Source: Kiritimatiellia bacterium (lineage in GTDB: Bacteria; Verrucomicrobiota; Kiritimatiellia; CAIVKH01). Taken from it: a stretch of DNA of 64,000 bases. The DNA is taken from NCBI GenBank assembly GCA_025054615.1, contig JANWZO010000010.1, positions 1-64,000 on the forward strand, given 5' to 3'. The translations under genes and the position numbers were made by a program. A model generated the notes under the pieces. The model had not been told where the DNA came from, did no database searches, and was given only the letters and a program-made list of their open reading frames with translations. This document shows, piece after piece, positions 1-64,000 of the stretch. Positions within the stretch are counted from its first letter, which is position 1. The number at the start of each line of letters is the position of its first letter.

Positions 1-37
1 ACACTTTCGCCGCCGACCGGGGCCTCTTCTGTTCTGT

Positions 38-58
38 GGGGGGGCGCGCGCGCCCCCC
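38..58. repeat. Perfect GC palindrome G6(CG)4C6
   Basis: Positions 39-58 read six G, four CG, six C, a perfect 20-base self-complementary sequence, preceded by one more G. It lies just before the GTG that opens the first gene. It could form a very stable hairpin, but a homopolymer-flanked CG run at a contig edge is also a common place for base-calling or assembly error, which would shift the frame of the first gene. Confidence 0.6.
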
Positions 59-64
59 GCCGCA

Positions 65-1915
65 GTGTCCTGGTTCTCAGCTGAGCGGATCTTTTTGCGC
101 CAGTTCATCACCAGCGACGAAGCCAGTTACGTTTTTCAGGCGAATAACTTCCTCGACGGGGTGATCGCCCGGCCGCCCCCACCCTTCCCCGACGCCTTCC
201 TGCACGGCATGATCGTGATCCATCACGAGGCGGGCTGGTTTTCCAGATATCCGCCGGGCCATCCATTATGGCTAATACCCGGGCTTTGGCTGGGTGATGT
301 TCGCGTTTCCGCGGCCCTTGCCGCAGCGGTCGCCATGTGGTTCCTGTGCGCGGCGGCAACGACGCTGAATATCTCGCAGGCTCTGATCGCGTTGCCCCTG
401 TTGTTATCCCCCTGGTTCATTTTCATGTACGGCACCTTGTTGAGCCATACCAGTGGACTGGCAGCGACGGCTCTGCTGTGTTGGGCGTATATCCGCGGGC
501 AACAGCGCAAATCAATCGTCCTGCTAGGATCGGCAGGCTTGGCGTGGAGCTTTTTGTTTTTGAATCGCACCTACACGGCTGCGTGGATGGCCGTACCATT
601 TGGGCTCGATGCCCTCATCGAATGGCTGAGGCACCGATCTAGGGATGCCCTCGCCAGGGCGGTTGTCTTCGCCGGAGCGGCGGCAATCGGTCCCGCGCTC
701 TACCTGATTTACAACGGCCTCGCGACCGGCGACCCCCTAACGCCCACGTATTTGTTTTATGACCCGGACGAGGCACCCGGATTCGGGCCCAGACGGATGG
801 AGGGGGAATGGTTGATCCACACGCCGGAACGCGGCTGGAGAATATTTATCGAAAATGCAAAGCTGTTGAACAGATGGTGGCTCGGCTTCGAAGGCTCTCT
901 GGCCCTCGCGGCTATCCTCGCGGTCTTTGGGTGGTCGCGCAGATGGTCACCCACGCTCCTTTGTGCCACCCTCGCGGTGTGGCTCGGCTACATCGCGTTT
1001 TGGTACCCTGGCGCTCCCGAAGCCGGAGGGCCGGTATACTGGTTTGAAACGCTGGCCCCTCTCTCGCTCGTTGCCGGGATGGGCTTTCAACGCCTGTGGA
1101 ACGGCCTCAACCTTCGGCCTGCGCTCCGTATCGCCGCCGCTTCGCTGATGGGCGTGACATTGGCGGTCAACTCGCTATCCTTCGTCCGCCGCGAGGCGGA
1201 GGCGCGCGCACCGGCGCAACAGGCACGTAGGGAACTGGAATCGACATTAGCCGGACTGCCCCGCCGCTCGCTGGTTCTCCTTGAGAATTTCGTTTTTCCT
1301 CCGTTCCACGAGCTCGCGTTCAATCCGAAAGGCCTTGAAAGCGAGCCAATCCGTGCGCTTAGCCAACGCGCCGAAAATAGCGTTCTGCAGCGCATATTCC
1401 GGGATCGGCCCGCCTTTTTGATTCGAGGAGATCACCCTTTGAAAGTCATCCCCCTTGACCCACCTGACTTTCTAGTTCTGTCGAAAGAGGCAAAGAAATT
1501 TTACAGCCAAACAGGTACAGATCTGGCGTTAGGAACTTCAGAAGTCGCTCGTGTCGCGCGCGAGGGTCAGGATCGAGAGGGCTGGATTTGCTTCGGTTCA
1601 GTCTTCCAAGTGCCTGCCGGCCGTTATCGGCTGATTTGGACCGGAGAATGCCGAGATGTTCCTTCGTCGGACCCCATTTTATTCGAATGGTTTGAAGTCG
1701 GCTCGGCCGAAAGCCTTGTTCGTCAAGCTGTCAGTGGAAACATCTCGCCGGTGTTGTCCGAAGCCGTCATCGAATTGACGAACCTGGTCAGTCAGCTCTC
1801 CCCATGCGTTACCTACGGGGGCAAGGGATTCCTGGCTCTCCGCGAGGTCCGGCTCGAAGAAATCCGGCCTTCCGACGCCGATACCGCCGCGCCCGCCAGT
1901 TCATCGGATGGCTAG
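65..1915 (+). CDS. GT39/ArnT-like integral membrane glycosyltransferase, probably 5'-partial
   Basis: A polytopic membrane protein of about 616 residues from the GTG at 65. The reading frame stays open to base 2, so the true start may lie left of the window, and the GC palindrome at 39-58 makes the upstream frame uncertain. Near the N-terminus TSDEASY (residues 16-22) has the acidic pair that GT39-type lipid-linked sugar transferases place in the first periplasmic loop. SRYPPGHP follows about 40 residues later, then many hydrophobic segments to about residue 370 and a soluble C-terminal domain. The family moves a sugar from a polyprenyl-phosphate carrier to an envelope acceptor; the substrate cannot be read here. 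Two more proteins of this type lie at 49758-51386 and 57652-59799. Its stop shares the sequence CTAG with the convergent carA stop. Confidence 0.75.
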   Translation: MSWFSAERIFLRQFITSDEASYVFQANNFLDGVIARPPPPFPDAFLHGMIVIHHEAGWFSRYPPGHPLWLIPGLWLGDVRVSAALAAAVAMWFLCAAATTLNISQALIALPLLLSPWFIFMYGTLLSHTSGLAATALLCWAYIRGQQRKSIVLLGSAGLAWSFLFLNRTYTAAWMAVPFGLDALIEWLRHRSRDALARAVVFAGAAAIGPALYLIYNGLATGDPLTPTYLFYDPDEAPGFGPRRMEGEWLIHTPERGWRIFIENAKLLNRWWLGFEGSLALAAILAVFGWSRRWSPTLLCATLAVWLGYIAFWYPGAPEAGGPVYWFETLAPLSLVAGMGFQRLWNGLNLRPALRIAAASLMGVTLAVNSLSFVRREAEARAPAQQARRELESTLAGLPRRSLVLLENFVFPPFHELAFNPKGLESEPIRALSQRAENSVLQRIFRDRPAFLIRGDHPLKVIPLDPPDFLVLSKEAKKFYSQTGTDLALGTSEVARVAREGQDREGWICFGSVFQVPAGRYRLIWTGECRDVPSSDPILFEWFEVGSAESLVRQAVSGNISPVLSEAVIELTNLVSQLSPCVTYGGKGFLALREVRLEEIRPSDADTAAPASSSDG

Positions 1916-2994
1916 GCGGCATCGATCATCTTCACAAACCGTTCGAAGAGATGGGAGGCATCGTTCGGACCCGGCGCGGCCTCGGGATGGTATTGGACAG
2001 AAAAGACGGGCAACCGTTTGTGGCGTTGGCCTTCAGAGGTTCGGTCGTTCAAATTGATATGAGTGGTTTCAATCTCGGGGGGCAAACTTTCGATGTCCAC
2101 GGCGAACCCGTGATTTTGCGAGGTAATATCCACCCGGCCGGTTTCCAACTCCATCACCGGCTGGTTTGCTCCGCGGTGCCCGAACTTGAGCTTGAACGTC
2201 CTGCCGCCAAATGCCAACGCGAGCAGTTGATGACCGAAGCAAATTCCAAAAGTCGGGATCCCCGTCGAAACGATCTTCCGCAATTCCGCGACAACGTGCG
2301 GTACCCCTTCGGGATCACCTGGTCCGTTGGATAAAAAGAATCCATCCGGCTTGATTGCCAGCACGTCCTCCGCCCGGAGCGTGTTGGGAAACACGTGGAG
2401 CCGGCAACCGAGATTCCGAAGAATTCTAAGCTGATTAATCTTGATGCCGCAATCGATCACAGCGACCTTTCGAGATCCGCCTTCCGAACCGGGGAAAACA
2501 TAGGGCGCCTTTGTGCTGACCTCCGTTGCCAGGTCTCTGCCGACAAGGCCCGGCGATTCCTTTGCGCGCCGCACGAGCCGTTGGGGATCAAGGTCCTCCG
2601 TGGAAACCACGCACTTCATTGCGCCGCGCGAACGGATGTGGAGGGTGATCGCCCGGCAATCGACGCGGTCAATGCCGAGTATGCCATGCCCTCGCAGATA
2701 TTCGGGCAAAGTCTGACTCGCGCGCCAGTTGCTCGCCATGCGGCTGCATTCGCCGATGATCAAGCCTCTGGCATGAGGCTTGTAGGATTCGACATCCTCG
2801 GGGTTTACGCCGTAGTTGCCGATCAGTGGATAAGTCAGGGTGACAATCTGTCCGTTGTATGAGGGATCCGTCAAAATCTCCTGATAGCCGGTCATCGACG
2901 TATTGAAAACCAACTCACCCTCCGCCTCCCCAGGACCGGTGAACGAACGGCCCTCGAAAACGGTGCCATCTTCCAGAGCGATCAGCGCTTTCAT
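1912..2994 (-). CDS. carA: Carbamoyl-phosphate synthase small (glutaminase) subunit
   Basis: CarA hydrolyses glutamine and passes ammonia to the large subunit CarB, giving carbamoyl phosphate for pyrimidine and arginine synthesis. The 360-residue product starts MKALIALEDG, has the N-terminal CPSase_sm domain (GYQEILTDPSY) and a class I amidotransferase domain. The nucleophile motif is FGICFGHQ and the catalytic His/Glu pair is in QYHPEAAPGP. The ATG at 2994 is preferred over the TTG at 3003 because it gives the family's usual N-terminus. It is the last gene of a leftward pyrG / zinc-ribbon / carA group. No carB is in the window. Its TAG overlaps the TAG of the convergent membrane protein in one CTAG tetramer. 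Confidence 0.97.
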   Translation of the reverse strand: MKALIALEDGTVFEGRSFTGPGEAEGELVFNTSMTGYQEILTDPSYNGQIVTLTYPLIGNYGVNPEDVESYKPHARGLIIGECSRMASNWRASQTLPEYLRGHGILGIDRVDCRAITLHIRSRGAMKCVVSTEDLDPQRLVRRAKESPGLVGRDLATEVSTKAPYVFPGSEGGSRKVAVIDCGIKINQLRILRNLGCRLHVFPNTLRAEDVLAIKPDGFFLSNGPGDPEGVPHVVAELRKIVSTGIPTFGICFGHQLLALAFGGRTFKLKFGHRGANQPVMELETGRVDITSQNHGFAVDIESLPPEIETTHINLNDRTSEGQRHKRLPVFSVQYHPEAAPGPNDASHLFERFVKMIDAA

Positions 2995-3057
2995 TGCGCG
3001 CAAGAAAAACGGATGCGCCGGCCGATTTCAAGCAGGATGGGAGCCGGGCGGCGAGTA

Positions 3058-3702
3058 TTAGCGGCCGCCAGGGGCTGTGTGATCCTCTTCCGAGAGCAGG
3101 AAGTCGAGGCGCATCGTTTGGCTCTTTTCCTCGGTCCGCCGCGCGCCAATTTGCCGGTAGGCATTCGCGAGCGCAAGCACGCAGGACTCATGATCACCAA
3201 GCTGCACTTTGCTGATCTTGTGCGTCGGCGGAACCAGAAACTGCTGGCGCACCAGATCCGCCTGTCCAGGGATGGTGAAGGGGTGCTTGCATCGGGGGCA
3301 CTGTGTCCTGCGAAAGGCGAGCGAGTCGCGCACCAATAACTTCTGCCCGCAACGCGGACAACTCATTTTAAATTCCGATTCACCGCTTTGACGAGCAATC
3401 ACATAATGTAGCGTTGATTGGAATGATGGCGGCAGGGAGCGGACGAGCGCCCGAGCAACATTGAGTGTCTCTTCATCCACAAATCGGAGCAGGAGCAATG
3501 TCAAATTGGCGTTTTTGACGCGACTCACAATATTTTCGATCGGACCCGTCGCCGCGAGTTCGATCAGGACTTCGGCAATTCCGCTGATCTCGACCTTCCC
3601 TGACCGCGCTCCGGGACCGCAAACCGTACTAATATATTGTTCCGCGACTTCCACCTGCGGGGAATAGACCACGGCGCTAATCGCATTCGCAGGAACGCTC
3701 AT
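3058..3702 (-). CDS. Uncharacterised protein with a C4 zinc ribbon
   Basis: A soluble 214-residue protein I cannot assign to a characterised family. The N-terminal half (about 1-110) looks globular and lacks TM segments. In the middle, CPRCGQKLLV and, about ten residues later, CPRCKHPF form a four-cysteine zinc ribbon resembling the MJ0042-type ribbons found at the ends of bacterial regulators. The C-terminus is charged and rich in E, R and S. The ATG at 3702 is chosen because GGAGG lies six bases upstream; an in-frame TTG at 3708 overlaps that site. It sits between pyrG and carA, 63 bases before carA, so it is probably co-transcribed with pyrimidine genes, which does not prove a role in that pathway. 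Confidence 0.75.
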   Translation of the reverse strand: MSVPANAISAVVYSPQVEVAEQYISTVCGPGARSGKVEISGIAEVLIELAATGPIENIVSRVKNANLTLLLLRFVDEETLNVARALVRSLPPSFQSTLHYVIARQSGESEFKMSCPRCGQKLLVRDSLAFRRTQCPRCKHPFTIPGQADLVRQQFLVPPTHKISKVQLGDHESCVLALANAYRQIGARRTEEKSQTMRLDFLLSEEDHTAPGGR

Positions 3703-3825
3703 CCTCAACCTCCTCGAAGGGGTCTTGATCTACAAGTGTGAACCTTATCAGCACTACAGCCGGGCCACAAGGCTTTTGCGAGACGAAGACGTCCGCTGAC
3801 ATCTCGTAGAAATCGGACGCCCGAT

Positions 3826-5568
<1,743 letters not shown>

Positions 5569-5633
5569 TCAGACTCGACCCCTGTGAAGAAGCCGTCATC
5601 GGCAAAAACGCCTGTGAATGATATGGATGTAAC

Positions 5634-6278
5634 ATGCAACCCCGAATTCCCAGCGTTCGCGTGATCCCTGACGACTGGATCCATCCTCTCCCCCTTCCGG
5701 CCTGGTTCCCACGTCGGCAGCCCATCGAGGTGGACCTAGGTTGCGGGAAGGGACGATTCCTCCTCGCGAGGGCGGCCAAGCATCCGGAAACCAATTTTCT
5801 CGGCATCGACCGCATGCTCCGCAGAATACGAAAAATTGACAACAAGGCGCGCCGACTTGGCCTGGATAACATCCGATTGCTCCGGGTGGAGGGCTATTAT
5901 GCCGTCGCCTATTTGATGCCCCCGGATTCGATTCAAACCTATTACATTTTCTTTCCCGATCCATGGCCCAAAAAGAGGCATCACGAAAATCGGCTTTTCA
6001 GTCCGCGATTCATAGACGCGCTCTATCGGACGCTTGTCGATGGTGGAGCGGTCCATGTCGCAACAGACCATGGAGACTACTTCGAACAGATCTTCGCCCT
6101 TCTCGGTGGAGATCCGAGGTTCCGGAGGATTGAGCCTTTCGTGCCCGCCCCTGATGAACAGACGGATTTTGAACTTTGGTACGCCAGCCGAACCATCATT
6201 CACCGGCTGTCGGTCCAAAAGCTGGGCGGCAACCTCTCGAATTCGGCATCGACCCAAAATCCTGTCCGGGCCTCTTGA
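5634..6278 (+). CDS. trmB: tRNA (guanine-N7)-methyltransferase
   Basis: TrmB uses S-adenosylmethionine to make m7G46 in the variable loop of tRNAs. The 214-residue protein has the SAM motif VDLGCGKGRF (33-42), GIDR at the end of strand 2 (57-60), and the family signature FFPDPWPKKRHH (107-117), which positions the target guanine and cofactor. The C-terminal TDFE...Y motif is also present. The ATG at 5634 has no clear Shine-Dalgarno sequence. It is transcribed away from pyrG and converges on the MFS gene, so it is likely monocistronic. The last 25 or so residues look unconserved. Confidence 0.95.
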   Translation: MQPRIPSVRVIPDDWIHPLPLPAWFPRRQPIEVDLGCGKGRFLLARAAKHPETNFLGIDRMLRRIRKIDNKARRLGLDNIRLLRVEGYYAVAYLMPPDSIQTYYIFFPDPWPKKRHHENRLFSPRFIDALYRTLVDGGAVHVATDHGDYFEQIFALLGGDPRFRRIEPFVPAPDEQTDFELWYASRTIIHRLSVQKLGGNLSNSASTQNPVRAS

Positions 6279-6331
6279 TTGGCACGTTGATAGAAGCGCT
6301 CAAGGGGCAAGCGAGCAGATCTCGAACCGTT

Positions 6332-7720
6332 CTAAGCGGCTCCCGTGCGGCTTTGCAGAACCAAGCTCATGCCCCGCTGCGTGTATTCGCGCAAGAGCTG
6401 CATCAGCGAACGTCCCGGGCTGTCGGGGACTTGTTTCAGCAGAAACCACGCAGACCCGCGAAGAAAAATCGCGAGCAAAAACAGATTGTGGAAGGCGGTC
6501 CACTCGAAAGAGCCGATGGTATAGGTCAGCCGCCCTAAAGACTCGAATAAAAGACCCGAAAGCAGCGCAGCGAAAAAGCCTGTGGCGCCGGTGGCCGCGC
6601 CGAGAACAGCCAGATACATCATCCGAGCGCGAGCCGGAGCCGTCACAAGGCTCATGTTGAAGGCCGCCGTATTAAATCCACCCCACCCCACCCCATCCAC
6701 CACGGCGCTGAGCCAAATGAACGGCAGGAAATCGGGCGCCGAGAGAATCCAGCACAACGGCAAGACAATTCCGACGATTAGGGATGTGATCTTCAAAACC
6801 GTTTTGTGTCCGACCTGGTCGGCGACACGACCCCAGAGAGGGGCCGCGATCAACGTAACAATCGCCACAATCGCACTCCACATCGCAACCTGAGTGAATG
6901 ACATCCGCAAGGGACCCAAAAAATAGGGAAAAACGAACGGAGAGCTGACCATCACTGCCGCATTCCAATACATGGAAAAAAGCACAAACCGCAGAAAAAC
7001 CTTGTTCCGAAGCGGCTCCCGCACCGACTCGGAAAATGATTTCAACGTAACCGACCGCGGCGGGTCAACCTGTTGGGCGTACAGCACGATTCCGACAACC
7101 GCGAAGATCAGTGCGATCGCCATGATGAACTGAAATCCGTCCGGAGATCGCGCCCGATCCAGATAGTAACCTGCCGACAGAGCCGCGGCGGTTGATACGA
7201 CGGACATAATCCCATTCCTCAAACCAAAATAACGACCGCGCTCCTCCGACAGGACCGTGTCTCCCATCAGAGAGACCCAGGCCGGACCTGTACCCACCTG
7301 TAGCAAACCCGAAATGGCGATCAGTCCAATCAGGACCTGCGCGGGACGAGAAAAATCCATCCACGGAAGAAACACGGCCACGGCCCACATCCCGCGACCA
7401 AAGGCGGTCATGGTTTGAATGTATAGGATTCGATTTCGTACCCGCGCCGCCCACCACGTCACGAGCGGACCAAACACTTGAATCAAAAACGGCATGCTGG
7501 CGGCCGCGGCGATCTCTAACGGGGTTGCGCCGAGAGCGAGTAGATAGCCGGTCAGGACGGACCCGCTCGTCCATGTCATAAAGACCATCGTGAAAGCGCC
7601 CTCGACAATCGACGCTCGCAAGGAACGCCGTCGAAGAGCCAGAAAATCGGGCCGCGAAAGCGGTAAGGGAACCGGCGCGGACTGCTCAGACCCGCGAGCC
7701 TCTTCTATAAAAACTTTCAT
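6332..7720 (-). CDS. MFS transporter
   Basis: A 462-residue integral membrane protein with about 12 hydrophobic segments and short loops, as expected for the major facilitator superfamily. RVADQVGHKTVLK matches the basic loop between TM helices in MFS proteins, and a longer cytoplasmic loop lies mid-protein (around VDPPRSVTLKSF). Nothing in the sequence fixes the substrate or direction. Its ATG overlaps the uvrC stop (ATGA at 7717-7720), so translation is probably coupled to uvrC, although a functional link to DNA repair is not implied. Confidence 0.88.
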   Translation of the reverse strand: MKVFIEEARGSEQSAPVPLPLSRPDFLALRRRSLRASIVEGAFTMVFMTWTSGSVLTGYLLALGATPLEIAAAASMPFLIQVFGPLVTWWAARVRNRILYIQTMTAFGRGMWAVAVFLPWMDFSRPAQVLIGLIAISGLLQVGTGPAWVSLMGDTVLSEERGRYFGLRNGIMSVVSTAAALSAGYYLDRARSPDGFQFIMAIALIFAVVGIVLYAQQVDPPRSVTLKSFSESVREPLRNKVFLRFVLFSMYWNAAVMVSSPFVFPYFLGPLRMSFTQVAMWSAIVAIVTLIAAPLWGRVADQVGHKTVLKITSLIVGIVLPLCWILSAPDFLPFIWLSAVVDGVGWGGFNTAAFNMSLVTAPARARMMYLAVLGAATGATGFFAALLSGLLFESLGRLTYTIGSFEWTAFHNLFLLAIFLRGSAWFLLKQVPDSPGRSLMQLLREYTQRGMSLVLQSRTGAA

Positions 7721-9222
7721 GACGGGGCCGGGGAATCCACGGAGTGCGCCAGACGCCGATTCAACACATCCTTGATGACGCGGGCCAGTTGGGGTCCGAT
7801 CCCTGGGAGCGCGGCGATGTCCGACTCGCTCGCCCTCGCCAGGCGCGTCACAGAACCGAAATGCTTTAGCAGCAATTCCTTGCGTTTCTCGCCTACCCCT
7901 TCGATCTCGTCCAGGAGGGAATCCCGGATTCGCCGCGCCCTGACGCGTCGATGATAGTCCAACGCAAAACGGTGCGCTTCATCCCGAATCTGCTGGAGCA
8001 CGCGCAATCCCATGGAGTTGCGCGGAAGCCGAACGGGCCCGGCGGAGAGTGCGGGATCCACGTGAAGCTCCTCGAAACGCTTCGCCAGGCCTGCCGTCGG
8101 CACGTGGCCTAGTCCCAACGCTGCCAATTCAGCGCGGGCCGCATTCAACTGGGTCACGCCGCCGTCGACCAAGATCAGGTCCGGCAACGCAAGGCCCTCC
8201 TGGCAAACGCGTGTATACCTGCGGCGGATCACTTCCGCCATCATCGCCGGGTCGTCGATGCCCAAAACGGTTTTGATTCGGAAGCGGCGGTATCGATTTC
8301 GGGCCGGAATCCCGTCCACGGCAACCACCATGCTGCCGACTGCATAAGTGCCGGAGATGTTCGAAATGTCAAAACATTCGATGACGCGGGGCGGAGCATT
8401 GAGGTTCAGCGCAATCCGCAAATCCTGCAGGCCGGCTTTGGCGTCCTCGGGCTTCAAATGGAGCTGGCCTGTGCCCCGGGCGCGCTCCCGTATCGCTCGC
8501 CGCAGCAAAAGCAACGTGTCGCGAAGCGCGGCCGCCTCCTCGTAATCCATGCGCTCAGCGGCGTCCCGCATTTGGGCTTCCAACTCACCCAGGAGTTCCG
8601 GTCGCTCGCCTCGCAAAAAAGAAATCGCCTCCATGACACGCCGCCGATACTCCTCCGCGGACACCGCCCCGATGCAGGGCGCGCTGCAAAAACGAACGAT
8701 ATCTGCATGGCAATGTTTGTGGTCGTCGGGGCCAGGGATCCGGGGACGGCACTCGCGGATTCCGAATCGGCGCTGCACGAAGTCCAGCGCGGTACGAGCA
8801 GCCCGAGAGCTGGCGTAAGGTCCGAAATAGAGGGCGCCGTCCCTGCGGTCAATTCGGCAAAGCTCGAACCGCGGCCAGGGATCATCCAAATGGATCCTCA
8901 AGAGCAGAAAACGCTTGTCATCCCGGAAGTAGACGTTGTACCGCGGACGGTACTCCTTGATCATCCGCCCCTCGGTGAGGATCGCCTCGGCCTCGGATCG
9001 GACGGGGATGACATCGAAGTCCGCAATTCCACGAATAAGGCCCCTCAGTTTGGGGTCTGCGCTGCGCAGGGTGGCTCGCTGAAAGTAGTGGCGCACCCGG
9101 TTGCGAAGGGATGACGCCTTTCCGACATAGATGATTTGCCCGTGCTTGTCCCGCATGATGTAGACGCCGGGCTGGTCCGGTAGTGTCTGAAGCTTCTGCT
9201 TGATGGCGTCGGGCAACTCCAT
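7717..9222 (-). CDS. uvrC: Excinuclease ABC subunit C
   Basis: UvrC makes both incisions around lesions recognised by UvrA and UvrB in nucleotide excision repair. At 501 residues it is shorter than E. coli UvrC (610) but has the needed parts in order: an N-terminal GIY-YIG nuclease (PGVYIMRD, then IIYVGKASSLRNR), a UVR helix pair (ERMDYEEAAALRD) that binds UvrB, the RNase H-like 3' of centre domain (IECFDISNISG, DLILVDGG), and two C-terminal helix-hairpin-helix motifs (EGVGEKR and PGIGPQL). The ATG at 9222 has AGGG about eight bases upstream. The gene is followed directly by the MFS gene with a four-base overlap. Confidence 0.96.
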   Translation of the reverse strand: MELPDAIKQKLQTLPDQPGVYIMRDKHGQIIYVGKASSLRNRVRHYFQRATLRSADPKLRGLIRGIADFDVIPVRSEAEAILTEGRMIKEYRPRYNVYFRDDKRFLLLRIHLDDPWPRFELCRIDRRDGALYFGPYASSRAARTALDFVQRRFGIRECRPRIPGPDDHKHCHADIVRFCSAPCIGAVSAEEYRRRVMEAISFLRGERPELLGELEAQMRDAAERMDYEEAAALRDTLLLLRRAIRERARGTGQLHLKPEDAKAGLQDLRIALNLNAPPRVIECFDISNISGTYAVGSMVVAVDGIPARNRYRRFRIKTVLGIDDPAMMAEVIRRRYTRVCQEGLALPDLILVDGGVTQLNAARAELAALGLGHVPTAGLAKRFEELHVDPALSAGPVRLPRNSMGLRVLQQIRDEAHRFALDYHRRVRARRIRDSLLDEIEGVGEKRKELLLKHFGSVTRLARASESDIAALPGIGPQLARVIKDVLNRRLAHSVDSPAPS

Positions 9223-9296
9223 GTGTCTACCCTACCAAATCCGCCGCCGCATGACGCAAGGTTCCCTACTGGTACCGCGTTGCACATTTTTTTCTT

Positions 9297-9325
9297 TTGC
9301 ATGCCCCATCGGTCGTTAGTAATAC
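9297..9325 (+). promoter_or_regulatory. Weak candidate promoter for glnS
   Basis: TTGCAT at 9297-9302 and TAATAC at 9320-9325 are separated by 17 bases and end 18 bases before the glnS ATG. The match to sigma-70 hexamers is only partial, so this is a guess from position and spacing. Confidence 0.25.
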
Positions 9326-9343
9326 AGGCCGATTTGTGCCGCC

Positions 9344-11011
9344 ATGAATTTTGAAAACACATCCGCTCCTCCCAAGCCCGCGCATTTCATCCGCGAAATT
9401 ATTGCGCGGGACGTGGCGATGGGCAACCAGGGCAGCCCGGTGGTCACCCGGTTCCCCCCCGAGCCCAATGGCTACCTCCACATCGGTCATGCCAAAGCCA
9501 TCTGCCTCGATTTTGGCATGGCGAAGGAATTCGGTGGCCGTTGCCATTTGCGGATGGACGACACCAACCCGACCAAGGAATCGATGGAATACGTCGAAAG
9601 CATCAAGACGGATGTCCGCTGGCTTGGCTGGGATTGGGGCGAGCATTTTTACTACTCCGCCCACTATTTCGAGCGGATGTACGAGGTCGCCTGTAAACTG
9701 ATCCTCCGCGGCAAGGCCTACGTCTGCGAGCTTTCCCAGGAAGAGTGGAAAGAATACCGTGGGGTGCCGACGAGGCCCGGTAAGGAGAGCCCTTTCCGCA
9801 ACCGCCCGCCGGAAGAGAGCCTGGCGCTTTTCCAGAGGATGCGCGCCGGTGAATTTCCTGATGGATCGCTCTGCCTCCGCGCCAAAATCGATATGGCCTC
9901 GCCGAATCTGCACATGCGAGACCCGGTCATTTATCGAATCCTTCGCGAACCTCATTACCTGACGGGAACCCAATGGTGCATTTACCCCACCTATGATTTT
10001 GCGCATCCCCTTGAAGACGCATTTGAGGGCGTAACCCATTCTCTCTGCACCCTTGAATTCGAGGTGCACCGGCCTCTTTACGACTGGGTCATCGATCAGC
10101 TCGAAGACCTGCGGGTGCGTCCGAAACAGATCGAGTTCGCGCGGCTCAACCTGTCCTACACGGTCATGAGCAAGCGCAAGTTGCTCGAATTGGTCCAGAG
10201 CGGCAAGGTCAGCGGGTGGGATGACCCTCGAATGCCGACCCTCTGCGGACTCCGGCGCCGCGGCGTGCCGCCCGAGGCCATCCGCGCCTTCCTCGAGGAA
10301 ATCGGTATCACCAAATACGAGAGTCTCACCGATATCGCCTTGTTCGAACACTTTATCCGGGAATCATTGAACAAGACAGCGCTGCGCCGGATGGCCGTAT
10401 TTGATCCTCTGCTTGTCGAAATTGAAAATGCGAGAGAGATCCCGGCTTCTGTAGAAGGCGCAAACAATCCCGAAGACCCCTCCGCAGGCACCCGTCGCAT
10501 CCCATTTGCCCCCCGGCTATGGATCGAGCGCGAAGACTTCATGGAAAATCCGCCCGCCAAATATTTCCGACTCTCGCCGGGGAACTCGGTGCGCCTTCGA
10601 TATGCGGGCTTTCTAACCTGCACCGGCGTCCGAAAATCGCAAGACGGTCAGGTGGAATCGCTCGTCTGCCGCTGGAGCCCGCCAAGCGCGGATCTGAAAG
10701 TCAAGGCGACCATCCACTGGGTGCCGGAATCCGCCCCGTCGTGCGAGGTCCGGCTGTACGACCGGCTGTTTACGGTCGAGGAGCCCGACGCCGACGAGAC
10801 AAAAAATTTCATGGAATTCCTGAACCCGGACTCCCTTCGCGTTGCGTCCGCCCGTGTCGAACCGGCGCTGCTCGACGCAGGGGCGGGAGATCGATTCCAA
10901 TTCGAGCGAATCGGTTACTTCACAGCGGACATTGTGGATTCAAAACCGGGCGCCCCGGTCTTCAACCGGACAGTTACACTAAAGGACACCTGGGCGAAAA
11001 TCGCGAAATAA
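9344..11011 (+). CDS. glnS: Glutaminyl-tRNA synthetase
   Basis: GlnS charges tRNA-Gln with glutamine in the cytoplasm. The 555-residue length is the same as in E. coli. Class I signatures are PPEPNGYLHIGHAK (HIGH motif) and VMSKRKL (KMSKS-like loop). RMDDTNPTKE and GWDDPRMPTLCGLRRRG are diagnostic for the GlnRS/GluRS family, and TGTQWCIYPTYDFAHP favours Gln over Glu specificity. The C-terminal beta-barrel anticodon domain is complete. There is no obvious ribosome binding site before the ATG. Having a GlnS means the cell need not rely only on the GatCAB transamidation route. Confidence 0.97.
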   Translation: MNFENTSAPPKPAHFIREIIARDVAMGNQGSPVVTRFPPEPNGYLHIGHAKAICLDFGMAKEFGGRCHLRMDDTNPTKESMEYVESIKTDVRWLGWDWGEHFYYSAHYFERMYEVACKLILRGKAYVCELSQEEWKEYRGVPTRPGKESPFRNRPPEESLALFQRMRAGEFPDGSLCLRAKIDMASPNLHMRDPVIYRILREPHYLTGTQWCIYPTYDFAHPLEDAFEGVTHSLCTLEFEVHRPLYDWVIDQLEDLRVRPKQIEFARLNLSYTVMSKRKLLELVQSGKVSGWDDPRMPTLCGLRRRGVPPEAIRAFLEEIGITKYESLTDIALFEHFIRESLNKTALRRMAVFDPLLVEIENAREIPASVEGANNPEDPSAGTRRIPFAPRLWIEREDFMENPPAKYFRLSPGNSVRLRYAGFLTCTGVRKSQDGQVESLVCRWSPPSADLKVKATIHWVPESAPSCEVRLYDRLFTVEEPDADETKNFMEFLNPDSLRVASARVEPALLDAGAGDRFQFERIGYFTADIVDSKPGAPVFNRTVTLKDTWAKIAK

Positions 11012-11018
11012 CCGCGGA

Positions 11019-11465
11019 TTAGCCGCCGCTCTTGTCGATCCATTTCAGCAGTTCGTCTTTGTCCATCGCGCCAACCTTGGAATCAACACGCTGACCGCGA
11101 TGAAAGAGAATGAGGGTCGGAATGGCTTCGATTTGGTACTGCTCGGCCAGGGCGCGATTGTTGTCCACGTTGACTTTCGCGATGGTCAGCGATCCGGCTC
11201 TTTCCTTCGCCACATCCGCCAGAATGGGATTCATGTACCGGCAGGGAGGGCACCATTCCGCCCAAAAATCCACAAGAACCAATCCCTCCGCCTGGCTGAC
11301 GAGGTTTTCCAGTGCCGCCGGCGATTCAATCGTGACAATCTGCGCCTCCACCCCCTGTTTCAGGGTGCTGCGCGACTCCGGCTCTTGCCGGATATCTCCG
11401 CTGCAGCCTGCGAAGGCCAGAATAATCGGCAGACTACAAGCTGCAAATCGCACATGCATCCTCAT
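11019..11465 (-). CDS. Thioredoxin-like lipoprotein
   Basis: A 148-residue thioredoxin fold with a lipoprotein signal: hydrophobic stretch and lipobox LAFAGC, putting the lipidated Cys at residue 21. The redox centre is EWCPPC (Cys 72 and 75), with Pro-Pro instead of the Gly-Pro of cytoplasmic thioredoxin, and the cis-Pro loop is EAIPTL. It probably acts on disulfides outside the cytoplasm, on the membrane. The start overlaps the stop of the CsgG-like gene in ATGA, with AAGGAGG upstream, so it is translationally coupled to it. Redox direction and partner are unknown. Confidence 0.9.
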   Translation of the reverse strand: MRMHVRFAACSLPIILAFAGCSGDIRQEPESRSTLKQGVEAQIVTIESPAALENLVSQAEGLVLVDFWAEWCPPCRYMNPILADVAKERAGSLTIAKVNVDNNRALAEQYQIEAIPTLILFHRGQRVDSKVGAMDKDELLKWIDKSGG

Positions 11466-12406
11466 GGTGTCCTCCTTGTAGAAACAATTTTTTCCAGCAC
11501 GTCGCCCCGTTTCGGGGAACCATCGAGGACTTCGGCATATGCCGCGAAATCCTTAATGGCCACAATGCGAATCCGGCCCGAAACGTCCCCGGGGACGCGA
11601 TCAATTACATTTCCCGTCACGGGATCAGTAATCGCGCGCGGTCCTTTTCGGACAAGGTATTCGTCGCCAACCCGAACGCCAACATTCTTCCCGCCATTTA
11701 CCACAACCTTGCCATCTACCAGATCCGCAACCCGCGGCTCCCAAGGCCGGCGGGGCAGGTCAAACACAATCCTCTTGACCGCCCGTTCAAGCGCCGCTTC
11801 CGTCGCCCTGCCCAAGGGGGTCCGAAAAAACGCATCTCCTCCGAACTGGATCCCACGGTAGTTAACATCGCCACCCCATCCCCCTGCTCTCGCAAAGCCT
11901 TCCGCCCGCACCGAGCTGATCACTTCACCCGTCTCAACCTCCATCACGGTCAGCACAAGCGCAACACGGGCTTCCTGCCCGCGTCCTCGGATGGCCGCAT
12001 CGCGGGTGCCGAACCACCCAGATGTGTCGCCAGTCACCGTGAAATCCGTCACGACTCCGCGAATCAAATATTCAGCGTTTTTGAGCCGTCCCCTCTCCAC
12101 CCGACCTTCGGAGCGAAAAAACGATTCGCCCTGACGGACAAGTTCTCCAACCACATCCCCCAGCTTTCTCCGTTCGAGAACGATTACACGGTCCGACGCG
12201 ACCAGCCGGTTGACCAACAGGTCGGCCATCCCCGAACCGAGATTCCACTGCCCGCTGAAACCGGAGCGGTTTTCAAAATCCGTCACCGCGACAACGGGCT
12301 TGAGGACTTCCTCCCGCCGCCAGAATCCCGCGCTTGATCCGCCCGGCGGAGCTGCACACCCTGCGCTCAGCAAGACGAAGCCGATGATTGTCCACGGCAG
12401 CCGCAC
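11462..12406 (-). CDS. CsgG/HfaB-family lipoprotein with FlgT-like C-terminal domain
   Basis: A 314-residue predicted outer-membrane or periplasmic lipoprotein. From the GTG at 12406 the N-terminus has a hydrophobic run and lipobox LLSAGC. The first two thirds resemble CsgG-type proteins (VAVTDFENRSG, then a VIVLERRKL segment and EYLIRGVVTDF). The last third (VVVNGGKNVGVRVGDEYLV, TDPVTGNVI) resembles the small beta domain at the end of FlgT-like proteins. CsgG forms the curli secretion pore, but no curlin genes are here, so curli export is not claimed. The frame is open to 12538, but that extension lies inside the receiver gene and is cysteine/arginine rich, so the GTG five bases after that gene's stop is preferred. 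Confidence 0.82.
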   Translation of the reverse strand: MRLPWTIIGFVLLSAGCAAPPGGSSAGFWRREEVLKPVVAVTDFENRSGFSGQWNLGSGMADLLVNRLVASDRVIVLERRKLGDVVGELVRQGESFFRSEGRVERGRLKNAEYLIRGVVTDFTVTGDTSGWFGTRDAAIRGRGQEARVALVLTVMEVETGEVISSVRAEGFARAGGWGGDVNYRGIQFGGDAFFRTPLGRATEAALERAVKRIVFDLPRRPWEPRVADLVDGKVVVNGGKNVGVRVGDEYLVRKGPRAITDPVTGNVIDRVPGDVSGRIRIVAIKDFAAYAEVLDGSPKRGDVLEKIVSTRRTP

Positions 12407-12410
12407 AAGG

Positions 12411-12767
12411 TCAGGCCCTCGGCATGAACCGGCGCACGGCGTCCAGCAAGTCTTCCGCATAGAAGGGCTTGTGCAACAGCTTCCGCACGTTTGGGAACTG
12501 CCGCATTTCCTCTTCCTCGATTGAGGGATCGTCGGCAAACACGATCACCGGCGTGCGAATGCCTTCAGCCGCCATCAGCATCAAAAGGCCCGCGCCATTG
12601 AAGCCGGGCATCCACATGTCGAGCAACATCCCCTTGCAGGCTGGGTCCCGTAGAATCGCGTATGCCTCATCCGCGCCGCGCGCCGTCCTCACGCTGTATC
12701 CCTCGCGCTCCAGGATTTCGCGGCAAAACTGGATCAGGGCATGCTCATCATCACAAATGAGGATCAT
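12411..12767 (-). CDS. Single-domain response regulator
   Basis: A 118-residue CheY-like receiver with no output domain. The acidic pair is D6/D7, the phosphoacceptor D50 (LLDMWMPG) and the conserved lysine K100 (HKPF). The usual Thr/Ser at the end of strand 4 is replaced: PVIVFAD has Ala at 78 where CheY has Thr87, which may change the response to phosphorylation. No histidine kinase is encoded nearby. It is followed after four bases by the CsgG-like lipoprotein and then the thioredoxin lipoprotein, which suggests it reports on or regulates an envelope process; that is inference. Confidence 0.9.
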   Translation of the reverse strand: MILICDDEHALIQFCREILEREGYSVRTARGADEAYAILRDPACKGMLLDMWMPGFNGAGLLMLMAAEGIRTPVIVFADDPSIEEEEMRQFPNVRKLLHKPFYAEDLLDAVRRFMPRA

Positions 12768-12848
12768 CAGAGCCGCTCCTCGGAGGGCAATCTACAACTC
12801 TGCGGGGGAAATGTCACGCAGCGGTACCCGGCGAACGGGCGCTGCGAT

Positions 12849-13067
12849 CTATTGATTTTTTTCGCCCGCAGAAGGCTTCTGGCCTTTGAGGGCCTTCGCG
12901 CGCTCCTTGCGGCGCTTCTCCCTTCGCTTGCGGGCCTTGCGTTTGACGCGAACTCGAAGTTGTTGTCCCATAGTGGGTTCGGATGTAGCAAACCGGTGAT
13001 GCCGGAGCAAGGAGCTTTTGGCCGGGCGCTGCAACAGTTGGATGATCCGGCGATCGAGTTTTTCCAT
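12849..13067 (-). CDS. Possible small basic protein
   Basis: An open frame of 72 codons; its last 40 residues begin MGQQLRVRVK and are strongly basic, with runs of Arg and Lys (RKARKRREKRRKERAK), then a polar tail. Such a composition suggests nucleic-acid or ribosome binding. The start is unclear: ATG at 13067 gives 72 residues, ATG at 12971 gives 40, and neither has a good Shine-Dalgarno sequence. It lies 81 bases upstream of the receiver gene on the same strand. I have not recognised a named family, and it may be a chance ORF. Confidence 0.4.
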   Translation of the reverse strand: MEKLDRRIIQLLQRPAKSSLLRHHRFATSEPTMGQQLRVRVKRKARKRREKRRKERAKALKGQKPSAGEKNQ

Positions 13068-13274
13068 TCTCTGGAAAAACGGCGGTGATCGGCTTCCATG
13101 GAATGGAATTTACACCCCATGGAAATTTTCGGGCCCTCCGCTCGTGAAATAAATCGCACCACCCTTGCGGAACACGGACCCCATGGGCAGAAACTTTGAG
13201 CCGGTGTGACGTGACCCCGAGCTGTGCGGCAGAAAAAATCCAGGATAGACCGGTTTCAGCTCTTATTTAGGCTC
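13068..13274. other. Intergenic region with repeated CCATGG motifs
   Basis: Together with the possible small ORF this is the longest stretch without a firm gene (12768-13274). CCATGGAA occurs at 13096-13103 and again at 13117-13124; the first lies inside the palindrome TTCCATGGAA (13094-13103), and CCATGG recurs at 13181-13186. These could be binding sites controlling the leftward receiver/CsgG/thioredoxin operon. I see no tRNA, SRP RNA or other recognisable RNA gene here. Confidence 0.35.
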
Positions 13275-13835
13275 TTAGGATTTCCACTTGATGGAGCAGC
13301 CAAGTGGATTGGTATTCGGATTCGGGACCGGCTTTCCGGCGAGAATGGCCTCAAGCGCGTCCCGCAAATCCCGTCGTTTTACGGCCGCGGGGTCCTTCCA
13401 ATTGTCGTCGATCCGCCCTTCATAGGCGATTTTACCATCAACCACCACGAAAATATGAGGCGTGCAGACCGCGCCGTACGCCTTCGCCACTTCCTGGGTT
13501 TCATCGCGGAGATACGGAAAATTGAATCCACGTGCCGCCGCGCGCTCTTTCATTTTGTCGAAGCTGTCCTCTGGATAATTCACGGCGTCGTTCGGATTGA
13601 TCGCCGCGAAGGCGACGCCGCGAGGCGCGAAATCTCGAACGATTTCGATAAAACGGTCCTCATACGCCTTCGCGTAGGGGCAATGATTGCAGGTGAAACT
13701 AATCACAACCGCCTTCCGGCCCGCGGCAAGCTCCTTGAGCGAATACGTCTTCCCGTCCGTCGCCGGAAGAGAAAAGTCGGGGGCCGGCGCGCCGATCGGC
13801 AACGTATCGGGTCCACTTTCAGTTATCAGCGGCAT
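13275..13835 (-). CDS. Redoxin (AhpC/TSA-thioredoxin family) protein
   Basis: A 186-residue cytoplasmic thioredoxin-fold protein (no signal peptide). GAPAPDFSLPATDGK is the peroxiredoxin/TlpA-like N-terminal strand. The redox motif is FTCNHCPYAK with Cys 49 and Cys 52, a CxxC arrangement seen in the thioredoxin-like group often annotated as alkyl hydroperoxide reductase/thiol-specific antioxidant family. The cis-Pro loop is VCTPHIFVVD-like. The ATG at 13835 is chosen because AAGGAG lies eight bases upstream; the longer frame to 13904 has no such site. It is probably monocistronic, and its substrate is unknown. Confidence 0.88.
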   Translation of the reverse strand: MPLITESGPDTLPIGAPAPDFSLPATDGKTYSLKELAAGRKAVVISFTCNHCPYAKAYEDRFIEIVRDFAPRGVAFAAINPNDAVNYPEDSFDKMKERAAARGFNFPYLRDETQEVAKAYGAVCTPHIFVVVDGKIAYEGRIDDNWKDPAAVKRRDLRDALEAILAGKPVPNPNTNPLGCSIKWKS

Positions 13836-13955
13836 AGGTCCATCTCCTTCTTGATGAACAGCCAGTTTCCCACCCGCGAGAAGAGCGGTCAAGCGCGCCC
13901 GCAAGGTGAGCGTCGCGCTGGCGGATTCGACAGGATTTGATTAGTTTTTTGGCCG

Positions 13956-14516
13956 ATGGGGATCCGTCAAAAATCACGAGTCGCGCCTACCTCATCGCCA
14001 GGAGAAGAAATCGCCCGGGATCGGCGGACCTCCGCGGCGCGGATCCGCATATCTGCCGAAGGCGCCCCGGCCGGAATCCAACGGCTCGCGCTCCGAAAAC
14101 TCGCGCGATTTTTCCTCGAGAGGGCCGGTCTGAAAAACGTTCTGGAAGAATTATCCGTGGTTTTGACAGGCGACGCCGCCATCGCACGCATCAACGAGCA
14201 ATACTTGTCCCATTCGGGCCCGACGGACGTCATCACCTTTCGGTTGGAACCGCCGCCCGGCGCCGGGCGCCCGGTCGGCGAAATCTATCTCAATGCCGAA
14301 CTGGCTCTCCGCGAGGCGAACCGGCGCAACATTTCTCCGAATCGGGAGCTCGCATGGTATCTCGCGCACGGTATTCATCATCTCACGGGCGCGGACGACG
14401 AAACTCCCGCCGCGCGGACTAGAATGCACCGCGTTGAACAGCTCTGGATTCATGCGGCTTCCCGGGTCGGACTGGTTAGCCCTATCTGGAACAGAAAGGG
14501 AAATCATGAGTTTTGA
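13956..14516 (+). CDS. ybeY: Endoribonuclease YbeY (16S rRNA maturation)
   Basis: YbeY is a zinc endoribonuclease involved in 16S rRNA 3' processing and ribosome quality control. The 186-residue protein contains GPTDVITFRL and GEIYLN, typical of the family, and the zinc site region HGIHHLTGADD. In E. coli YbeY the metal ligands are three His in HGxxHxxGxDH. Here the third is Asp (ADD), a substitution to note, although other phyla also vary at this position. The N-terminus has about 35 extra residues before the conserved fold, so the start is uncertain. The gene overlaps the downstream peptidase gene by 11 bases. Confidence 0.87.
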   Translation: MGIRQKSRVAPTSSPGEEIARDRRTSAARIRISAEGAPAGIQRLALRKLARFFLERAGLKNVLEELSVVLTGDAAIARINEQYLSHSGPTDVITFRLEPPPGAGRPVGEIYLNAELALREANRRNISPNRELAWYLAHGIHHLTGADDETPAARTRMHRVEQLWIHAASRVGLVSPIWNRKGNHEF

Positions 14517-15576
14517 TCTCGCGAAACTTTTGCGTGACGTTTTCGATCCCGACGGGACAGACCGTGTTCTCGTTATGGTCGATGTGCCTCGACCGGGGGA
14601 TTTGTTCGACGCCGACTGGCAGGAGCGGATTAAAATGGCCGGGGAATGGCGCAATGCATTCGAGCGCTTCGGCGCCACGGCCGCTCCCTTGTTGCGCTAT
14701 CCGGCAACGGGCGGGAACAACGCCGACCTGCCGGAATTCGGCGAACAGGACGGTCGGCCTGTGAGAATCCACGAAGCCATCGGCGAAGCAACGCTGGTGG
14801 TCGCGATGACCCGATACTCCGCCACCGCCCCTTTGTCCGCCTATGTTCGATCCCGCGCCAACCTGCGGGCTGCCAGCATGCCCGGTGTATTGCGGCGCAT
14901 GGAGCGGTCGGCGCTCTCCGCCGACTATCGGCTGGTAGGCCAAAGAGCTCGAATTCTCGCTGAGAGGCTTGACCGCGCAGAGGGTGCGATCGTGCGATTT
15001 GAAACGGGTCATCAGTGTTTTTTTGACCTGCGCTTTCGGCGCGGTCATGCCGACGACGGCGATTGCACAAAAAACAAACAAGGATTCCGATTGATCAACC
15101 TGCCCAGCGGCGAGGCCTTTATCGTCCCCTACGAGGGTGAGCGGCCGGGCGATCCCAGCCGCACTGCTGGTGAAATTCCGATCGGCCGGGATGGCGAAAT
15201 CGCGGTGCTGAAAATCGCCGGAAACCGAATCGAATCGATCGATGGCGGCGGTTTGGCGGCCCGTTTGCGGACACATTTCGATCTGGATCCCGCGCGCCGG
15301 AATATCGCCGAGCTCGGCTTGGGCTGCAACGACGCCGCGATTGTCGCCGGAAACGTGCTGGAGGATGAAAAAGCGGGATTCCATTGGGCGTACGGCCGCA
15401 GCGAGCATTTGGGCGGCGTGACAGGCCCGGAATCATTTCAGGACCCCTCGCATGTCCTTCATCAGGACGTCGTTTACGCGGAGGGTTGTCCGATTCGCGT
15501 GGACGAGGTTAACCTGCTGTATCCCGGCGGCGCTTCTGAATGCATCTTTCGGAATGGGCGCTACCTCGTTTGGTGA
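14506..15576 (+). CDS. Aminopeptidase T/M29-like metallopeptidase
   Basis: A 356-residue protein related to the M29 (AmpS/AmpT, COG2309) group of two-metal aminopeptidases. The C-terminal third has the metal-ligand layout: NIAELGLGCN (Glu 269), GNVLEDEKAGFHWAYG (Glu 286/288, His 293), and VLHQDVVY (His 319, Asp 321). The N-terminal two thirds are less conserved. The ATG at 14506 has AAAGGG six bases upstream and overlaps ybeY by 11 bases, so expression is coupled. Family membership is well supported by the motifs; peptidase activity on a real substrate is not shown. Confidence 0.75.
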   Translation: MSFDLAKLLRDVFDPDGTDRVLVMVDVPRPGDLFDADWQERIKMAGEWRNAFERFGATAAPLLRYPATGGNNADLPEFGEQDGRPVRIHEAIGEATLVVAMTRYSATAPLSAYVRSRANLRAASMPGVLRRMERSALSADYRLVGQRARILAERLDRAEGAIVRFETGHQCFFDLRFRRGHADDGDCTKNKQGFRLINLPSGEAFIVPYEGERPGDPSRTAGEIPIGRDGEIAVLKIAGNRIESIDGGGLAARLRTHFDLDPARRNIAELGLGCNDAAIVAGNVLEDEKAGFHWAYGRSEHLGGVTGPESFQDPSHVLHQDVVYAEGCPIRVDEVNLLYPGGASECIFRNGRYLVW

Positions 15577-15605
15577 AATCGTCCCGGATCTCTCACGCAC
15601 TGTGC

Positions 15606-15634
15606 GGCAGTCAGGCGCCGCCGACCAGACTGCC
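15606..15634. terminator. Hairpin between convergent genes
   Basis: GGCAGTC at 15606-15612 and GACTGCC at 15628-15634 form a seven-base perfect stem between the convergent peptidase and yqgE genes. There is no strong T run on either side, so intrinsic termination is only suggested by position. Confidence 0.35.
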
Positions 15635-15654
15635 TATAAATGAAAAGTGGGAAT

Positions 15655-16209
15655 TCAATTTTCGGAAAAAGAACGCGGCATCGCATCGACGAAAAGGCGC
15701 CACCGGTTATCATTCCGAATCAGGAAAATCCAAAGCCCGCGGATAAACCGAGGATCAAAGATGTGGCGATCGGGCTTGCGGATCTCCCACGCGCCCTCCT
15801 CGATTTCGCGCTCGAGCTGGCCGCCGTGCCAGCCTGAATACCCGCAAAATCCACGAACCCAGGTTGAGGGCTGGTCCACATAGTTCTCAAGTTCATCGGG
15901 AGGAACGCCCAACTTGACGCGGATTGCCTTCGTTTTGGGCGTCTCTTGGAAGACCACGATCGAAAGTTTCTCCATCGTGACAGGGCCGCCCAGCAACAAT
16001 GGGATTTTGTGAAAAATTTCTGGGATGGTGATTGAGGACTTCAGAACGTCCGCGACAGTTTTGTCCAGCGGCCGATTGACGACAAAGCCCAGCGCCCCGT
16101 CCTCCTGATGATGCGCCATGAAAACAATTGAACGCCGAAAATTGGGATCGCCGAGACTGGGCTTGGCGACGAGCAGGTAGCCCTCGAGGCAGGAAGGAAT
16201 TTTTTTCAT
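15655..16209 (-). CDS. yqgE: YqgE/AlgH (UPF0301) family protein
   Basis: A 184-residue soluble protein of the YqgE/AlgH family. Signatures are the N-terminal GYLLVAKPSLGDPNF, SIVFMAHHQEDGALGFVVNRPL, LLLGGPV, and GYSGWHGGQLEREI. The biochemical role of the family is not established; AlgH in Pseudomonas was linked to alginate regulation. Its ATG overlaps the stop of the TPR protein by four bases, making it the last gene of the leftward ftsK to yqgE operon. Confidence 0.95.
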   Translation of the reverse strand: MKKIPSCLEGYLLVAKPSLGDPNFRRSIVFMAHHQEDGALGFVVNRPLDKTVADVLKSSITIPEIFHKIPLLLGGPVTMEKLSIVVFQETPKTKAIRVKLGVPPDELENYVDQPSTWVRGFCGYSGWHGGQLEREIEEGAWEIRKPDRHIFDPRFIRGLWIFLIRNDNRWRLFVDAMPRSFSEN

Positions 16210-18503
16210 GGCGAGGCCACCGAATAGCGGGCGTGAAGCTCCTCACGAATTCGGGCCGCCTCTTCCTCCTCTCCCGCGCGTTCAAAGGCGCGCGCGGCAG
16301 ATTCAAGCGCGGACGGCGTGATCTCAGGGTCTTCGTAAAGGATCCCGACAGCCAAATACTGACGAGCGGCTTCCATCCACCGTTGTTGCATTTCGTATAC
16401 CCGCGCGAGACCAAGGTAACTCTTCGCGCGCACATCGGCAAGCGACGGGCTGCGGGCCAGCGACGCAGCCTGCTCAAAGGCGCGAGCAGCATCCTCCAGC
16501 CGACCTGCCGTAAGCGCTAACTCCCCCCATCGCCACGCCGCCTCGATCCCCTCTTCCGTCGAGGCGGAAAGGCTGGCCGCCAGGCGAAAAGCATCGGCGG
16601 CCTCTCCGTCTCGACCCAGCCCAACCAAAGCGCGGCCCTCCAAGTACCGCGCAATCTGCCTCGACTCCTCGGACGGAGAGACTTCTATCATTACCCGGGC
16701 CGCAGCCAATGCGGCGCCCCACGTTTTCTTCTCCAAATTCTTGCGCGCCGCCCATTCCAACAGCGGAAGCGGCAAATCACGTCCTGCGCCAAGTCCCACC
16801 AGAAGATTGAGAGAAATCAGCGCCTCGTCCTCCTTCCCGAGCCGCTGCAAAGTGGCGAGGCGTCTCGCTAAGATTCGGCGCCGCAATCCTGCCGTCGGGT
16901 TTTTGAGCAGGGCCTGCTGGTACTGGCGGTCCGCCCCTTCAAAATCGCCGGTCCGTTCGAGGAGGGTCCCGTACAGGAGATATGCTTCCGGCGCGAGGGG
17001 ACTTTCCGAGTATTCGGCCAAAAAACGCTTCAGAGTGGCCTGCGCATCGTCAAATCGTTCGAGCGAACGCTCGGCCTGGGCTTTTGAGAAAATGGCGTTT
17101 TCTATCAACGCGTGTCCGGGATGCCGGCGGATCAATTCGGTCCAATCCGAGACCGCAGCTTCGAGACGCCCATTTTGGGATTCGCAAAAACCGGCGGCAT
17201 ATCGGGCTTCTGGAGCGAGAGGATGGTCAGGGAACGAATTCGCCATCTCGCGATATCGTTTCGCAGCCTCCTCCCATCGCTGTTGATCCTGCCTGACGCG
17301 CGCGGCGAGGAAGCGCGCAGCAGCGGCTTGGTCTGAATTAGTCGATCGGGCGGCCGCATCATAATTCGTAACAGCTTCGTCCAGCCGGCCGAGCTGCCGG
17401 GCGCAATCCGCGAGGATCCAAAACCGGTCGGGGTCGGTGGAAGGATCCGGTTTCGCCAGCAGCGCCGCGTCGCGCGCCCTGGCGTAATCGGACGCTTGGT
17501 ACAGGAGCGCGGCGAGCTCCAGCGCGGCGGATTGCGATTCCGCGGAGGCCGGAAAATTCGTGAGCAGACGCTGATAAAAATCCTGTGCCGCGCTCGGGCG
17601 TCCGGCCTCGCGCTCCGCATTCGCGCGAAAATAAAGCCATTCCGGCGTATCCTCCCGGCCGCCGGCCCAGGCGATGGCTTCATCCACTCTTTTGGCCTTG
17701 AGAAGGGCCCAGGCCGCGGGGAGGCGCAGGGATTCGATTTCGGGCGATTCGGGGAAAAGCGCAAAGAAAGTCGCGTAAGCTTGAGCGCTGCCGGCAAAGT
17801 CGCCCAAGCGATAAAGGTAGTCCGCCTTCATCCGGAGCGCTTCGGATGCGACAGGTGATGAACCCCCGAATTGGCAGGCCTCATCGAGGAGTGTGAGAAC
17901 TTCATTCGTGCCAAAGCCCGATTGGATCAGGATGGCCGCCAGTTCAACGCGCGCGACAGACGCATACGGCGAGTCCGCATGTTCGTGAATAATTCTGCGA
18001 AACAGGTTTTCCGCCTCGCCGGCTCGGTTCAGGCGAATTAGCGCGCGGGCCCTCAAAGCGCGTACCGCGGGCTGGACGGCTGCCGGCGTGCCCGCCTGCT
18101 TTTCCAGCGCTGCGAGAACATCTTCCGCGAGGGTGTAGTTCTTGTCTTGCATTTCGAGCTCGGCGAGCCTGAGTCGTGCCCAGTAGGAATCGGCGTGTTC
18201 TGGGTCTCGTGCAATCGCGGCGCGATAGGCATTCTTCGCGTCCGCTACACGCCCCATCCGCTTGAAGGCCTCACCCGTCCGGAAGAGGGCCGTAGCGGCC
18301 TCGGCAGGAGATCCGCGTTCGGTGACGACCCGGTATTCGCGAATCGCGAATTCGTATAGGCCGCGGCTAAAGAGACCATCGGCAAATTGAAGCTGGTCGG
18401 AAGGGTCGACTCCAAAAGCCGCCCGGAAGGCCAGCCCGCACAACAGCGCCAACAGGGCCCAGGCCCGGCGCCGCCGCGGCGGAGCTGGGGGTGTCGCTTT
18501 CAT
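16206..18503 (-). CDS. Large periplasmic TPR-repeat protein
   Basis: A 765-residue protein with a signal sequence (hydrophobic run ALLALLCGLAFRAAFG after a basic start) followed by tetratricopeptide repeats along nearly its whole length, shown by recurrent A..Y...L and P..A.A/Y motifs such as RTGEAFKRMGRVADAKNAY and DSYWARLRLAELEM. It is probably a secreted scaffold that binds other envelope proteins. It lies directly after exbB-like and exbD-like genes (four bases from exbD), the position YbgF/CpoB-like TPR proteins take in Tol-Pal type loci, but it is much larger. No Pal or TolB is nearby. Confidence 0.88.
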   Translation of the reverse strand: MKATPPAPPRRRRAWALLALLCGLAFRAAFGVDPSDQLQFADGLFSRGLYEFAIREYRVVTERGSPAEAATALFRTGEAFKRMGRVADAKNAYRAAIARDPEHADSYWARLRLAELEMQDKNYTLAEDVLAALEKQAGTPAAVQPAVRALRARALIRLNRAGEAENLFRRIIHEHADSPYASVARVELAAILIQSGFGTNEVLTLLDEACQFGGSSPVASEALRMKADYLYRLGDFAGSAQAYATFFALFPESPEIESLRLPAAWALLKAKRVDEAIAWAGGREDTPEWLYFRANAEREAGRPSAAQDFYQRLLTNFPASAESQSAALELAALLYQASDYARARDAALLAKPDPSTDPDRFWILADCARQLGRLDEAVTNYDAAARSTNSDQAAAARFLAARVRQDQQRWEEAAKRYREMANSFPDHPLAPEARYAAGFCESQNGRLEAAVSDWTELIRRHPGHALIENAIFSKAQAERSLERFDDAQATLKRFLAEYSESPLAPEAYLLYGTLLERTGDFEGADRQYQQALLKNPTAGLRRRILARRLATLQRLGKEDEALISLNLLVGLGAGRDLPLPLLEWAARKNLEKKTWGAALAAARVMIEVSPSEESRQIARYLEGRALVGLGRDGEAADAFRLAASLSASTEEGIEAAWRWGELALTAGRLEDAARAFEQAASLARSPSLADVRAKSYLGLARVYEMQQRWMEAARQYLAVGILYEDPEITPSALESAARAFERAGEEEEAARIREELHARYSVASP

Positions 18504-18507
18504 CGAA

Positions 18508-18924
18508 TCAGGTCTCCGGCATAGCCGTCGCGAAGGAAATGTTCCAAATGTCAGCTTGCCGGCAGAGGTCTAGGACCGAGATCACATGCTGGTAGGCGAC
18601 TGATTTATCCGCCCGGATCAGAACCGGTTGACCTGGAAAGAGTTGGGCAAGCCGTTTCAACATAGTGCCCAGTTCAGCGGATTGTAGTGAGCGTCCGTTG
18701 ACAACAACATCGCCGTTCGCCCGGATGTTTAGGATCACCTCCCCCGGCAGCCGGCGAGGAATCTCGCTGGTGCGGGCGGTTGGAAGGGTGATGTCGATTT
18801 CCGCCTCCCATTGCGCGAAAATCTGGCTTGCCACAAAAAAACAGAGCAACAAGAACACGACATCGATCATCGGCGCCATCTGAAACCCCATCGTTTCGGG
18901 CTTCGCGCGCGTTCGGAAATTCAT
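18508..18924 (-). CDS. ExbD/TolR-family proton-channel subunit
   Basis: A 138-residue protein with a short cytoplasmic N-terminus, one TM helix and a periplasmic domain. MAPMIDVVFLLLCFFVAS carries the membrane-embedded Asp that couples proton flow in ExbD and TolR. The periplasmic part (VILNIRANGDVVVNGRSL, PVLIRADKSVAYQHVISVLD) is the conserved ExbD fold. It works with the ExbB/TolQ homologue encoded three bases upstream, probably energising an outer-membrane process. No TonB or TolA is present in the window, so the partner is unknown. Confidence 0.94.
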   Translation of the reverse strand: MNFRTRAKPETMGFQMAPMIDVVFLLLCFFVASQIFAQWEAEIDITLPTARTSEIPRRLPGEVILNIRANGDVVVNGRSLQSAELGTMLKRLAQLFPGQPVLIRADKSVAYQHVISVLDLCRQADIWNISFATAMPET

Positions 18925-18927
18925 GCG

Positions 18928-19653
18928 CTACTCCTTCTGTAGCATCGAGACGAGTTCGGCCGCCTGTTTTTCCAATTCGGAAATCAGCCTCGAAACGCGG
19001 CCCCGGAAGTAGGCATAGGCGACCATCGCGGGAATGGCGACAATCAGGCCGGCCACCGTGGTCACCAGCGCCTGCGACACACCGCCGGCCAGAAGCATCG
19101 GTTTCGCCTTCGCCAGGTCGAGCGCCACCGAATTGAACGCGCGCAACATGCCCAGCACCGTTCCCAGCAGCCCGATCATTGGCGCAATCGCGGCGATATC
19201 GAGAAGGTACTGCGTTTGATTCTGAATCAGGGTGGCCTGGCGGCCGCCCTCTCCCTCGACGATTTCGCGCAATAAGCCCGGATCCGGCTTCGGCGTGCGC
19301 AGAACGTAGTCGAGTGCCGCACCGATGATGGCGGCCAATGCAGACCCGTCGTTCCGGCAGGCAGCCCTGGCCTCGACCCAGCGCCCCTCGATGACGAGGC
19401 CCTTGAGGCGTTCAATCAGCTCGCGCGGCGCGACCTGATCGCGCCTCAACGCGAACATGAAGTAAAAAATAAGCGCCACGCCCGCCACGGACATGGCGCC
19501 AAGCGCGTACATGGGCCATCCGCCGGTTTGAATGATCTCTCGTAGGGTGAGGGATTCTGGAGCCGTCCCCGCGACCGAATCCGGCGCGCTCTCTGCCGCG
19601 GCGCCGACCGCGGTCCCAAGCCAAATGCATATTGCCCAATATTTCAGCGTCAT
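18928..19653 (-). CDS. MotA/TolQ/ExbB-family proton-channel subunit
   Basis: A 241-residue inner-membrane protein. An N-terminal hydrophobic signal-like segment (TAVGAAAES) precedes the usual three TM helices: WPMYALGAMSVAGVALIFYFMFAL, IAAIAPMIGLLGTVLGM, and VSQALVTTVAGLIVAIPAMVAYAY. GLLGTVLGM and the TT-AGL segment are the conserved pore helices. It forms the stator with the downstream ExbD-like protein. The extra N-terminal signal segment is also seen in some ExbB proteins that serve periplasmic TPR partners. Confidence 0.94.
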   Translation of the reverse strand: MTLKYWAICIWLGTAVGAAAESAPDSVAGTAPESLTLREIIQTGGWPMYALGAMSVAGVALIFYFMFALRRDQVAPRELIERLKGLVIEGRWVEARAACRNDGSALAAIIGAALDYVLRTPKPDPGLLREIVEGEGGRQATLIQNQTQYLLDIAAIAPMIGLLGTVLGMLRAFNSVALDLAKAKPMLLAGGVSQALVTTVAGLIVAIPAMVAYAYFRGRVSRLISELEKQAAELVSMLQKE

Positions 19654-19672
19654 CGAAACCTCTTCCCTCCGT

Positions 19673-20290
19673 TTAGGTCCGCCCGCCGGAGATTAATTCG
19701 CGATGCTGGAGAAAATAGAGCGCTCCGGATGCCACGGTGATCACGGCGACGCCCAGCGAAAGGCCGCGGGCGATGTAGAAGAATGCAAAATCATAATTGG
19801 CCAGCAACTGGGGGCTCGCGCCGTGCAAAATGTCGTGCCGTATCGCGAGCCCCAATAGCAGCAGCACGATTGCCACGATCTGCCAGACGGTTTTGTGCTT
19901 GCCCCATTTGCCCGCGGACAAAATGTTGCCCCGGGATGCCGCGAGAAGGCGGAGTCCGGTCACCAAAAACTCTCGGGAAATAATCACGACGACGATCCAC
20001 GCCGGCACCAAGGGCGCAAGTTGCGAACCCCGAGGAATCTGAATTTCCACGAAGCTTACAAACGCAGCACAGACCATGACCTTGTCCGTCAGGGGGTCCA
20101 TCAGGCGCCCAAAGGAGGAAATCAGCCGGCGTTTTCTCGCGATGTGGCCGTCCAGAAAATCCGTGATCCCGGCGAGAATGAAAACAAAAAGGGCTGCGCT
20201 GAAGAAAAATGGCTTTTGAATCGTCAGCAACGCCATGATGACGCCAGCAAGCGCCAGCCGGCTCATCGTGAGGAGGTTCGGCAAATTCAC
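19673..20290 (-). CDS. pgsA: CDP-diacylglycerol-glycerol-3-phosphate phosphatidyltransferase
   Basis: PgsA makes phosphatidylglycerol phosphate, the committed step to phosphatidylglycerol and cardiolipin, at the inner membrane. The 205-residue protein has the CDP-alcohol phosphotransferase motif in TDFLDGHIARKR followed by FGRLMDPLTDK (D-G-x2-A-R-x8-G-x3-D-x3-D), and four to five hydrophobic helices. The GTG at 20290 is chosen because it overlaps the rodZ-like stop in GTGA and yields the usual N-terminus MNLPNLLTMSR; the longer frame to 20515 lies inside the neighbouring gene. Confidence 0.95.
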   Translation of the reverse strand: MNLPNLLTMSRLALAGVIMALLTIQKPFFFSAALFVFILAGITDFLDGHIARKRRLISSFGRLMDPLTDKVMVCAAFVSFVEIQIPRGSQLAPLVPAWIVVVIISREFLVTGLRLLAASRGNILSAGKWGKHKTVWQIVAIVLLLLGLAIRHDILHGASPQLLANYDFAFFYIARGLSLGVAVITVASGALYFLQHRELISGGRT

Positions 20291-20877
20291 GGCTGCCCTC
20301 CGGGAATCTCGGGAATTGGCAGATACGGCTCCGGCGGTTCCTCTGCGATTGCCGGCGGGGCGCGCCGGAATTGAAACGGCGACGGCTGGGCAGTCGTCTC
20401 GCGGGCGCAGCGCCGAACGCCCGCTGCGACCCAAACAACCAGAACTAATCCGGCCACAGCCAAACCGATGCGCTTCCACTGAGATGCCGATAAACGGGGC
20501 AGCGCGATTCGCCAAGCAATCCGCCTTGGATGAGAAACCTCGCCCTTACTGCCGGACTCGGCGGGTGCCCGCTCCTCAGCGACGGGAGACGGCGGCGATG
20601 CAACCTGCCTTTTCCCCTTTCCAGTTACTCGGCCGCGCACGGTCGGATCGTGGAGCCGGGTGTATTCTTCGATCAGAGGTCCGGCGTCGAGACCGAGAAA
20701 TTCGGCATACATGCGAATAAAACCACGGGCATAGGCGGGGGCGGGCATCTTTGAAAAGTCATCCCGCTCCATTGCCTCAAGGTGTTGAATCTTGATTCGG
20801 GTCCGAGCGGCAGCCGTCGACAGGGAGATCCGCTTCCGCTCGCGCGCCGCCTTGAAGACCTGGCCCATCGTTTCCAT
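20287..20877 (-). CDS. RodZ-like helix-turn-helix membrane protein
   Basis: A 196-residue protein with an N-terminal Cro-like HTH (GQVFKAARERKRISLSTAA, residues 5-23, then IKIQHLEAMERDD and PAPAYARGFIRMYAEFLGLD), a polar linker, one TM helix (about 137-154) and a short Pro-rich periplasmic tail. This is the layout of RodZ, which links MreB filaments to the cell-wall machinery and affects cell shape. The tail lacks the larger C-terminal beta domain of E. coli RodZ. It is placed between ftsK and pgsA, as RodZ-like genes often are. Start at 20877 or 20868 cannot be decided. Confidence 0.85.
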   Translation of the reverse strand: METMGQVFKAARERKRISLSTAAARTRIKIQHLEAMERDDFSKMPAPAYARGFIRMYAEFLGLDAGPLIEEYTRLHDPTVRGRVTGKGKRQVASPPSPVAEERAPAESGSKGEVSHPRRIAWRIALPRLSASQWKRIGLAVAGLVLVVWVAAGVRRCARETTAQPSPFQFRRAPPAIAEEPPEPYLPIPEIPGGQP

Positions 20878-20882
20878 GGCGC

Positions 20883-23348
20883 TTACGCTTTTGGCTCAGG
20901 CGGATTGCCCGGAATTTCGCCATCCAAATCAATCAGGATTTCACGCGGATCCGCACCTTGCGCCGGGCCAACGATTCCCTTCTGTTCGAGCAGATCCATA
21001 ATCCGAGCAGCCCGGGTGTATCCGATACGCAGACGCCGTTGCAAGGACGACGTGGAGGCGCGCCGCGTCTGGCGGATGATTTCGATGGCCTGCTCCAACA
21101 GCTCGTCGTCCTCCTCCATGTCAGGGAGCTCGACCTGTTTGCCTTCGATCTTTTCCCGAATCGATGACTCATACTGCGGGACGCCCTGCTTCTTCCAAAA
21201 TTCGATGACGCGGTTGATCTCCGCGTCCGTGGTATAGGCCCCTTGCGCCCGAATCAGCTTGGGACTTCCCGGTGGCAGGAACAGCATGTCGCCCTTGCCG
21301 AGGAGCTTGTCCGCTCCGGCGGCGTCCAAAATCGTTCGGCTGTCCACTTTTTGCGCGACCTGGAACGAAATTCGCGCCGGGAAATTGGCCTTGATGGTAC
21401 CGGTGATCACGTTCACTGAAGGCCGTTGGGTCGCCAAAATCATGTGGATACCGACGGCGCGGGATAGCTGGGCCAGTCGCGCGATCTGATTTTCAATCTC
21501 TGCCTGGGCCACCATCATGAGGTCGGCGAGCTCATCCACGACGATGACGATGTACGGGAGTCGGTCGGGAATCACATCCTGTGGCGCGTCAGCAGCCGAC
21601 TGTTCCTCGGGAAAGAGCTCCGCCTGCTTCTGTTGGGGTCGGCTGTTGAACGCCTTGATGTTGCGCACGCCCACTCTGGCGAAGAGCTTGTACCGCCGCT
21701 CCATCTCGTTGATCGCCCATCGAAGGCCGAGCGCGACCTTCTTCGGGTCCGTAATGACCGGGACAACCAGATGCGGCAGATGATTGTAATTCGAAAATTC
21801 GACAATCTTGGGATCGACCAGCATCAGGCGGAGCTGATCGGGCGTCCGGCTCATCAGTAGACCGGTCAGAATGGTGTTCATACACACCGTTTTTCCGGAG
21901 CCCGTGGCACCGGCAATGAGGAGGTGCGGCATCTCTGCGAGATCAGCCACCTGCACACGGCCACCGACATCCTTGCCGAGACATAGTGGCAACGCGAACT
22001 TGCCGCTCTGCCACACGTCGCTCTCGATAATTTCCCGCAGATAGACTGCGGTGCTCTTCAGGTTGGGGACCTCGATGCCCACCACACCTTTGCCCGGAAT
22101 CGGCGCCTGGACCCGAACGGTCTCCGCCTTCATCGCCAACGCGATGTTGTTGCTCAACGCCGTAATCCGTTCGACGCGCACTCCCGGCGCCGGCAGGAGC
22201 TCATAGCGCGTCACGACGGGGCCCCGCTCGACGTTAGTGATGTCGACCTCAACGCCGAATTCAGCCAAAGTCTCCTTCAGAAGCCGACCACCGGCCTGAA
22301 CGTCGGCGCTCGCCAGTTCGGGATGGCCGGTCACCTTCTCGAGCAGATCGATCGGCGGTAGAACCCAGGATGCGCCACCTGCCGGCGATAAAGCCGTGGG
22401 TGGCTGATCCTGTGTCTCGAGCTTAGTCGCAGTCTCGGCAGCCGCGGAGCGGTCGCTTTTTCGAACGGGGGGTCGCTCGGGCGCCACGGCTGGACTTTCG
22501 GTGCGAGGCGAAAGGACTTCGTCCTCGGTCGTCGCGGACACCGCAGGTTCGGCGGGCTCCACTTCATCGACTTCGGCTTCATCCTTGGATTCCGTGGCCG
22601 TTTTGACCTGAATCGGAGCGGGTTCGAGTTCAGAGGCTTTGCTGCGCACACGGACCACGGGCGTAGATTCGGTCGGCCTCATCGCCTCCTCGAGTCGCCT
22701 CCTTCTCTTGGCGAGCTCTCGCTGCTCCTCCTCCAACTGACGGAGGCGGTCCATACGCGCTCTCCGTGCCTCGCGCAGTCGTTCGGCGATCTCTACAAAA
22801 ATGTCCCAGAGGTGGCGGGCCACCGCTACGAGCCGGATCTCAAGCATGAAAACCAGCGATATGGCCGCCAAACCTCCCATGAGGATGCCGGTGCCAATGG
22901 GACCCCACATGTAGATCAGGGAGCGAGTCGTCAGGATTTCGCCGACCACCCCGCCGGGGCTGGTGATGTTCAGATCCAACCGCTTCGCTTCGCCGAGATC
23001 CCAAAGCTCCAACAGGGCAGCCACGGCGCCAAGAAGCACCCAGCTCCAGAGCTGTTTTGTCCAGATCCGCCCCTCCCGCTTCAGCAGGCAGACCAAACTG
23101 TCATAGAGCAGGACGGCCGGGGCCCCATAAGCCGCCAGCCCGAATCCCATCAGCAGTATGAACGCGAACCAGGCTCCGACCGGTCCGATGAAGTTATGGG
23201 GCGGGTCATTCGGCGGCGCCTGAAAGACGGGCAAATCTCCGGGCTCATACGACAAAATCGCAAGCAGGCTCAGCATCGCAAGCGTCAGCAGCACGATGCC
23301 ATACGCCTCCAGCCATCCGCTGGGTGATGTCGTCTTTTTCAAAGCCAT
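20883..23348 (-). CDS. ftsK: DNA translocase FtsK/SpoIIIE
   Basis: FtsK anchors at the septum and pumps chromosome ends into daughter cells. The 821-residue protein has four TM helices (about 16-33, 56-88, 99-116, 147-170), a charged Pro/Glu-rich linker with a coiled-coil-like basic stretch (about 185-225), and the motor. Walker A is GATGSGKT (480-487), followed by MLVDPKIVEFSNY, and IVIVVDELADLMM is Walker B. The C-terminal gamma winged helix (STSSLQRRLRIGYTRAARIMD) reads KOPS-type polarity sites. It is the first gene of the leftward operon to yqgE, five bases before the rodZ-like gene. Confidence 0.96.
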   Translation of the reverse strand: MALKKTTSPSGWLEAYGIVLLTLAMLSLLAILSYEPGDLPVFQAPPNDPPHNFIGPVGAWFAFILLMGFGLAAYGAPAVLLYDSLVCLLKREGRIWTKQLWSWVLLGAVAALLELWDLGEAKRLDLNITSPGGVVGEILTTRSLIYMWGPIGTGILMGGLAAISLVFMLEIRLVAVARHLWDIFVEIAERLREARRARMDRLRQLEEEQRELAKRRRRLEEAMRPTESTPVVRVRSKASELEPAPIQVKTATESKDEAEVDEVEPAEPAVSATTEDEVLSPRTESPAVAPERPPVRKSDRSAAAETATKLETQDQPPTALSPAGGASWVLPPIDLLEKVTGHPELASADVQAGGRLLKETLAEFGVEVDITNVERGPVVTRYELLPAPGVRVERITALSNNIALAMKAETVRVQAPIPGKGVVGIEVPNLKSTAVYLREIIESDVWQSGKFALPLCLGKDVGGRVQVADLAEMPHLLIAGATGSGKTVCMNTILTGLLMSRTPDQLRLMLVDPKIVEFSNYNHLPHLVVPVITDPKKVALGLRWAINEMERRYKLFARVGVRNIKAFNSRPQQKQAELFPEEQSAADAPQDVIPDRLPYIVIVVDELADLMMVAQAEIENQIARLAQLSRAVGIHMILATQRPSVNVITGTIKANFPARISFQVAQKVDSRTILDAAGADKLLGKGDMLFLPPGSPKLIRAQGAYTTDAEINRVIEFWKKQGVPQYESSIREKIEGKQVELPDMEEDDELLEQAIEIIRQTRRASTSSLQRRLRIGYTRAARIMDLLEQKGIVGPAQGADPREILIDLDGEIPGNPPEPKA

Positions 23349-23417
23349 TCGCGAAGAATATCAGTCGCCATTCTCACAGGGCAAGCGGCGGACATCGACC
23401 CGTAATTCTGCAAATTC

Positions 23418-23446
23418 TCGACAGGTCGGCAGGCTTTTCCTAAGAT
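23418..23446 (+). promoter_or_regulatory. Candidate sigma-70 promoter for the universal stress protein
   Basis: TCGACA at 23418-23423 (5 of 6 to TTGACA), a 17-base spacer, then TAAGAT at 23441-23446 (4 of 6 to TATAAT). Transcription would start near 23453, about 30 bases before the start codon. This is the best promoter match I found in the window. Confidence 0.5.
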
Positions 23447-23481
23447 GCTTCTAGAGAGGATTGGCCACCGGAGAAAGCTTC

Positions 23482-24324
23482 ATGATCAAAACTATAACAG
23501 TCTTCACCGACGGCTCAGATTGCGGGACGACGGCGGTCAGTTACGGCGTCTTTCTGGCGAAGCGGCTCGGGGCGCGCTTGATCGGAACTCACGTGCTCGA
23601 TTCACGCATGCTCGAAGGCCCGCTCATGGCCGACATCTCCGGCTGGCTCGGCGCGCAACCCTACAGCGGACAACTCAAACAATTTCGCGATCTCCTGCAG
23701 CAACGCGGGCAGGCGGTTCTCGACGCCTTTTCCCAAACCGCGGAAAGCGAAGGGGTCGAGGCGGAGCTCAAACTGCTGATGGGCCATCCGGCGCGCGTTA
23801 TCTTACAGGAAGAGGCCAAAACCGAGCTGCTCGTTTTCGGCCGAAATGGCGAACACGTGGAACAGGCCGGTGAATTCATCGGTTCCACGGCGGATCGCGT
23901 CATGCACCGGTCCGTCAAGCCATGCCTGATCACTCCGTGTTCTTTTCGGCCCATCCGGAAAATGTTATGCGCCTTTGACGGAAGTCCGCCTGCGAGCAAA
24001 GCCTTACATGAGGCCGTGGAGCTGGCTCTCGCGCTTCAGGTCCCGCTCGTCATTATTACAGTGGCCGAACATCACGATCTCGCCGCCGCGCGCGACATCG
24101 CGGAAGATGCCATGCGGATCGCAAGGGCCCATGAGTGCGCCGCGGCCAACCTCGTCGTCGAGGGCCGACCAGATCAGTCGATAGCCCTGAAGGCGGAAGA
24201 GCTCGGCTGTGATTTGATTGTCGTTGGATCTCACGGGCATTCCAAGATCCGTGAGATGATCCTCGGCAGCACGACGCATTATCTGATCGCCAATTCTCGG
24301 CTCCCCGTGATGCTGGTTCGTTAA
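23482..24324 (+). CDS. Tandem-domain universal stress protein
   Basis: A 280-residue protein made of two UspA domains. Each ends with the nucleotide-binding pattern G-x2-G-x9/10-G-S/T: FGRNGEHVEQAGEFIGST in the first and GSHGHSKIREMILGST in the second, so both halves may bind ATP. Start ATG 23482 is chosen for GGAG eight bases upstream. Family members aid survival under starvation or oxidative and other stresses; the exact role is unknown. It is a lone gene between divergent ftsK and convergent lnt, with its own candidate promoter. Confidence 0.92.
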   Translation: MIKTITVFTDGSDCGTTAVSYGVFLAKRLGARLIGTHVLDSRMLEGPLMADISGWLGAQPYSGQLKQFRDLLQQRGQAVLDAFSQTAESEGVEAELKLLMGHPARVILQEEAKTELLVFGRNGEHVEQAGEFIGSTADRVMHRSVKPCLITPCSFRPIRKMLCAFDGSPPASKALHEAVELALALQVPLVIITVAEHHDLAAARDIAEDAMRIARAHECAAANLVVEGRPDQSIALKAEELGCDLIVVGSHGHSKIREMILGSTTHYLIANSRLPVMLVR

Positions 24325-24361
24325 GAACAATAGCAGCTGCGACCCGATTCCCGCCGCGAAT

Positions 24362-25999
24362 TCAGTCCCCACCTGCCCCGTGGACGGCTTCTGCCCGATT
24401 ATCGCCGCATTGATTCGCAATCGCCCCGAGCCGACGGGTCAATAGAAAAAAGACAGCGAGGGCTACCGATCCGGCGGATACCGGAATCACATCGCCGTAT
24501 CGAGTATAAAACGTCAGCGGCAGGTCCTCCGGCGCAGGCCGGGCCGCGACATTCAGAAATCCGGGAAAAATTGTATTTCCCGAGGCGTCCCTAAGTTCCG
24601 CAGCAACCACGCCTCGGCGATTGATCCAGCACGACACGCCGGTGTTGGCCGCGCGCAGGGCGGGAACGCCGGTCTCCACCACGCGGAGCACGCACTGAGC
24701 CATGTGCTGACGAGATGCGCTCGAGGGGTCAAACCATGCATCGTTAGTTTGGTTGATCAACAGCCGTGCGCCTTTTCGAACAGCGCGGCGCGCGAGGTGC
24801 GAAACAGTGTCCTCGAAACAGATCAATACGGAAAATGCGACTCGAGGGTTCTCCAGATGAAAGACGGTCGCATTCGTGCCCGGCGTGAAACTCTCCTGAA
24901 TAGGGGTCATCGCTCGGAGAAACGGCAGCGCATCCTGAAGCGGCACGTATTCGCCGAACAGTACCAGGTGCTGCTTGTCATAGCGTTCCACAACCCGTCC
25001 TTGGGAATCGAAAAGAAACGAGCTGTTGAAATAAATCGGCTTTCGGTCCTCCGGCCATTCGGAGTCCATCGAGCCGACCAGAATCGGAGAACCCAGCGAG
25101 CACAAGGAATAGACCAGATCGTAGCTGGACTGGCTGTAGCGGACGTCGTCCGGCAGGGCAGTTTCCGGCCAGATGATCAGATCCAGCGGCCCCGCGCGAT
25201 GAGCGGCCCGCGTGAGTTCCTCAAGGCGACCATAGATGAGCGATACCTTTTCAGAATCCCATTTTTCATCTTGCGGAATCGCGGGCTGAATGAGCGCCAC
25301 CCGAAGTTCCACAGGGCCATCGGACAATCCCCGCACCCGTCGCGCGCCCGCCCAAAAGGCCACCGCGAGCACCAGAAAGGCCAGCATCATTTCGATATGC
25401 GGGCGCCGGCCCCACCGGCCTTGGCGGCTGATATATCGGAGCACGGTCAAGGCGATCCCCGCATTGATGAAGACAATCAGGGCGGAAACCGCATAAGCCC
25501 CGCCCCAGGCGGCGGCCTGCAACAGCGCCGGGTTTCGATATTGAGACACGGCGAGCGGATTCCACGCGAAACCTGTCGCAAACGTGCTGCGAAACCACTC
25601 GAGGCCGGCCCATGCGGTGGCCGAATAGGCCATGAACCCCAGGTTCAGCGCCGCCCTTTCGTGCCCCAACCGGCCAAGCCAGGCCCGAGCGGCGAGAGCG
25701 AAAGCCGCCAGATAGAGGGCACAATACACGGCAAGGACCAGCCAGCCGACAACGGTCACCCGTCTGAGCCATTCGATCGATGCTATCCAAAAAACCGATC
25801 CAGCGATCAGGCCCAGCCGGAAGGCTGCGCGTGGGTCTTCTTCGTGCCGGAGCGCGACAAGAAGAGGGACCAGCGCAATCCATGCAGTCTCTTCAAACTC
25901 AAACGGCGGAAATGCAAGATAAAGGAGGATACCCGACAGCGCCGCCGCAGCCATGCGCAGCTCCATCCAACGGGAAGCGCTGCCGGCGACACCCCTCAT
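24362..25999 (-). CDS. lnt: Apolipoprotein N-acyltransferase
   Basis: Lnt adds the third acyl chain to the N-terminal Cys of lipoproteins in the inner membrane, a step typical of diderm bacteria. The roughly 545-residue protein has an N-terminal multi-helix membrane domain and a nitrilase-like periplasmic domain. The catalytic triad residues appear in order: Glu in IIWPETALPD, Lys in YDKQHLVLFGEYVP, and Cys in VLICFEDTVSH. A C-terminal hydrophobic helix follows. The frame opens inside secA; ATG 25999, 17 bases after the secA stop, is the likely start, with 25966 an alternative. It is co-transcribed with secA and would process the lipoproteins encoded at 11-12.4 kb. Confidence 0.95.
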   Translation of the reverse strand: MRGVAGSASRWMELRMAAAALSGILLYLAFPPFEFEETAWIALVPLLVALRHEEDPRAAFRLGLIAGSVFWIASIEWLRRVTVVGWLVLAVYCALYLAAFALAARAWLGRLGHERAALNLGFMAYSATAWAGLEWFRSTFATGFAWNPLAVSQYRNPALLQAAAWGGAYAVSALIVFINAGIALTVLRYISRQGRWGRRPHIEMMLAFLVLAVAFWAGARRVRGLSDGPVELRVALIQPAIPQDEKWDSEKVSLIYGRLEELTRAAHRAGPLDLIIWPETALPDDVRYSQSSYDLVYSLCSLGSPILVGSMDSEWPEDRKPIYFNSSFLFDSQGRVVERYDKQHLVLFGEYVPLQDALPFLRAMTPIQESFTPGTNATVFHLENPRVAFSVLICFEDTVSHLARRAVRKGARLLINQTNDAWFDPSSASRQHMAQCVLRVVETGVPALRAANTGVSCWINRRGVVAAELRDASGNTIFPGFLNVAARPAPEDLPLTFYTRYGDVIPVSAGSVALAVFFLLTRRLGAIANQCGDNRAEAVHGAGGD

Positions 26000-26015
26000 C
26001 GGCCGATGCGGTCGA

Positions 26016-29000
26016 CTACAGATTGGCGCCGCAACATTTCTTATACTTTTTCCCGCTACCGCACGGGCAGGGGTCATTTCGCCCCACCTGCGGAGGCGAT
26101 GAAACGGGAGAAGGTTTGGGTGTACTTAGCGCGGCCTTCAGCGCCGCTTCCGCACCCTGTCGCGGATCCGCCGACCGAGCGGGTTCCAATCTTTCGGTGG
26201 TGTCCGCGGACTGTCCCAGGGCACGAGCTTCCTCGTGAACCGCGCGTCGTGGTAGTGAAGCGAGAAACTGACGCATGGCGGAAAGGGATGTCGCGGAGCG
26301 GAACATGCGGGTCGCAATATCGGTTTTGATTTTGTCCATGAGGTCCGAAAACATCGCAAACGCTTCCCGTTTGTATTCCACGAGCGGGTCTCGCTGGCCA
26401 TACGCGCGGAGCCCCACGCCCTGACGAAGGGCATCCATATTCCGGAGATACTCCTGCCAGTGCATGTCGATGGCCTGTAGCGCGATAAACCGCTCCATCG
26501 CTGTGAGCATGTTCGGATCCTCGACGCGTACTTTGAGCGAATATGCCTCACGGACGCGGGCGACGACCGCATCTGTCACGGCGTCCGCGTTCGGCGGACT
26601 CGGCAGGTCCTCCCGCTTCAGTCCGATCGGAAACATGCCATTCACCCAGGTCAAAAACGATTTTACCGAATCCTCGTCGTCCTCATTGAGCGTGTCGCTC
26701 GCGCGCACGTGAACCACATCTTCGACCACTGCCATCAAATGTTCGCGCACATCGGGGCTGGACACGATTTCGCTGCGAAATTTGTAAATGATTTCGCGTT
26801 GCTTGTTCATCACGTCGTCGTATTCCAACGTGCGCTTGCGGATCGCGAAGTTGTGCTGCTCGACGCGGCGCTGGGCCCGTTCAATGGATCGGTTCAGCCA
26901 TTTGTGCTCGAGCACCTCTCCCTCTTTGATGCCGAGCCTTTCCATGATCCCCGCAATACGCTCCGAACCGAACAGTCGCATGAGGTCGTCTTCCAGCGAC
27001 ACGTAAAAACGGGACGAGCCGGGGTCGCCCTGCCGCGCGCAACGCCCCCGCAATTGCCGGTCAATTCGGCGTGATTCGTGGCGCTCCGTGCCGATGACGT
27101 GGAGGCCGCACGGCTTTTCTGTGAGCAGTTGCCGGAGCGTTTTCCCATTGACCTTGTCGTCGAGCGTCTTTTGGCTTTTGATCAACTCCCGGTCCAGATA
27201 GACGACCCCTTCGCCCAGTTTGATGTCCGTGCCGCGGCCCGCCATGTTCGTCGCGATCGTGACCGCCCCCTTCTGGCCCGCCAGCGCGACGATTTCCGCT
27301 TCGCGCGCGTGATTTTTCGCGTTGAGCACGTTGTGCGGGATGTTGTGCCTCCGCAACATCCGGCTGAGCAGCTCTGAGGTTTCCACCGAGATGGTACCCA
27401 CCAGCACCGGCTGACCGCGCTGATGGCAATCGATGATTTCCTGAATGACGGCGTTAAACTTTTCGCGTTTCGTTTTGTAGACGAGGTCGTTGTAATCGAT
27501 TCGGCGGACGGGACGATTCGTGGGGATGACCATCACGTCTAGCTTGTAAATTTGGTGAAACTCATCTGCCTCGGTTTCGGCAGTGCCCGTCATGCCGGCG
27601 AGTTTTTCGTACATGCGGAAATAATTTTGGATCGTGATCGTTGCGAGCGTCTGCGTTTCGCGCTCGATTTTTACGCCCTCCTTCGCCTCCACCGCCTGGT
27701 GCAGCCCGTCGCTCCACCTCCGCCCTGGCATCAGGCGCCCCGTAAACTCGTCCACGATGATGACCTGATTGTCCTGAACGACATAATGGACATCGCGCTC
27801 GTACACGCTGTAGGCCCGGATGAGCTGATCGACCGCGTGAATTCGCTCGCTTTTCTCCGCGAAACGGGCTTGCAGGGCCGCTCGTTTTTCGAACTTTTGT
27901 TCGTCCGTCAACGTGCGATCGCCATCGAGCTCCGACAGCTGGGTGGCGAGATCCGGGAGGACGTAGGCCTCGGGATCGTTCGGGCTGAGCGCCTCGCAGC
28001 CCTTTTCGGTGAGGTGGGCGTCGTGGCCCTTTTCATCGATCGTGAAAAAAAGCTCTTCGCGCAACTCCCTCGCCTGGTCCTTGCGCATGTCGGTCAGCAT
28101 CAAATTGTTGACCTTCTCGAGCAGCTTCCGGTGCGCTGGCTCTTCAAGAAGCTTCAGCAACTGGGGATGGCGCGGCATTCCCTGATGCACTTGGTAGAGC
28201 TTGAGCATCGCGGCTTCATCGTCGCCCTTTTCGATCAGTTGCTTGGCTTCCTCCATTAGCTTGTTGCACAGGTCCCGCTGGCGCTTCACCAGCCGCTCGA
28301 CCATCGGCTTCAACGCCATGTAATGTTGTGCGCCGGATTGTGGGGCCGGGCCCGAGATGATCAGCGGCGTTCGGGCCTCGTCGATCAGGATGCTATCGAT
28401 CTCGTCGATGATCGCGTAGTAATGGCCCCGCTGCACCATGTCCTCCGGCCGGTAGGCCATGCCCATGTCGCGCAAATAATCAAAGCCGAATTCGGAATTG
28501 GTCCCGTAGGTAATGTCGCACGCGTACATGGCGCGGCGCGTGGCGGGGTCCATTTGGTTCTGGATGCATCCGACCGTCAGACCCAGAAATTTGTAGACGT
28601 GCCCCATCCATTCGGCGTCGCGGCGAGCGAGATAGTCGTTCACGGTCACCACGTGCACGCCCCGACCGGTCAGCGCATTAAGGTAGGCCGGCATGGTGGC
28701 AACGAGCGTTTTGCCCTCGCCCGTGGCCATCTCAGCGATTTTACGCTGGTGAAGAGCGATGGCCCCGATGATCTGCACGTCAAATGGCACCATGTCCCAA
28801 ACGATGGCGTGGCCGCATACATGAACGGTTGTGCCGCATAGGCGGCGGCAGGCATTTTTGACAACGGCATAGGCCTCAACGAGGAGGTCGTCCAAGGTCT
28901 CCCCCTTGGCCAGGCGAGCCCGAAATTCCTGGGTCTTGGCCTTCAGTTGTTCGTCGGACAGCGACTGCAATTGCTCTTCGAGCTGATTGATTCGCGCAAC

Positions 29001-29069
29001 GATCGGGCGCGCTGCTTTCAGGTCCCTCTCATTTTTCGTGCCGATGATCTTTTTGATCAGCCACTGCAT
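26016..29069 (-). CDS. secA: Protein translocase ATPase SecA
   Basis: SecA drives preproteins through SecYEG. The 1017-residue protein has Walker A MATGEGKT, the DEAD-type [21 protein letters not shown], and motif GRGTDIKLG. After [11 protein letters not shown] a long insert of about 100 residues ([20 protein letters not shown] to [11 protein letters not shown]) precedes the rest; a similar insert is known from Bacteroidota-type SecA, so it is a lineage marker rather than damage. The C-terminal zinc tail [15 protein letters not shown] binds SecB or ribosomes. ATG 29069 has GGAAGG eight bases upstream. lnt follows in the same direction. Confidence 0.97.
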
Positions 29070-29316
29070 ACATGCACCTTCCCATCGGGAATGCGCGAAG
29101 CTAATTGCCTCGGCCTCGCGATTGCAAGCGGGATTGCGGAACTTGACCGCTGGGGATGGGGCGCTCCCCCTGAAATGCGGCCACCACCTCGATCAAAGAA
29201 TGCCGCATGTCTCGGCAGAACGCGGCGCGCATCGAAAGGGGACAAGAGGGCGGGCAAGAAATCCGCACGCCCCATCAAGTTCTTTACAAGAAGCAAACTT
29301 GAATTCATGTCATCCT

Positions 29317-29334
29317 ACGAGCATTCTTGCTCGT
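29317..29334 (+). promoter_or_regulatory. Hairpin immediately upstream of the DUF2760 ribosome binding site
   Basis: ACGAGCA (29317-29323), TTCT loop, TGCTCGT (29328-29334) form a perfect seven-base-pair stem. It ends three bases before the strong Shine-Dalgarno CAGGAGG (29337-29343) of the chaperone operon. It may be an operator or an RNA structure affecting translation. The 279-base space between secA and this operon must hold both divergent promoters; a CTTGAA hexamer lies at 29298-29303 but no convincing -10 follows it. Confidence 0.4.
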
Positions 29335-29348
29335 TTCAGGAGGCGAAA

Positions 29349-29849
29349 ATGTCGATTTCTCTTGCCTTTCGTTGTTTTTTGAAAGCGTTTCGGGAACCTG
29401 AGCGCGCGCGGGCCTTCTTGGCTGATTCCGAAAAGGACGCGAAACCGGCCACGGCCCAGGCTGCTGAGCCCTCCCGCAACGCTGCCGTCGAGCTTCTGGC
29501 CGCCCTGCAAAGGGAAGGCCGTCTCGTGGATTTTCTCATGGAGCCCATCGAAAGTTATTCCGACGCGCAAATCGGCGCGGCGGTGCGAGATGTGCACCGA
29601 AACTGCCGTAAAGTTCTTGATCGCATGTTCGATCTGGCTCCCCTTCGATCGGAAGCCGAAGGTAGCCTTCTCACGCTGCCCTCGCCCATCGATCCCGCGC
29701 TCTGGAAGATAAACGGTGCGGGACCCACCCCCAAACAAGGTCGACTCTGCCATCCTGGCTGGGTTGCACGGCGCGCAGAGTTGCCCGAATGGCGCGGATC
29801 TCCTCGCGCGGCCATGGTGATCGCGCCAGCCGAAGTCGAACCGGCCTGA
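29349..29849 (+). CDS. DUF2760 protein of a Hsp70 operon
   Basis: A 166-residue soluble protein that I recognise as DUF2760: the N-terminal helix (SISLAFRCFLKAFREPE), an Ala/Pro-rich linker, then LLAALQREGRLVDFLMEPIESYSDAQIGAAVRDVHRNCRKVLDR and the ending GWVARRAELPEW...VIAPAEVE are typical. The family has no known biochemical function but is usually encoded directly before two Hsp70-like genes, as here. ATG 29349 is set by CAGGAGG six bases upstream; the frame extends further left without support. It probably works with the two chaperones as a regulator, adaptor or substrate, which is inference from neighbourhood only. Confidence 0.88.
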   Translation: MSISLAFRCFLKAFREPERARAFLADSEKDAKPATAQAAEPSRNAAVELLAALQREGRLVDFLMEPIESYSDAQIGAAVRDVHRNCRKVLDRMFDLAPLRSEAEGSLLTLPSPIDPALWKINGAGPTPKQGRLCHPGWVARRAELPEWRGSPRAAMVIAPAEVEPA

Positions 29850-29883
29850 TCCACGTCGACTAAAAGAATAACGGGAAATTCTC

Positions 29884-31692
29884 ATGCCACCGAAATATTC
29901 CATTGGTATCGATCTGGGCACGACCAACTCGGCCCTCGCCTACGTCGATCTGGATGCGCGCGATGCTCATCCGCAGATCCTCCCCATTTACCAGGCTGTC
30001 GCGCCGGGCGTCGTCGAGCCGCTGCCGTTGTTGCCGTCATTTGGATACATTCCAACGGACGACGAGCTAGCGTCCGGCGCTCTGCCGGCCCACCGTGACG
30101 AGGAAGGGGCGTTGGTTGTCGGTCGATATGCGCGAGATCGGGCAGCCGACGCCGCCGTACGGACCATCGCGGCGGCGAAATCCTGGCTGTGCTATCCGCG
30201 TGTGGACCGGCGCAAACCCATTCTGCCCTGGAATGCTCCACGCGACGTTCCGAAGCGCTCTCCCGTGGGCGCATCTCGCGCCTACCTGAGCACGATCATT
30301 GAAACCTGGAATCGCGCCCATCCGGAGAGTCCATTCGCGGAACAGATCGTCGTTCTGACGGTTCCCGCCTCTTTTGACGCGAGCGCGAGGGAATTGACCC
30401 GCGAAGCCGCGATCGCCGCGGGTTTTCCCGCCGAATTTGTGCTCCTCGAGGAGCCACAGGCCGCGCTCTACGCATGGCTCGATTCCCGGGGCGAGAAATG
30501 GAGAAAACAACTCAAGCCCGGAGAATCCATCCTCGTATGTGATGTGGGCGGCGGAACAACTGATTTCACCCTCATCGAGGCCCGGGACAACCAGGGTGAC
30601 CTCGAATTGCATCGAGTGGCGGTTGGAAACCACATTTTGCTGGGCGGCGACAACATGGACGTTGCCCTGGCTGTGTACGCTCAGCAGCGATTCGCTGAAA
30701 AAGGCCATAAATTGGATGCCTGGCAGTCCGTATCCCTCTGGCACGCCTGCCGCCATGCGAAGGAAACGCTGCTCGGGCCCGAAGCCCCGGAGCGCACCTC
30801 GTTGGCCATCGCGGGGCGCGGAACACGCCTGATCGGCGGGTCCATCTCGATCGAAATTTCACGCGATGAAGTACGATCGCTTCTGCTCGAAGGCTTCTAT
30901 CCCCGATGCGCGCCGACCGACCGCCCCGCTTCGCGCGGCGCGGGCTTTCGGCAACTCGGCTTGCCGTTTGAGACGGACACCGCGATCACCCGGCATCTCG
31001 CCGGATTCCTCGCCGATCACGCCGGACTCGGACGCGGCCCGACGCATGTGTTGTTCAACGGAGGTGTCTTCAAGGCCGGCATATTCCGCGACCGATTACT
31101 GGAGGTCCTCCGCGATTGGTTTGGGGATTCGTCGGGCCGGTGGCTAAAGGAGGATGAGGACCTCGATTTTGCTGTCGCTCGCGGAGCGGCCTGCTATGGG
31201 CGCGCTAAGACGCGCGGCGGCATTCGCATCCGCGGAGGTACGGCTCGCGCCTACTACGTGGGGATCGAAACCGCCCTCCCAGCCGTCCCTGGCGTTCCGA
31301 GGCCGGTGCATGCCCTGTGCGTAGCTCCTGTCGGCATGGAGGAAGGAACCTCATGCGAAGTGCCGGGCGAAGAAATTGCGCTGGTCGTCGGCGAGCGGGC
31401 ACACTTTCGTTTTTTCAGCTCGACCCAGCGGATGGAAGACCGGCCAGGCGTCATACTGGAACAATGGTCCGAGGATGAACTCCAGGAAACCGACTCTCTC
31501 GAAACCGTTTTGCCCGCCAATACCGCCTCTGACGCGGGTTGGGTGCCGGTTCGCCTCGAAACGCGGTTGACGGAACTGGGCGTCCTTGAGATTTGGTGCG
31601 TCGAATCGGGCGGCAATCGCCGCTGGAAACTCGAATTCAGCGTTCGAGAGCCGGAGGGCGAAGAGGCGACGACCCCAACGGCACCGCCATGA
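29884..31692 (+). CDS. Hsp70-family protein (short, first of a tandem pair)
   Basis: A 602-residue actin-fold ATPase of the Hsp70 superfamily. Nucleotide-binding motifs: GIDLGTTNSALAYVD (phosphate 1), VCDVGGGTTDFTLIE (phosphate 2), VLFNGGVFKAGIF (adenosine). It departs from DnaK in the segment LGGDNMDVALA and in the C-terminal part, where a short beta-like region (VPVRLETRLTELGVLEIW) remains from the substrate-binding domain but the helical lid is missing. It therefore may not bind peptides like DnaK. It starts 34 bases after DUF2760 and overlaps the next Hsp70 gene by four bases. No DnaJ or GrpE is nearby. Confidence 0.92.
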   Translation: MPPKYSIGIDLGTTNSALAYVDLDARDAHPQILPIYQAVAPGVVEPLPLLPSFGYIPTDDELASGALPAHRDEEGALVVGRYARDRAADAAVRTIAAAKSWLCYPRVDRRKPILPWNAPRDVPKRSPVGASRAYLSTIIETWNRAHPESPFAEQIVVLTVPASFDASARELTREAAIAAGFPAEFVLLEEPQAALYAWLDSRGEKWRKQLKPGESILVCDVGGGTTDFTLIEARDNQGDLELHRVAVGNHILLGGDNMDVALAVYAQQRFAEKGHKLDAWQSVSLWHACRHAKETLLGPEAPERTSLAIAGRGTRLIGGSISIEISRDEVRSLLLEGFYPRCAPTDRPASRGAGFRQLGLPFETDTAITRHLAGFLADHAGLGRGPTHVLFNGGVFKAGIFRDRLLEVLRDWFGDSSGRWLKEDEDLDFAVARGAACYGRAKTRGGIRIRGGTARAYYVGIETALPAVPGVPRPVHALCVAPVGMEEGTSCEVPGEEIALVVGERAHFRFFSSTQRMEDRPGVILEQWSEDELQETDSLETVLPANTASDAGWVPVRLETRLTELGVLEIWCVESGGNRRWKLEFSVREPEGEEATTPTAPP

Positions 31693-34454
31693 CGGTATCC
31701 GCCCGTTTCACGGTCGGAATCGACCTCGGGACCACCAATTGCGCGGTCGCCTACGTCGACCACCGCGAAGGCAGAAAAGTCCATGATTTCCGAATTGATC
31801 AGTGGGTCGCCCACGGCGTCCGCGAGCGGCGCGATCTGCTCCCCTCCTTCCTTTGCGCATTGTTGCCGCATGAGAGGACCCCGGAGGACGAGCGGTGGAA
31901 CCCTCGCTGGCGCGCCGGCTACTTTGCCAGAGACATGGCCACAACCGCGGAAACACGGTGCATCCATTCGGCAAAATCCTGGCTCTGCCATCGGCTGGTC
32001 GACCGCGAGGCGCCAATCCTTCCCTGGCAGGCCGACCCGCAGGTGCAGAAAATTTCTCCTATCGAAGCGCAATCGATCCTGCTCTCTCACATGCGGACGG
32101 CATGGGACCTGGATCATCCGGATGCTCCTCTCTCGGAGCAGGAGGTGTATCTTACGGTTCCCGCCTCATTCGATGAATCCGCGCGGGAATATACCCTTGC
32201 CGCCGCGCGCCTCGCCGGCCTACCGGAGGTCCGTCTGCTCGAGGAACCCCAAGCAGCGTTTTATGCCTGGTTGGCCGAGCATGAAACCTCATGGGAACGA
32301 ATCCTCCAACCGGGAGACCAGGTTTGGGTCTGCGACGTAGGAGGCGGCACAACGGATTTCACGCTGATCGAGGTGCGTCGTCGCTCGGACGGCACGCCAA
32401 GTCTGCACCGCACAGCCGTCGGAGAGCATCTGATCCTCGGCGGCGACAACCTGGACCTCGCCCTTGCCCTGCATTTGGAGCCGCGCTGGGGAGTCCGCCT
32501 GGATGCACGCCTGCTTCCCCCCGCCGTTGCGGTCTGCCGAAACGTGAAGGAGCTGTTCTTCTCCAATGACGCTCCCAATGAAATGGATGTGGCCCTTCCC
32601 GACCGCGGCGCGCGACTCGTCGGAGGATCCCGACGAACACGAGTGGAACGGGACGAAATTCGCGAATTCCTTTTGAACGGGTTTTTGCCAGTGGTCCCGC
32701 TGGACGCGACCGTTGCGCGGAGTGGCTCCGCTCTACAAGTGTTTGGCCTGCCCTACGCAAGAGATCCCGCCATTACACGGCACGCCGCGGATTTTCTGCG
32801 ACAGCATTTGAAACGGGCTGAGGACGGTCGGCCCATTCCGCCTAGCGCGATCCTGTTCAACGGCGGATTTTTTATCTCCTCTCTGTTGCGTGAACGTTTC
32901 CTGCAAACGGTCAGCCAATGGTTCAGCTCGGCTGATTCGGCGTGGGTTCCGACTGTTTTGTCTTCATCGCGGCTTGACCTCGCAGTGGCCCGAGGCGCCG
33001 CATACTTTGGGCTCGTTCAACGAGGGTCTGGCGTACGAATTCACTCGACCCTAGGTCGCGCGTATTACCTCGCCCTCGGATCGGCCACTGGGATGGAATC
33101 TGAACGAGCCGTGTGTATTGCGCCTGCAGACCTGGAACCCAACCTCCGCATTCGGGTGGATTCGCTTCCCCTGCGGGCTCGGGTCAATGCGCCCGTCAGC
33201 TTTCAATTGGCTCACTCGCACAGCCGAGTCGGCGACCGGGCCGGTGACATCGTTCCCCTCGCTGACGAGGGCGTGGTGCTGACGGACTCCCTCCAGACGA
33301 AAATTACGACCTCGACCCGGGGAGCAGGCGATCTTCTTGACGTGGCCTTGAGCGCCGAATTGACCGAGATTGGGACCTTGGATGTTCGGATTCAGGCGCG
33401 CGGCGGACCCCAGCAGTGGCGGCTGACCTTCGATGCGCGGGAGAGCCGGCCCGCGAGCATGGGACAAACGCACCCCCGAAGTCTCGAAGCGATTGATGCT
33501 TCTCTGGTGGATCGGGTTCGTCGCGCCGCAGAGTCGTGGTTTGAACTCCCGCCAGCGGAAGCGGAGCAGAGCTCCATTTTTAAATCAGTCGAGGCCGCAG
33601 CCGGCCTAAAGCGCGAAGACTGGTCCGCCGCCCGATGCCGGGCATACTGGGATGCCTGCCGAGACTTGGAATCATTGCGGCGACGATCACCGGGGCATGA
33701 AGTCGGATGGCTGAACCTCGCGGGATATCTGATGCGTCCCGGCTACGGATTTCCGGGCGACGATGCGCGGGCACAACAACTGTGGAAAATCATGTCGAGC
33801 GGTCCGATTCACATCAATCGCGACACGGTTCGATGCGCGACCTGGATCTTCTGGCGGCGCCTCGCTGGAGGTCTTTCGCGCGGCCAGCAGACCGCACTCG
33901 CCGGACCCCTTGCTCGGGCCGTGCGTGAACTGGCCGCCGGTCGTACGCCGAACCATCCGCCTCTACGGCGCGGCGCTTATGAGACCACCGAGGTCATCCG
34001 ACTCCTCGCCTCGCTTGAGCGGTGGACCGCCCAGGAGCGAGAGGCGCTCGCCGACCGACTGGCCGAGGTCGTCAGCGGCAGGGGAAAGTGGGTGGACCCC
34101 CGGGTCGCCCGCTGGGCCTTGGGACGCCTTGGCGCACGCGAACCTGCCTACGGACCCCTCAACGCCGTTCTATCAGCCGACAAGGCGGAACTATGGCTCC
34201 AAGCCCTAATGGAGGGCCTACCGCCAGATCGCCTCACAGATGATGACCTGTTCGCCATCGGGTCTATCGTCCGACGGACGGGTGACAGGATGCGAGACGT
34301 TTCAGAAACAGCCCGAACAGCGGCTCTCAATGCTTTGCGCAAAAGGGGCGCAGCCGAAGAGATGCTGGCCGCGTTTGAATCAGGATCGGAGTGGAACGAT
34401 GCCGGGCGAAATGCCGAATTTGGCGAGGCCCTGCCGCCCGGGCTGATAATCTAG
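31689..34454 (+). CDS. Large Hsp70-family protein with C-terminal DUF3731-type region
   Basis: A 921-residue protein homologous to its upstream neighbour over the first 580 or so residues: GIDLGTTNCAVAYVD, VCDVGGGTTDFTLIE, ILFNGGFFISSLL. After the short beta domain (LTEIGTLDVRIQARGG) it continues with about 330 mostly helical residues (ESWFELPPAEAEQSS onward, GYLMRPGYGFPGDDARAQQLW) that match the DUF3731 region known from this protein group. The start ATG 31689 overlaps the first gene's TGA. The two ATPases plus DUF2760 form one translational unit. Client and cochaperones are unknown. Confidence 0.9.
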   Translation: MTVSARFTVGIDLGTTNCAVAYVDHREGRKVHDFRIDQWVAHGVRERRDLLPSFLCALLPHERTPEDERWNPRWRAGYFARDMATTAETRCIHSAKSWLCHRLVDREAPILPWQADPQVQKISPIEAQSILLSHMRTAWDLDHPDAPLSEQEVYLTVPASFDESAREYTLAAARLAGLPEVRLLEEPQAAFYAWLAEHETSWERILQPGDQVWVCDVGGGTTDFTLIEVRRRSDGTPSLHRTAVGEHLILGGDNLDLALALHLEPRWGVRLDARLLPPAVAVCRNVKELFFSNDAPNEMDVALPDRGARLVGGSRRTRVERDEIREFLLNGFLPVVPLDATVARSGSALQVFGLPYARDPAITRHAADFLRQHLKRAEDGRPIPPSAILFNGGFFISSLLRERFLQTVSQWFSSADSAWVPTVLSSSRLDLAVARGAAYFGLVQRGSGVRIHSTLGRAYYLALGSATGMESERAVCIAPADLEPNLRIRVDSLPLRARVNAPVSFQLAHSHSRVGDRAGDIVPLADEGVVLTDSLQTKITTSTRGAGDLLDVALSAELTEIGTLDVRIQARGGPQQWRLTFDARESRPASMGQTHPRSLEAIDASLVDRVRRAAESWFELPPAEAEQSSIFKSVEAAAGLKREDWSAARCRAYWDACRDLESLRRRSPGHEVGWLNLAGYLMRPGYGFPGDDARAQQLWKIMSSGPIHINRDTVRCATWIFWRRLAGGLSRGQQTALAGPLARAVRELAAGRTPNHPPLRRGAYETTEVIRLLASLERWTAQEREALADRLAEVVSGRGKWVDPRVARWALGRLGAREPAYGPLNAVLSADKAELWLQALMEGLPPDRLTDDDLFAIGSIVRRTGDRMRDVSETARTAALNALRKRGAAEEMLAAFESGSEWNDAGRNAEFGEALPPGLII

Positions 34455-34489
34455 ATCCGAAACTTCGCATCAGCCCAGAAAGGGGCTGA
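34440..34489. terminator. Nested inverted repeats between convergent genes
   Basis: GGGCTGAT (34440-34447) pairs with ATCAGCCC (34469-34476), and TCAGCCC (34470-34476) can instead pair with GGGCTGA (34483-34489) across a six-base loop. The structure spans both stop codons of the convergent Hsp70 and phosphohexomutase genes and may terminate in either direction. No long T run follows. Confidence 0.4.
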
Positions 34490-35828
34490 GCCGCGATTCG
34501 ATTTCGTCGGCCAACGCGTTTGCCTGCTCGGCGCGCGGGGCTTCCACGGTGATCCGCAGGACCGGCTCCGTGTTCGATCGACGGACATGCGCCCATGCGT
34601 CTTCGAATTCGATAAAACAGCCGTCCAAAAAATTCATCGGCCGATGGGAATAGGCTCGGCGCAACTCCCGAAGCGCGACGGGAACCTGCTCCGAGCGGAT
34701 CGTATTTTTGCGACGGACAACCACGTAGGCCGGCATTTCCGATCGAAGCTGGGACACGGTTTTGCCGGTCCTCGCCATGAGCTCAAGGACGATGGCCATG
34801 GCGGCAAAACTGTCGCGACAAGGATGGATGCGCGGAAGGATCACGCCCCCGTTGTGCTCGCCGCCGATGACCGCATTGCTTTCCAGCATGGCTCTTGCAA
34901 CATGCGTCTCGCCGATTCGCGTCCTCGAAACGCTGCAGCCTGCCGCGCGGGCGACATCCTCCACGACTCGGCTCGCAGAAAGGTTGATGACCACGGGACC
35001 CCGCTCGTGCGCCTCGAGCACCTGCTTGCAAGCAAAGGCGAGAGTCAGATCCTCGCCGATCGGTTCGCCGCGCTCGTCGACAATCGCCAATCGGTCGCCA
35101 TCCGGGTCCTGGGCAAATCCGATATCGCAACCCTCCCGAACGACGGCCTGCGAAAGCGCGGTCAGATGCTGGGGAAGAGGTTCGGGATTACGCTCAAAAA
35201 CGCCGGTGGGGGCGTCGTGAAGCGGGACGACCGCGCATCCGAGCAGATTCTCAAGAAAAAATTTCGAGTAAAGGGCCCCAACGCCGTTGACGACATCGAC
35301 CGCCACACGAAAGCGCCGGGCCCGAATCGAATCCCGGTCGACGTAATCAACGATACGCCCAAAGTGGGCCTCCATGGGATAAGGTTGATGTGCGACGCGC
35401 GCGATGTCGGCTTCCGCGACAAAAGGAAAATCCTGCTGGTGGTAAAGATCGAAGAGATGCTGGGCTTTCTCTTCGCCGAGGAACAGTCCGCGCCGGTCGA
35501 TGAACTTCAACGCGTTCCATTCGGCGGGATTGTGGCTCGCGGTGATCATGATGCCTCCACGCGCGGCGAGGTGCCGCGTGAGGAAGAGAAGCGTCGGCGT
35601 TGGAACCACGCCCACCAAGACGGGTTTGCACCCCACGCTCTGAAGACCCGCGACTACAGCATATTCAATCATCAATCCGCTGGGCCGCGTATCGCGGCCG
35701 ATAAGTACCGAGCCCCGACCCACGAACGCGCCAAAGGCCTGCGCGAAACCAACGGCAATCTGGGGCGTGAAGGATTCCCCAACGATACCGCGAACTCCGG
35801 ATATGCCGACCTTGAGAAGCTCTCTCAC
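34470..35828 (-). CDS. Phosphohexomutase (phosphoglucosamine/phosphomannomutase type), catalytically intact
   Basis: A 452-residue alpha-D-phosphohexomutase that shifts phosphate between C1 and C6 of a sugar. All four motifs are intact: the phosphoserine loop ITASHNP (Ser 98), the metal loop DPDGDR (Asp 241, 243, 245), the sugar loop GGEHNGG, and the phosphate-binding RRSNTEP. GISGVRGIVG near the start and GGEHNGG resemble archaeal-type GlmM, but the exact sugar cannot be fixed. The GTG at 35828 overlaps the stop of its paralogue in GTGA, so both are made together. It probably supplies sugar-1-phosphate for the glycan locus to its right. Confidence 0.92.
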   Translation of the reverse strand: MRELLKVGISGVRGIVGESFTPQIAVGFAQAFGAFVGRGSVLIGRDTRPSGLMIEYAVVAGLQSVGCKPVLVGVVPTPTLLFLTRHLAARGGIMITASHNPAEWNALKFIDRRGLFLGEEKAQHLFDLYHQQDFPFVAEADIARVAHQPYPMEAHFGRIVDYVDRDSIRARRFRVAVDVVNGVGALYSKFFLENLLGCAVVPLHDAPTGVFERNPEPLPQHLTALSQAVVREGCDIGFAQDPDGDRLAIVDERGEPIGEDLTLAFACKQVLEAHERGPVVINLSASRVVEDVARAAGCSVSRTRIGETHVARAMLESNAVIGGEHNGGVILPRIHPCRDSFAAMAIVLELMARTGKTVSQLRSEMPAYVVVRRKNTIRSEQVPVALRELRRAYSHRPMNFLDGCFIEFEDAWAHVRRSNTEPVLRITVEAPRAEQANALADEIESRLSPFLG

Positions 35829-37183
35829 GAAGCGGCCCCCTGTTCGATGACCCGGAGAGCGTCCTCCGCCCGCTGTTCGGCAATCGCGCGGGACCGCGAC
35901 TCGGAAATCACGCGGACGACCTGTTCGGTATTGGACATGCGCACATGCAGCCATCCGTCCTCCCAGTCGAAGCGGACCCCGTCAGTCGTATCGATCGACT
36001 CCGGTGCAAATTCACCTGCGAGTCCGAGAAACTTTTCGAGCACCTGATACGCCACCATCGAGCGGCAGGGGACGGTCTTCTTGACCTGTTGGTATCGTGG
36101 TAGCGACTGCGCGAGCGCCGACAATGGAAGACCTGATCGCGCCATTTGCTCCAAAATCAGCGCCGTCATCAGGAATCCGTCGAACGCGCGGCTGAACGTT
36201 GCGACTGACACCCCGCCGCTTCCCTCTCCGCCGATTTGCGCCCCCTCATCTGCCATTTTCGCCACCACATAGGCCTGCCCCACTGGCGTTTTGAGTAGCT
36301 GGGCCTTAGCGGCCGCCACCACATCATCCACCATGCGGCTCGAACAGCAATTCGTCACCACCGGTCCGGACATCCGGCCGAGCATATGCCGTACAATCAA
36401 CGGAAGGGTGTATTCCTCGCTCAGGGGTTCCCCCGCTTCGGTGACCAGTGACATGCGTCCCATATCACTGCTGTAGACGAATCCGGCATCGCCCTCCACG
36501 TGCCGGATGAACGAAGCGATCTGCAGGGCGCTGCGCGGCCGGGGCTCGGGCTCTCGCGCGAGATATCCCGATGGGGTTCCATTGATGGCCACCAGCCGGA
36601 GACCAAACTCATTCGCGAAATCCTGAAGAAAAGGACATCCGGCGCCTCCGACCGGATCCATCAGGACCGTGAATCCAGCCTTTCTGACCGCCTCGCGATC
36701 GCACACCTGCGAAAGCGCTTTCAGATAAGGCGCAAAAAAATCGGATCGGGATACGACGGTGCCGAGGTTCAGCGCATCCTTGCGAAGGAATTTGGCGGCA
36801 TGGTAGGTGTCCAGCACGGCCTCCCCCACGTCCGGGGACAAGAGCGCTCCATCGCTCCCGATGAGCGTCAGGGCATTCCAGCCCATATGATTGTGACCGC
36901 CCGAGATCGAAATCGCGCCAGCCGCTCCGAAGGGTCGCACACTGTACTGAAGAACCGGCGCCGGACAAATACCGAAGTCCAAGACATCGCAACCGCAACT
37001 CATCAGGCTTGAGACGACAGCGGAATGAATCATGGGGCTGGAATACCGCGTGTCTCGTCCCACGAGCACCCGCCCTCCATCCACAAACGTGCCGAACGCC
37101 GCGGCGAAGTCCATCACGACGCGCGGAGAAAGCGATCGGCCCACAAATCCGCGGATTCCGAAACTGGAGAGGCGCAGCGCCAT
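35825..37183 (-). CDS. Phosphohexomutase paralogue lacking the catalytic serine (pseudoenzyme)
   Basis: A 452-residue paralogue of the next gene, equal in length and full of recognisable family segments (SSFGIRGFVG, LVGRDTR, GGEGSGG, RMSNTEQ). But the active-site loop reads ISGGHNH where the family has ITASHNP: the phosphoserine position (residue 96) is Gly. The metal loop reads SSDMGR (238-243) instead of DPDGDR, losing two of three Asp ligands. I checked both loops in the DNA; they are not frameshifted. The intact frame suggests selection for a non-catalytic role, for example regulating or pairing with the active paralogue encoded in GTGA overlap. ATG 37183 is preferred because the upstream extension is unlike the paralogue. 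Confidence 0.85.
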   Translation of the reverse strand: MALRLSSFGIRGFVGRSLSPRVVMDFAAAFGTFVDGGRVLVGRDTRYSSPMIHSAVVSSLMSCGCDVLDFGICPAPVLQYSVRPFGAAGAISISGGHNHMGWNALTLIGSDGALLSPDVGEAVLDTYHAAKFLRKDALNLGTVVSRSDFFAPYLKALSQVCDREAVRKAGFTVLMDPVGGAGCPFLQDFANEFGLRLVAINGTPSGYLAREPEPRPRSALQIASFIRHVEGDAGFVYSSDMGRMSLVTEAGEPLSEEYTLPLIVRHMLGRMSGPVVTNCCSSRMVDDVVAAAKAQLLKTPVGQAYVVAKMADEGAQIGGEGSGGVSVATFSRAFDGFLMTALILEQMARSGLPLSALAQSLPRYQQVKKTVPCRSMVAYQVLEKFLGLAGEFAPESIDTTDGVRFDWEDGWLHVRMSNTEQVVRVISESRSRAIAEQRAEDALRVIEQGAAS

Positions 37184-37313
37184 CCGAATACGGCCATAAT
37201 CATACCGCAAATCGTTGCCCTGTAAAAAGGCGACCTTCGGCGAGACCTGTATCAGCACAGAGTTGCTGCCGCTGACTTTCGGGGCCGCGGCTTCATATCG
37301 CCAGATTGACGAT

Positions 37314-38069
37314 TTAAGCCCCGCGTAGGGGTGCCGGCCTCACGCCGCTCCGACCGGTTGCGAGCCGATACAGCCGGCTGAGGCGATAGCGCATAAGCGC
37401 AAGCCTTCGCTCTGGCGGTCGGAAATGTTGTCGGAGCAAGCTGCCGTAGTCGTCGTAAAACGCCCAGTCCATGTGGCGCGCGCTGAGTCCGGAACGATCC
37501 TCATATAGGGCGATTTCCAGATTCAGATATTCGAAACGGACCGCGGGATCGCTCCAGCAGGCCATGTTGAATGCCCAGTCCGCCAGTCGAGGATATCGCA
37601 GGTCGAACTGGCGCCGCGTAAAGACCTCCCGCGGGTAAAAAATGGCCTGCTGGCAGATGTTCGTCCTCGCCAGTTTTCGTCCGTCGAAAGCGCCCGCGTA
37701 ACGCTTGCCGGTCGATGCAAGAAGCACGTCGCCGTAATAGAGAGTCCCTGGCTCCACAAGTCGATCCAAGGCGGCTGAGAACCCCTCGAGAAGCTGGTCG
37801 TCAGCGCCCAAAAAATAAATATGCGGCGCCCGGGCCTGCTTGACCGCCTGGTTCATCGCGTCATAGACGCCCTTGTCTGGTGAGCTTTCCCACCAAGCTA
37901 TGTGGGTCTCATATTGTCGAAGCACCTTCAGGGTGTCATCCGTCGAGCCGCCGTCACGGACCAGCAGTTCAACGCGGTTTCCACCGAACCGCAGCACACT
38001 TTCCAGCGCGGCGCCCACGGTTCCGGCGCAATTGCGTGTGGCGATCACGACACTGACGACCGGATTCAT
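37314..38069 (-). CDS. GT2 glycosyltransferase (WcaE-like)
   Basis: A 251-residue inverting GT-A fold transferase. VSVVIATRNCAGTVGAALES opens the fold, DGGSTDDT is the nucleotide-binding Asp motif, SSPDKGVYDAMNQA and YFLGADDQ (metal-binding acidic motif) are typical of WcaE-like enzymes. It has no TM segment. ATG 38069 overlaps the upstream stop (ATGA); the frame extends to 38162 only within the neighbour. It is the last gene of the 17-gene overlapping glycan series. Donor and acceptor are unknown. Confidence 0.9.
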   Translation of the reverse strand: MNPVVSVVIATRNCAGTVGAALESVLRFGGNRVELLVRDGGSTDDTLKVLRQYETHIAWWESSPDKGVYDAMNQAVKQARAPHIYFLGADDQLLEGFSAALDRLVEPGTLYYGDVLLASTGKRYAGAFDGRKLARTNICQQAIFYPREVFTRRQFDLRYPRLADWAFNMACWSDPAVRFEYLNLEIALYEDRSGLSARHMDWAFYDDYGSLLRQHFRPPERRLALMRYRLSRLYRLATGRSGVRPAPLRGA

Positions 38070-39286
38070 CGCAAAAGCGAATCGTACAGCGCCAGATAGG
38101 CGCGGGCTGACTCCTGCCATGAGCCGCGCCGCTCGACCCATTCGCGGCATGCGACGCGGCACGTTGGCGAAATGCGAACCGCCTCTGAAATTGCCGTTGC
38201 GAGGGCGTCTACGTCGTATGGCTTCACCAGGAAACCCGTGATACCCGGCTCAATCATCTCGGGAATCCCGCCGGCGGCGAATGCTGCCACGGGTGTCCCG
38301 CAGGCGAGAGATTCGAGAATCACATTCGGATAGTTCTCCAAGCGGGAGGGAACAGCCGTTACGTCGGCGGCCGAGTAGAGTAGCCGCAATTCCTCATTGG
38401 ACGCGGCGACGTGCCGCAGATGCGCCCGCACGCCCACCTTCTCAAAGAGCTTCGCATCCATCGTGCCGACTACAACGAGCTCCCAGTCCCGGCCAGACGC
38501 GCCGGCCGCCTCCAGCAACAAATCGAGGCCCTTGTTTCGGTCTCGCGCTGCATGCAGGGCGAGAAATAGGACCAACTTTGTTTCAAGCGGCAGGCCAAGA
38601 TGGCGGCGGGCGGAACGGCGGTCTTCGGGATAAAAAAAACGGAGATCAATACCGTTCGGAATCACTTCAATTCGCCGCAATCGAAACAACGAGCTGGAGC
38701 TGGCACAGGACGCCAGCCATCGGCTCGGCGCGACGAGGGTGAGATTCAGATTTTGCCAGCAAACAGACTTTTCAATCCACGTTCGCCGACTGTGGTCTTT
38801 TTCGATCCGCGAGCCCAGTTGCGGACATCGCCCACACGAGGCCTCGTATCGCAAACAGCCGTCGGGAATATGGCATCCCCCCGTAAAGGCCCATGAATCA
38901 TGGAGCGTCCATACCACGGGCTTACCGATGCGCCCAATTTGGCGGATGGAAAGCATGCCCAAACCAACCCAGTGGAGGTGAACCACGTCGCAGGAGGATT
39001 GCCGCAGCCGAGAATCGGCCGACGAACCCAATCTGCCGCTCGTCCAGTGCATCGCGGTTTTGCGCCGATAAACGATCAGGGGCCAGTTGTCGAGCAAGTG
39101 GCGGATTCGGGACGAACGCATCCACGAAGAAACCGCAACGCGTTCGGCCCGCGGATTCGCGCCAGAGGTGTCCATTGCGAGAATTCGTGAATCCACGCCA
39201 AGGCCCACTAAAGCCTCGTGCAGCCCGGACATCGCACGCGCCGCGCCTCCAACGGACTCAAACGTGTTGATGTGCAATACGCGCAT
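38066..39286 (-). CDS. GT4 glycosyltransferase
   Basis: A 406-residue GT-B fold retaining transferase. The N-terminus RVLHINTFESVGGAARAMSGLHEAL carries the Gly-rich acceptor loop, VWTLHDSWAFTGGCH is common in this subgroup, and the C-terminal donor domain has VIPNGID, PSRLENYPNVILESLACGTPVAAFAAGGIPEMI with the E-x7-E pattern. ATG 39286 is preferred over a TTG at 39295; the gene overlaps the preceding GT2 by 29 bases, the largest overlap of the series. Confidence 0.9.
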   Translation of the reverse strand: MRVLHINTFESVGGAARAMSGLHEALVGLGVDSRILAMDTSGANPRAERVAVSSWMRSSRIRHLLDNWPLIVYRRKTAMHWTSGRLGSSADSRLRQSSCDVVHLHWVGLGMLSIRQIGRIGKPVVWTLHDSWAFTGGCHIPDGCLRYEASCGRCPQLGSRIEKDHSRRTWIEKSVCWQNLNLTLVAPSRWLASCASSSSLFRLRRIEVIPNGIDLRFFYPEDRRSARRHLGLPLETKLVLFLALHAARDRNKGLDLLLEAAGASGRDWELVVVGTMDAKLFEKVGVRAHLRHVAASNEELRLLYSAADVTAVPSRLENYPNVILESLACGTPVAAFAAGGIPEMIEPGITGFLVKPYDVDALATAISEAVRISPTCRVACREWVERRGSWQESARAYLALYDSLLR

Positions 39287-40292
39287 GTTTGACAATCGAG
39301 GCCCCGAGAATCGAAGCCCGATGAATTTTCGACCACCCCGAACCGGTCAGAGGGGATTCGACGTAACATCGCCAGATTTCCATGCCGGCCGATGCACAGG
39401 CCATCGCGAGAACAAACCATCGCTCGGCCAAGACACAGTCCAAGGCCTCGGCGGTGTAGAGACGGCACGATTCATTGGCCTTTTTGATCGCGATGAGCCA
39501 TGACTCGGCCTCTCGAAGACATTCCACTGACGGCTCGATACGCCCCATCGACCACGCGCGGTGACGTTCTGCCGAATGTGTGTCCGACGGCAGGCCAAGT
39601 GCGGCCAGAAGCCTCGCTTGAACGCGCGAGGCCTGGCGATCCATATCGGTCCACTCGGCGCCGGTCATACTCGAGGCGTGGCGACGGTATTTCAGCAAAG
39701 CGGCTGGGAGGTTTGCGCCGCGCAAATGGACGAGGGCGCGAGCCCACAACTCATAGTCTTCCGTGGGATAGAATGACACGTCATAGAACAAATTCAGTTC
39801 GACGAAGTCCTTTTTCCGAAAGACCACCGTTGGGTGAGCGAAGGGGCAATGGAAGAGTGAAAAGGCGCGTACGCAATCGGGATGCTCCGGATATTTCAAT
39901 CGCTGTCCGACAGTTTCCCCACCGAATGTATCGACTGCAGTTCCGCAGATGGAAACGTCGGGATGTCTGTTCAGAAATCGAAGCTGGCGCGCCAATCGAG
40001 CGGGATGTGCGATGTCGTCCGCATCCATTCGGGCAATCCACGTGCCCCTCGCCTCGCGAATACCAATATTGAGCGATCCGGACAGCTTGAGCCGTTGGGC
40101 GTTTTTGAGGAGCCGAATCCTCGGATCACGAAAGCGATTCACCCGCTCCGCGGTGTCATCCTCCGAGGCATCGTCAATTACCAGCAGCTCAAAATCACGC
40201 CAGGTCTGCCCGAGGATGCTGCGAATCGCCGTCTCGATGTGCGCCGAGGCGTTCCGCGCGGGCATGAGCACCGTGACCAGTGGTCCGCTCAT
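39258..40292 (-). CDS. GT2 glycosyltransferase
   Basis: A 344-residue protein with an N-terminal GT-A domain: VTVLMPARNASAHIETAIRSIL, DDASEDDT and ARMDADDIAHP (DxD-like metal motif), then FYPTEDYELWARAL, common in GT2 enzymes of polysaccharide loci. The C-terminal 120 residues are helical and not recognised. ATG 40292 overlaps the upstream stop in ATGA. Confidence 0.9.
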   Translation of the reverse strand: MSGPLVTVLMPARNASAHIETAIRSILGQTWRDFELLVIDDASEDDTAERVNRFRDPRIRLLKNAQRLKLSGSLNIGIREARGTWIARMDADDIAHPARLARQLRFLNRHPDVSICGTAVDTFGGETVGQRLKYPEHPDCVRAFSLFHCPFAHPTVVFRKKDFVELNLFYDVSFYPTEDYELWARALVHLRGANLPAALLKYRRHASSMTGAEWTDMDRQASRVQARLLAALGLPSDTHSAERHRAWSMGRIEPSVECLREAESWLIAIKKANESCRLYTAEALDCVLAERWFVLAMACASAGMEIWRCYVESPLTGSGWSKIHRASILGASIVKHARIAHQHV

Positions 40293-41449
40293 TGTTGAGG
40301 GATCAGGCGGGCCCATTCGGCCCAAGCCCGCGTTCGGGAGATTGCCTCAGCAAAACGAAGACGCGGACGCCAACCGAGAATGTTTTTCAACTTGGAGTTG
40401 TCGAACCGGGTACGCCCCGCATAGATCGACAACAGGCCGGCAGAGGGATATGGAGCATCCTCGACCAAAGGCTGGGTGGCTGAGGGAACAGAGCGCCCGA
40501 GAGGATCCCCGACGATGCGTTCGCGCAGGGACGGCGGAACCCTCGCCCAAAGGCTTGAGAGGGCGGGCCCTAGCCGAGGGGCTACCGCCGCGCGAAAAGC
40601 AGCATATCTCACGGTGGGAAGAACGATGCCATCCCAGATTTCCTTCTTCCACGCCACAACGTGATCCCGAATCCCGGGTTCAATGATTGAGCGGATCTGC
40701 TCGCGCGTAGCGGAGCGCAAAGGCAACCCAAGCCACTCGGCGTATTTTCCATACCATTCTCGCCAGGAGAGCGGCTCATCCGTCACAAAAAAACATTCAC
40801 CGGTCGCTGAAGGCGCTTCAAACGCGGCGATGATCGCAGAGACAGCATTATCGACGTAAACCGCATTGGCATCCGCCTCCCCGTTGTCCACCAAGGTGAC
40901 CTTCCCCTCACGAATATGGGTCAAGGGTCGGACGGTCCACGGTGCGGAAAAGGGTCCGTAAACGTTTCCGAGGCGAAGGATCACCGCGTCGGGAAGGGTC
41001 TTTCGGACCTCGAGTTCGGCATCGATCTTGGCATCGCAGTAGGGATCGCCCGAACGGATCATCGGGGTCTCCTCCGTCACCTTGGGAGGCGGCGTATACG
41101 AGAAGACCGCAATGGTGCTGATGTGAATGAAGCGCCGCACGCCTTCGTCTCGCGCTAGCTTGGCTAGAATATGGGTTCCGCGGACGGTCACATCCCGTTC
41201 TCTGACCGCATCGGCGCCGTACGCGCAATGGACCACAATATCGGCGCCGCGAACGGCATTCTGCACCTGCTCTTGATCCATCAGGTCCGCCCACACGATG
41301 TCGATGGCCCTGCGGGCCAGCCGCACGGCTCGGCCCGGCGTTCGCGCCATGGCACGGACCGCATATCGGCCCTCCGCCAACAAACACTCGACAAGACGGC
41401 CGCCCAGAAATCCGGAGGCACCTGTGACGAGGACCACCGGCCTCTTCAC
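40289..41449 (-). CDS. NAD(P)-dependent sugar epimerase/dehydratase (extended SDR)
   Basis: A 386-residue extended short-chain dehydrogenase. VVLVTGASGFLGGRLVE is the Rossmann GxxGxxG, HISTIAVFSYTP supplies the catalytic Ser region, and DPYCDAKIDAE holds the YxxxK pair. LGNVYGPFSAPW is the typical substrate-side loop. It probably modifies a nucleotide sugar or lipid-linked sugar for the glycan. GTG 41449 is chosen because it overlaps the upstream stop in GTGA like its neighbours; an ATG at 41464 would add five residues. The C-terminal 80 residues extend beyond the usual fold. Confidence 0.88.
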   Translation of the reverse strand: MKRPVVLVTGASGFLGGRLVECLLAEGRYAVRAMARTPGRAVRLARRAIDIVWADLMDQEQVQNAVRGADIVVHCAYGADAVRERDVTVRGTHILAKLARDEGVRRFIHISTIAVFSYTPPPKVTEETPMIRSGDPYCDAKIDAELEVRKTLPDAVILRLGNVYGPFSAPWTVRPLTHIREGKVTLVDNGEADANAVYVDNAVSAIIAAFEAPSATGECFFVTDEPLSWREWYGKYAEWLGLPLRSATREQIRSIIEPGIRDHVVAWKKEIWDGIVLPTVRYAAFRAAVAPRLGPALSSLWARVPPSLRERIVGDPLGRSVPSATQPLVEDAPYPSAGLLSIYAGRTRFDNSKLKNILGWRPRLRFAEAISRTRAWAEWARLIPQQ

Positions 41450-42462
41450 GGCCAGCGCTCCCATGCCTGCTCTACGTGGCTTCGTTGTTGATAGCAGGCT
41501 TCGATGAATTCCACCGTGCGGAGGTTCGAATTTGCCGAATGGATGGGATCAGTACCCTTTTCGATCGCTTCGGCGAAATTCTCCAACTGCACAACAAAAT
41601 AGGCGAGCGGCGACTTTTCTGCGGCATACAAACACTCTATCGGCTGACCGCCGTTCCAGTCATCGATTTGAAGAACGAATCGGTGGGCTGAATTCGCGCC
41701 GATTTCGAGCCATCCGCCTTCGAACTGTAGGCGAATGGTATTTCGCAATTGACGGATCCGGCTCAGGCACACCCTCAGCTTTATGGACTGTTCGGACCGC
41801 TGAAACTCACCCCACAATTCACAGTCGGCCTCAACTCCTCCGTCGGCATCGTCGACGAAGGATATCACGTGGGGTTCAAACTCGGGCAACCACCACAAAA
41901 GGCGGTCGAGCAAGTGGCTGCCCGTATCGATCAACACGCCGCCTCCCGCAAGCGATCGATTCAACAGATAGCGGGACTGCAGGGCCCAGTCATAAATGGC
42001 GCCTTCTTCCGCATCGACGCTGAGGAGGCGGCCGAGTCCCGACATTGAACCACATTGCAGGGCGGATTTGACGAACGCCGATACGGGGTAAAACCGTCGA
42101 AAAACTCCCACCGCCAGAACCCGACGATTTTGCTGGGCCAGTTCAACGAGCTTTCGCGCCTCTACCGAGGTTAGCGCCAGGGGTTTCTCGACGAGGACGT
42201 GGACGCCCTGAGTGAGAAAATATTCGCACATTGGTGCATGAAGCGAGTGGGGAGTCGCCACGATCACCGCATCAAGGTCGCGAAGCTGCCGGTAGTCGTG
42301 AACGACCTGAGTGGCATTCCAAACCGAGGCGGTTCGTTTCAAATTCCGCGGATCGTTATCCGCGAGCCCGACGAGCTCAAACGCTGCGCTGGAGGCAATC
42401 GCCGGCAAATGAAACTGCTGCGAGACCGACCCGCAACCAATGACCGCGATTCGAAGTTTCAT
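41446..42462 (-). CDS. Gfo/Idh/MocA-family oxidoreductase
   Basis: A 338-residue NAD(P)-dependent oxidoreductase. LRIAVIGCGSVSQQFHLPAI is the Rossmann motif and LVEKPLALT the conserved EKP with the lysine that binds cofactor and substrate. Family members oxidise ring hydroxyls of sugars and cyclitols; in glycan loci they often make keto or amino sugars. The position directly before the epimerase suggests both act on the same nucleotide sugar. It overlaps genes on both sides by four bases. Confidence 0.92.
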   Translation of the reverse strand: MKLRIAVIGCGSVSQQFHLPAIASSAAFELVGLADNDPRNLKRTASVWNATQVVHDYRQLRDLDAVIVATPHSLHAPMCEYFLTQGVHVLVEKPLALTSVEARKLVELAQQNRRVLAVGVFRRFYPVSAFVKSALQCGSMSGLGRLLSVDAEEGAIYDWALQSRYLLNRSLAGGGVLIDTGSHLLDRLLWWLPEFEPHVISFVDDADGGVEADCELWGEFQRSEQSIKLRVCLSRIRQLRNTIRLQFEGGWLEIGANSAHRFVLQIDDWNGGQPIECLYAAEKSPLAYFVVQLENFAEAIEKGTDPIHSANSNLRTVEFIEACYQQRSHVEQAWERWP

Positions 42463-43616
42463 GGCTGAAATGCAATGAGCATTCGAAACACAGCCTCATG
42501 GCGGTCAAGCCAGGGCTTCAAGTCGAAACGCTCCTCGGCCCGTTTCCGAGCGCGCCGGGAAAACTCGTGCCAGTTTCGAGAAACTTCGCAGATCGCATCC
42601 GCCAACGCTTCCGGTTCCGGCGGTTCATGAAGATCCCAGTTGGTGTTGCCAGGGATCCCGATACCGGCATCCCCCACCAATTCGGGCGTCCCACCTGTCG
42701 CAGAATAGACGACAGGCAATCCGGCTGCCATCGCCTCGATGACCACAGAGGGACAGACGTCCGTGGCCTTCGCGTGGAGGAAGATATGGGCGCGCTGAAA
42801 AAGTGCAGGGGCATCTTCGGTTCGATAGGGACCTATCACGATCAGTTCACCCGCGGGATAGGCCGCGGCTCGCTTCTCCAACAGCAGTCGGTCTTCAGGC
42901 CGCAAACGCCCGGCGACGATCAGCTTCACACCGGACAAGGCTGCTCGCACCCGATCAAAGGTCTGCAGGACAAGCGGGATCCGATAGGCATCGTCGTGGG
43001 AACCGGCTGCCAAGATGATAAGCGGTTTCCCGGGCTCCAATGTCGAGATGGAGTAACGCGAAACGTCAACCGCATTATAGAGAATTTCCCATGGGCAGTC
43101 ACAAGTCCCAAGGAAGTGGTCTGATGATTTTTTGGCAAATTCGCTCTGGTAGAACACATAATTCGCCCGCCTCAAACAATCCGCCATTCGCAAGTTTCCA
43201 CGGACGGATTCGCGCTGTCCGTAGGAATGCGGGAAATACGCGCCATTTTGATTCCAAACAACCGGGATTCCAGCCTTCCTCGCTGCATGCATGATTTCCA
43301 GCCCGCGCGGATGCACCGCGCTGCTAACCGCGTAAACGATATCGGATTCTGGGAAAGAGTGCGGGAAACGTTTTTCCATCCAGAGATACTTGATGCCACC
43401 GCCGCCGGAGGGCGGAACCTCGAGCGGGGAGGCAGGGAAACCGGCATGCAAGTACGACACTCGCAAGTTCTCTTGCGGACCGGACGTCCGCCGTCGGAAT
43501 CGGCGGGCAGAACGTACGGCCCTTTCAGCGCGGATTCGATTCGCGAATCGAAAAGCAGCAAGACCGATCCAAGTGACTACGCGTCGCCACGCCGGAGGAT
43601 AGTGGCATTTTGTCAT
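42459..43616 (-). CDS. GT4 glycosyltransferase
   Basis: A 385-residue GT-B protein. PPSGGGGIKYLWMEKRFP is the N-terminal Gly-rich loop, VVWNQNGAYFPHSYG follows, and the donor domain has LHAKATDVCPSVVIEAMAAGLPVVYSATGGTPELV with the E-x7-E pattern. No TM segments. It overlaps both neighbours by four bases (ATGA). Confidence 0.9.
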   Translation of the reverse strand: MTKCHYPPAWRRVVTWIGLAAFRFANRIRAERAVRSARRFRRRTSGPQENLRVSYLHAGFPASPLEVPPSGGGGIKYLWMEKRFPHSFPESDIVYAVSSAVHPRGLEIMHAARKAGIPVVWNQNGAYFPHSYGQRESVRGNLRMADCLRRANYVFYQSEFAKKSSDHFLGTCDCPWEILYNAVDVSRYSISTLEPGKPLIILAAGSHDDAYRIPLVLQTFDRVRAALSGVKLIVAGRLRPEDRLLLEKRAAAYPAGELIVIGPYRTEDAPALFQRAHIFLHAKATDVCPSVVIEAMAAGLPVVYSATGGTPELVGDAGIGIPGNTNWDLHEPPEPEALADAICEVSRNWHEFSRRARKRAEERFDLKPWLDRHEAVFRMLIAFQP

Positions 43617-44719
43617 TTCGCGATCAGCGAATCAAAGAGGTTGCGCCACAGCGGAAGCTGGGCGTCATACGAATTCAACGCTGCCGTGCGAATGCCATTC
43701 TCGACAAGACGGGCTCGCAATTCGGAATCTCGCGCAACCCGTCCAGTCCAGTAGGCGAGGCCATCCGCGTCGCCGACCTCAACTAGAAAACCATTCAGTC
43801 CGTGCACGATAAGGTCCGAAGCCTGCCCGACTTTCGTGGAAATGACCGGCGTAGCCGTTGCCATCGACTCCAACACTGCCTTGGGCCCCCCTTCCTGACG
43901 TGATGCAATCAGATAAGCATCCAACGCGTAATACATTAAAACCGTTTGACGATATCGACGCACGATTCTGTGCTGCCACGGAATGCCTGCGGCGGTGAGC
44001 TCCCTCTTCACAAACCCCCGTGCAGGTCCCGTCAACAACACATGCAGCTCCGGTATTTGAAGACGAAGCGCCTTAAGCGCGGCAACAAGGACATCAGGTC
44101 CTTTGATGTATTTCGGTTCCAGACCTTCGCCCCATCCGCTGCCATCCTTTTGAAAGGAACCGACGACAAAGGCGCTCTCAGGAAATCCGAGCCACTGACG
44201 AACCTTTTTCCGATCGTCCGGCGAAGGAGGACGAAACCATTCTGCATGAAATCCGATCGGGATTAGGTGCAGCTTTTCCTCCGCTACTCCACTGTTTGCG
44301 AGGAAATCCCGCATTGCGCGGTGGCTGACCTGAACCGCGTCCAGTCTTTGATGAAGCCGTCGAAACTGTTCAAAAAGGAGGTTGAACTCCGGATGGCCGG
44401 GTGTATCGGGCAGTCCGTGATAATAGGCCAAACCCACGCGGTGCCGTTTCCAGTCTGGCGGATTCAGCAAAACGAATTGATCAACGTGGAAAACTGCCTG
44501 GTCGTCGCTGACAGCCATCCATGATCCATCTACCGTGCGAAGACCCAGATTTCGGCAGATGCTCTGAACCGCGAGCGCTTCGATGTCCAATGTCCATCCC
44601 GCATAATCCCGCGCGATCAGGATGCGAGATCTCGGCGGCCAGCGGCGCGCGTGCGCCGCAAAGAGTCGCGCGGTGCAACGCCGCGCCATGTGCTCGAGCA
44701 GTTGTACCCGGCTACGCAT
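43613..44719 (-). CDS. GT4 glycosyltransferase
   Basis: A 368-residue GT-B protein. The N-terminal acceptor domain is weakly conserved; GLAYYHGLPDTPGHPEF is a noticeable segment. The donor domain has LIPIGFH, KGPDVLVAALKAL and EGGPKAVLESMATATPVISTKVGQASDLI. It overlaps the preceding gene by eight bases (the start and stop share ATGCGTAG) and the next by four. Confidence 0.87.
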   Translation of the reverse strand: MRSRVQLLEHMARRCTARLFAAHARRWPPRSRILIARDYAGWTLDIEALAVQSICRNLGLRTVDGSWMAVSDDQAVFHVDQFVLLNPPDWKRHRVGLAYYHGLPDTPGHPEFNLLFEQFRRLHQRLDAVQVSHRAMRDFLANSGVAEEKLHLIPIGFHAEWFRPPSPDDRKKVRQWLGFPESAFVVGSFQKDGSGWGEGLEPKYIKGPDVLVAALKALRLQIPELHVLLTGPARGFVKRELTAAGIPWQHRIVRRYRQTVLMYYALDAYLIASRQEGGPKAVLESMATATPVISTKVGQASDLIVHGLNGFLVEVGDADGLAYWTGRVARDSELRARLVENGIRTAALNSYDAQLPLWRNLFDSLIAK

Positions 44720-45704
44720 AGATGCCCCTGCAAGCCGGCCGGGGCGGAAGCCCCATGACTTTCAGATAGGCGTCCACAACATCGCCAATTTTTGGCGCGC
44801 GAACTCGGGAAACCACATCGCGATATTCACGGATCAAACGGTCGAGAAGCCCAGGTATCTGTTCCGGTCGATCAAATCCGTAGCCACCGCCGCCAACGAG
44901 TTCCGGGTGTCCGCCGCTGTTGAGATAGATGGCCGGCAGTCCACAAGTAAGCGCTTCAATCAACGAATTTGAACAGGGGTCGTTTCGGCTCGCCGTGATG
45001 AAAATGTCCGCTTGTTGCAAAAGCGACGCGACCCGCTCCGTTGTGGCTGGCGGCTCGACGCGGATCCGTTTTGGGCGGAGCGGCAGACGGCCGACGAAAA
45101 CGTACTCATACCGGTTCCAATCCAGGTTCTCATCCAGCCAGGCGTAAATTTCGGCCCCCTTATTCCGGTTGTCGGACCAACTGGTCGAGATAAGCCGGAT
45201 TTTTCGACCTTCCAAAGGCGGCCTGGGAACCGGGAAAAAATAAGTCGGGTCAGACGCGTTGGGGATGACCGCCGCGTTCGTATATTCAAAACCCAGCCGG
45301 GCGTGCTCCTCCAAGCTGTATCGCGACTGAAAGATCGTCGCCGAGGCGAATTCTCGATTCATCTCCCAGATTCGACGGTCCGTTCCGTCATCGAATCCGC
45401 GGTAGGACGCGAGCGGCCCGTCCACCCGGTGGACAATTCGACAGTTTGGCCGGCGCAGAAGGCGAAGCCGTTCGGGATCGAAATTGAACGAATTAATCAG
45501 GCAGACCTGGGTGTCTTTGGAAATGGTATTGACTTCGACACGCCAGCCCCTCGCAGTCGCTTCGCGGATCCACGCCCGCAGAAATTGGTGCCCTCCCCCG
45601 TTCGGCGGCGGTGCGAATTCGTGGAACACGGAAATGTCGGCCGACTGAAAAGAAGACGCGACGCGGGCCGACCAGTTCGACGCCCAGCGGAGGCACCGCA
45701 GCAT
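44712..45704 (-). CDS. GT4 glycosyltransferase
   Basis: A 330-residue GT-B protein. PPNGGGHQFLRAWIREA is the N-terminal loop, IVHRVDGPLASYRGFDDGTD is characteristic of a GT4 subgroup, and SRNDPCSNSLIEALTCGLPAIYLNSGGHPELVG is the donor-site E-x7-E segment. The start is ambiguous: ATG 45704 shares a base with the wecB stop (TAATG), while ATG 45731 has GGAG about nine bases upstream but lies inside wecB. Confidence 0.88.
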   Translation of the reverse strand: MLRCLRWASNWSARVASSFQSADISVFHEFAPPPNGGGHQFLRAWIREATARGWRVEVNTISKDTQVCLINSFNFDPERLRLLRRPNCRIVHRVDGPLASYRGFDDGTDRRIWEMNREFASATIFQSRYSLEEHARLGFEYTNAAVIPNASDPTYFFPVPRPPLEGRKIRLISTSWSDNRNKGAEIYAWLDENLDWNRYEYVFVGRLPLRPKRIRVEPPATTERVASLLQQADIFITASRNDPCSNSLIEALTCGLPAIYLNSGGHPELVGGGGYGFDRPEQIPGLLDRLIREYRDVVSRVRAPKIGDVVDAYLKVMGLPPRPACRGIYA

Positions 45705-46846
45705 TACACCCCGCCCCGGAAAGGATCGCATGAGCCTTTCTCCAGCCAATCGGCGATTCGACGCGCGGCGAGTCCGTCGCCATAAGGATTACCGCCCCGC
45801 GCCATGCGGCGATATGCGGCTTCATCGCGGTGCAGCCGCAGCACCTCTGAAACAATGCGCTGCCGATTCGCGCCAACGAGCCGAGCCACGCCACGGCGAA
45901 CGCCCTCGGGCCGTTCTGTCACTTCACGCATCACCAAACATGGAATTCCGAAGGTCGGGGCCTCCTCTTGAATACCTCCTGAATCGGTCAGCACGAGCCA
46001 TGCGCGTTTCAGCAACCAAACGAGCGATGGGTAGTCGACTGGTTCCAGCAGATGAATACGTGAACAGCGACCGAGCTCCCTCATTACGGGTTTACGCACA
46101 TTCGGATTCAAGTGAACCGGATAGACAATTTCGATATCCAACAGCCTCTCCTCGATCTCCTTGAGCGCCGCGCAAATTTGAGCCAGGCCATCGCCAAAAT
46201 TTTCCCGCCGGTGCCCTGTGACGAGGATGACTTTTCGGCCCTCAGGCAGCGTCGCAATTTTCGCCGGCAGGCTTGGAGGCGGCGATCCAACAAGCTCCGC
46301 GGTGAACAACAGTGCATCGACCACCGTATTCCCCACCAATGCGATCTGATCGCGAGGCACCCCCTCGCGACGCAAATTCATCATGGCGGCGCGCGTTGGA
46401 GCAAAATGGGCATCCGCCACCACACCGGCAACTCTCCGGTTGATCTCCTCGGGAAAGGGCGCCCTCTTGTTGCCTGTTCGCAGACCGGCTTCGACATGCC
46501 CAACGGCGATATTCCGGTGGAAGGCCGCAAGGGCCGCAGCAGCCACGGTCGTGGTATCGCCCTGTACCAGGACCCAGTCCGGCTTGTACTCGGCCAATAT
46601 GGGATCGAGCCGCGCAATCAATCGAGAGAGAAGCGGATTGAGAGACTGGTTCGCGCGCATGATGCGCAAATCCACATCGGGACGCATTCCGAAGAAGGCG
46701 AGCATGGGATCCAGCATCTGCCGATGTTGGCCCGTGACGCACAATCGCACATCAAACTTGGAATCCCGGCGCTTCAACTCATGGAAGACGGGGGCCAGTT
46801 TGATCGCCTCCGGCCGAGTTCCCAGAATGAGGAGTACGCGCTTCAT
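45704..46846 (-). CDS. wecB: UDP-N-acetylglucosamine 2-epimerase (non-hydrolysing)
   Basis: WecB interconverts UDP-GlcNAc and UDP-ManNAc, supplying ManNAc-type sugars for surface glycans. The 380-residue protein has GTRPEAIKLAPVFHEL at the N-terminus, VQGDTTTV, GHVEAGLRTGNKRAPFPEEINRR, VTGHRRENFGDG and TDSGGIQEEAPTFGIPCLVMREVTERPEGV, all diagnostic for the non-hydrolysing family. It overlaps the upstream gene by four bases. It indicates that the glycan contains ManNAc or a derivative such as ManNAcA; no WecC-like dehydrogenase is seen in the window. Confidence 0.96.
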   Translation of the reverse strand: MKRVLLILGTRPEAIKLAPVFHELKRRDSKFDVRLCVTGQHRQMLDPMLAFFGMRPDVDLRIMRANQSLNPLLSRLIARLDPILAEYKPDWVLVQGDTTTVAAAALAAFHRNIAVGHVEAGLRTGNKRAPFPEEINRRVAGVVADAHFAPTRAAMMNLRREGVPRDQIALVGNTVVDALLFTAELVGSPPPSLPAKIATLPEGRKVILVTGHRRENFGDGLAQICAALKEIEERLLDIEIVYPVHLNPNVRKPVMRELGRCSRIHLLEPVDYPSLVWLLKRAWLVLTDSGGIQEEAPTFGIPCLVMREVTERPEGVRRGVARLVGANRQRIVSEVLRLHRDEAAYRRMARGGNPYGDGLAARRIADWLEKGSCDPFRGGV

Positions 46847-47937
46847 GGATGGGAGGTCGGACTCAGACGCGCCCGCACTTGTTCGCAGATGTACTTCACG
46901 ACGCTTGATGGATTGTAGGCCTCCTCGGCAAACCGCTTCGCTTCCCGGCCCATCTCACGAAGCCGCTCCACGTCGGCTAGCCGAGATCGTATGCTCTCGA
47001 CAGCATTTCGGATATCTGCCAGCGACAATCGGGGCAACAGTCGATACGAGCGCGGGTCGTCCCACGAGGCGGCGGTATCAGGGTCGCCGAGTCGGCCGAA
47101 AATCGTCAGGTAGTGGACGCCCTGCAGCGGACGGAACGGCTGAGGGATTTCGGTGATCGGCTCGCAATCCAGAAGGATCGGCCTGCCGAGCGCGAAGCTT
47201 TCCGAGACCTTCCAAGGAAACACGGCGTGAGGCAATGTGCAGACCATGGTGATTCGGCCCTTCGAAATGGCCCGCGAAAAAGCGCGGCGGCTGATATTCG
47301 AATAGACACGAACACCGTCCTCGATTTGGGGATTTGCCCGGCTCGTCAAGCGATAGATTCCGTTGATTCCAGCTCGCTTCATTTCATCCATCAAATGCCA
47401 GCGAATCCAGAAGTGGTAGCGGGCCGGTGTCAATGGCTCGTCGGGATGCTCGAAGGGGGATCTTTCTCCTCGGAGAAAGGGATTCTCATAAACCCCCATG
47501 ACGAAACAGAGGTCGTATTTGGGCCGATCAAGCCGCCACAAGGCCCTGCGTCGCGCATCTCGGAAAAACAGGTCTAGGCTCTCGGAAAAAAATGCGAAGG
47601 GCACCATTTTCCCGATGAGGTCGGTGACGTCCTTCTCGGCAAGGATCCGTCGGGCTACGGCCAAATTCAGATTCGCCTTGAAATAAACACGGGCGATGCG
47701 CAGAGCGTCCACATCAATTAGATGAATGTGATCGCTGAAATCAAAAAAAACCAATTCGCCGTCAAAACGGGCCCATGCGCTCTGATGTTCCCTGGGAACC
47801 ATCATGCGTGGAAGCGGCCGTGGCTCCGACAGAGCGCGTGCGCCCGCATGAGCGATCAGCGCCCGGTACAAATATCGAAAGAAGGCGTCGAAGCCACGGC
47901 GCTCGGCGAGATGCGGCTCGTATAGTTCGATCTTCAC
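46843..47937 (-). CDS. Putative GT-B-like glycosyltransferase, poorly conserved
   Basis: A 364-residue soluble protein I do not recognise with confidence. The C-terminal part, KVSESFALGRPILLDCEPITEIPQP, then LREMGREAKRFAEEAYNPSSVVKYI, resembles the end of GT-B glycosyltransferases, where a short Glu motif and a final helix close the donor site. The N-terminal half is rich in aromatic residues (FDAFFRYLYRAL, FFDFSDHIHLIDVD). The position between wecB and a GT4 gene, with four-base overlaps on both sides, supports a role in the same glycan. The function is unproven. Confidence 0.65.
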   Translation of the reverse strand: MKIELYEPHLAERRGFDAFFRYLYRALIAHAGARALSEPRPLPRMMVPREHQSAWARFDGELVFFDFSDHIHLIDVDALRIARVYFKANLNLAVARRILAEKDVTDLIGKMVPFAFFSESLDLFFRDARRRALWRLDRPKYDLCFVMGVYENPFLRGERSPFEHPDEPLTPARYHFWIRWHLMDEMKRAGINGIYRLTSRANPQIEDGVRVYSNISRRAFSRAISKGRITMVCTLPHAVFPWKVSESFALGRPILLDCEPITEIPQPFRPLQGVHYLTIFGRLGDPDTAASWDDPRSYRLLPRLSLADIRNAVESIRSRLADVERLREMGREAKRFAEEAYNPSSVVKYICEQVRARLSPTSHP

Positions 47938-49073
47938 GGATATTCCTTCCCGCCTGAAACCTCAGCCAGAGCGGCGCCTATGGCGTCCGTGAAACGCTGC
48001 CACGACAGGCTTGTGGCTGCATGGGCCTGAGCCCTCTGACCAAGCCGAAGCCTTCCGTCGTCGTCGCTCATCAACTGATCGAGAATTTCAGCCCACCTCA
48101 CGGGATCGTTCGATTCCACCCAACGCAAGTTTTGATGATCGATAAACCCATACCCATCCCGTATGGCTCCCACCCGGCTCACGACGGTTGCCCGGCCCAG
48201 GGCCATGGCTTGCAACAGCGTTGTCGTCGCGCCGGAATACGAGTTTTCCCGTACCGGCAAAGCCACGACCCGCGCCGAATTCATGCGTTCGAGCGTTTGC
48301 GTAAAAGGCATATCTGTGGAGAGTCGCACATTTTGCGGCAGCCGCGTCAACCGGGACGCATGTTCCGCAGACGCGATGAGTTCGAATTTCCAGTCCGGCC
48401 GCAATTCTGCCGTCCTAAGGATGACCTGGAAATCTCGCATGGGGTCTGCTCCGACTGACAGGACATCTGGGCCATCGGACACATCGCCCCGCGGCAGCGA
48501 AAAAAGACCTGTGTGCGCGCCAAAAGGAATAAAACGGACGCGGCTTTGGAACGGCACACCTAAAAATTCTTTCAACTTCAGCGACTCTTCGTAACCAAAC
48601 GCGATCACGACATCGGACAAACCTAGCAAATCGCGGTAAACTCCTTGCCCCTCGGGCGGCATCGCGGCCAAACGCTCAGGAAACCCCACGCTGATGTATA
48701 TCAAGGGCGTTTTGAAGAGGCCCCACCGCTTCATCCACAGCAGCGGGATTCCGATGGAATCCACGGTCGACACGACGATACGGACACGTCGGATTTCGGT
48801 CAGAAACGAAAAAGCTGCAGCAAAGAGTCCGCTGCTCCAGCTCCTGCGTCGCAGGAGGCGGTCGCAAAAATATCCCGGCCAGTGATAAATGCGCGGATAT
48901 CCTCCAGCCCTCGCCAGACGAATCGCCACCTGATGCCCACGTCGGGCAAGCTCGTCCGCGCCGTACAGCGAATATCGAACCGGGTCGTTTGGCGATGCCG
49001 CAAGCGCCGCCCGGCGAAGGGGCGAATCTCGGAAGAGAAAAAGCGCATCATCCTGTGAATCCCCGCCAGCCAT
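47934..49073 (-). CDS. GT4 glycosyltransferase
   Basis: A 379-residue GT-B protein beginning MAGGDSQDDALFLFRDS. SLYGADELARRGHQV is the acceptor-domain start; SVGADPMRDFQVIL and RENSYSGATTTLLQAMALGRATVVSRVGAIRDGY form the donor site. ATG 49073 shares its A with the methyltransferase stop (TGATG). The frame continues upstream to 49202 only inside that gene. Confidence 0.87.
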   Translation of the reverse strand: MAGGDSQDDALFLFRDSPLRRAALAASPNDPVRYSLYGADELARRGHQVAIRLARAGGYPRIYHWPGYFCDRLLRRRSWSSGLFAAAFSFLTEIRRVRIVVSTVDSIGIPLLWMKRWGLFKTPLIYISVGFPERLAAMPPEGQGVYRDLLGLSDVVIAFGYEESLKLKEFLGVPFQSRVRFIPFGAHTGLFSLPRGDVSDGPDVLSVGADPMRDFQVILRTAELRPDWKFELIASAEHASRLTRLPQNVRLSTDMPFTQTLERMNSARVVALPVRENSYSGATTTLLQAMALGRATVVSRVGAIRDGYGFIDHQNLRWVESNDPVRWAEILDQLMSDDDGRLRLGQRAQAHAATSLSWQRFTDAIGAALAEVSGGKEYP

Positions 49074-49765
49074 CACCAGGCAGCATTTTTGAAGACATAC
49101 ACGTCGCGAGCGAGCCTGCGATTCCAATCGATGGCAGGGAAGACGCTTTTCCAACGATCCGGCTGACGCGAGGCGACGGCCAAAATGTAAATCGGGTACC
49201 AAGGTGTATCATTGGCCGCCAGATGGACTAACTCCATGTTGTGGCTTAATGCCATCTTTTTCAAAGCCAGAGGCGTGAAACGCCAATAATCGCCGAAAAT
49301 CTCGCCCCCATAATGTTCGTTCTGAGCAAACGGAACGACCACGATAAGCACGTCCCGCGTCATGTCCGCAAGGTTCGCAAACGCGCGTCGGATATCGAAA
49401 ATGTGCTCCAACACCGTGTGAGCGAAAACCACGTCGAATCGGCGCCGCAAGGACTCAGGCAATTCAGCCTCGAGGTCCAGAAATATGGCGTCCGGGTGGC
49501 CGTCGTTAGGCACTTCGGACCCCCAGTAGTTGGTCATCACGTACTCAGAGGCATTAGGGAAATAATCCCGATATCGACCCCCTTCCTTATCGAGATCGCG
49601 CCACGCGGAAACATTGACAACCGACCCAGTGAATATGTGCCCCCATTTGCGAAGTTCGGCATTCGACCAGCGTCGCGGGCTCAAAAAAAAAGCCCTCCTT
49701 CGAGCGAGATTGACCAACTTTCGGCGGACCGCTTCCAAAACAGTTAAGTCGGGATGATCAGACAC
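49073..49765 (-). CDS. SAM-dependent methyltransferase-like protein
   Basis: A 230-residue protein from GTG 49765. FDVVFAHTVLEHIFDIRRAFANLADM matches motif IV/post-IV of class I methyltransferases (Methyltransf_11/23 type), and YWRFTPLALKKMA is common near the end of such proteins. The N-terminal glycine-rich SAM loop is not clear, so cofactor binding may be atypical. It probably O-methylates a sugar of the glycan. It overlaps the membrane protein upstream by eight bases. Confidence 0.78.
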   Translation of the reverse strand: MSDHPDLTVLEAVRRKLVNLARRRAFFLSPRRWSNAELRKWGHIFTGSVVNVSAWRDLDKEGGRYRDYFPNASEYVMTNYWGSEVPNDGHPDAIFLDLEAELPESLRRRFDVVFAHTVLEHIFDIRRAFANLADMTRDVLIVVVPFAQNEHYGGEIFGDYWRFTPLALKKMALSHNMELVHLAANDTPWYPIYILAVASRQPDRWKSVFPAIDWNRRLARDVYVFKNAAW

Positions 49766-51386
49766 GGCTTGCCTCCGCCAAGATCGCTTGTTTCGTGGCT
49801 CGCCACTGTTCGGCTTGAATCTCGCGGAATCTGCGGCGACCCTTCTCCGCATCAAGGATAGCCGGTTCGCGTGGTTCCCGCCAAAGGTCGAAGATGTGCA
49901 GGACGTCCTTACCCCGATACTGGACTTTAGCGACCAGGGGAATCTCGTTCGCCGCAATCCGCGCCATCAGTCGCGGCTCCGGGTTACGCGCCGGTAACGC
50001 GAGGTATCGAGCATTATGGGATTTCGCCTCCTCTATATTGTTGACCAGTTGTCCTACCATCTCTGACCGTATAGGCGGCCTTTCGCAGTAATACTGATCG
50101 AAGGAACCGCCGAGGGGCGAGTAAACAGAAATCGATTCCAAGGTCCCCCGTCGGATCCACACCCCCGCGGCCGCTTGACCCAAGATCTCCAAACGGCGGC
50201 CTTGGGGGTAACATTCTTCGTAAGCTACCCAATCCGGAAGTCGTTTTGTAAGTTCATGGAAGTCGCCCCCGTGCAGCAAAACGGCTTGCACGACCCCTGT
50301 GATTACGGCCGTCGCGGCAACGATCTTGAATAATAAACCCACGAATTGGTGCCGGGTCCCGATTCGGCGTCCCGCCTCATGAGCTCCGAGAGACCACAAG
50401 GCTGCATAGGCGGGAAATGCCAGCAGCATATGGGCTGAGCGGACATTCGCGTACCCTAGCACGAACGTCCATATGCCTAGAGGGAGGGCGAAATAGAGAG
50501 CGACGGCCCGCATGCCGTGATCCGCAACACGCCATCCGAGCGGGAGGCAGATCGGAGCAAGCATCACCGCGAGCCACGAAGATCCGGCAGCAAATGACTC
50601 GAACAGTTCGCGTATACGAAACGCTCCGAAATTCGAAAAAGCGACGTGGATCTTGTGCCACGCGCCGGTGTGCGTTCCGCCTGGGATCCGAGGTTCCCAG
50701 AACCAAAAAAAGGCGTAGACGGCTGTCCAGAGAAGGATCAATCCCCATCCGATTCCCTCGACGAGACCGACACGAAAACCCCGTCGCCACGCATAAGCAA
50801 CCGCCAATACGGGGAGATAAAAAAAGGCGTCGGGCAACGACGCCGCCATAAGCACCCATCCCGCACAGGCCACAATCCAACCAATTTTATAAGACTTTTC
50901 TCCGGTATCGGATACGAATCTGTAGAGACCGACAGCGCTGAGCATCGAACTCCCGGCGAAAAGTCCGCACGTCAACGCATAGGCATGATTCGCCAGGACA
51001 CCATGCAACGACATCATGGCAGCCGCGCACCATTGGACGAGCGCAGCGGCTCCGGAGCGCCGCATCATCCAGAACAACAGCGGCGCCGCCACGGCCGCCG
51101 CCGCCGCCCCTGGCAAACGGACGACCCATTCGACCGGGCCCCAAATCCAGATAAGTGGCGCGGCGGACATACTTTGTAGCGGCGGGTAATAAAACATTTG
51201 AATGCGTTCAAAAGCTCCCGGAATACCCAACGCAACCCGGATCCATTCGACACCCATCCTCGCAAACAAAAGCTCATCTTCTCCCGTGAATTCTGCTTGA
51301 ATCACCGTTGGCAGTTGGCCGGTCAACGCCATAGCGAAAAGCAGAAGCATCACAAGTCCGGATGGTATTGGTGGCGCACCTTTCAC
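49758..51386 (-). CDS. GT39/ArnT-like integral membrane glycosyltransferase
   Basis: A 542-residue polytopic protein with about ten to twelve hydrophobic segments and a soluble C-terminal domain. EFTGEDELLFAR has the acidic pair (Asp 37/Glu 38) of the first periplasmic loop of GT39-type enzymes, and FYYPPLQSM follows. Such proteins use polyprenyl-phosphate sugars as donors on the periplasmic side. The donor may be made by the dolichyl-phosphate-mannose-synthase-like half of the fusion protein encoded just upstream, with which it overlaps by four bases; that link is inference. Confidence 0.82.
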   Translation of the reverse strand: MKGAPPIPSGLVMLLLFAMALTGQLPTVIQAEFTGEDELLFARMGVEWIRVALGIPGAFERIQMFYYPPLQSMSAAPLIWIWGPVEWVVRLPGAAAAAVAAPLLFWMMRRSGAAALVQWCAAAMMSLHGVLANHAYALTCGLFAGSSMLSAVGLYRFVSDTGEKSYKIGWIVACAGWVLMAASLPDAFFYLPVLAVAYAWRRGFRVGLVEGIGWGLILLWTAVYAFFWFWEPRIPGGTHTGAWHKIHVAFSNFGAFRIRELFESFAAGSSWLAVMLAPICLPLGWRVADHGMRAVALYFALPLGIWTFVLGYANVRSAHMLLAFPAYAALWSLGAHEAGRRIGTRHQFVGLLFKIVAATAVITGVVQAVLLHGGDFHELTKRLPDWVAYEECYPQGRRLEILGQAAAGVWIRRGTLESISVYSPLGGSFDQYYCERPPIRSEMVGQLVNNIEEAKSHNARYLALPARNPEPRLMARIAANEIPLVAKVQYRGKDVLHIFDLWREPREPAILDAEKGRRRFREIQAEQWRATKQAILAEASRV

Positions 51387-52840
51387 AGCAGGTCCGGTGA
51401 ATTGGTGTTTTCACAAACAAACAAGCCCTGGTATCCCAACAATCCAGGCAGGGTATTCGTCATCTTTCTTGCGACCCACCACACCCACGAGAACGGCGGC
51501 TTTTGGAAAAATGGGAAGAGGATCGGCACAGGCATGGAGGTCGGCGCTTCCCGCCGGATCACCCAGCCCGTTTTGGCCAAGAGCCGACGCATGTCCCGAA
51601 ACGTATAGAAATGAAGATGAGTCTCGTCGAGAGGACCGCGGCGGGTGCGCGGGAAGCGCCCGAATAGAAGATTCAGCCGTACATACAGATTGGCGACATT
51701 CGGCAGCGACACGTACAGACGTCCGCCTCGCCGCACGGCGCGCTTCAGGCGCGAAAGAACGTACTCGGGACGATGTAGATGCTCCAAAACGTCGGCAGCC
51801 ACACAAATATCGTAAGGCGGCTCGATCTCCAAACGGTCAAAATCATTGAGGTCGGACTGCAAAACACGTCGACAGTATGGGGCCGCCCGGCGCGCTGACG
51901 ACTCGGACAATTCCACACCATCCACAATCGCTCCTGCCTCCCACAGTCGGCGGGTCAGGGCTGCATCCCCCACCCCAAGTTCCAGGACTCGCGCGCCGCG
52001 CAGATTCTGCTCCGTCAGCCAGCTCCATAGCAGCGAGTGGCTGGATCCTGGATCGGCAAATTTTTCCGGATATCGATGCCCTTCTCGCTCAACATCATAT
52101 TTCGCCACGTAGAGGAATCCGCTTTTGTGTAAAAAAAAAGCCAGCGCACTCAGCACGCAATTCAAACCGTAAATGATTCCATTTACGTGGCAAATTTCGT
52201 CACCGTAGTATGTCGGGATCGGAATTTCGCGGATCCGAGCTCCGGCCCCATGCGCCTGGAAAAGGATTTGAGTATCGAAATGCCATTCGTCGGAGTTTTC
52301 CCAAATCGGGATTGTTTTGAGAAAATCGACCCGATAGGCGCGATATCCCGAATGGAATTCGCTGAGCCGCATCCCACTAAGAGCATTTTCTATCTTGGTG
52401 AGCACAATATTCCCCACGAATTTATACAGCGGCATCCCCCCCTTTCGGGCATCCGCTCGGTGAATCATTCGCGAACCGAGAACCACATCCGCTTCATCTC
52501 GGATGATTGGCTCCAAGAGCTGAGGCAAGACCTCTGGCGCATATTGTCCGTCCGCGTGGAGCATCACTACAACATCAAGCCCGCGATCGATCGCATATTG
52601 ATATCCGAGCTTCTGATTGCCGCCATATCGTTGATTGACGCGATTCCTCAACACAACGAACTTTTGCGGATCAATCGGCGGCTTGAACCCGAGCGCGACG
52701 CGGGTCGTGTCGTCCGTGCTGCAATCGTCAATGACATAGACCACATCAATGGCCTTCCAAAGATCAGCCGGAATCCGAGAAAGCGTCTTCGCAATATGCC
52801 GCTCAGCGTTATACGCAATTACAAAAATCCCGATGCGCAT
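51383..52840 (-). CDS. Fusion of GT2 glycosyltransferase and class I methyltransferase
   Basis: A 485-residue two-domain protein. Residues about 1-230 form a GT-A domain of the dolichyl-phosphate mannose synthase type: GIFVIAYNAERHI, VIDDCSTDDT, VVMLHADGQYAPE, ADVVLGSRM. Residues about 255-485 are a SAM methyltransferase: VLELGVGDAALTRRL (SAM loop), DICVAADVLEHLHRPE, SLPNVANLYVR. Such fusions occur naturally and I see no frame error at the join. It could charge a polyprenyl phosphate and methylate a sugar, or cap a chain. ATG 52840 is preferred over the TTG at 52849. Confidence 0.9.
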   Translation of the reverse strand: MRIGIFVIAYNAERHIAKTLSRIPADLWKAIDVVYVIDDCSTDDTTRVALGFKPPIDPQKFVVLRNRVNQRYGGNQKLGYQYAIDRGLDVVVMLHADGQYAPEVLPQLLEPIIRDEADVVLGSRMIHRADARKGGMPLYKFVGNIVLTKIENALSGMRLSEFHSGYRAYRVDFLKTIPIWENSDEWHFDTQILFQAHGAGARIREIPIPTYYGDEICHVNGIIYGLNCVLSALAFFLHKSGFLYVAKYDVEREGHRYPEKFADPGSSHSLLWSWLTEQNLRGARVLELGVGDAALTRRLWEAGAIVDGVELSESSARRAAPYCRRVLQSDLNDFDRLEIEPPYDICVAADVLEHLHRPEYVLSRLKRAVRRGGRLYVSLPNVANLYVRLNLLFGRFPRTRRGPLDETHLHFYTFRDMRRLLAKTGWVIRREAPTSMPVPILFPFFQKPPFSWVWWVARKMTNTLPGLLGYQGLFVCENTNSPDLL

Positions 52841-52863
52841 AGATAGCAATTAGTAACAGACAC

Positions 52864-54906
52864 TTACAAATACGATTTATGCTGATCCTTATCGATACAT
52901 TCATCCTTATTTGGCTGCGACCATTGATCTAAAGAGTATTGCCTAAAAGGCGAAGCCATCGCTATTGCTCGGAAAGCCTCCTCTATCGTATAAACTTTAC
53001 GTAAAGCGTGACTCGATACATTAGAATGGGATTCGCGATCAGACCCTTGAAGACACGTTTCGATGATTTCTACCAAATAACTGATATTCGATGATTTCGT
53101 CCAGAAAACCGATTCGGACCGAATTACCGATTCCTCGTTTTCAGACGGACCCGACACAACAACAGTCCGTCCCAAAGCAACAGCTCGCAGTATCCAGGTC
53201 AAGCACTTCGAACATTGATCCTGCAGTACGGGTATCAAGACCAATCTCGCCGTGGCCATTCGATCTCGAATTCGCGTGAAAGATACTGGGCCGAAATATT
53301 CCAGATTTTTGATTTGCGAAAATGCTTCCGAAGGATACCCATCCAGAATATGAACAGCGAAGGAGCGATTAGGCACACTAGACGCTAGTTTTTGTATCAA
53401 TCCTATATCCAGCCAGTTGCGTTCCCCGATGCATAATATATCATAAGTTTTTGAACAAGGTCCTGGATTTATTGGACGCCAAAATAAATGGTCAATAAAC
53501 GGTTCCACATATAACACTCTTTCTCTTAGCGAGCGTTCTTTTGAAAAAAATTCCAGATCTCGTCGACTCGACACAATAATCCGATCTGCTCTTGAAAGAG
53601 ATTGAAATATCGAGGATTGTAATCTGGATGAGTTCGTATTTCTTATCGTGCGCCACCAGACAACAATTTGATTTTTCCAGCATTTGCGAATTGCCAACGC
53701 CAAAACATGCAATCCAATCTCCGCGGAATCAGCCACAATCAGCTTTGCTCGCGACGCCTGCCACGCTATACGAGTTATCTGTTTGAATAATATAGAAGAA
53801 TTGGGGGGCGAATACAGTGATTGGAGCGTTATGTGTGCATATCGTAGGTTGTTATCACACCGAACATCCCACTTGAAAAGGCCAGCCAGCCCCAGCAGTT
53901 CCTCACGCGGAATCTCCATACCTGCTGAAAACAAATCCAAAAGCTCTCTTGTGACGTATGAGGGTGTTAAGAAATAAAAAATATCACAGGTTGGAATCAC
54001 AGAGGAATAATATCGGGATGGAAAGCAGGTGTAATGCAACTGCTTTAGCATCTCTGCGTGGCAGCATCCGCATTTTGCCATAACCCACAGACCTCGTATT
54101 CTCTGGGTAAGTGATGCAAACGGAGAACGAGTATGAATAATCGATAAGCGTATTCTGTTATTTATTTCCGTACGAGATTTGCGCAGTTCAGAGGGTGTAT
54201 ATAATCTTTTATGTTTGGACGTGATGGCACGCCACGTATTTTTTTGAGTAGCGGAGCGCGAGACAGTCTGCGAAATGCTTCCTGAATGAAGCCGATAGAT
54301 TAGTATGGCTTCGGGCACCGGCTCGCCACGGTACCCTCGCTCATACGCGCTTAAGAAAAAGTCATAATCATCCTGCGTAGGAAACTGAGGATCAAAAGGA
54401 ATCTCCCGGGCGATCGCTGTTCGATAAAGAGCATTGCCATCAAGATGATTTCGGAGCTTCAGTTGATTTAGCTCAACGGGCGTTGCCAAGATTAATTTGT
54501 TAACACCAAGACCTAGTCGCCGAATCGACGGATATAAAAAAGCCACGCTACGATCATTTTGAACTTTGGCCGCAGCGGTACGCAGCGCCATAAGGGCTCC
54601 GTCTCCAAGCAAGTTATCAGCGTCCAAATTAAAGAACCATGTCGTTCTGATGTGATCGAGAGCAAATCTTCGAACTTCATTCGCTCCGATGCCCGGCGTA
54701 CGAAGGTATCGAACGCGATCTCGATACTCTCGCAAAATAGCAGGCGTGTCATCTGTTGACCCATCATCGATGACGATGTACTCATCTTCATCGAGCATTT
54801 GTTCCAAGACGCTTTCAATCGCATCCCGTATAAAATATCCGTAATCGCGCGCCGGCGTAATAATTGTGATTGGCGGCTCGGACCTCGTGGAGGGAACCTC
54901 TTTCAT
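52864..54906 (-). CDS. Two-domain GT2-GT4 glycosyltransferase, AT-rich
   Basis: A 680-residue protein. The N-terminal domain is GT-A: PITIITPARDYGYFIRDAIES, DDGSTDDT, FFNLDADNLLGD (DxD). From about residue 330 the rest looks GT-B-like: ILCIGERNWLDIG, AVHILDGYPSEA, then CLTWILRAVALGRTVVVSG near the donor site. Two sampled 60-base rows have 27 and 21 G+C, well below the flanking genes (32 of 60 in one row at 42.2 kb), and codon use is AT-rich throughout. It is therefore likely a recent acquisition inserted into the overlapping series: there is a gap of about 23 bases after it, but a four-base overlap before it. Confidence 0.87.
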   Translation of the reverse strand: MKEVPSTRSEPPITIITPARDYGYFIRDAIESVLEQMLDEDEYIVIDDGSTDDTPAILREYRDRVRYLRTPGIGANEVRRFALDHIRTTWFFNLDADNLLGDGALMALRTAAAKVQNDRSVAFLYPSIRRLGLGVNKLILATPVELNQLKLRNHLDGNALYRTAIAREIPFDPQFPTQDDYDFFLSAYERGYRGEPVPEAILIYRLHSGSISQTVSRSATQKNTWRAITSKHKRLYTPSELRKSRTEINNRIRLSIIHTRSPFASLTQRIRGLWVMAKCGCCHAEMLKQLHYTCFPSRYYSSVIPTCDIFYFLTPSYVTRELLDLFSAGMEIPREELLGLAGLFKWDVRCDNNLRYAHITLQSLYSPPNSSILFKQITRIAWQASRAKLIVADSAEIGLHVLALAIRKCWKNQIVVWWRTIRNTNSSRLQSSIFQSLSRADRIIVSSRRDLEFFSKERSLRERVLYVEPFIDHLFWRPINPGPCSKTYDILCIGERNWLDIGLIQKLASSVPNRSFAVHILDGYPSEAFSQIKNLEYFGPVSFTRIRDRMATARLVLIPVLQDQCSKCLTWILRAVALGRTVVVSGPSENEESVIRSESVFWTKSSNISYLVEIIETCLQGSDRESHSNVSSHALRKVYTIEEAFRAIAMASPFRQYSLDQWSQPNKDECIDKDQHKSYL

Positions 54907-56168
54907 TCCTCAACCACCCAATGCTGATCTACAAGAACACGGGTCTCCGCAGCATGGAGGACGAGTCCGTCGCCAAAGAAATCACCCGGCTGGATCTCGA
55001 ACCAAAACGCATCCGGCGCGTGATCGATCAAAAAACCACGGAGATAAAGAGCGGCATGCAGCTTGTAGCGACCCGGCATCAAAGGTATGCGCGGAATACG
55101 GCACCGAATGGATCCCCGTCGCTGGGAGGGCGCGCCTGCTGGTTGCCTGAACCGCTGCCCGAATTGAATCAGTTTTTGGTGAAGCTCGTCGCAAATCCAG
55201 AAAGCGACGTGGATCGGCAGGCCTTCGACGCGCGCCCCATAACGAAACACGACTTCAAGATCTTCGCCCGACGGGCAGGAAGCCGTCTCTTTCGCACCTC
55301 GTTCGAGCCATATTTCCTCAATCCAAGCATCCCGCTGGCCCAGCGAGTCGGGGGGCGCTTTGTACCTGCCAAATGAAACATCCTCAGCGTAACTCTGCAT
55401 GTAGGCGTTGACGGCATCACCGGCGGCTCCGTCAAACTGGATCCGGCCTTTTCTCAGGACGATTCCGCGGCTACAGAGGCTGCGAACCGATGCGAGGTTA
55501 TGACTTACAAAAAGGATTGTTCGGCCGCTGCGGGCCACGCTATCCATTTTACCCAGACATTTTCGCTGAAATTCCAAATCCCCCACCGCTAGGACCTCGT
55601 CCACGAGCAGGATTTCGGTTTCCAAATGCGCTGCAACCGAAAACGCCAAACGGACGAACATGCCGCTGGAGTATCGCTTGACCGGCGTATCGATAAACGG
55701 CTCCACCCCAGCGAAATCCACGATTTCATCAAATCGGGCTTTGACCTCCTGCCGGCGCATGCCGAGAAGAATTCCGCTCATGAATATGTTTTCGCGCCCC
55801 GTCAGATCGGGGTGGAACCCCGTGCCCACTTCCAAGAGCGAACCGACCCTGCCGCGCAGGAAAGCTTCTCCGGAGGTAGGATCCGTAATCCTCGATAAGA
55901 TTTTCAAAAGCGTCGACTTCCCTGCCCCGTTGTGGCCGATCAATCCAACCGCTTCGCCCGGCGCGACTTGAAATGAAACTCCATCCAGGGCCGTATGGAC
56001 AGCCGGGCGCGTTCGACTCCGACCTATGATGCCAACTGCCGCATCCGCATCGCGTCCGCGAATTCGAGCCCAAATCCACGCCACTTCATCCGCCAACGAT
56101 TGGCGTCCAATAGACCCAAGTCGGTAACGCTTGGTCAGTTGTCGGGCCTCGATGGCAGGGAGGATCAT
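54903..56168 (-). CDS. Polysaccharide ABC exporter ATP-binding protein (Wzt type)
   Basis: A 421-residue ATPase that powers export of a lipid-linked polysaccharide with the permease encoded upstream. Walker A is GHNGAGKST, the signature is YSSGMFVRLAFS, Walker B ILLVDEVLAVGD. After the nucleotide-binding domain (to about 260) there is an extended C-terminal beta domain, as in Wzt proteins that bind the non-reducing end of the finished chain and so set its length. This indicates ABC-dependent rather than Wzy-dependent export. It overlaps both neighbours by four bases. Confidence 0.95.
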   Translation of the reverse strand: MILPAIEARQLTKRYRLGSIGRQSLADEVAWIWARIRGRDADAAVGIIGRSRTRPAVHTALDGVSFQVAPGEAVGLIGHNGAGKSTLLKILSRITDPTSGEAFLRGRVGSLLEVGTGFHPDLTGRENIFMSGILLGMRRQEVKARFDEIVDFAGVEPFIDTPVKRYSSGMFVRLAFSVAAHLETEILLVDEVLAVGDLEFQRKCLGKMDSVARSGRTILFVSHNLASVRSLCSRGIVLRKGRIQFDGAAGDAVNAYMQSYAEDVSFGRYKAPPDSLGQRDAWIEEIWLERGAKETASCPSGEDLEVVFRYGARVEGLPIHVAFWICDELHQKLIQFGQRFRQPAGAPSQRRGSIRCRIPRIPLMPGRYKLHAALYLRGFLIDHAPDAFWFEIQPGDFFGDGLVLHAAETRVLVDQHWVVEE

Positions 56169-57025
56169 AAAATGTCCGCAAAGGTGCGTTGCATGCGGTT
56201 GAAGGAAATCAGTCCCGCGACAAGGAGCGCTAGCGCGACTGTGCAGCCCAAGGCGATACAGCGCAGGTCCGGCGACCCCTCGCCTAGCAACCCGAGTCGT
56301 CCGATTTCAATCACGGCGGTCATTGGATTCATCATCAACAAGACACGAAGCCGCCCATCGGGGACAGCGGAAAGGGGATAGACAACTGGCGACAAATACA
56401 TGGCCAGCTGCAGGAAAAAAGGCAAAGCGAAACGAAGGTCACGGTATTTGATCGTCAAGGCGCACACGAGGAGGCCGGCGCCGAGCGCTGCCACTGCTGC
56501 TTGGAAAACGGCAAACGGGATAGCTACCACCCAACGTGTCGGATGAACTGTCGCACCCAGGATCCAAAACCCTGCGTAGAAAACAACAAACAGCAGTAAA
56601 TGAACTGCGAAATGCGCCAGTTGGGCAATGACACCCGCCGCAGGGATCAACAAACGGGGAATATAGACTTTCGTCAGAATGTGTGCATTCGATGCGAAAG
56701 ACAATGCGGCATGGTTAAGTACACCGCTGAAATAATTCCAGAACAAAATCCCGGATAAGTAAAACAAGAATGGAGGCGTTCCGTCCGTCGGTATTTGCGC
56801 GATTCGCCCAAAGATGACCGTGAAGACCACCGTCATCAGGGTCGGCTGAATGATGAACCACAAAGGCCCCAGAATAGTTTGTTTGTACAGCGCGGACCAT
56901 TCGCGCATCACCAGCATGGTCAGGATATCACGGGACTCAAAAAGCTCCCGCCAATCGAAGTCCAGCCAGCCGCGGCGTGCCCGAATATGGATGGTTCGAC
57001 TCAAGAGGCTATCAATTCGAGCCAT
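56165..57025 (-). CDS. Polysaccharide ABC exporter permease (Wzm type)
   Basis: A 286-residue ABC-2 permease with six TM helices. LFESRDILTMLVMREWSALYKQTILGPLWFIIQP is the amphipathic gate and first helix of Wzm-type exporters; FVLPFFLQLAMYLSPVVYPLSAVP-like sequence near the end is typical (LPFFLQLAMYLSPVVYPL seen). It pairs with the Wzt-type ATPase to flip the undecaprenyl-linked glycan. Its start lies 25 bases inside the broken regulator gene upstream and its end overlaps wzt in ATGA. Confidence 0.95.
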   Translation of the reverse strand: MARIDSLLSRTIHIRARRGWLDFDWRELFESRDILTMLVMREWSALYKQTILGPLWFIIQPTLMTVVFTVIFGRIAQIPTDGTPPFLFYLSGILFWNYFSGVLNHAALSFASNAHILTKVYIPRLLIPAAGVIAQLAHFAVHLLLFVVFYAGFWILGATVHPTRWVVAIPFAVFQAAVAALGAGLLVCALTIKYRDLRFALPFFLQLAMYLSPVVYPLSAVPDGRLRVLLMMNPMTAVIEIGRLGLLGEGSPDLRCIALGCTVALALLVAGLISFNRMQRTFADIL

Positions 57026-57450
57026 TGGCTGTTCAAAGCGTCCGCGAAGCGCTGGCTCAACCCCTTCGCGTATCGCAAGCGCTCCAGCAAAAATCTCCCA
57101 TCAACTTCGTCCAATTCGCCGTTCACTCTCTCAATCCGTCCGATCAAGTCGTCTATTTCCGCCCATGCGGTCTCCAGCCTGCGCCGCATGATCGCCATAA
57201 CGCCCTCTTTCAGCGCAGTCCCGAGATGATCGGCGGTGCGGTAATATTTTTTCCGGTCACCCCTTATCCCGACGCGTCGTATCAATCCGAACGTCGCCAA
57301 TCGACGAGCGGCGACCCTGGCTGCTGCCTTGCTGGTTGACGAAACTTGTTCCATGAGGTCAAGCAAAGACTCTTCGGGTTGAAATCATAGTTAGATCAGC
57401 ATTGGGCCGGCGATGCGACCGAATCCCATTCCGTGGCCATCTGCCGGCAC
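57001..57450 (-). pseudogene. GbsR/MarR-type transcriptional regulator, disrupted by two stops
   Basis: From 57366 leftward the frame encodes a winged-helix regulator of the GbsR/MarR type: SLLDLMEQVSSTSKAAARV is the recognition-helix region, then RRLATFGLIRRVGIRGDRKKYY (wing) and a helical C-terminus. The N-terminal helix of the same family continues in the same frame upstream, FVPADGHGMGFGRIAGPMLI, up to about 57450, but is separated by TAA (57391-57393) and TGA (57385-57387). The two stops flank a single codon. A remnant of functional sequence on both sides suggests recent inactivation. A shorter product from 57366 or ATG 57354 is still possible. It overlaps the exporter permease by 25 bases and once probably controlled the glycan operon. 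Confidence 0.65.
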
Positions 57451-57651
57451 AAACCGGCCAATCGGTGGCGCGTCTTTATGACCGATGCATTGCCTTTATT
57501 TTTCATATTTCAAAATATGCGGCAAGGGACGTTTGCGATATCACTTTTCGCACATCGCGTTTCCCTGAACCAGTGAGGAATGTAAAGGATACGCGTCAAG
57601 TATCTGGTCAACAACGGATTCTCTGAGTCACGGAATCGGAATGAAAGGGAT

Positions 57652-59799
57652 TCATTTCTCTGGAGGTTCGGATGCATCTGGATCACGGCCCGAATGCCTT
57701 ACCCGGATCTCAGAGATGTAGAGAGGTGAGGCAGCGCCACCGGATTGGAAATCCCTTAGCCCAATCGTGTTGGTGCCTGGCAGCAAAACGACTGGACCGA
57801 TTGGCCAGGCGCCCAGGATGCCCTGCGAAAAATTGTAGGCATGACCGGTTGATGCCCGCACGACCTTGCTAGCAAACGGGGCAATACCGGAGAGTTCTAT
57901 TACCGCCTCGTAAGGTACCGAATACGTATTGATCACTTCAAATGAGCCGGTTGTACCGAGCACCCGCCAATCCAAGAATTGCTGGGTCCGAAATCGCAGG
58001 AAACCTAAAGGGCCGCTTTTTTCATGTGGTAAATCCGCCCCAAAAAACACCGGGAACCGCCGACCTGAGTGAATGGCCTTAGCAATAGCGTCTTCGCGGG
58101 TATTGTAGAAGATTTCCACGCGAATTCGCGCGTCCCCGCGCTGATGGTAATCTTGGTCGGGTGCGAATCCCCGCTCGCGTAGCCAATAGGCCGGTGCATT
58201 GCTCACTGAATCCGAGCGGGCAAACCAGGATTCTGGCCATTTCCACAATCCCATTTTTTCCTCGTGATTGCGGGCCAGCCTAATGAATGCATCGATGCTA
58301 CCGGATTCGATCTTTTTTCGAGTTACCTCGCGCCACTGCAATTTCATATAATTTTCAAGTGGTTCGTCGGGTACTGTGAATGTGACCGCCACATTCGTCG
58401 GCAGATAACGAGCCATCTCGTTCCACGGCTCAAACCATCGGTCGACAATCGCGACCGAGCCTGGGGGCAACAGAGAATCGAGTCGCTCTCGAAGTGCTCG
58501 ATAGGGCACGGGCTTCCCCTCCAATCGGGTCATCATCCAAGCCGGCCGCGCATCAGCCGTCGTCACGAACGCGCCGACCATCAAAGCGATCCACGATGCA
58601 AATCGAGGCGCATGAAGATGCAACGCCCGATCTACCATGGCGGCAGACCAAAGGACAAAAACGGGCAAGATGCTCGTGAAATACGTAATTTTCGCAGACC
58701 CTCTTCCAACGATCGTGACGTAGGCGTAGACGGCAGCGATTCCCCCGAGGGCCAGGACCGAGACTGTGCGCAGCCGAAGATCCAGCTTCCGCCATTGCAA
58801 AAGCACTGCGGCACCACAACCGAGAACTGCAAGTAGAAGCCCGAATCCAATCGAATTGTATCCGTGCAGAAACATGGGCAATACCCGGGGCGCCACCCAC
58901 TCAAGGGCACCTCCAATGAACCCTGTATCCGACAGAACGCCCTCCTGCGCTTGTGCCTCCAAGATTTTTTGGAGAGCCCGGTAAATCCATCGGAGCATGA
59001 TGATTATCCAAATGACCCCTACCCCCGCCCATCGGATCATAAATTTCTTCCGCTCCTTTTCCCCGAGACCTCGCCAACCTGAAAACGAATTGACGAGCCA
59101 ACACATCCCCGTGAAAGCCCACATAGCCATGTGGGAAAGACCCGCTAAAACCGCACACGCCAACCATGCGGCAAGTTGCGACATGCGCAAATGGTGGCCG
59201 CCAGCCAGCCTGGAAGCTTGCTCCACCGTCAACATGGTCAGGCCGGCCGTAAAAGTCATTCCCACGATGTAATAATAAGCCTCGCGGGACTGGAGTACGT
59301 GGTATGGCAGCAAAGAAAGAAACGAGGACAACAAAAATGCGATGCGCCAACTGAGGCGAAAGCCAGCCCATAACGCCAGCCCGGCAACAGTGATCCATCC
59401 AAGCAGCGCGAATGGGATTCGGATAGAAGCTTCGCTCGCCGGATGCGGCCAGACGCGGGCCCAGAGAATGGCTACGGATTCTGCCAGCGGAATTTGATCC
59501 ATCCACGGCGGATTCTTCCAAAGTTCGGAAATAGATGGTTTTCGAATCGACCAGTTCAAAAAATTAAGTTCATCGCTTCGAAGGTCGGTGTGCCCCAGAT
59601 CGTAGAAGCGAATAAAGGCGGCGACGGCGAGCAACAAGAGACAGGCGATTTGCCACCCATTCGGTCTACGCCTCGGAGTTCCGGTGGCCGTTTGATTTGG
59701 CGGGGCGGGGCGAGGCGTCACCGGCTCAGGCGACTGGTAGGGTTGCTTCACCGAGGGGGTAGCCGCGGTTTTCGATTGGGGCTTCTTTTTCCTGCTCAT
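57652..59799 (-). CDS. GT39/ArnT-like membrane glycosyltransferase
   Basis: A 715-residue protein with a basic, Pro-rich cytoplasmic N-terminus (1-48), a first TM helix (about 49-66), and TDLRSDELNF (71-80) with the Asp-Glu pair of GT39 enzymes. About ten further hydrophobic segments run to roughly residue 420, followed by a soluble periplasmic domain of about 290 residues with a beta-rich end. It is expected to transfer a sugar from a polyprenyl-phosphate donor. It lies upstream of the regulator and glycan operon on the same strand and diverges from the HAD gene across about 145 bases. Confidence 0.85.
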   Translation of the reverse strand: MSRKKKPQSKTAATPSVKQPYQSPEPVTPRPAPPNQTATGTPRRRPNGWQIACLLLLAVAAFIRFYDLGHTDLRSDELNFLNWSIRKPSISELWKNPPWMDQIPLAESVAILWARVWPHPASEASIRIPFALLGWITVAGLALWAGFRLSWRIAFLLSSFLSLLPYHVLQSREAYYYIVGMTFTAGLTMLTVEQASRLAGGHHLRMSQLAAWLACAVLAGLSHMAMWAFTGMCWLVNSFSGWRGLGEKERKKFMIRWAGVGVIWIIIMLRWIYRALQKILEAQAQEGVLSDTGFIGGALEWVAPRVLPMFLHGYNSIGFGLLLAVLGCGAAVLLQWRKLDLRLRTVSVLALGGIAAVYAYVTIVGRGSAKITYFTSILPVFVLWSAAMVDRALHLHAPRFASWIALMVGAFVTTADARPAWMMTRLEGKPVPYRALRERLDSLLPPGSVAIVDRWFEPWNEMARYLPTNVAVTFTVPDEPLENYMKLQWREVTRKKIESGSIDAFIRLARNHEEKMGLWKWPESWFARSDSVSNAPAYWLRERGFAPDQDYHQRGDARIRVEIFYNTREDAIAKAIHSGRRFPVFFGADLPHEKSGPLGFLRFRTQQFLDWRVLGTTGSFEVINTYSVPYEAVIELSGIAPFASKVVRASTGHAYNFSQGILGAWPIGPVVLLPGTNTIGLRDFQSGGAASPLYISEIRVRHSGRDPDASEPPEK

Positions 59800-59943
59800 G
59801 GTTATTCATTCCAAACCTTATGGCACCGCTTTGAAACTTTCAGGTCAATCGGTATTCGCAAAAATGCAATTTTTTCATAGCCTACGTTGTGTACCACTCG
59901 CGAACGATGTAAAAACGCGGCTGGCGACAAAAGCATTCGTTTC

Positions 59944-60552
59944 ATGATCATCGGCATCGATTTGGACAATACAATCATCGATTACCGAGGGGTCTTCCAC
60001 CGGCACGCCGTACGACGGGGCCTCATACCGCCTTCAGTCCCTCCTGGAAAAGACGATGTTCGCGATTATCTGCGCGCCATCGGGCGAGAGGACGATTTTA
60101 CCGAATTGCAGGGATTCGTTTATGGCCCCGGCCTTGCAGAGGCCAAGCCTTTTGAGGGCGTTCACGAGGCGCTTGGGGCGCTACAACGGGCGGGACATCG
60201 GCCTATCATCATCAGCCACAAGACGCCACGCCCCTTTTTGGGGCCTCCCTATGATCTGCAGGCATTCGCGCGCGAATGGCTGCGCTCGCAGGGTCTGGTT
60301 GGCGAGCCTCATGGAATCTTGGCGCCGAATGATCTCTTCCTGGAGCCGACCAAAGCCGCCAAACAAGCCCGAATTGCCGAATTGGGTTGCGAATGGTTTA
60401 TTGACGACCTGCCCGAATTTTTGGAGGACGCCGCCTTCCCGCCATCGGTTCGCCGCATCTTGTTTGATCCGGAGGGAAAATCCAGGCCTGATCCCCGCTG
60501 GCGGTCCGCTCGGTCATGGAGTGAAATCTCCTCTATAATCCTGGAATCATGA
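59944..60552 (+). CDS. HAD-superfamily phosphatase
   Basis: A 202-residue HAD hydrolase. IIGIDLDNTIIDY gives the nucleophile and acid/base Asp (6 and 8), IIISHKTP motif II, PTKAAKQARI the conserved Lys, and CEWFIDDLPEFLED the acidic metal motif IV. It probably removes phosphate from a small sugar phosphate or similar compound. ATG 59944 is chosen as the start of the conserved fold; no ribosome binding site is clear. Its stop overlaps the start of the kinase-fold gene in ATGA, and a matched kinase/phosphatase pair is suggestive. Confidence 0.88.
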   Translation: MIIGIDLDNTIIDYRGVFHRHAVRRGLIPPSVPPGKDDVRDYLRAIGREDDFTELQGFVYGPGLAEAKPFEGVHEALGALQRAGHRPIIISHKTPRPFLGPPYDLQAFAREWLRSQGLVGEPHGILAPNDLFLEPTKAAKQARIAELGCEWFIDDLPEFLEDAAFPPSVRRILFDPEGKSRPDPRWRSARSWSEISSIILES

Positions 60553-61589
60553 GCCGGATGGGCAAGGATTCAGACCTTCTGGATGTGCAGGGTCTACTCA
60601 AAAGGGCGGGAATCGATGCCGGCACCGTGACGGTAGAACCAACGGAAGGCGGGCGTAACAACCAGGCTTTTGTTGTATACACCAACTCGACTCGTTATTT
60701 TCTCAAGCGTTACTATCGTCATCCCTCCGACTCCCGCGACAGGATCGCGTCGGAGACCGCATTCCTCCTCTTTTGCCAACAGGCGGGCCTTTCCTCCACG
60801 CCGCGCCTGATCGCGTGGGATCATGACGCGGGAATCGCCTTGATGGAATATATTCGCGGCTCGCGAATCACTCGGGAAAATCTCACGCGCGAACATGTCA
60901 ATCAGGCGTTAACTTTTTTCGCAGAGTTGAATCGCCATCGGCAATCGCCTTTGGCGAGCCGATTACCGCCCGCAGCCGATTCACGCGACTCCGCGCTAGG
61001 GCATCTGGAACTGGTTGCTCAACGGGTGGCCCGCTTGTCGGCGATTCAACCTGATTCACCTGAAAGCGCACAGGTGCTGCAACTTGTCGAAAAGCGCTTG
61101 ATCCCACTCTGGCGACAGGTGCGCGATCGGGTCCAGTCCCAGGTTGAGCGCGTTGAGAAAGCCCATTTGACGCGCGAGCAGATGGTGCTGTCGCCTTCAG
61201 ATTTTGGATTCCACAATTCCATCTTGAGACCCGGCGGAGAGTTGGTGTTTGTCGACTTTGAATATGCAGGCTGGGATGACCCTGCGAAAACTTTCGCTGA
61301 TTTCTTTCTCCAACCCGCGATTCCTCCTCCCCGAGACCGGATGCCGGACGCCTTGGAGATCATTCAGGCCGCAGCCGGGGCTCCACCCGAATTCGAAGCA
61401 CGAACGCAACTGCTCTTCCCCGTCTTTGGCATCAAATGGTGTTGTATCCTTTTGAACGAGTTTCTGCCCGATGGATCGGCGCGCCGAGGCTTTGCACAGA
61501 GACATATCGATCCGACGAAGCGGAGGCGCGAGCAAATCGAGCGTCTGGAGTCTTTATTGGATCAATTGGAATCGGAGGCCCTCTTATGA
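60549..61589 (+). CDS. APH/choline-kinase-fold phosphotransferase
   Basis: A 346-residue protein with the aminoglycoside phosphotransferase fold. EGGRNNQAFVV is the nucleotide loop, YFLKRYYRH the conserved Lys strand, LSPSDFGFHNSIL the catalytic loop (Asp and Asn kept, although the usual first His is Pro), and VFVDFEYAGWDDPAKTFADF the metal-binding Asp. The SDFGFHN variant is common for members found near surface-glycan genes rather than for resistance enzymes, so a sugar or lipid head group is a likelier substrate. It overlaps neighbours at both ends by four bases. Confidence 0.87.
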   Translation: MSRMGKDSDLLDVQGLLKRAGIDAGTVTVEPTEGGRNNQAFVVYTNSTRYFLKRYYRHPSDSRDRIASETAFLLFCQQAGLSSTPRLIAWDHDAGIALMEYIRGSRITRENLTREHVNQALTFFAELNRHRQSPLASRLPPAADSRDSALGHLELVAQRVARLSAIQPDSPESAQVLQLVEKRLIPLWRQVRDRVQSQVERVEKAHLTREQMVLSPSDFGFHNSILRPGGELVFVDFEYAGWDDPAKTFADFFLQPAIPPPRDRMPDALEIIQAAAGAPPEFEARTQLLFPVFGIKWCCILLNEFLPDGSARRGFAQRHIDPTKRRREQIERLESLLDQLESEALL

Positions 61590-62116
61590 AAGGGCTGATC
61601 TTGTCCGCCGCCGTGTTTGTCCTTTTCGTGCCCGTTTCGGCCCTTCTTTGCCATATCCTGCACATTCGGCGGCACGGCAAATTATTTTTTCCCATGATGG
61701 CAGCCTCCGCGCCGCTTTATTTGGGCCTCTATTATATGACCCCGCCAGACCTTGGTTTCCTTGGTACAGCTTGGCAGGCCACCCATGAGTGGGTCGACGC
61801 GCTGACCGGTTGCCTAATCCTTCTGCTGAACATTCACAGTTTCATCGATTATTTTTTCGCGTTCAACGGCGGGTTTTCCACTTCGCTGATGTTGCTCCTC
61901 GACAAGAAACCTCGGACCACTGCGGAATTGGTCGCCGAATACAAGGGCAAAAACGGTTTTGATAAGATTTATGGCTGGCGCATTCCCTTTCTTGTCTCCA
62001 AAGGATATGCCGTTCTGGAAAACGACCGCACCCTGCGGCTGACCTCTCGAGGTATCCGCGCAGCAAAAATTGGCATCTTTGCCAAACGATTTCTGAATCT
62101 TGGCAAAGGAGGCTGA
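61586..62116 (+). CDS. Three-TM protein with C-terminal winged-helix-like domain (A of pair)
   Basis: A 176-residue protein of no recognised family. TM segments at about 3-27, 33-51 and 72-93 are followed by a soluble domain (100-165) whose pattern TTAELVAEYK, then LVSKGYAVLENDRTLRLTSRGIRAAK, matches a small winged helix of the kind found in MarR/PadR or methyltransferase-associated HTHs. ATG 61586 overlaps the kinase stop in ATGA. The next gene encodes a protein of the same layout, so the two arose by duplication or form a heteromer. The C-terminus probably faces the cytoplasm. It could sense membrane state or regulate the kinase/HAD pair; that is speculation. Confidence 0.8.
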   Translation: MKGLILSAAVFVLFVPVSALLCHILHIRRHGKLFFPMMAASAPLYLGLYYMTPPDLGFLGTAWQATHEWVDALTGCLILLLNIHSFIDYFFAFNGGFSTSLMLLLDKKPRTTAELVAEYKGKNGFDKIYGWRIPFLVSKGYAVLENDRTLRLTSRGIRAAKIGIFAKRFLNLGKGG

Positions 62117-62117
62117 C

Positions 62118-62660
62118 ATGGCGGTCGGAGTGATAGCCGCGGTTGTCGTATTCATTGGATGGGTTGTCGTCCATCTCCTGCTGATGCACGTGAGGCCCAC
62201 ACCAAGGCGCTTTCAGGCCATGAGTGTTGCAGCCCTACTTTCATTTCCTGCCACGCCTGCGCTGACCTGGCTGATCTGGCAAAATGCCGATTGGCGCGCC
62301 GCTCTCGCGGGCGCCGAGCATGCCGCCTCCGCCTACGGGATGGCTTCGTTGCTCCATCTTCTGTTCTATTTCTGCTTCGTAGAATGTTTCTATCATGTGG
62401 AACGGGCAGTTACCTTGAGGATGGTCATTGAACTGTTCGAAGAACCGGGCCACGCAATGCAACTTGACGCCCTCCTTGCCCACTACCCAGTCGACGACAT
62501 GGTCCAGCGCCGGCTCGAGGGGCTTCAACAATCCGGTTTCGTTCACTGCGGCGGAGACGGCCGATGGCACCTCACGCCGAAAGGAAGATTTTTCGCCCGA
62601 GCCATGCGGGTTTCGAGCGCCGTTTTCAATTCGAAGCCCCAAAACGAACGGCTTCCTTGA
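62118..62660 (+). CDS. Three-TM protein with C-terminal winged-helix-like domain (B of pair)
   Basis: A 180-residue companion of the preceding gene. TM segments are at about 3-24, 32-54 and 72-95. The C-terminal domain (100-165) has RRLEGLQQSGFVHCGGDGRWHLTPKGRFFARA, aligning with RLTSRGIRAAK of the partner. AAAGGAGG lies six bases before ATG 62118, a strong ribosome binding site, with one base between the genes. It is the last gene of the unit and converges on a GT2 gene. I do not recognise a named family. Confidence 0.8.
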   Translation: MAVGVIAAVVVFIGWVVVHLLLMHVRPTPRRFQAMSVAALLSFPATPALTWLIWQNADWRAALAGAEHAASAYGMASLLHLLFYFCFVECFYHVERAVTLRMVIELFEEPGHAMQLDALLAHYPVDDMVQRRLEGLQQSGFVHCGGDGRWHLTPKGRFFARAMRVSSAVFNSKPQNERLP

Positions 62661-62707
62661 ATAAAGCCCGAGCCCTGAGTAGAGCCGGCCCGCGGATTGT
62701 GAGGCGA

Positions 62708-63472
62708 CTAATTTCGAGGAGGCACTTTCGGCCCAAACAGCCGGTAATGGAGGATACGGAGAAGCGATCCAGCGACTGAGATCACATTTTTCAATCGGAA
62801 CGCCGTCGATGACCCCTCCTCACGAGTTGTGCAGGGGACACGAACCTCAAGAAAGGTGATGTTGGGATCATTCAAGACCCGGCAGAGCAACTCGGCCTGA
62901 TAGCCAAGACCGTAAGTGCGAATGCGGTGCTTCAACACGTTTTCGCGAAGATGCATAACAAAGCCGTTGAAATAGTGAATCTTGTGGCCGCTGAATAGCC
63001 GCACAAGACGGGCAAAATTAATTGAACAAAAACGCCGGAAAAAGCTGCGGTGATCGCTGTTGAAACGGCCGCCGAACAGACGGCTGTCGATATAGGGGAT
63101 GATAACATCGGCCTTCCCCAGCAAATCGAAGACTTTTCGAATGGACGAGACCGGCTCGGAGTTATCGCCAAAAAGAACGATGAAATACTTTCCCCGTCCC
63201 CGTTCCGCCGCGCGAAAATAATTCACGCCGATGCCCATGTTTTTTTCGCAGCGTTCGAGGATGATGAGGTCCGAGGGCAAATTGTGTTTTCGGATATAGT
63301 TTTTGACCACGTCCGACGTGCCGTCCGTCGAGGCATCGTCATAGACGAGAATTTCATACCGGAACGGGAAACCGGCCGCCGCTTCACGAATCGTATCCAG
63401 CGTACGTTCGATGAGCTTCGCCTCGTTGTAACAGGGTACAAATATCGTCAGGTCTAGCGGTTCATTTCCCAC
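62708..63472 (-). CDS. GT2 glycosyltransferase (DPM1-like)
   Basis: A 254-residue GT-A enzyme without TM helices. LTIFVPCYNEAKLIERTLDTI, YDDASTDGTSDVV and VLFGDNSEP (acidic metal motif) are typical of the group that includes dolichyl-phosphate mannose synthase-like enzymes. RILHYRLFGPK ends the protein. It diverges from the methyltransferase gene at the window end across about 130 bases and may charge a polyprenyl carrier used by the GT39-like enzymes. Confidence 0.9.
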   Translation of the reverse strand: MGNEPLDLTIFVPCYNEAKLIERTLDTIREAAAGFPFRYEILVYDDASTDGTSDVVKNYIRKHNLPSDLIILERCEKNMGIGVNYFRAAERGRGKYFIVLFGDNSEPVSSIRKVFDLLGKADVIIPYIDSRLFGGRFNSDHRSFFRRFCSINFARLVRLFSGHKIHYFNGFVMHLRENVLKHRIRTYGLGYQAELLCRVLNDPNITFLEVRVPCTTREEGSSTAFRLKNVISVAGSLLRILHYRLFGPKVPPRN

Positions 63473-63601
63473 GGGTCACCCTCGCGAAATTTTTTCCCAT
63501 AAACGCTTACGAACGGTGCGGATAGTCTCAAGCGCAAAATGGTGACGAGTCTGAAAGATTTTCTTCCGGGGGCACCGGCTTTCGGTATGGTACAGAACGC
63601 C

Positions 63602-64000
63602 ATGAATCGCCAGTATGTTGTCGAGCGGCCATGCATCCGCGCCGTCGCATGCCGGATCTGTGGATCGACCCGGTTCACCAAACGCCTTGATCTCGGGTTT
63701 CAGCCGATATGCAATCGGTTTTTGACCGCCCCCGACGAAATCGAGGAACAGTTTCCGTTCGCGCTCATGCAGTGCGAAGATTGTGCTGTTCTCCAGTTGG
63801 AGGCCGTGGCCCCCCCAGAAGCCCTAAAACCCCGATATCCATGGATCACTTACCGTGAAGCAGAAGGCCATCTCGACGAAATGGTGCGCGATATTCTCGC
63901 GCTAGCCGGCCTCCATCGCGACGCCCGAATCATCGGCTCCAACTACAAAGATACGACTGTCATCGAACGCTTCCGGAGATTGGGCTTTGCGCACGCCGAC
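63602..64000 (+). CDS. Class I SAM methyltransferase with N-terminal zinc-binding domain (3'-partial)
   Basis: The frame from ATG 63602 stays open to the window end (133 codons visible). CRICGSTRFTKRLDLGFQPICNRFL, then LMQCEDCAVLQL, is the four-Cys zinc-binding module that precedes sugar C-methyltransferases (Methyltransf_13 type), and RYPWITYREAEGHLDEMV is the segment joining it to the SAM domain. Only the beginning of the SAM domain is visible (IIGSNYKDTTVIERF), and its Gly-rich loop is not the usual GxGxG. Such proteins modify keto-deoxy sugars of surface glycans. Confidence 0.82.
   Translation, partial: MNRQYVVERPCIRAVACRICGSTRFTKRLDLGFQPICNRFLTAPDEIEEQFPFALMQCEDCAVLQLEAVAPPEALKPRYPWITYREAEGHLDEMVRDILALAGLHRDARIIGSNYKDTTVIERFRRLGFAHAD

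Follow-up and report, generated by a model that had tools for sequence, protein, structure and literature searches.

Phosphohexomutases are textbook enzymes that are considered self-sufficient. Why a bacterium should keep, immediately ahead of a mutase with intact catalytic motifs, a second full-length copy deprived of them is the question raised by a gene pair in the window, i.e. the whole stretch of 64,000 nucleotides analysed here (contig JANWZO010000010.1, positions 1 to 64,000, from a Kiritimatiellia bacterium). The answer we lean towards is that the product of the upstream gene is a phosphohexomutase subunit that has lost catalysis but has been maintained, and that it probably acts as a ligand-binding partner in a hetero-oligomer with its active sister and could, in this sense, be called ‘prozyme-like’.

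The gene pair in the window

Both genes lie on the minus strand, to which all positions given for them refer. The upstream (35825-37183) and downstream (34470-35828) frames are each open over the full 452 residues, with no stops, and share a stop/start overlap, GTGA, at 35825-35828, as read from the DNA; the tandem of two 452-residue mutases that the preliminary description had reported is thus confirmed. Each protein contains four Pfam PGM_PMM domains, in order and all above cut-off, and is modelled by AlphaFold2 with high confidence (pLDDT 96.5 and 96.4 for the upstream and the downstream protein, respectively). With the NCBIfam model TIGR03990 (Arch_GlmM), the downstream protein scores 496.5, above the cut-off of 439, and the upstream one 380.9, below it. 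The genome of the window encodes two more phosphohexomutases, one of which passes the GlmM cut-off (616.3 versus 447.55), while the other is closest to PMM/PGM, under its cut-off (452.2 versus 618), so that the tandem pair comes on top of these.

Two tandem Hsp70-like proteins, seen as translations only (GIDLGTTNSALAYVD at 29884-31692 and GIDLGTTNCAVAYVD at 31593-34454, both on the plus strand), converge on the mutase pair, the second carrying a long C-terminal extension. Nothing notable was found in the way of repeats around the pair in the window.

Loss of the catalytic residues

The downstream protein reads ITASHNP, DPDGDR, GGEHNGG and RRSNTEP at the four active-site loops, its phosphoserine loop TASHNP being encoded at 35526-35543 and its metal loop DPDGDR at 35091-35108, and the SNTEP core of the last motif being intact. 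In the phosphoryl-transfer loop of the upstream protein (ISGGHNHMGWNALT, 36866-36907), the phosphoserine is replaced by Gly96 (codon 36898-36896) and the acid/base-type Lys by Thr106, with His97 kept; in its metal-binding loop, SSDMGR (36472-36455), the first and third Asp are replaced by Ser238 and Gly242, with Asp240 and Arg243 kept. The altered serine and metal motifs had been described before as being in frame, as they are indeed; absent from that description was the loss of the loop-1 Lys (Thr106, versus Lys108 in the partner), which corresponds to the catalytic Lys118 of PaPMM/PGM. With the phosphoserine, the loop-1 Lys and two of the metal ligands gone, the protein cannot, given the known mechanism, carry out the usual ping-pong mutase reaction.

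Seen in a single genome, the replacement of three kinds of catalytic residue might equally point to a pseudogene in recent decay, or to a sequencing or assembly error. The relatives leave this reading with practically no credence: the same pattern is found in dozens of genera belonging to two phyla, with no stops, with the binding loops kept and with dN/dS of 0.03-0.26. Among 112 distinct upstream homologues, only two, both from Acidobacteria (L048 and L050), have all the catalytic residues (Ser, loop-1 Lys and three Asp) intact, compared with 104 of 104 downstream sequences. The loss in the window gene is, therefore, not a chance event, and the recurrence that the preliminary description had proposed as a check is borne out both for the lost residues (110 of 112) and for the tandem order (90 of 90 linked pairs, dead copy first in each). 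The row groups underlying these counts were first set by residue state, and L048 and L050 were then added by position; gene order agrees with the groups, as does the tree except for the DDE/DEE group considered below.

The phosphoserine position is non-Ser in 102 of the 112 upstream homologues. Both Ser and Lys are lost in 93; nine have lost Ser and kept Lys, with DDE or DEE at the metal site; six keep Ser and Lys and have lost the first Asp; and two are in other states. The position of the third metal ligand is occupied by S, G, T, Q, C or E, and that of the loop-1 Lys by T, I, V, A, N, Q and others; in the 104 downstream partners the latter is invariably Lys or Arg. One upstream copy of the DDE/DEE group (L167:1492-2826) has no catalytic Ser, yet scores 478.8 with Arch_GlmM, over the cut-off of 439, and would, as a result, be named a phosphoglucosamine mutase. 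A second, divergent tandem pair (L154:6947-10584, G144:C73), whose upstream copy has the Ser and a metal site reading TMDGGR, occurs in a genome that also holds an ordinary pair (C155).

Occurrence and gene order in relatives

In a first search of 58 genomes, the dead type was found in 19, that of the window included. Within the class, 39 of 346 genomes gave a match, 38 of them with the dead type and one (G337) with just the active type; when the phylum was sampled evenly, the figures were 53 of 289, 50 with the upstream type and three (G348, G404 and G489) with just the active type. Even sampling of the phylum to which an Aminicenantes genome belongs gave matches in 31 of 297, and loci from Lentisphaerae, Aminicenantes and Acidobacteria came up when 85,000 species genomes were scanned. 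Dead-first tandems are thus spread over bacteria of the Kiritimatiellia and Lentisphaeria types and over Aminicenantes/Acidobacteria; one of them lies on the complete chromosome of Lentisphaerae bacterium WC36 (CP085689).

The median spacing of the two genes is -1 nt; an overlap of 1 or 4 nt is found in 45 of 89 linked pairs, 4 nt being the commonest spacing. The genes lie apart, with both kept, in a genus-level group (g123; G347, G352, G354, G393 and G445) and in G311. A complete or partial downstream partner was present wherever checked, even with the genes on different contigs; where it seemed to be missing, the contig ended, or the partner was split, frame-shifted or located elsewhere. None of the pairs examined was a natural fusion of the genes. 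Single loci show further peculiarities: the reading frame is split in the upstream copy of L052:5980-7300 and in the partner of L176:2781-4245, by a sequencing error or a real frameshift, and the active partner in L040:1366-2973 has an insertion of approximately 35-40 residues ahead of the metal loop.

Selection and evolutionary history

In close pairs, dN/dS is 0.03-0.26 for the upstream and 0.03-0.22 for the downstream gene, and the upstream gene evolves only approximately 1.1-1.2 times as fast as its neighbour. Recent decay of the upstream gene, which the preliminary description had named as its own refutation should the orthologues be intact, is ruled out by these values together with the recurrence of the pattern. 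The distances in the trees of the two genes correlate with r = 0.82 over 96 pairs (maximum 0.12 in shuffles). In a quick tree of 130 sequences, most upstream and downstream copies split into largely mirrored subtrees, the DDE/DEE upstream group being placed with the downstream side; in a smaller, careful tree all upstream sequences come together with weak support (85/61), with the DDE/DEE group basal and the Ser-retaining ones in between. On the latter tree the state of the serine changes at least twice, in the NDS/SDG clade and in the DDE/DEE group.

The upstream gene is, then, a paralogue of great age and under selection, which nearly always lacks the mutase residues and is kept with an active-looking partner, and the maintenance of its product without mutase chemistry is well supported. 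The maintained pseudoenzyme of the preliminary description finds strong support in this antiquity, in purifying selection and in the active neighbour kept alongside. Such a long joint retention of the two genes makes it probable that the dead copy serves some function.

Retention of the binding loops and of the closing interface

The rest of the upstream protein had been described as well kept, and this holds for its four domains as well as for the sugar-binding loop GGEGSGG (36212-36232) and the phosphate-binding loop RMSNTEQVVR (35912-35941), which match the patterns GE.xG and R.S.TE..R. A point absent from the earlier description is that these two loops (loops 3 and 4) are kept in 112 of 112 upstream copies. 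Equally universal is a pair formed by Glu257, within Ser255-Glu256-Glu257 (36413-36421), and Lys368 (36080-36082); His97, Arg243, Asp335, Asp401 and Gly402 are likewise invariant in the 112 sequences. In the alignment to Pseudomonas aeruginosa PMM/PGM, Glu257, Lys368 and Arg404 correspond to Asp261, Glu375 and Arg410, positions that are part of the domain 4 interface closing on the ligand (PMC3369874), at the junction of domains 3 and 4. In the downstream family, positions 257 and 368 covary, being D-K, E-K or D-R in 59 sequences and mostly Q-S/N/T/G or H-S in the remainder, which suggests that they are in direct contact, shared ancestry also contributing to the pattern.

Since the sugar loop, the phosphate loop and the Glu-Lys pair are kept, the dead copy probably still binds, and closes on, a sugar phosphate. 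It would, in other words, have retained a ligand-dependent, or permanent, closure while losing the chemistry. The same retention bears on the idea that the dead copy serves to stabilise the fold of the active one or to chaperone its assembly, ligand binding being irrelevant. Genes that overlap and are coupled, the dead one coming first, would suit co-translational assembly, but such a role leaves unexplained why loops 3 and 4 and the closing-interface pair are conserved, and we regard it as very improbable.

A further alternative is that the upstream protein is a neofunctionalised enzyme with a rebuilt pocket, catalysing a different sugar-phosphate reaction in the same pathway, before or after the mutase. 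It has conserved pocket residues of its own (Tyr153, Arg215/Arg217, Ser255-Glu256-Glu257, Gln303, His97, Asp240 and Arg243), many clade-specific changes fall close to the active-site loops, and tandem coupling suits two enzymes of one pathway. However, neither a nucleophile nor a metal site has been conserved in place of the lost ones, the positions of the third ligand and of the Lys drift as those of a new active centre would not, and conserved pathway neighbours are missing, all of which makes a new reaction unlikely.

Genomic context

The preliminary description had placed the pair at the edge of a glycan locus, an association that turns out to be incidental. In near relatives the pair adjoins TatC and SecA (the latter identified by its match to the gene in the window), in Lentisphaeria HAD or Trp synthase, in Aminicenantes biotin carboxylase, and elsewhere other genes. 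Because the neighbours differ between relatives, the glycosyltransferases beside the pair in the window are no clue to its function. Clustering of the neighbours at 38 loci revealed nothing general besides the mutase pair, and no third gene conserved across classes; a glycan-locus function is ruled out by this result.

These observations also weigh on the proposal that the dead copy is a moonlighting regulator, specialised for binding a third protein. GlmM does inhibit the diadenylate cyclase CdaA through direct binding (PMC8573169), and PGM5 illustrates that the phosphohexomutase fold can serve without catalysis (PMC7761743). The active paralogue is, nevertheless, the one gene that generally accompanies the dead copy, so that a third-protein target appears rather improbable.

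A proposed hetero-oligomer of dead and active subunits

The favoured reading, a dead subunit acting on its active sister, would start from an archaeal-type PGM/PMM/GlmM gene that was duplicated in tandem long ago, one copy having died and been inherited with the other. The dead copy would bind a sugar phosphate or bisphosphate, and a hetero-oligomer of the two proteins would replace the homotetramer of the archaeal relatives, with the dead protein as a structural or an allosteric, ligand-sensing subunit of the active mutase. The best PDB matches of the upstream model in Foldseek are the archaeal-type PGM/PMM structures 9du5 and 1wqa (TM 0.90); 9DU5, like the phosphopentomutase 9IX8, is a homotetramer built as a dimer of dimers (PMC11940775, PMC11641776), and a heteromer on this plan is a natural guess. 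The gene order, the 4-nt overlaps, the mirrored trees and the binding loops make it plausible that the upstream protein pairs with its neighbour or regulates it; gene coupling and mirrored trees would, at the same time, also result if the two were enzymes of the same pathway or had been transferred jointly. The mutual information between the two proteins in 96 pairs (approximately 61 effective sequences, so that the test is weak) was not enriched at the expected dimer elements, nor were clade-specific substitutions at dimer-interface columns (p ~0.7-0.85). The open papers searched contained no heteromer within the phosphohexomutase superfamily.

In three loci of gut Lentisphaeria (L045:7073-8425, L046:3520-5022 and L047:6105-7541), the normally active downstream partner is itself altered. 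It reads TASQHP and DPDGDS, the Arg being lost, with a shortened loop 3 (GAEG-GS) and RKSYSES as loop 4, while it retains the Ser, the Lys or Arg and the three Asp; its dead neighbour has exactly the loops that it has lost. It evolves approximately twice as fast as the dead copy, still under purifying selection. A possible, clearly more tentative extension of the favoured reading is that the pairs represent a bacterial prozyme system among phosphohexomutases, i.e. that the two proteins form obligate hetero-oligomers whose dead subunit, gated by a ligand, switches the active mutase on or off, the catalytic serine having been lost at least twice at the same operon position, and that each subunit in L045-L047 retains a complementary half of the active site.

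A dead subunit conserved across two phyla would place their hexose-phosphate flux under pseudoenzyme control and provide a prokaryotic prozyme case with graded intermediates (intact; first Asp lost; Ser lost and Lys kept; all lost). A class of misannotated ‘phosphoglucosamine mutases’, such as the upstream copy of L167, would also be flagged.

Relation to known systems

No prior description of a bacterial dead/live phosphohexomutase pair was found in the open papers searched, and the closest systems each share some of its features. The archaeal-type PGM/PMM enzymes (Thermococcus kodakarensis PGM, 9DU5; Pyrococcus horikoshii, 1WQA; TIGR03990) have the same fold, length, four domains and loops 3 and 4, whereas the upstream copy is without the phosphoserine, the first and third Asp and the loop-1 Lys, and 9DU5 is assembled from active subunits only. 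Vertebrate PGM5 (aciculin) is, like the upstream copy, an inactive phosphohexomutase paralogue, in which substrate binding is kept (PMC7761743); unlike it, this muscle protein retains the phosphoserine and the metal Asp residues and has no operon partner enzyme. In the GlmM-CdaA complex of Firmicutes a phosphohexomutase fold likewise serves as a regulatory binding partner (PMC8573169), but GlmM keeps its catalytic residues and its target is an unrelated cyclase. Finally, the trypanosomatid prozymes (AdoMetDC prozyme and DHSp) are also catalytically dead paralogues retained beside active ones, an arrangement that the mutase pair reproduces in its sequences, and there formation of the heteromer activates the enzyme (PMC5201418, PMC3663545). 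They concern other enzymes, in eukaryotes, and the activation established for them is what we infer for the mutase pair.
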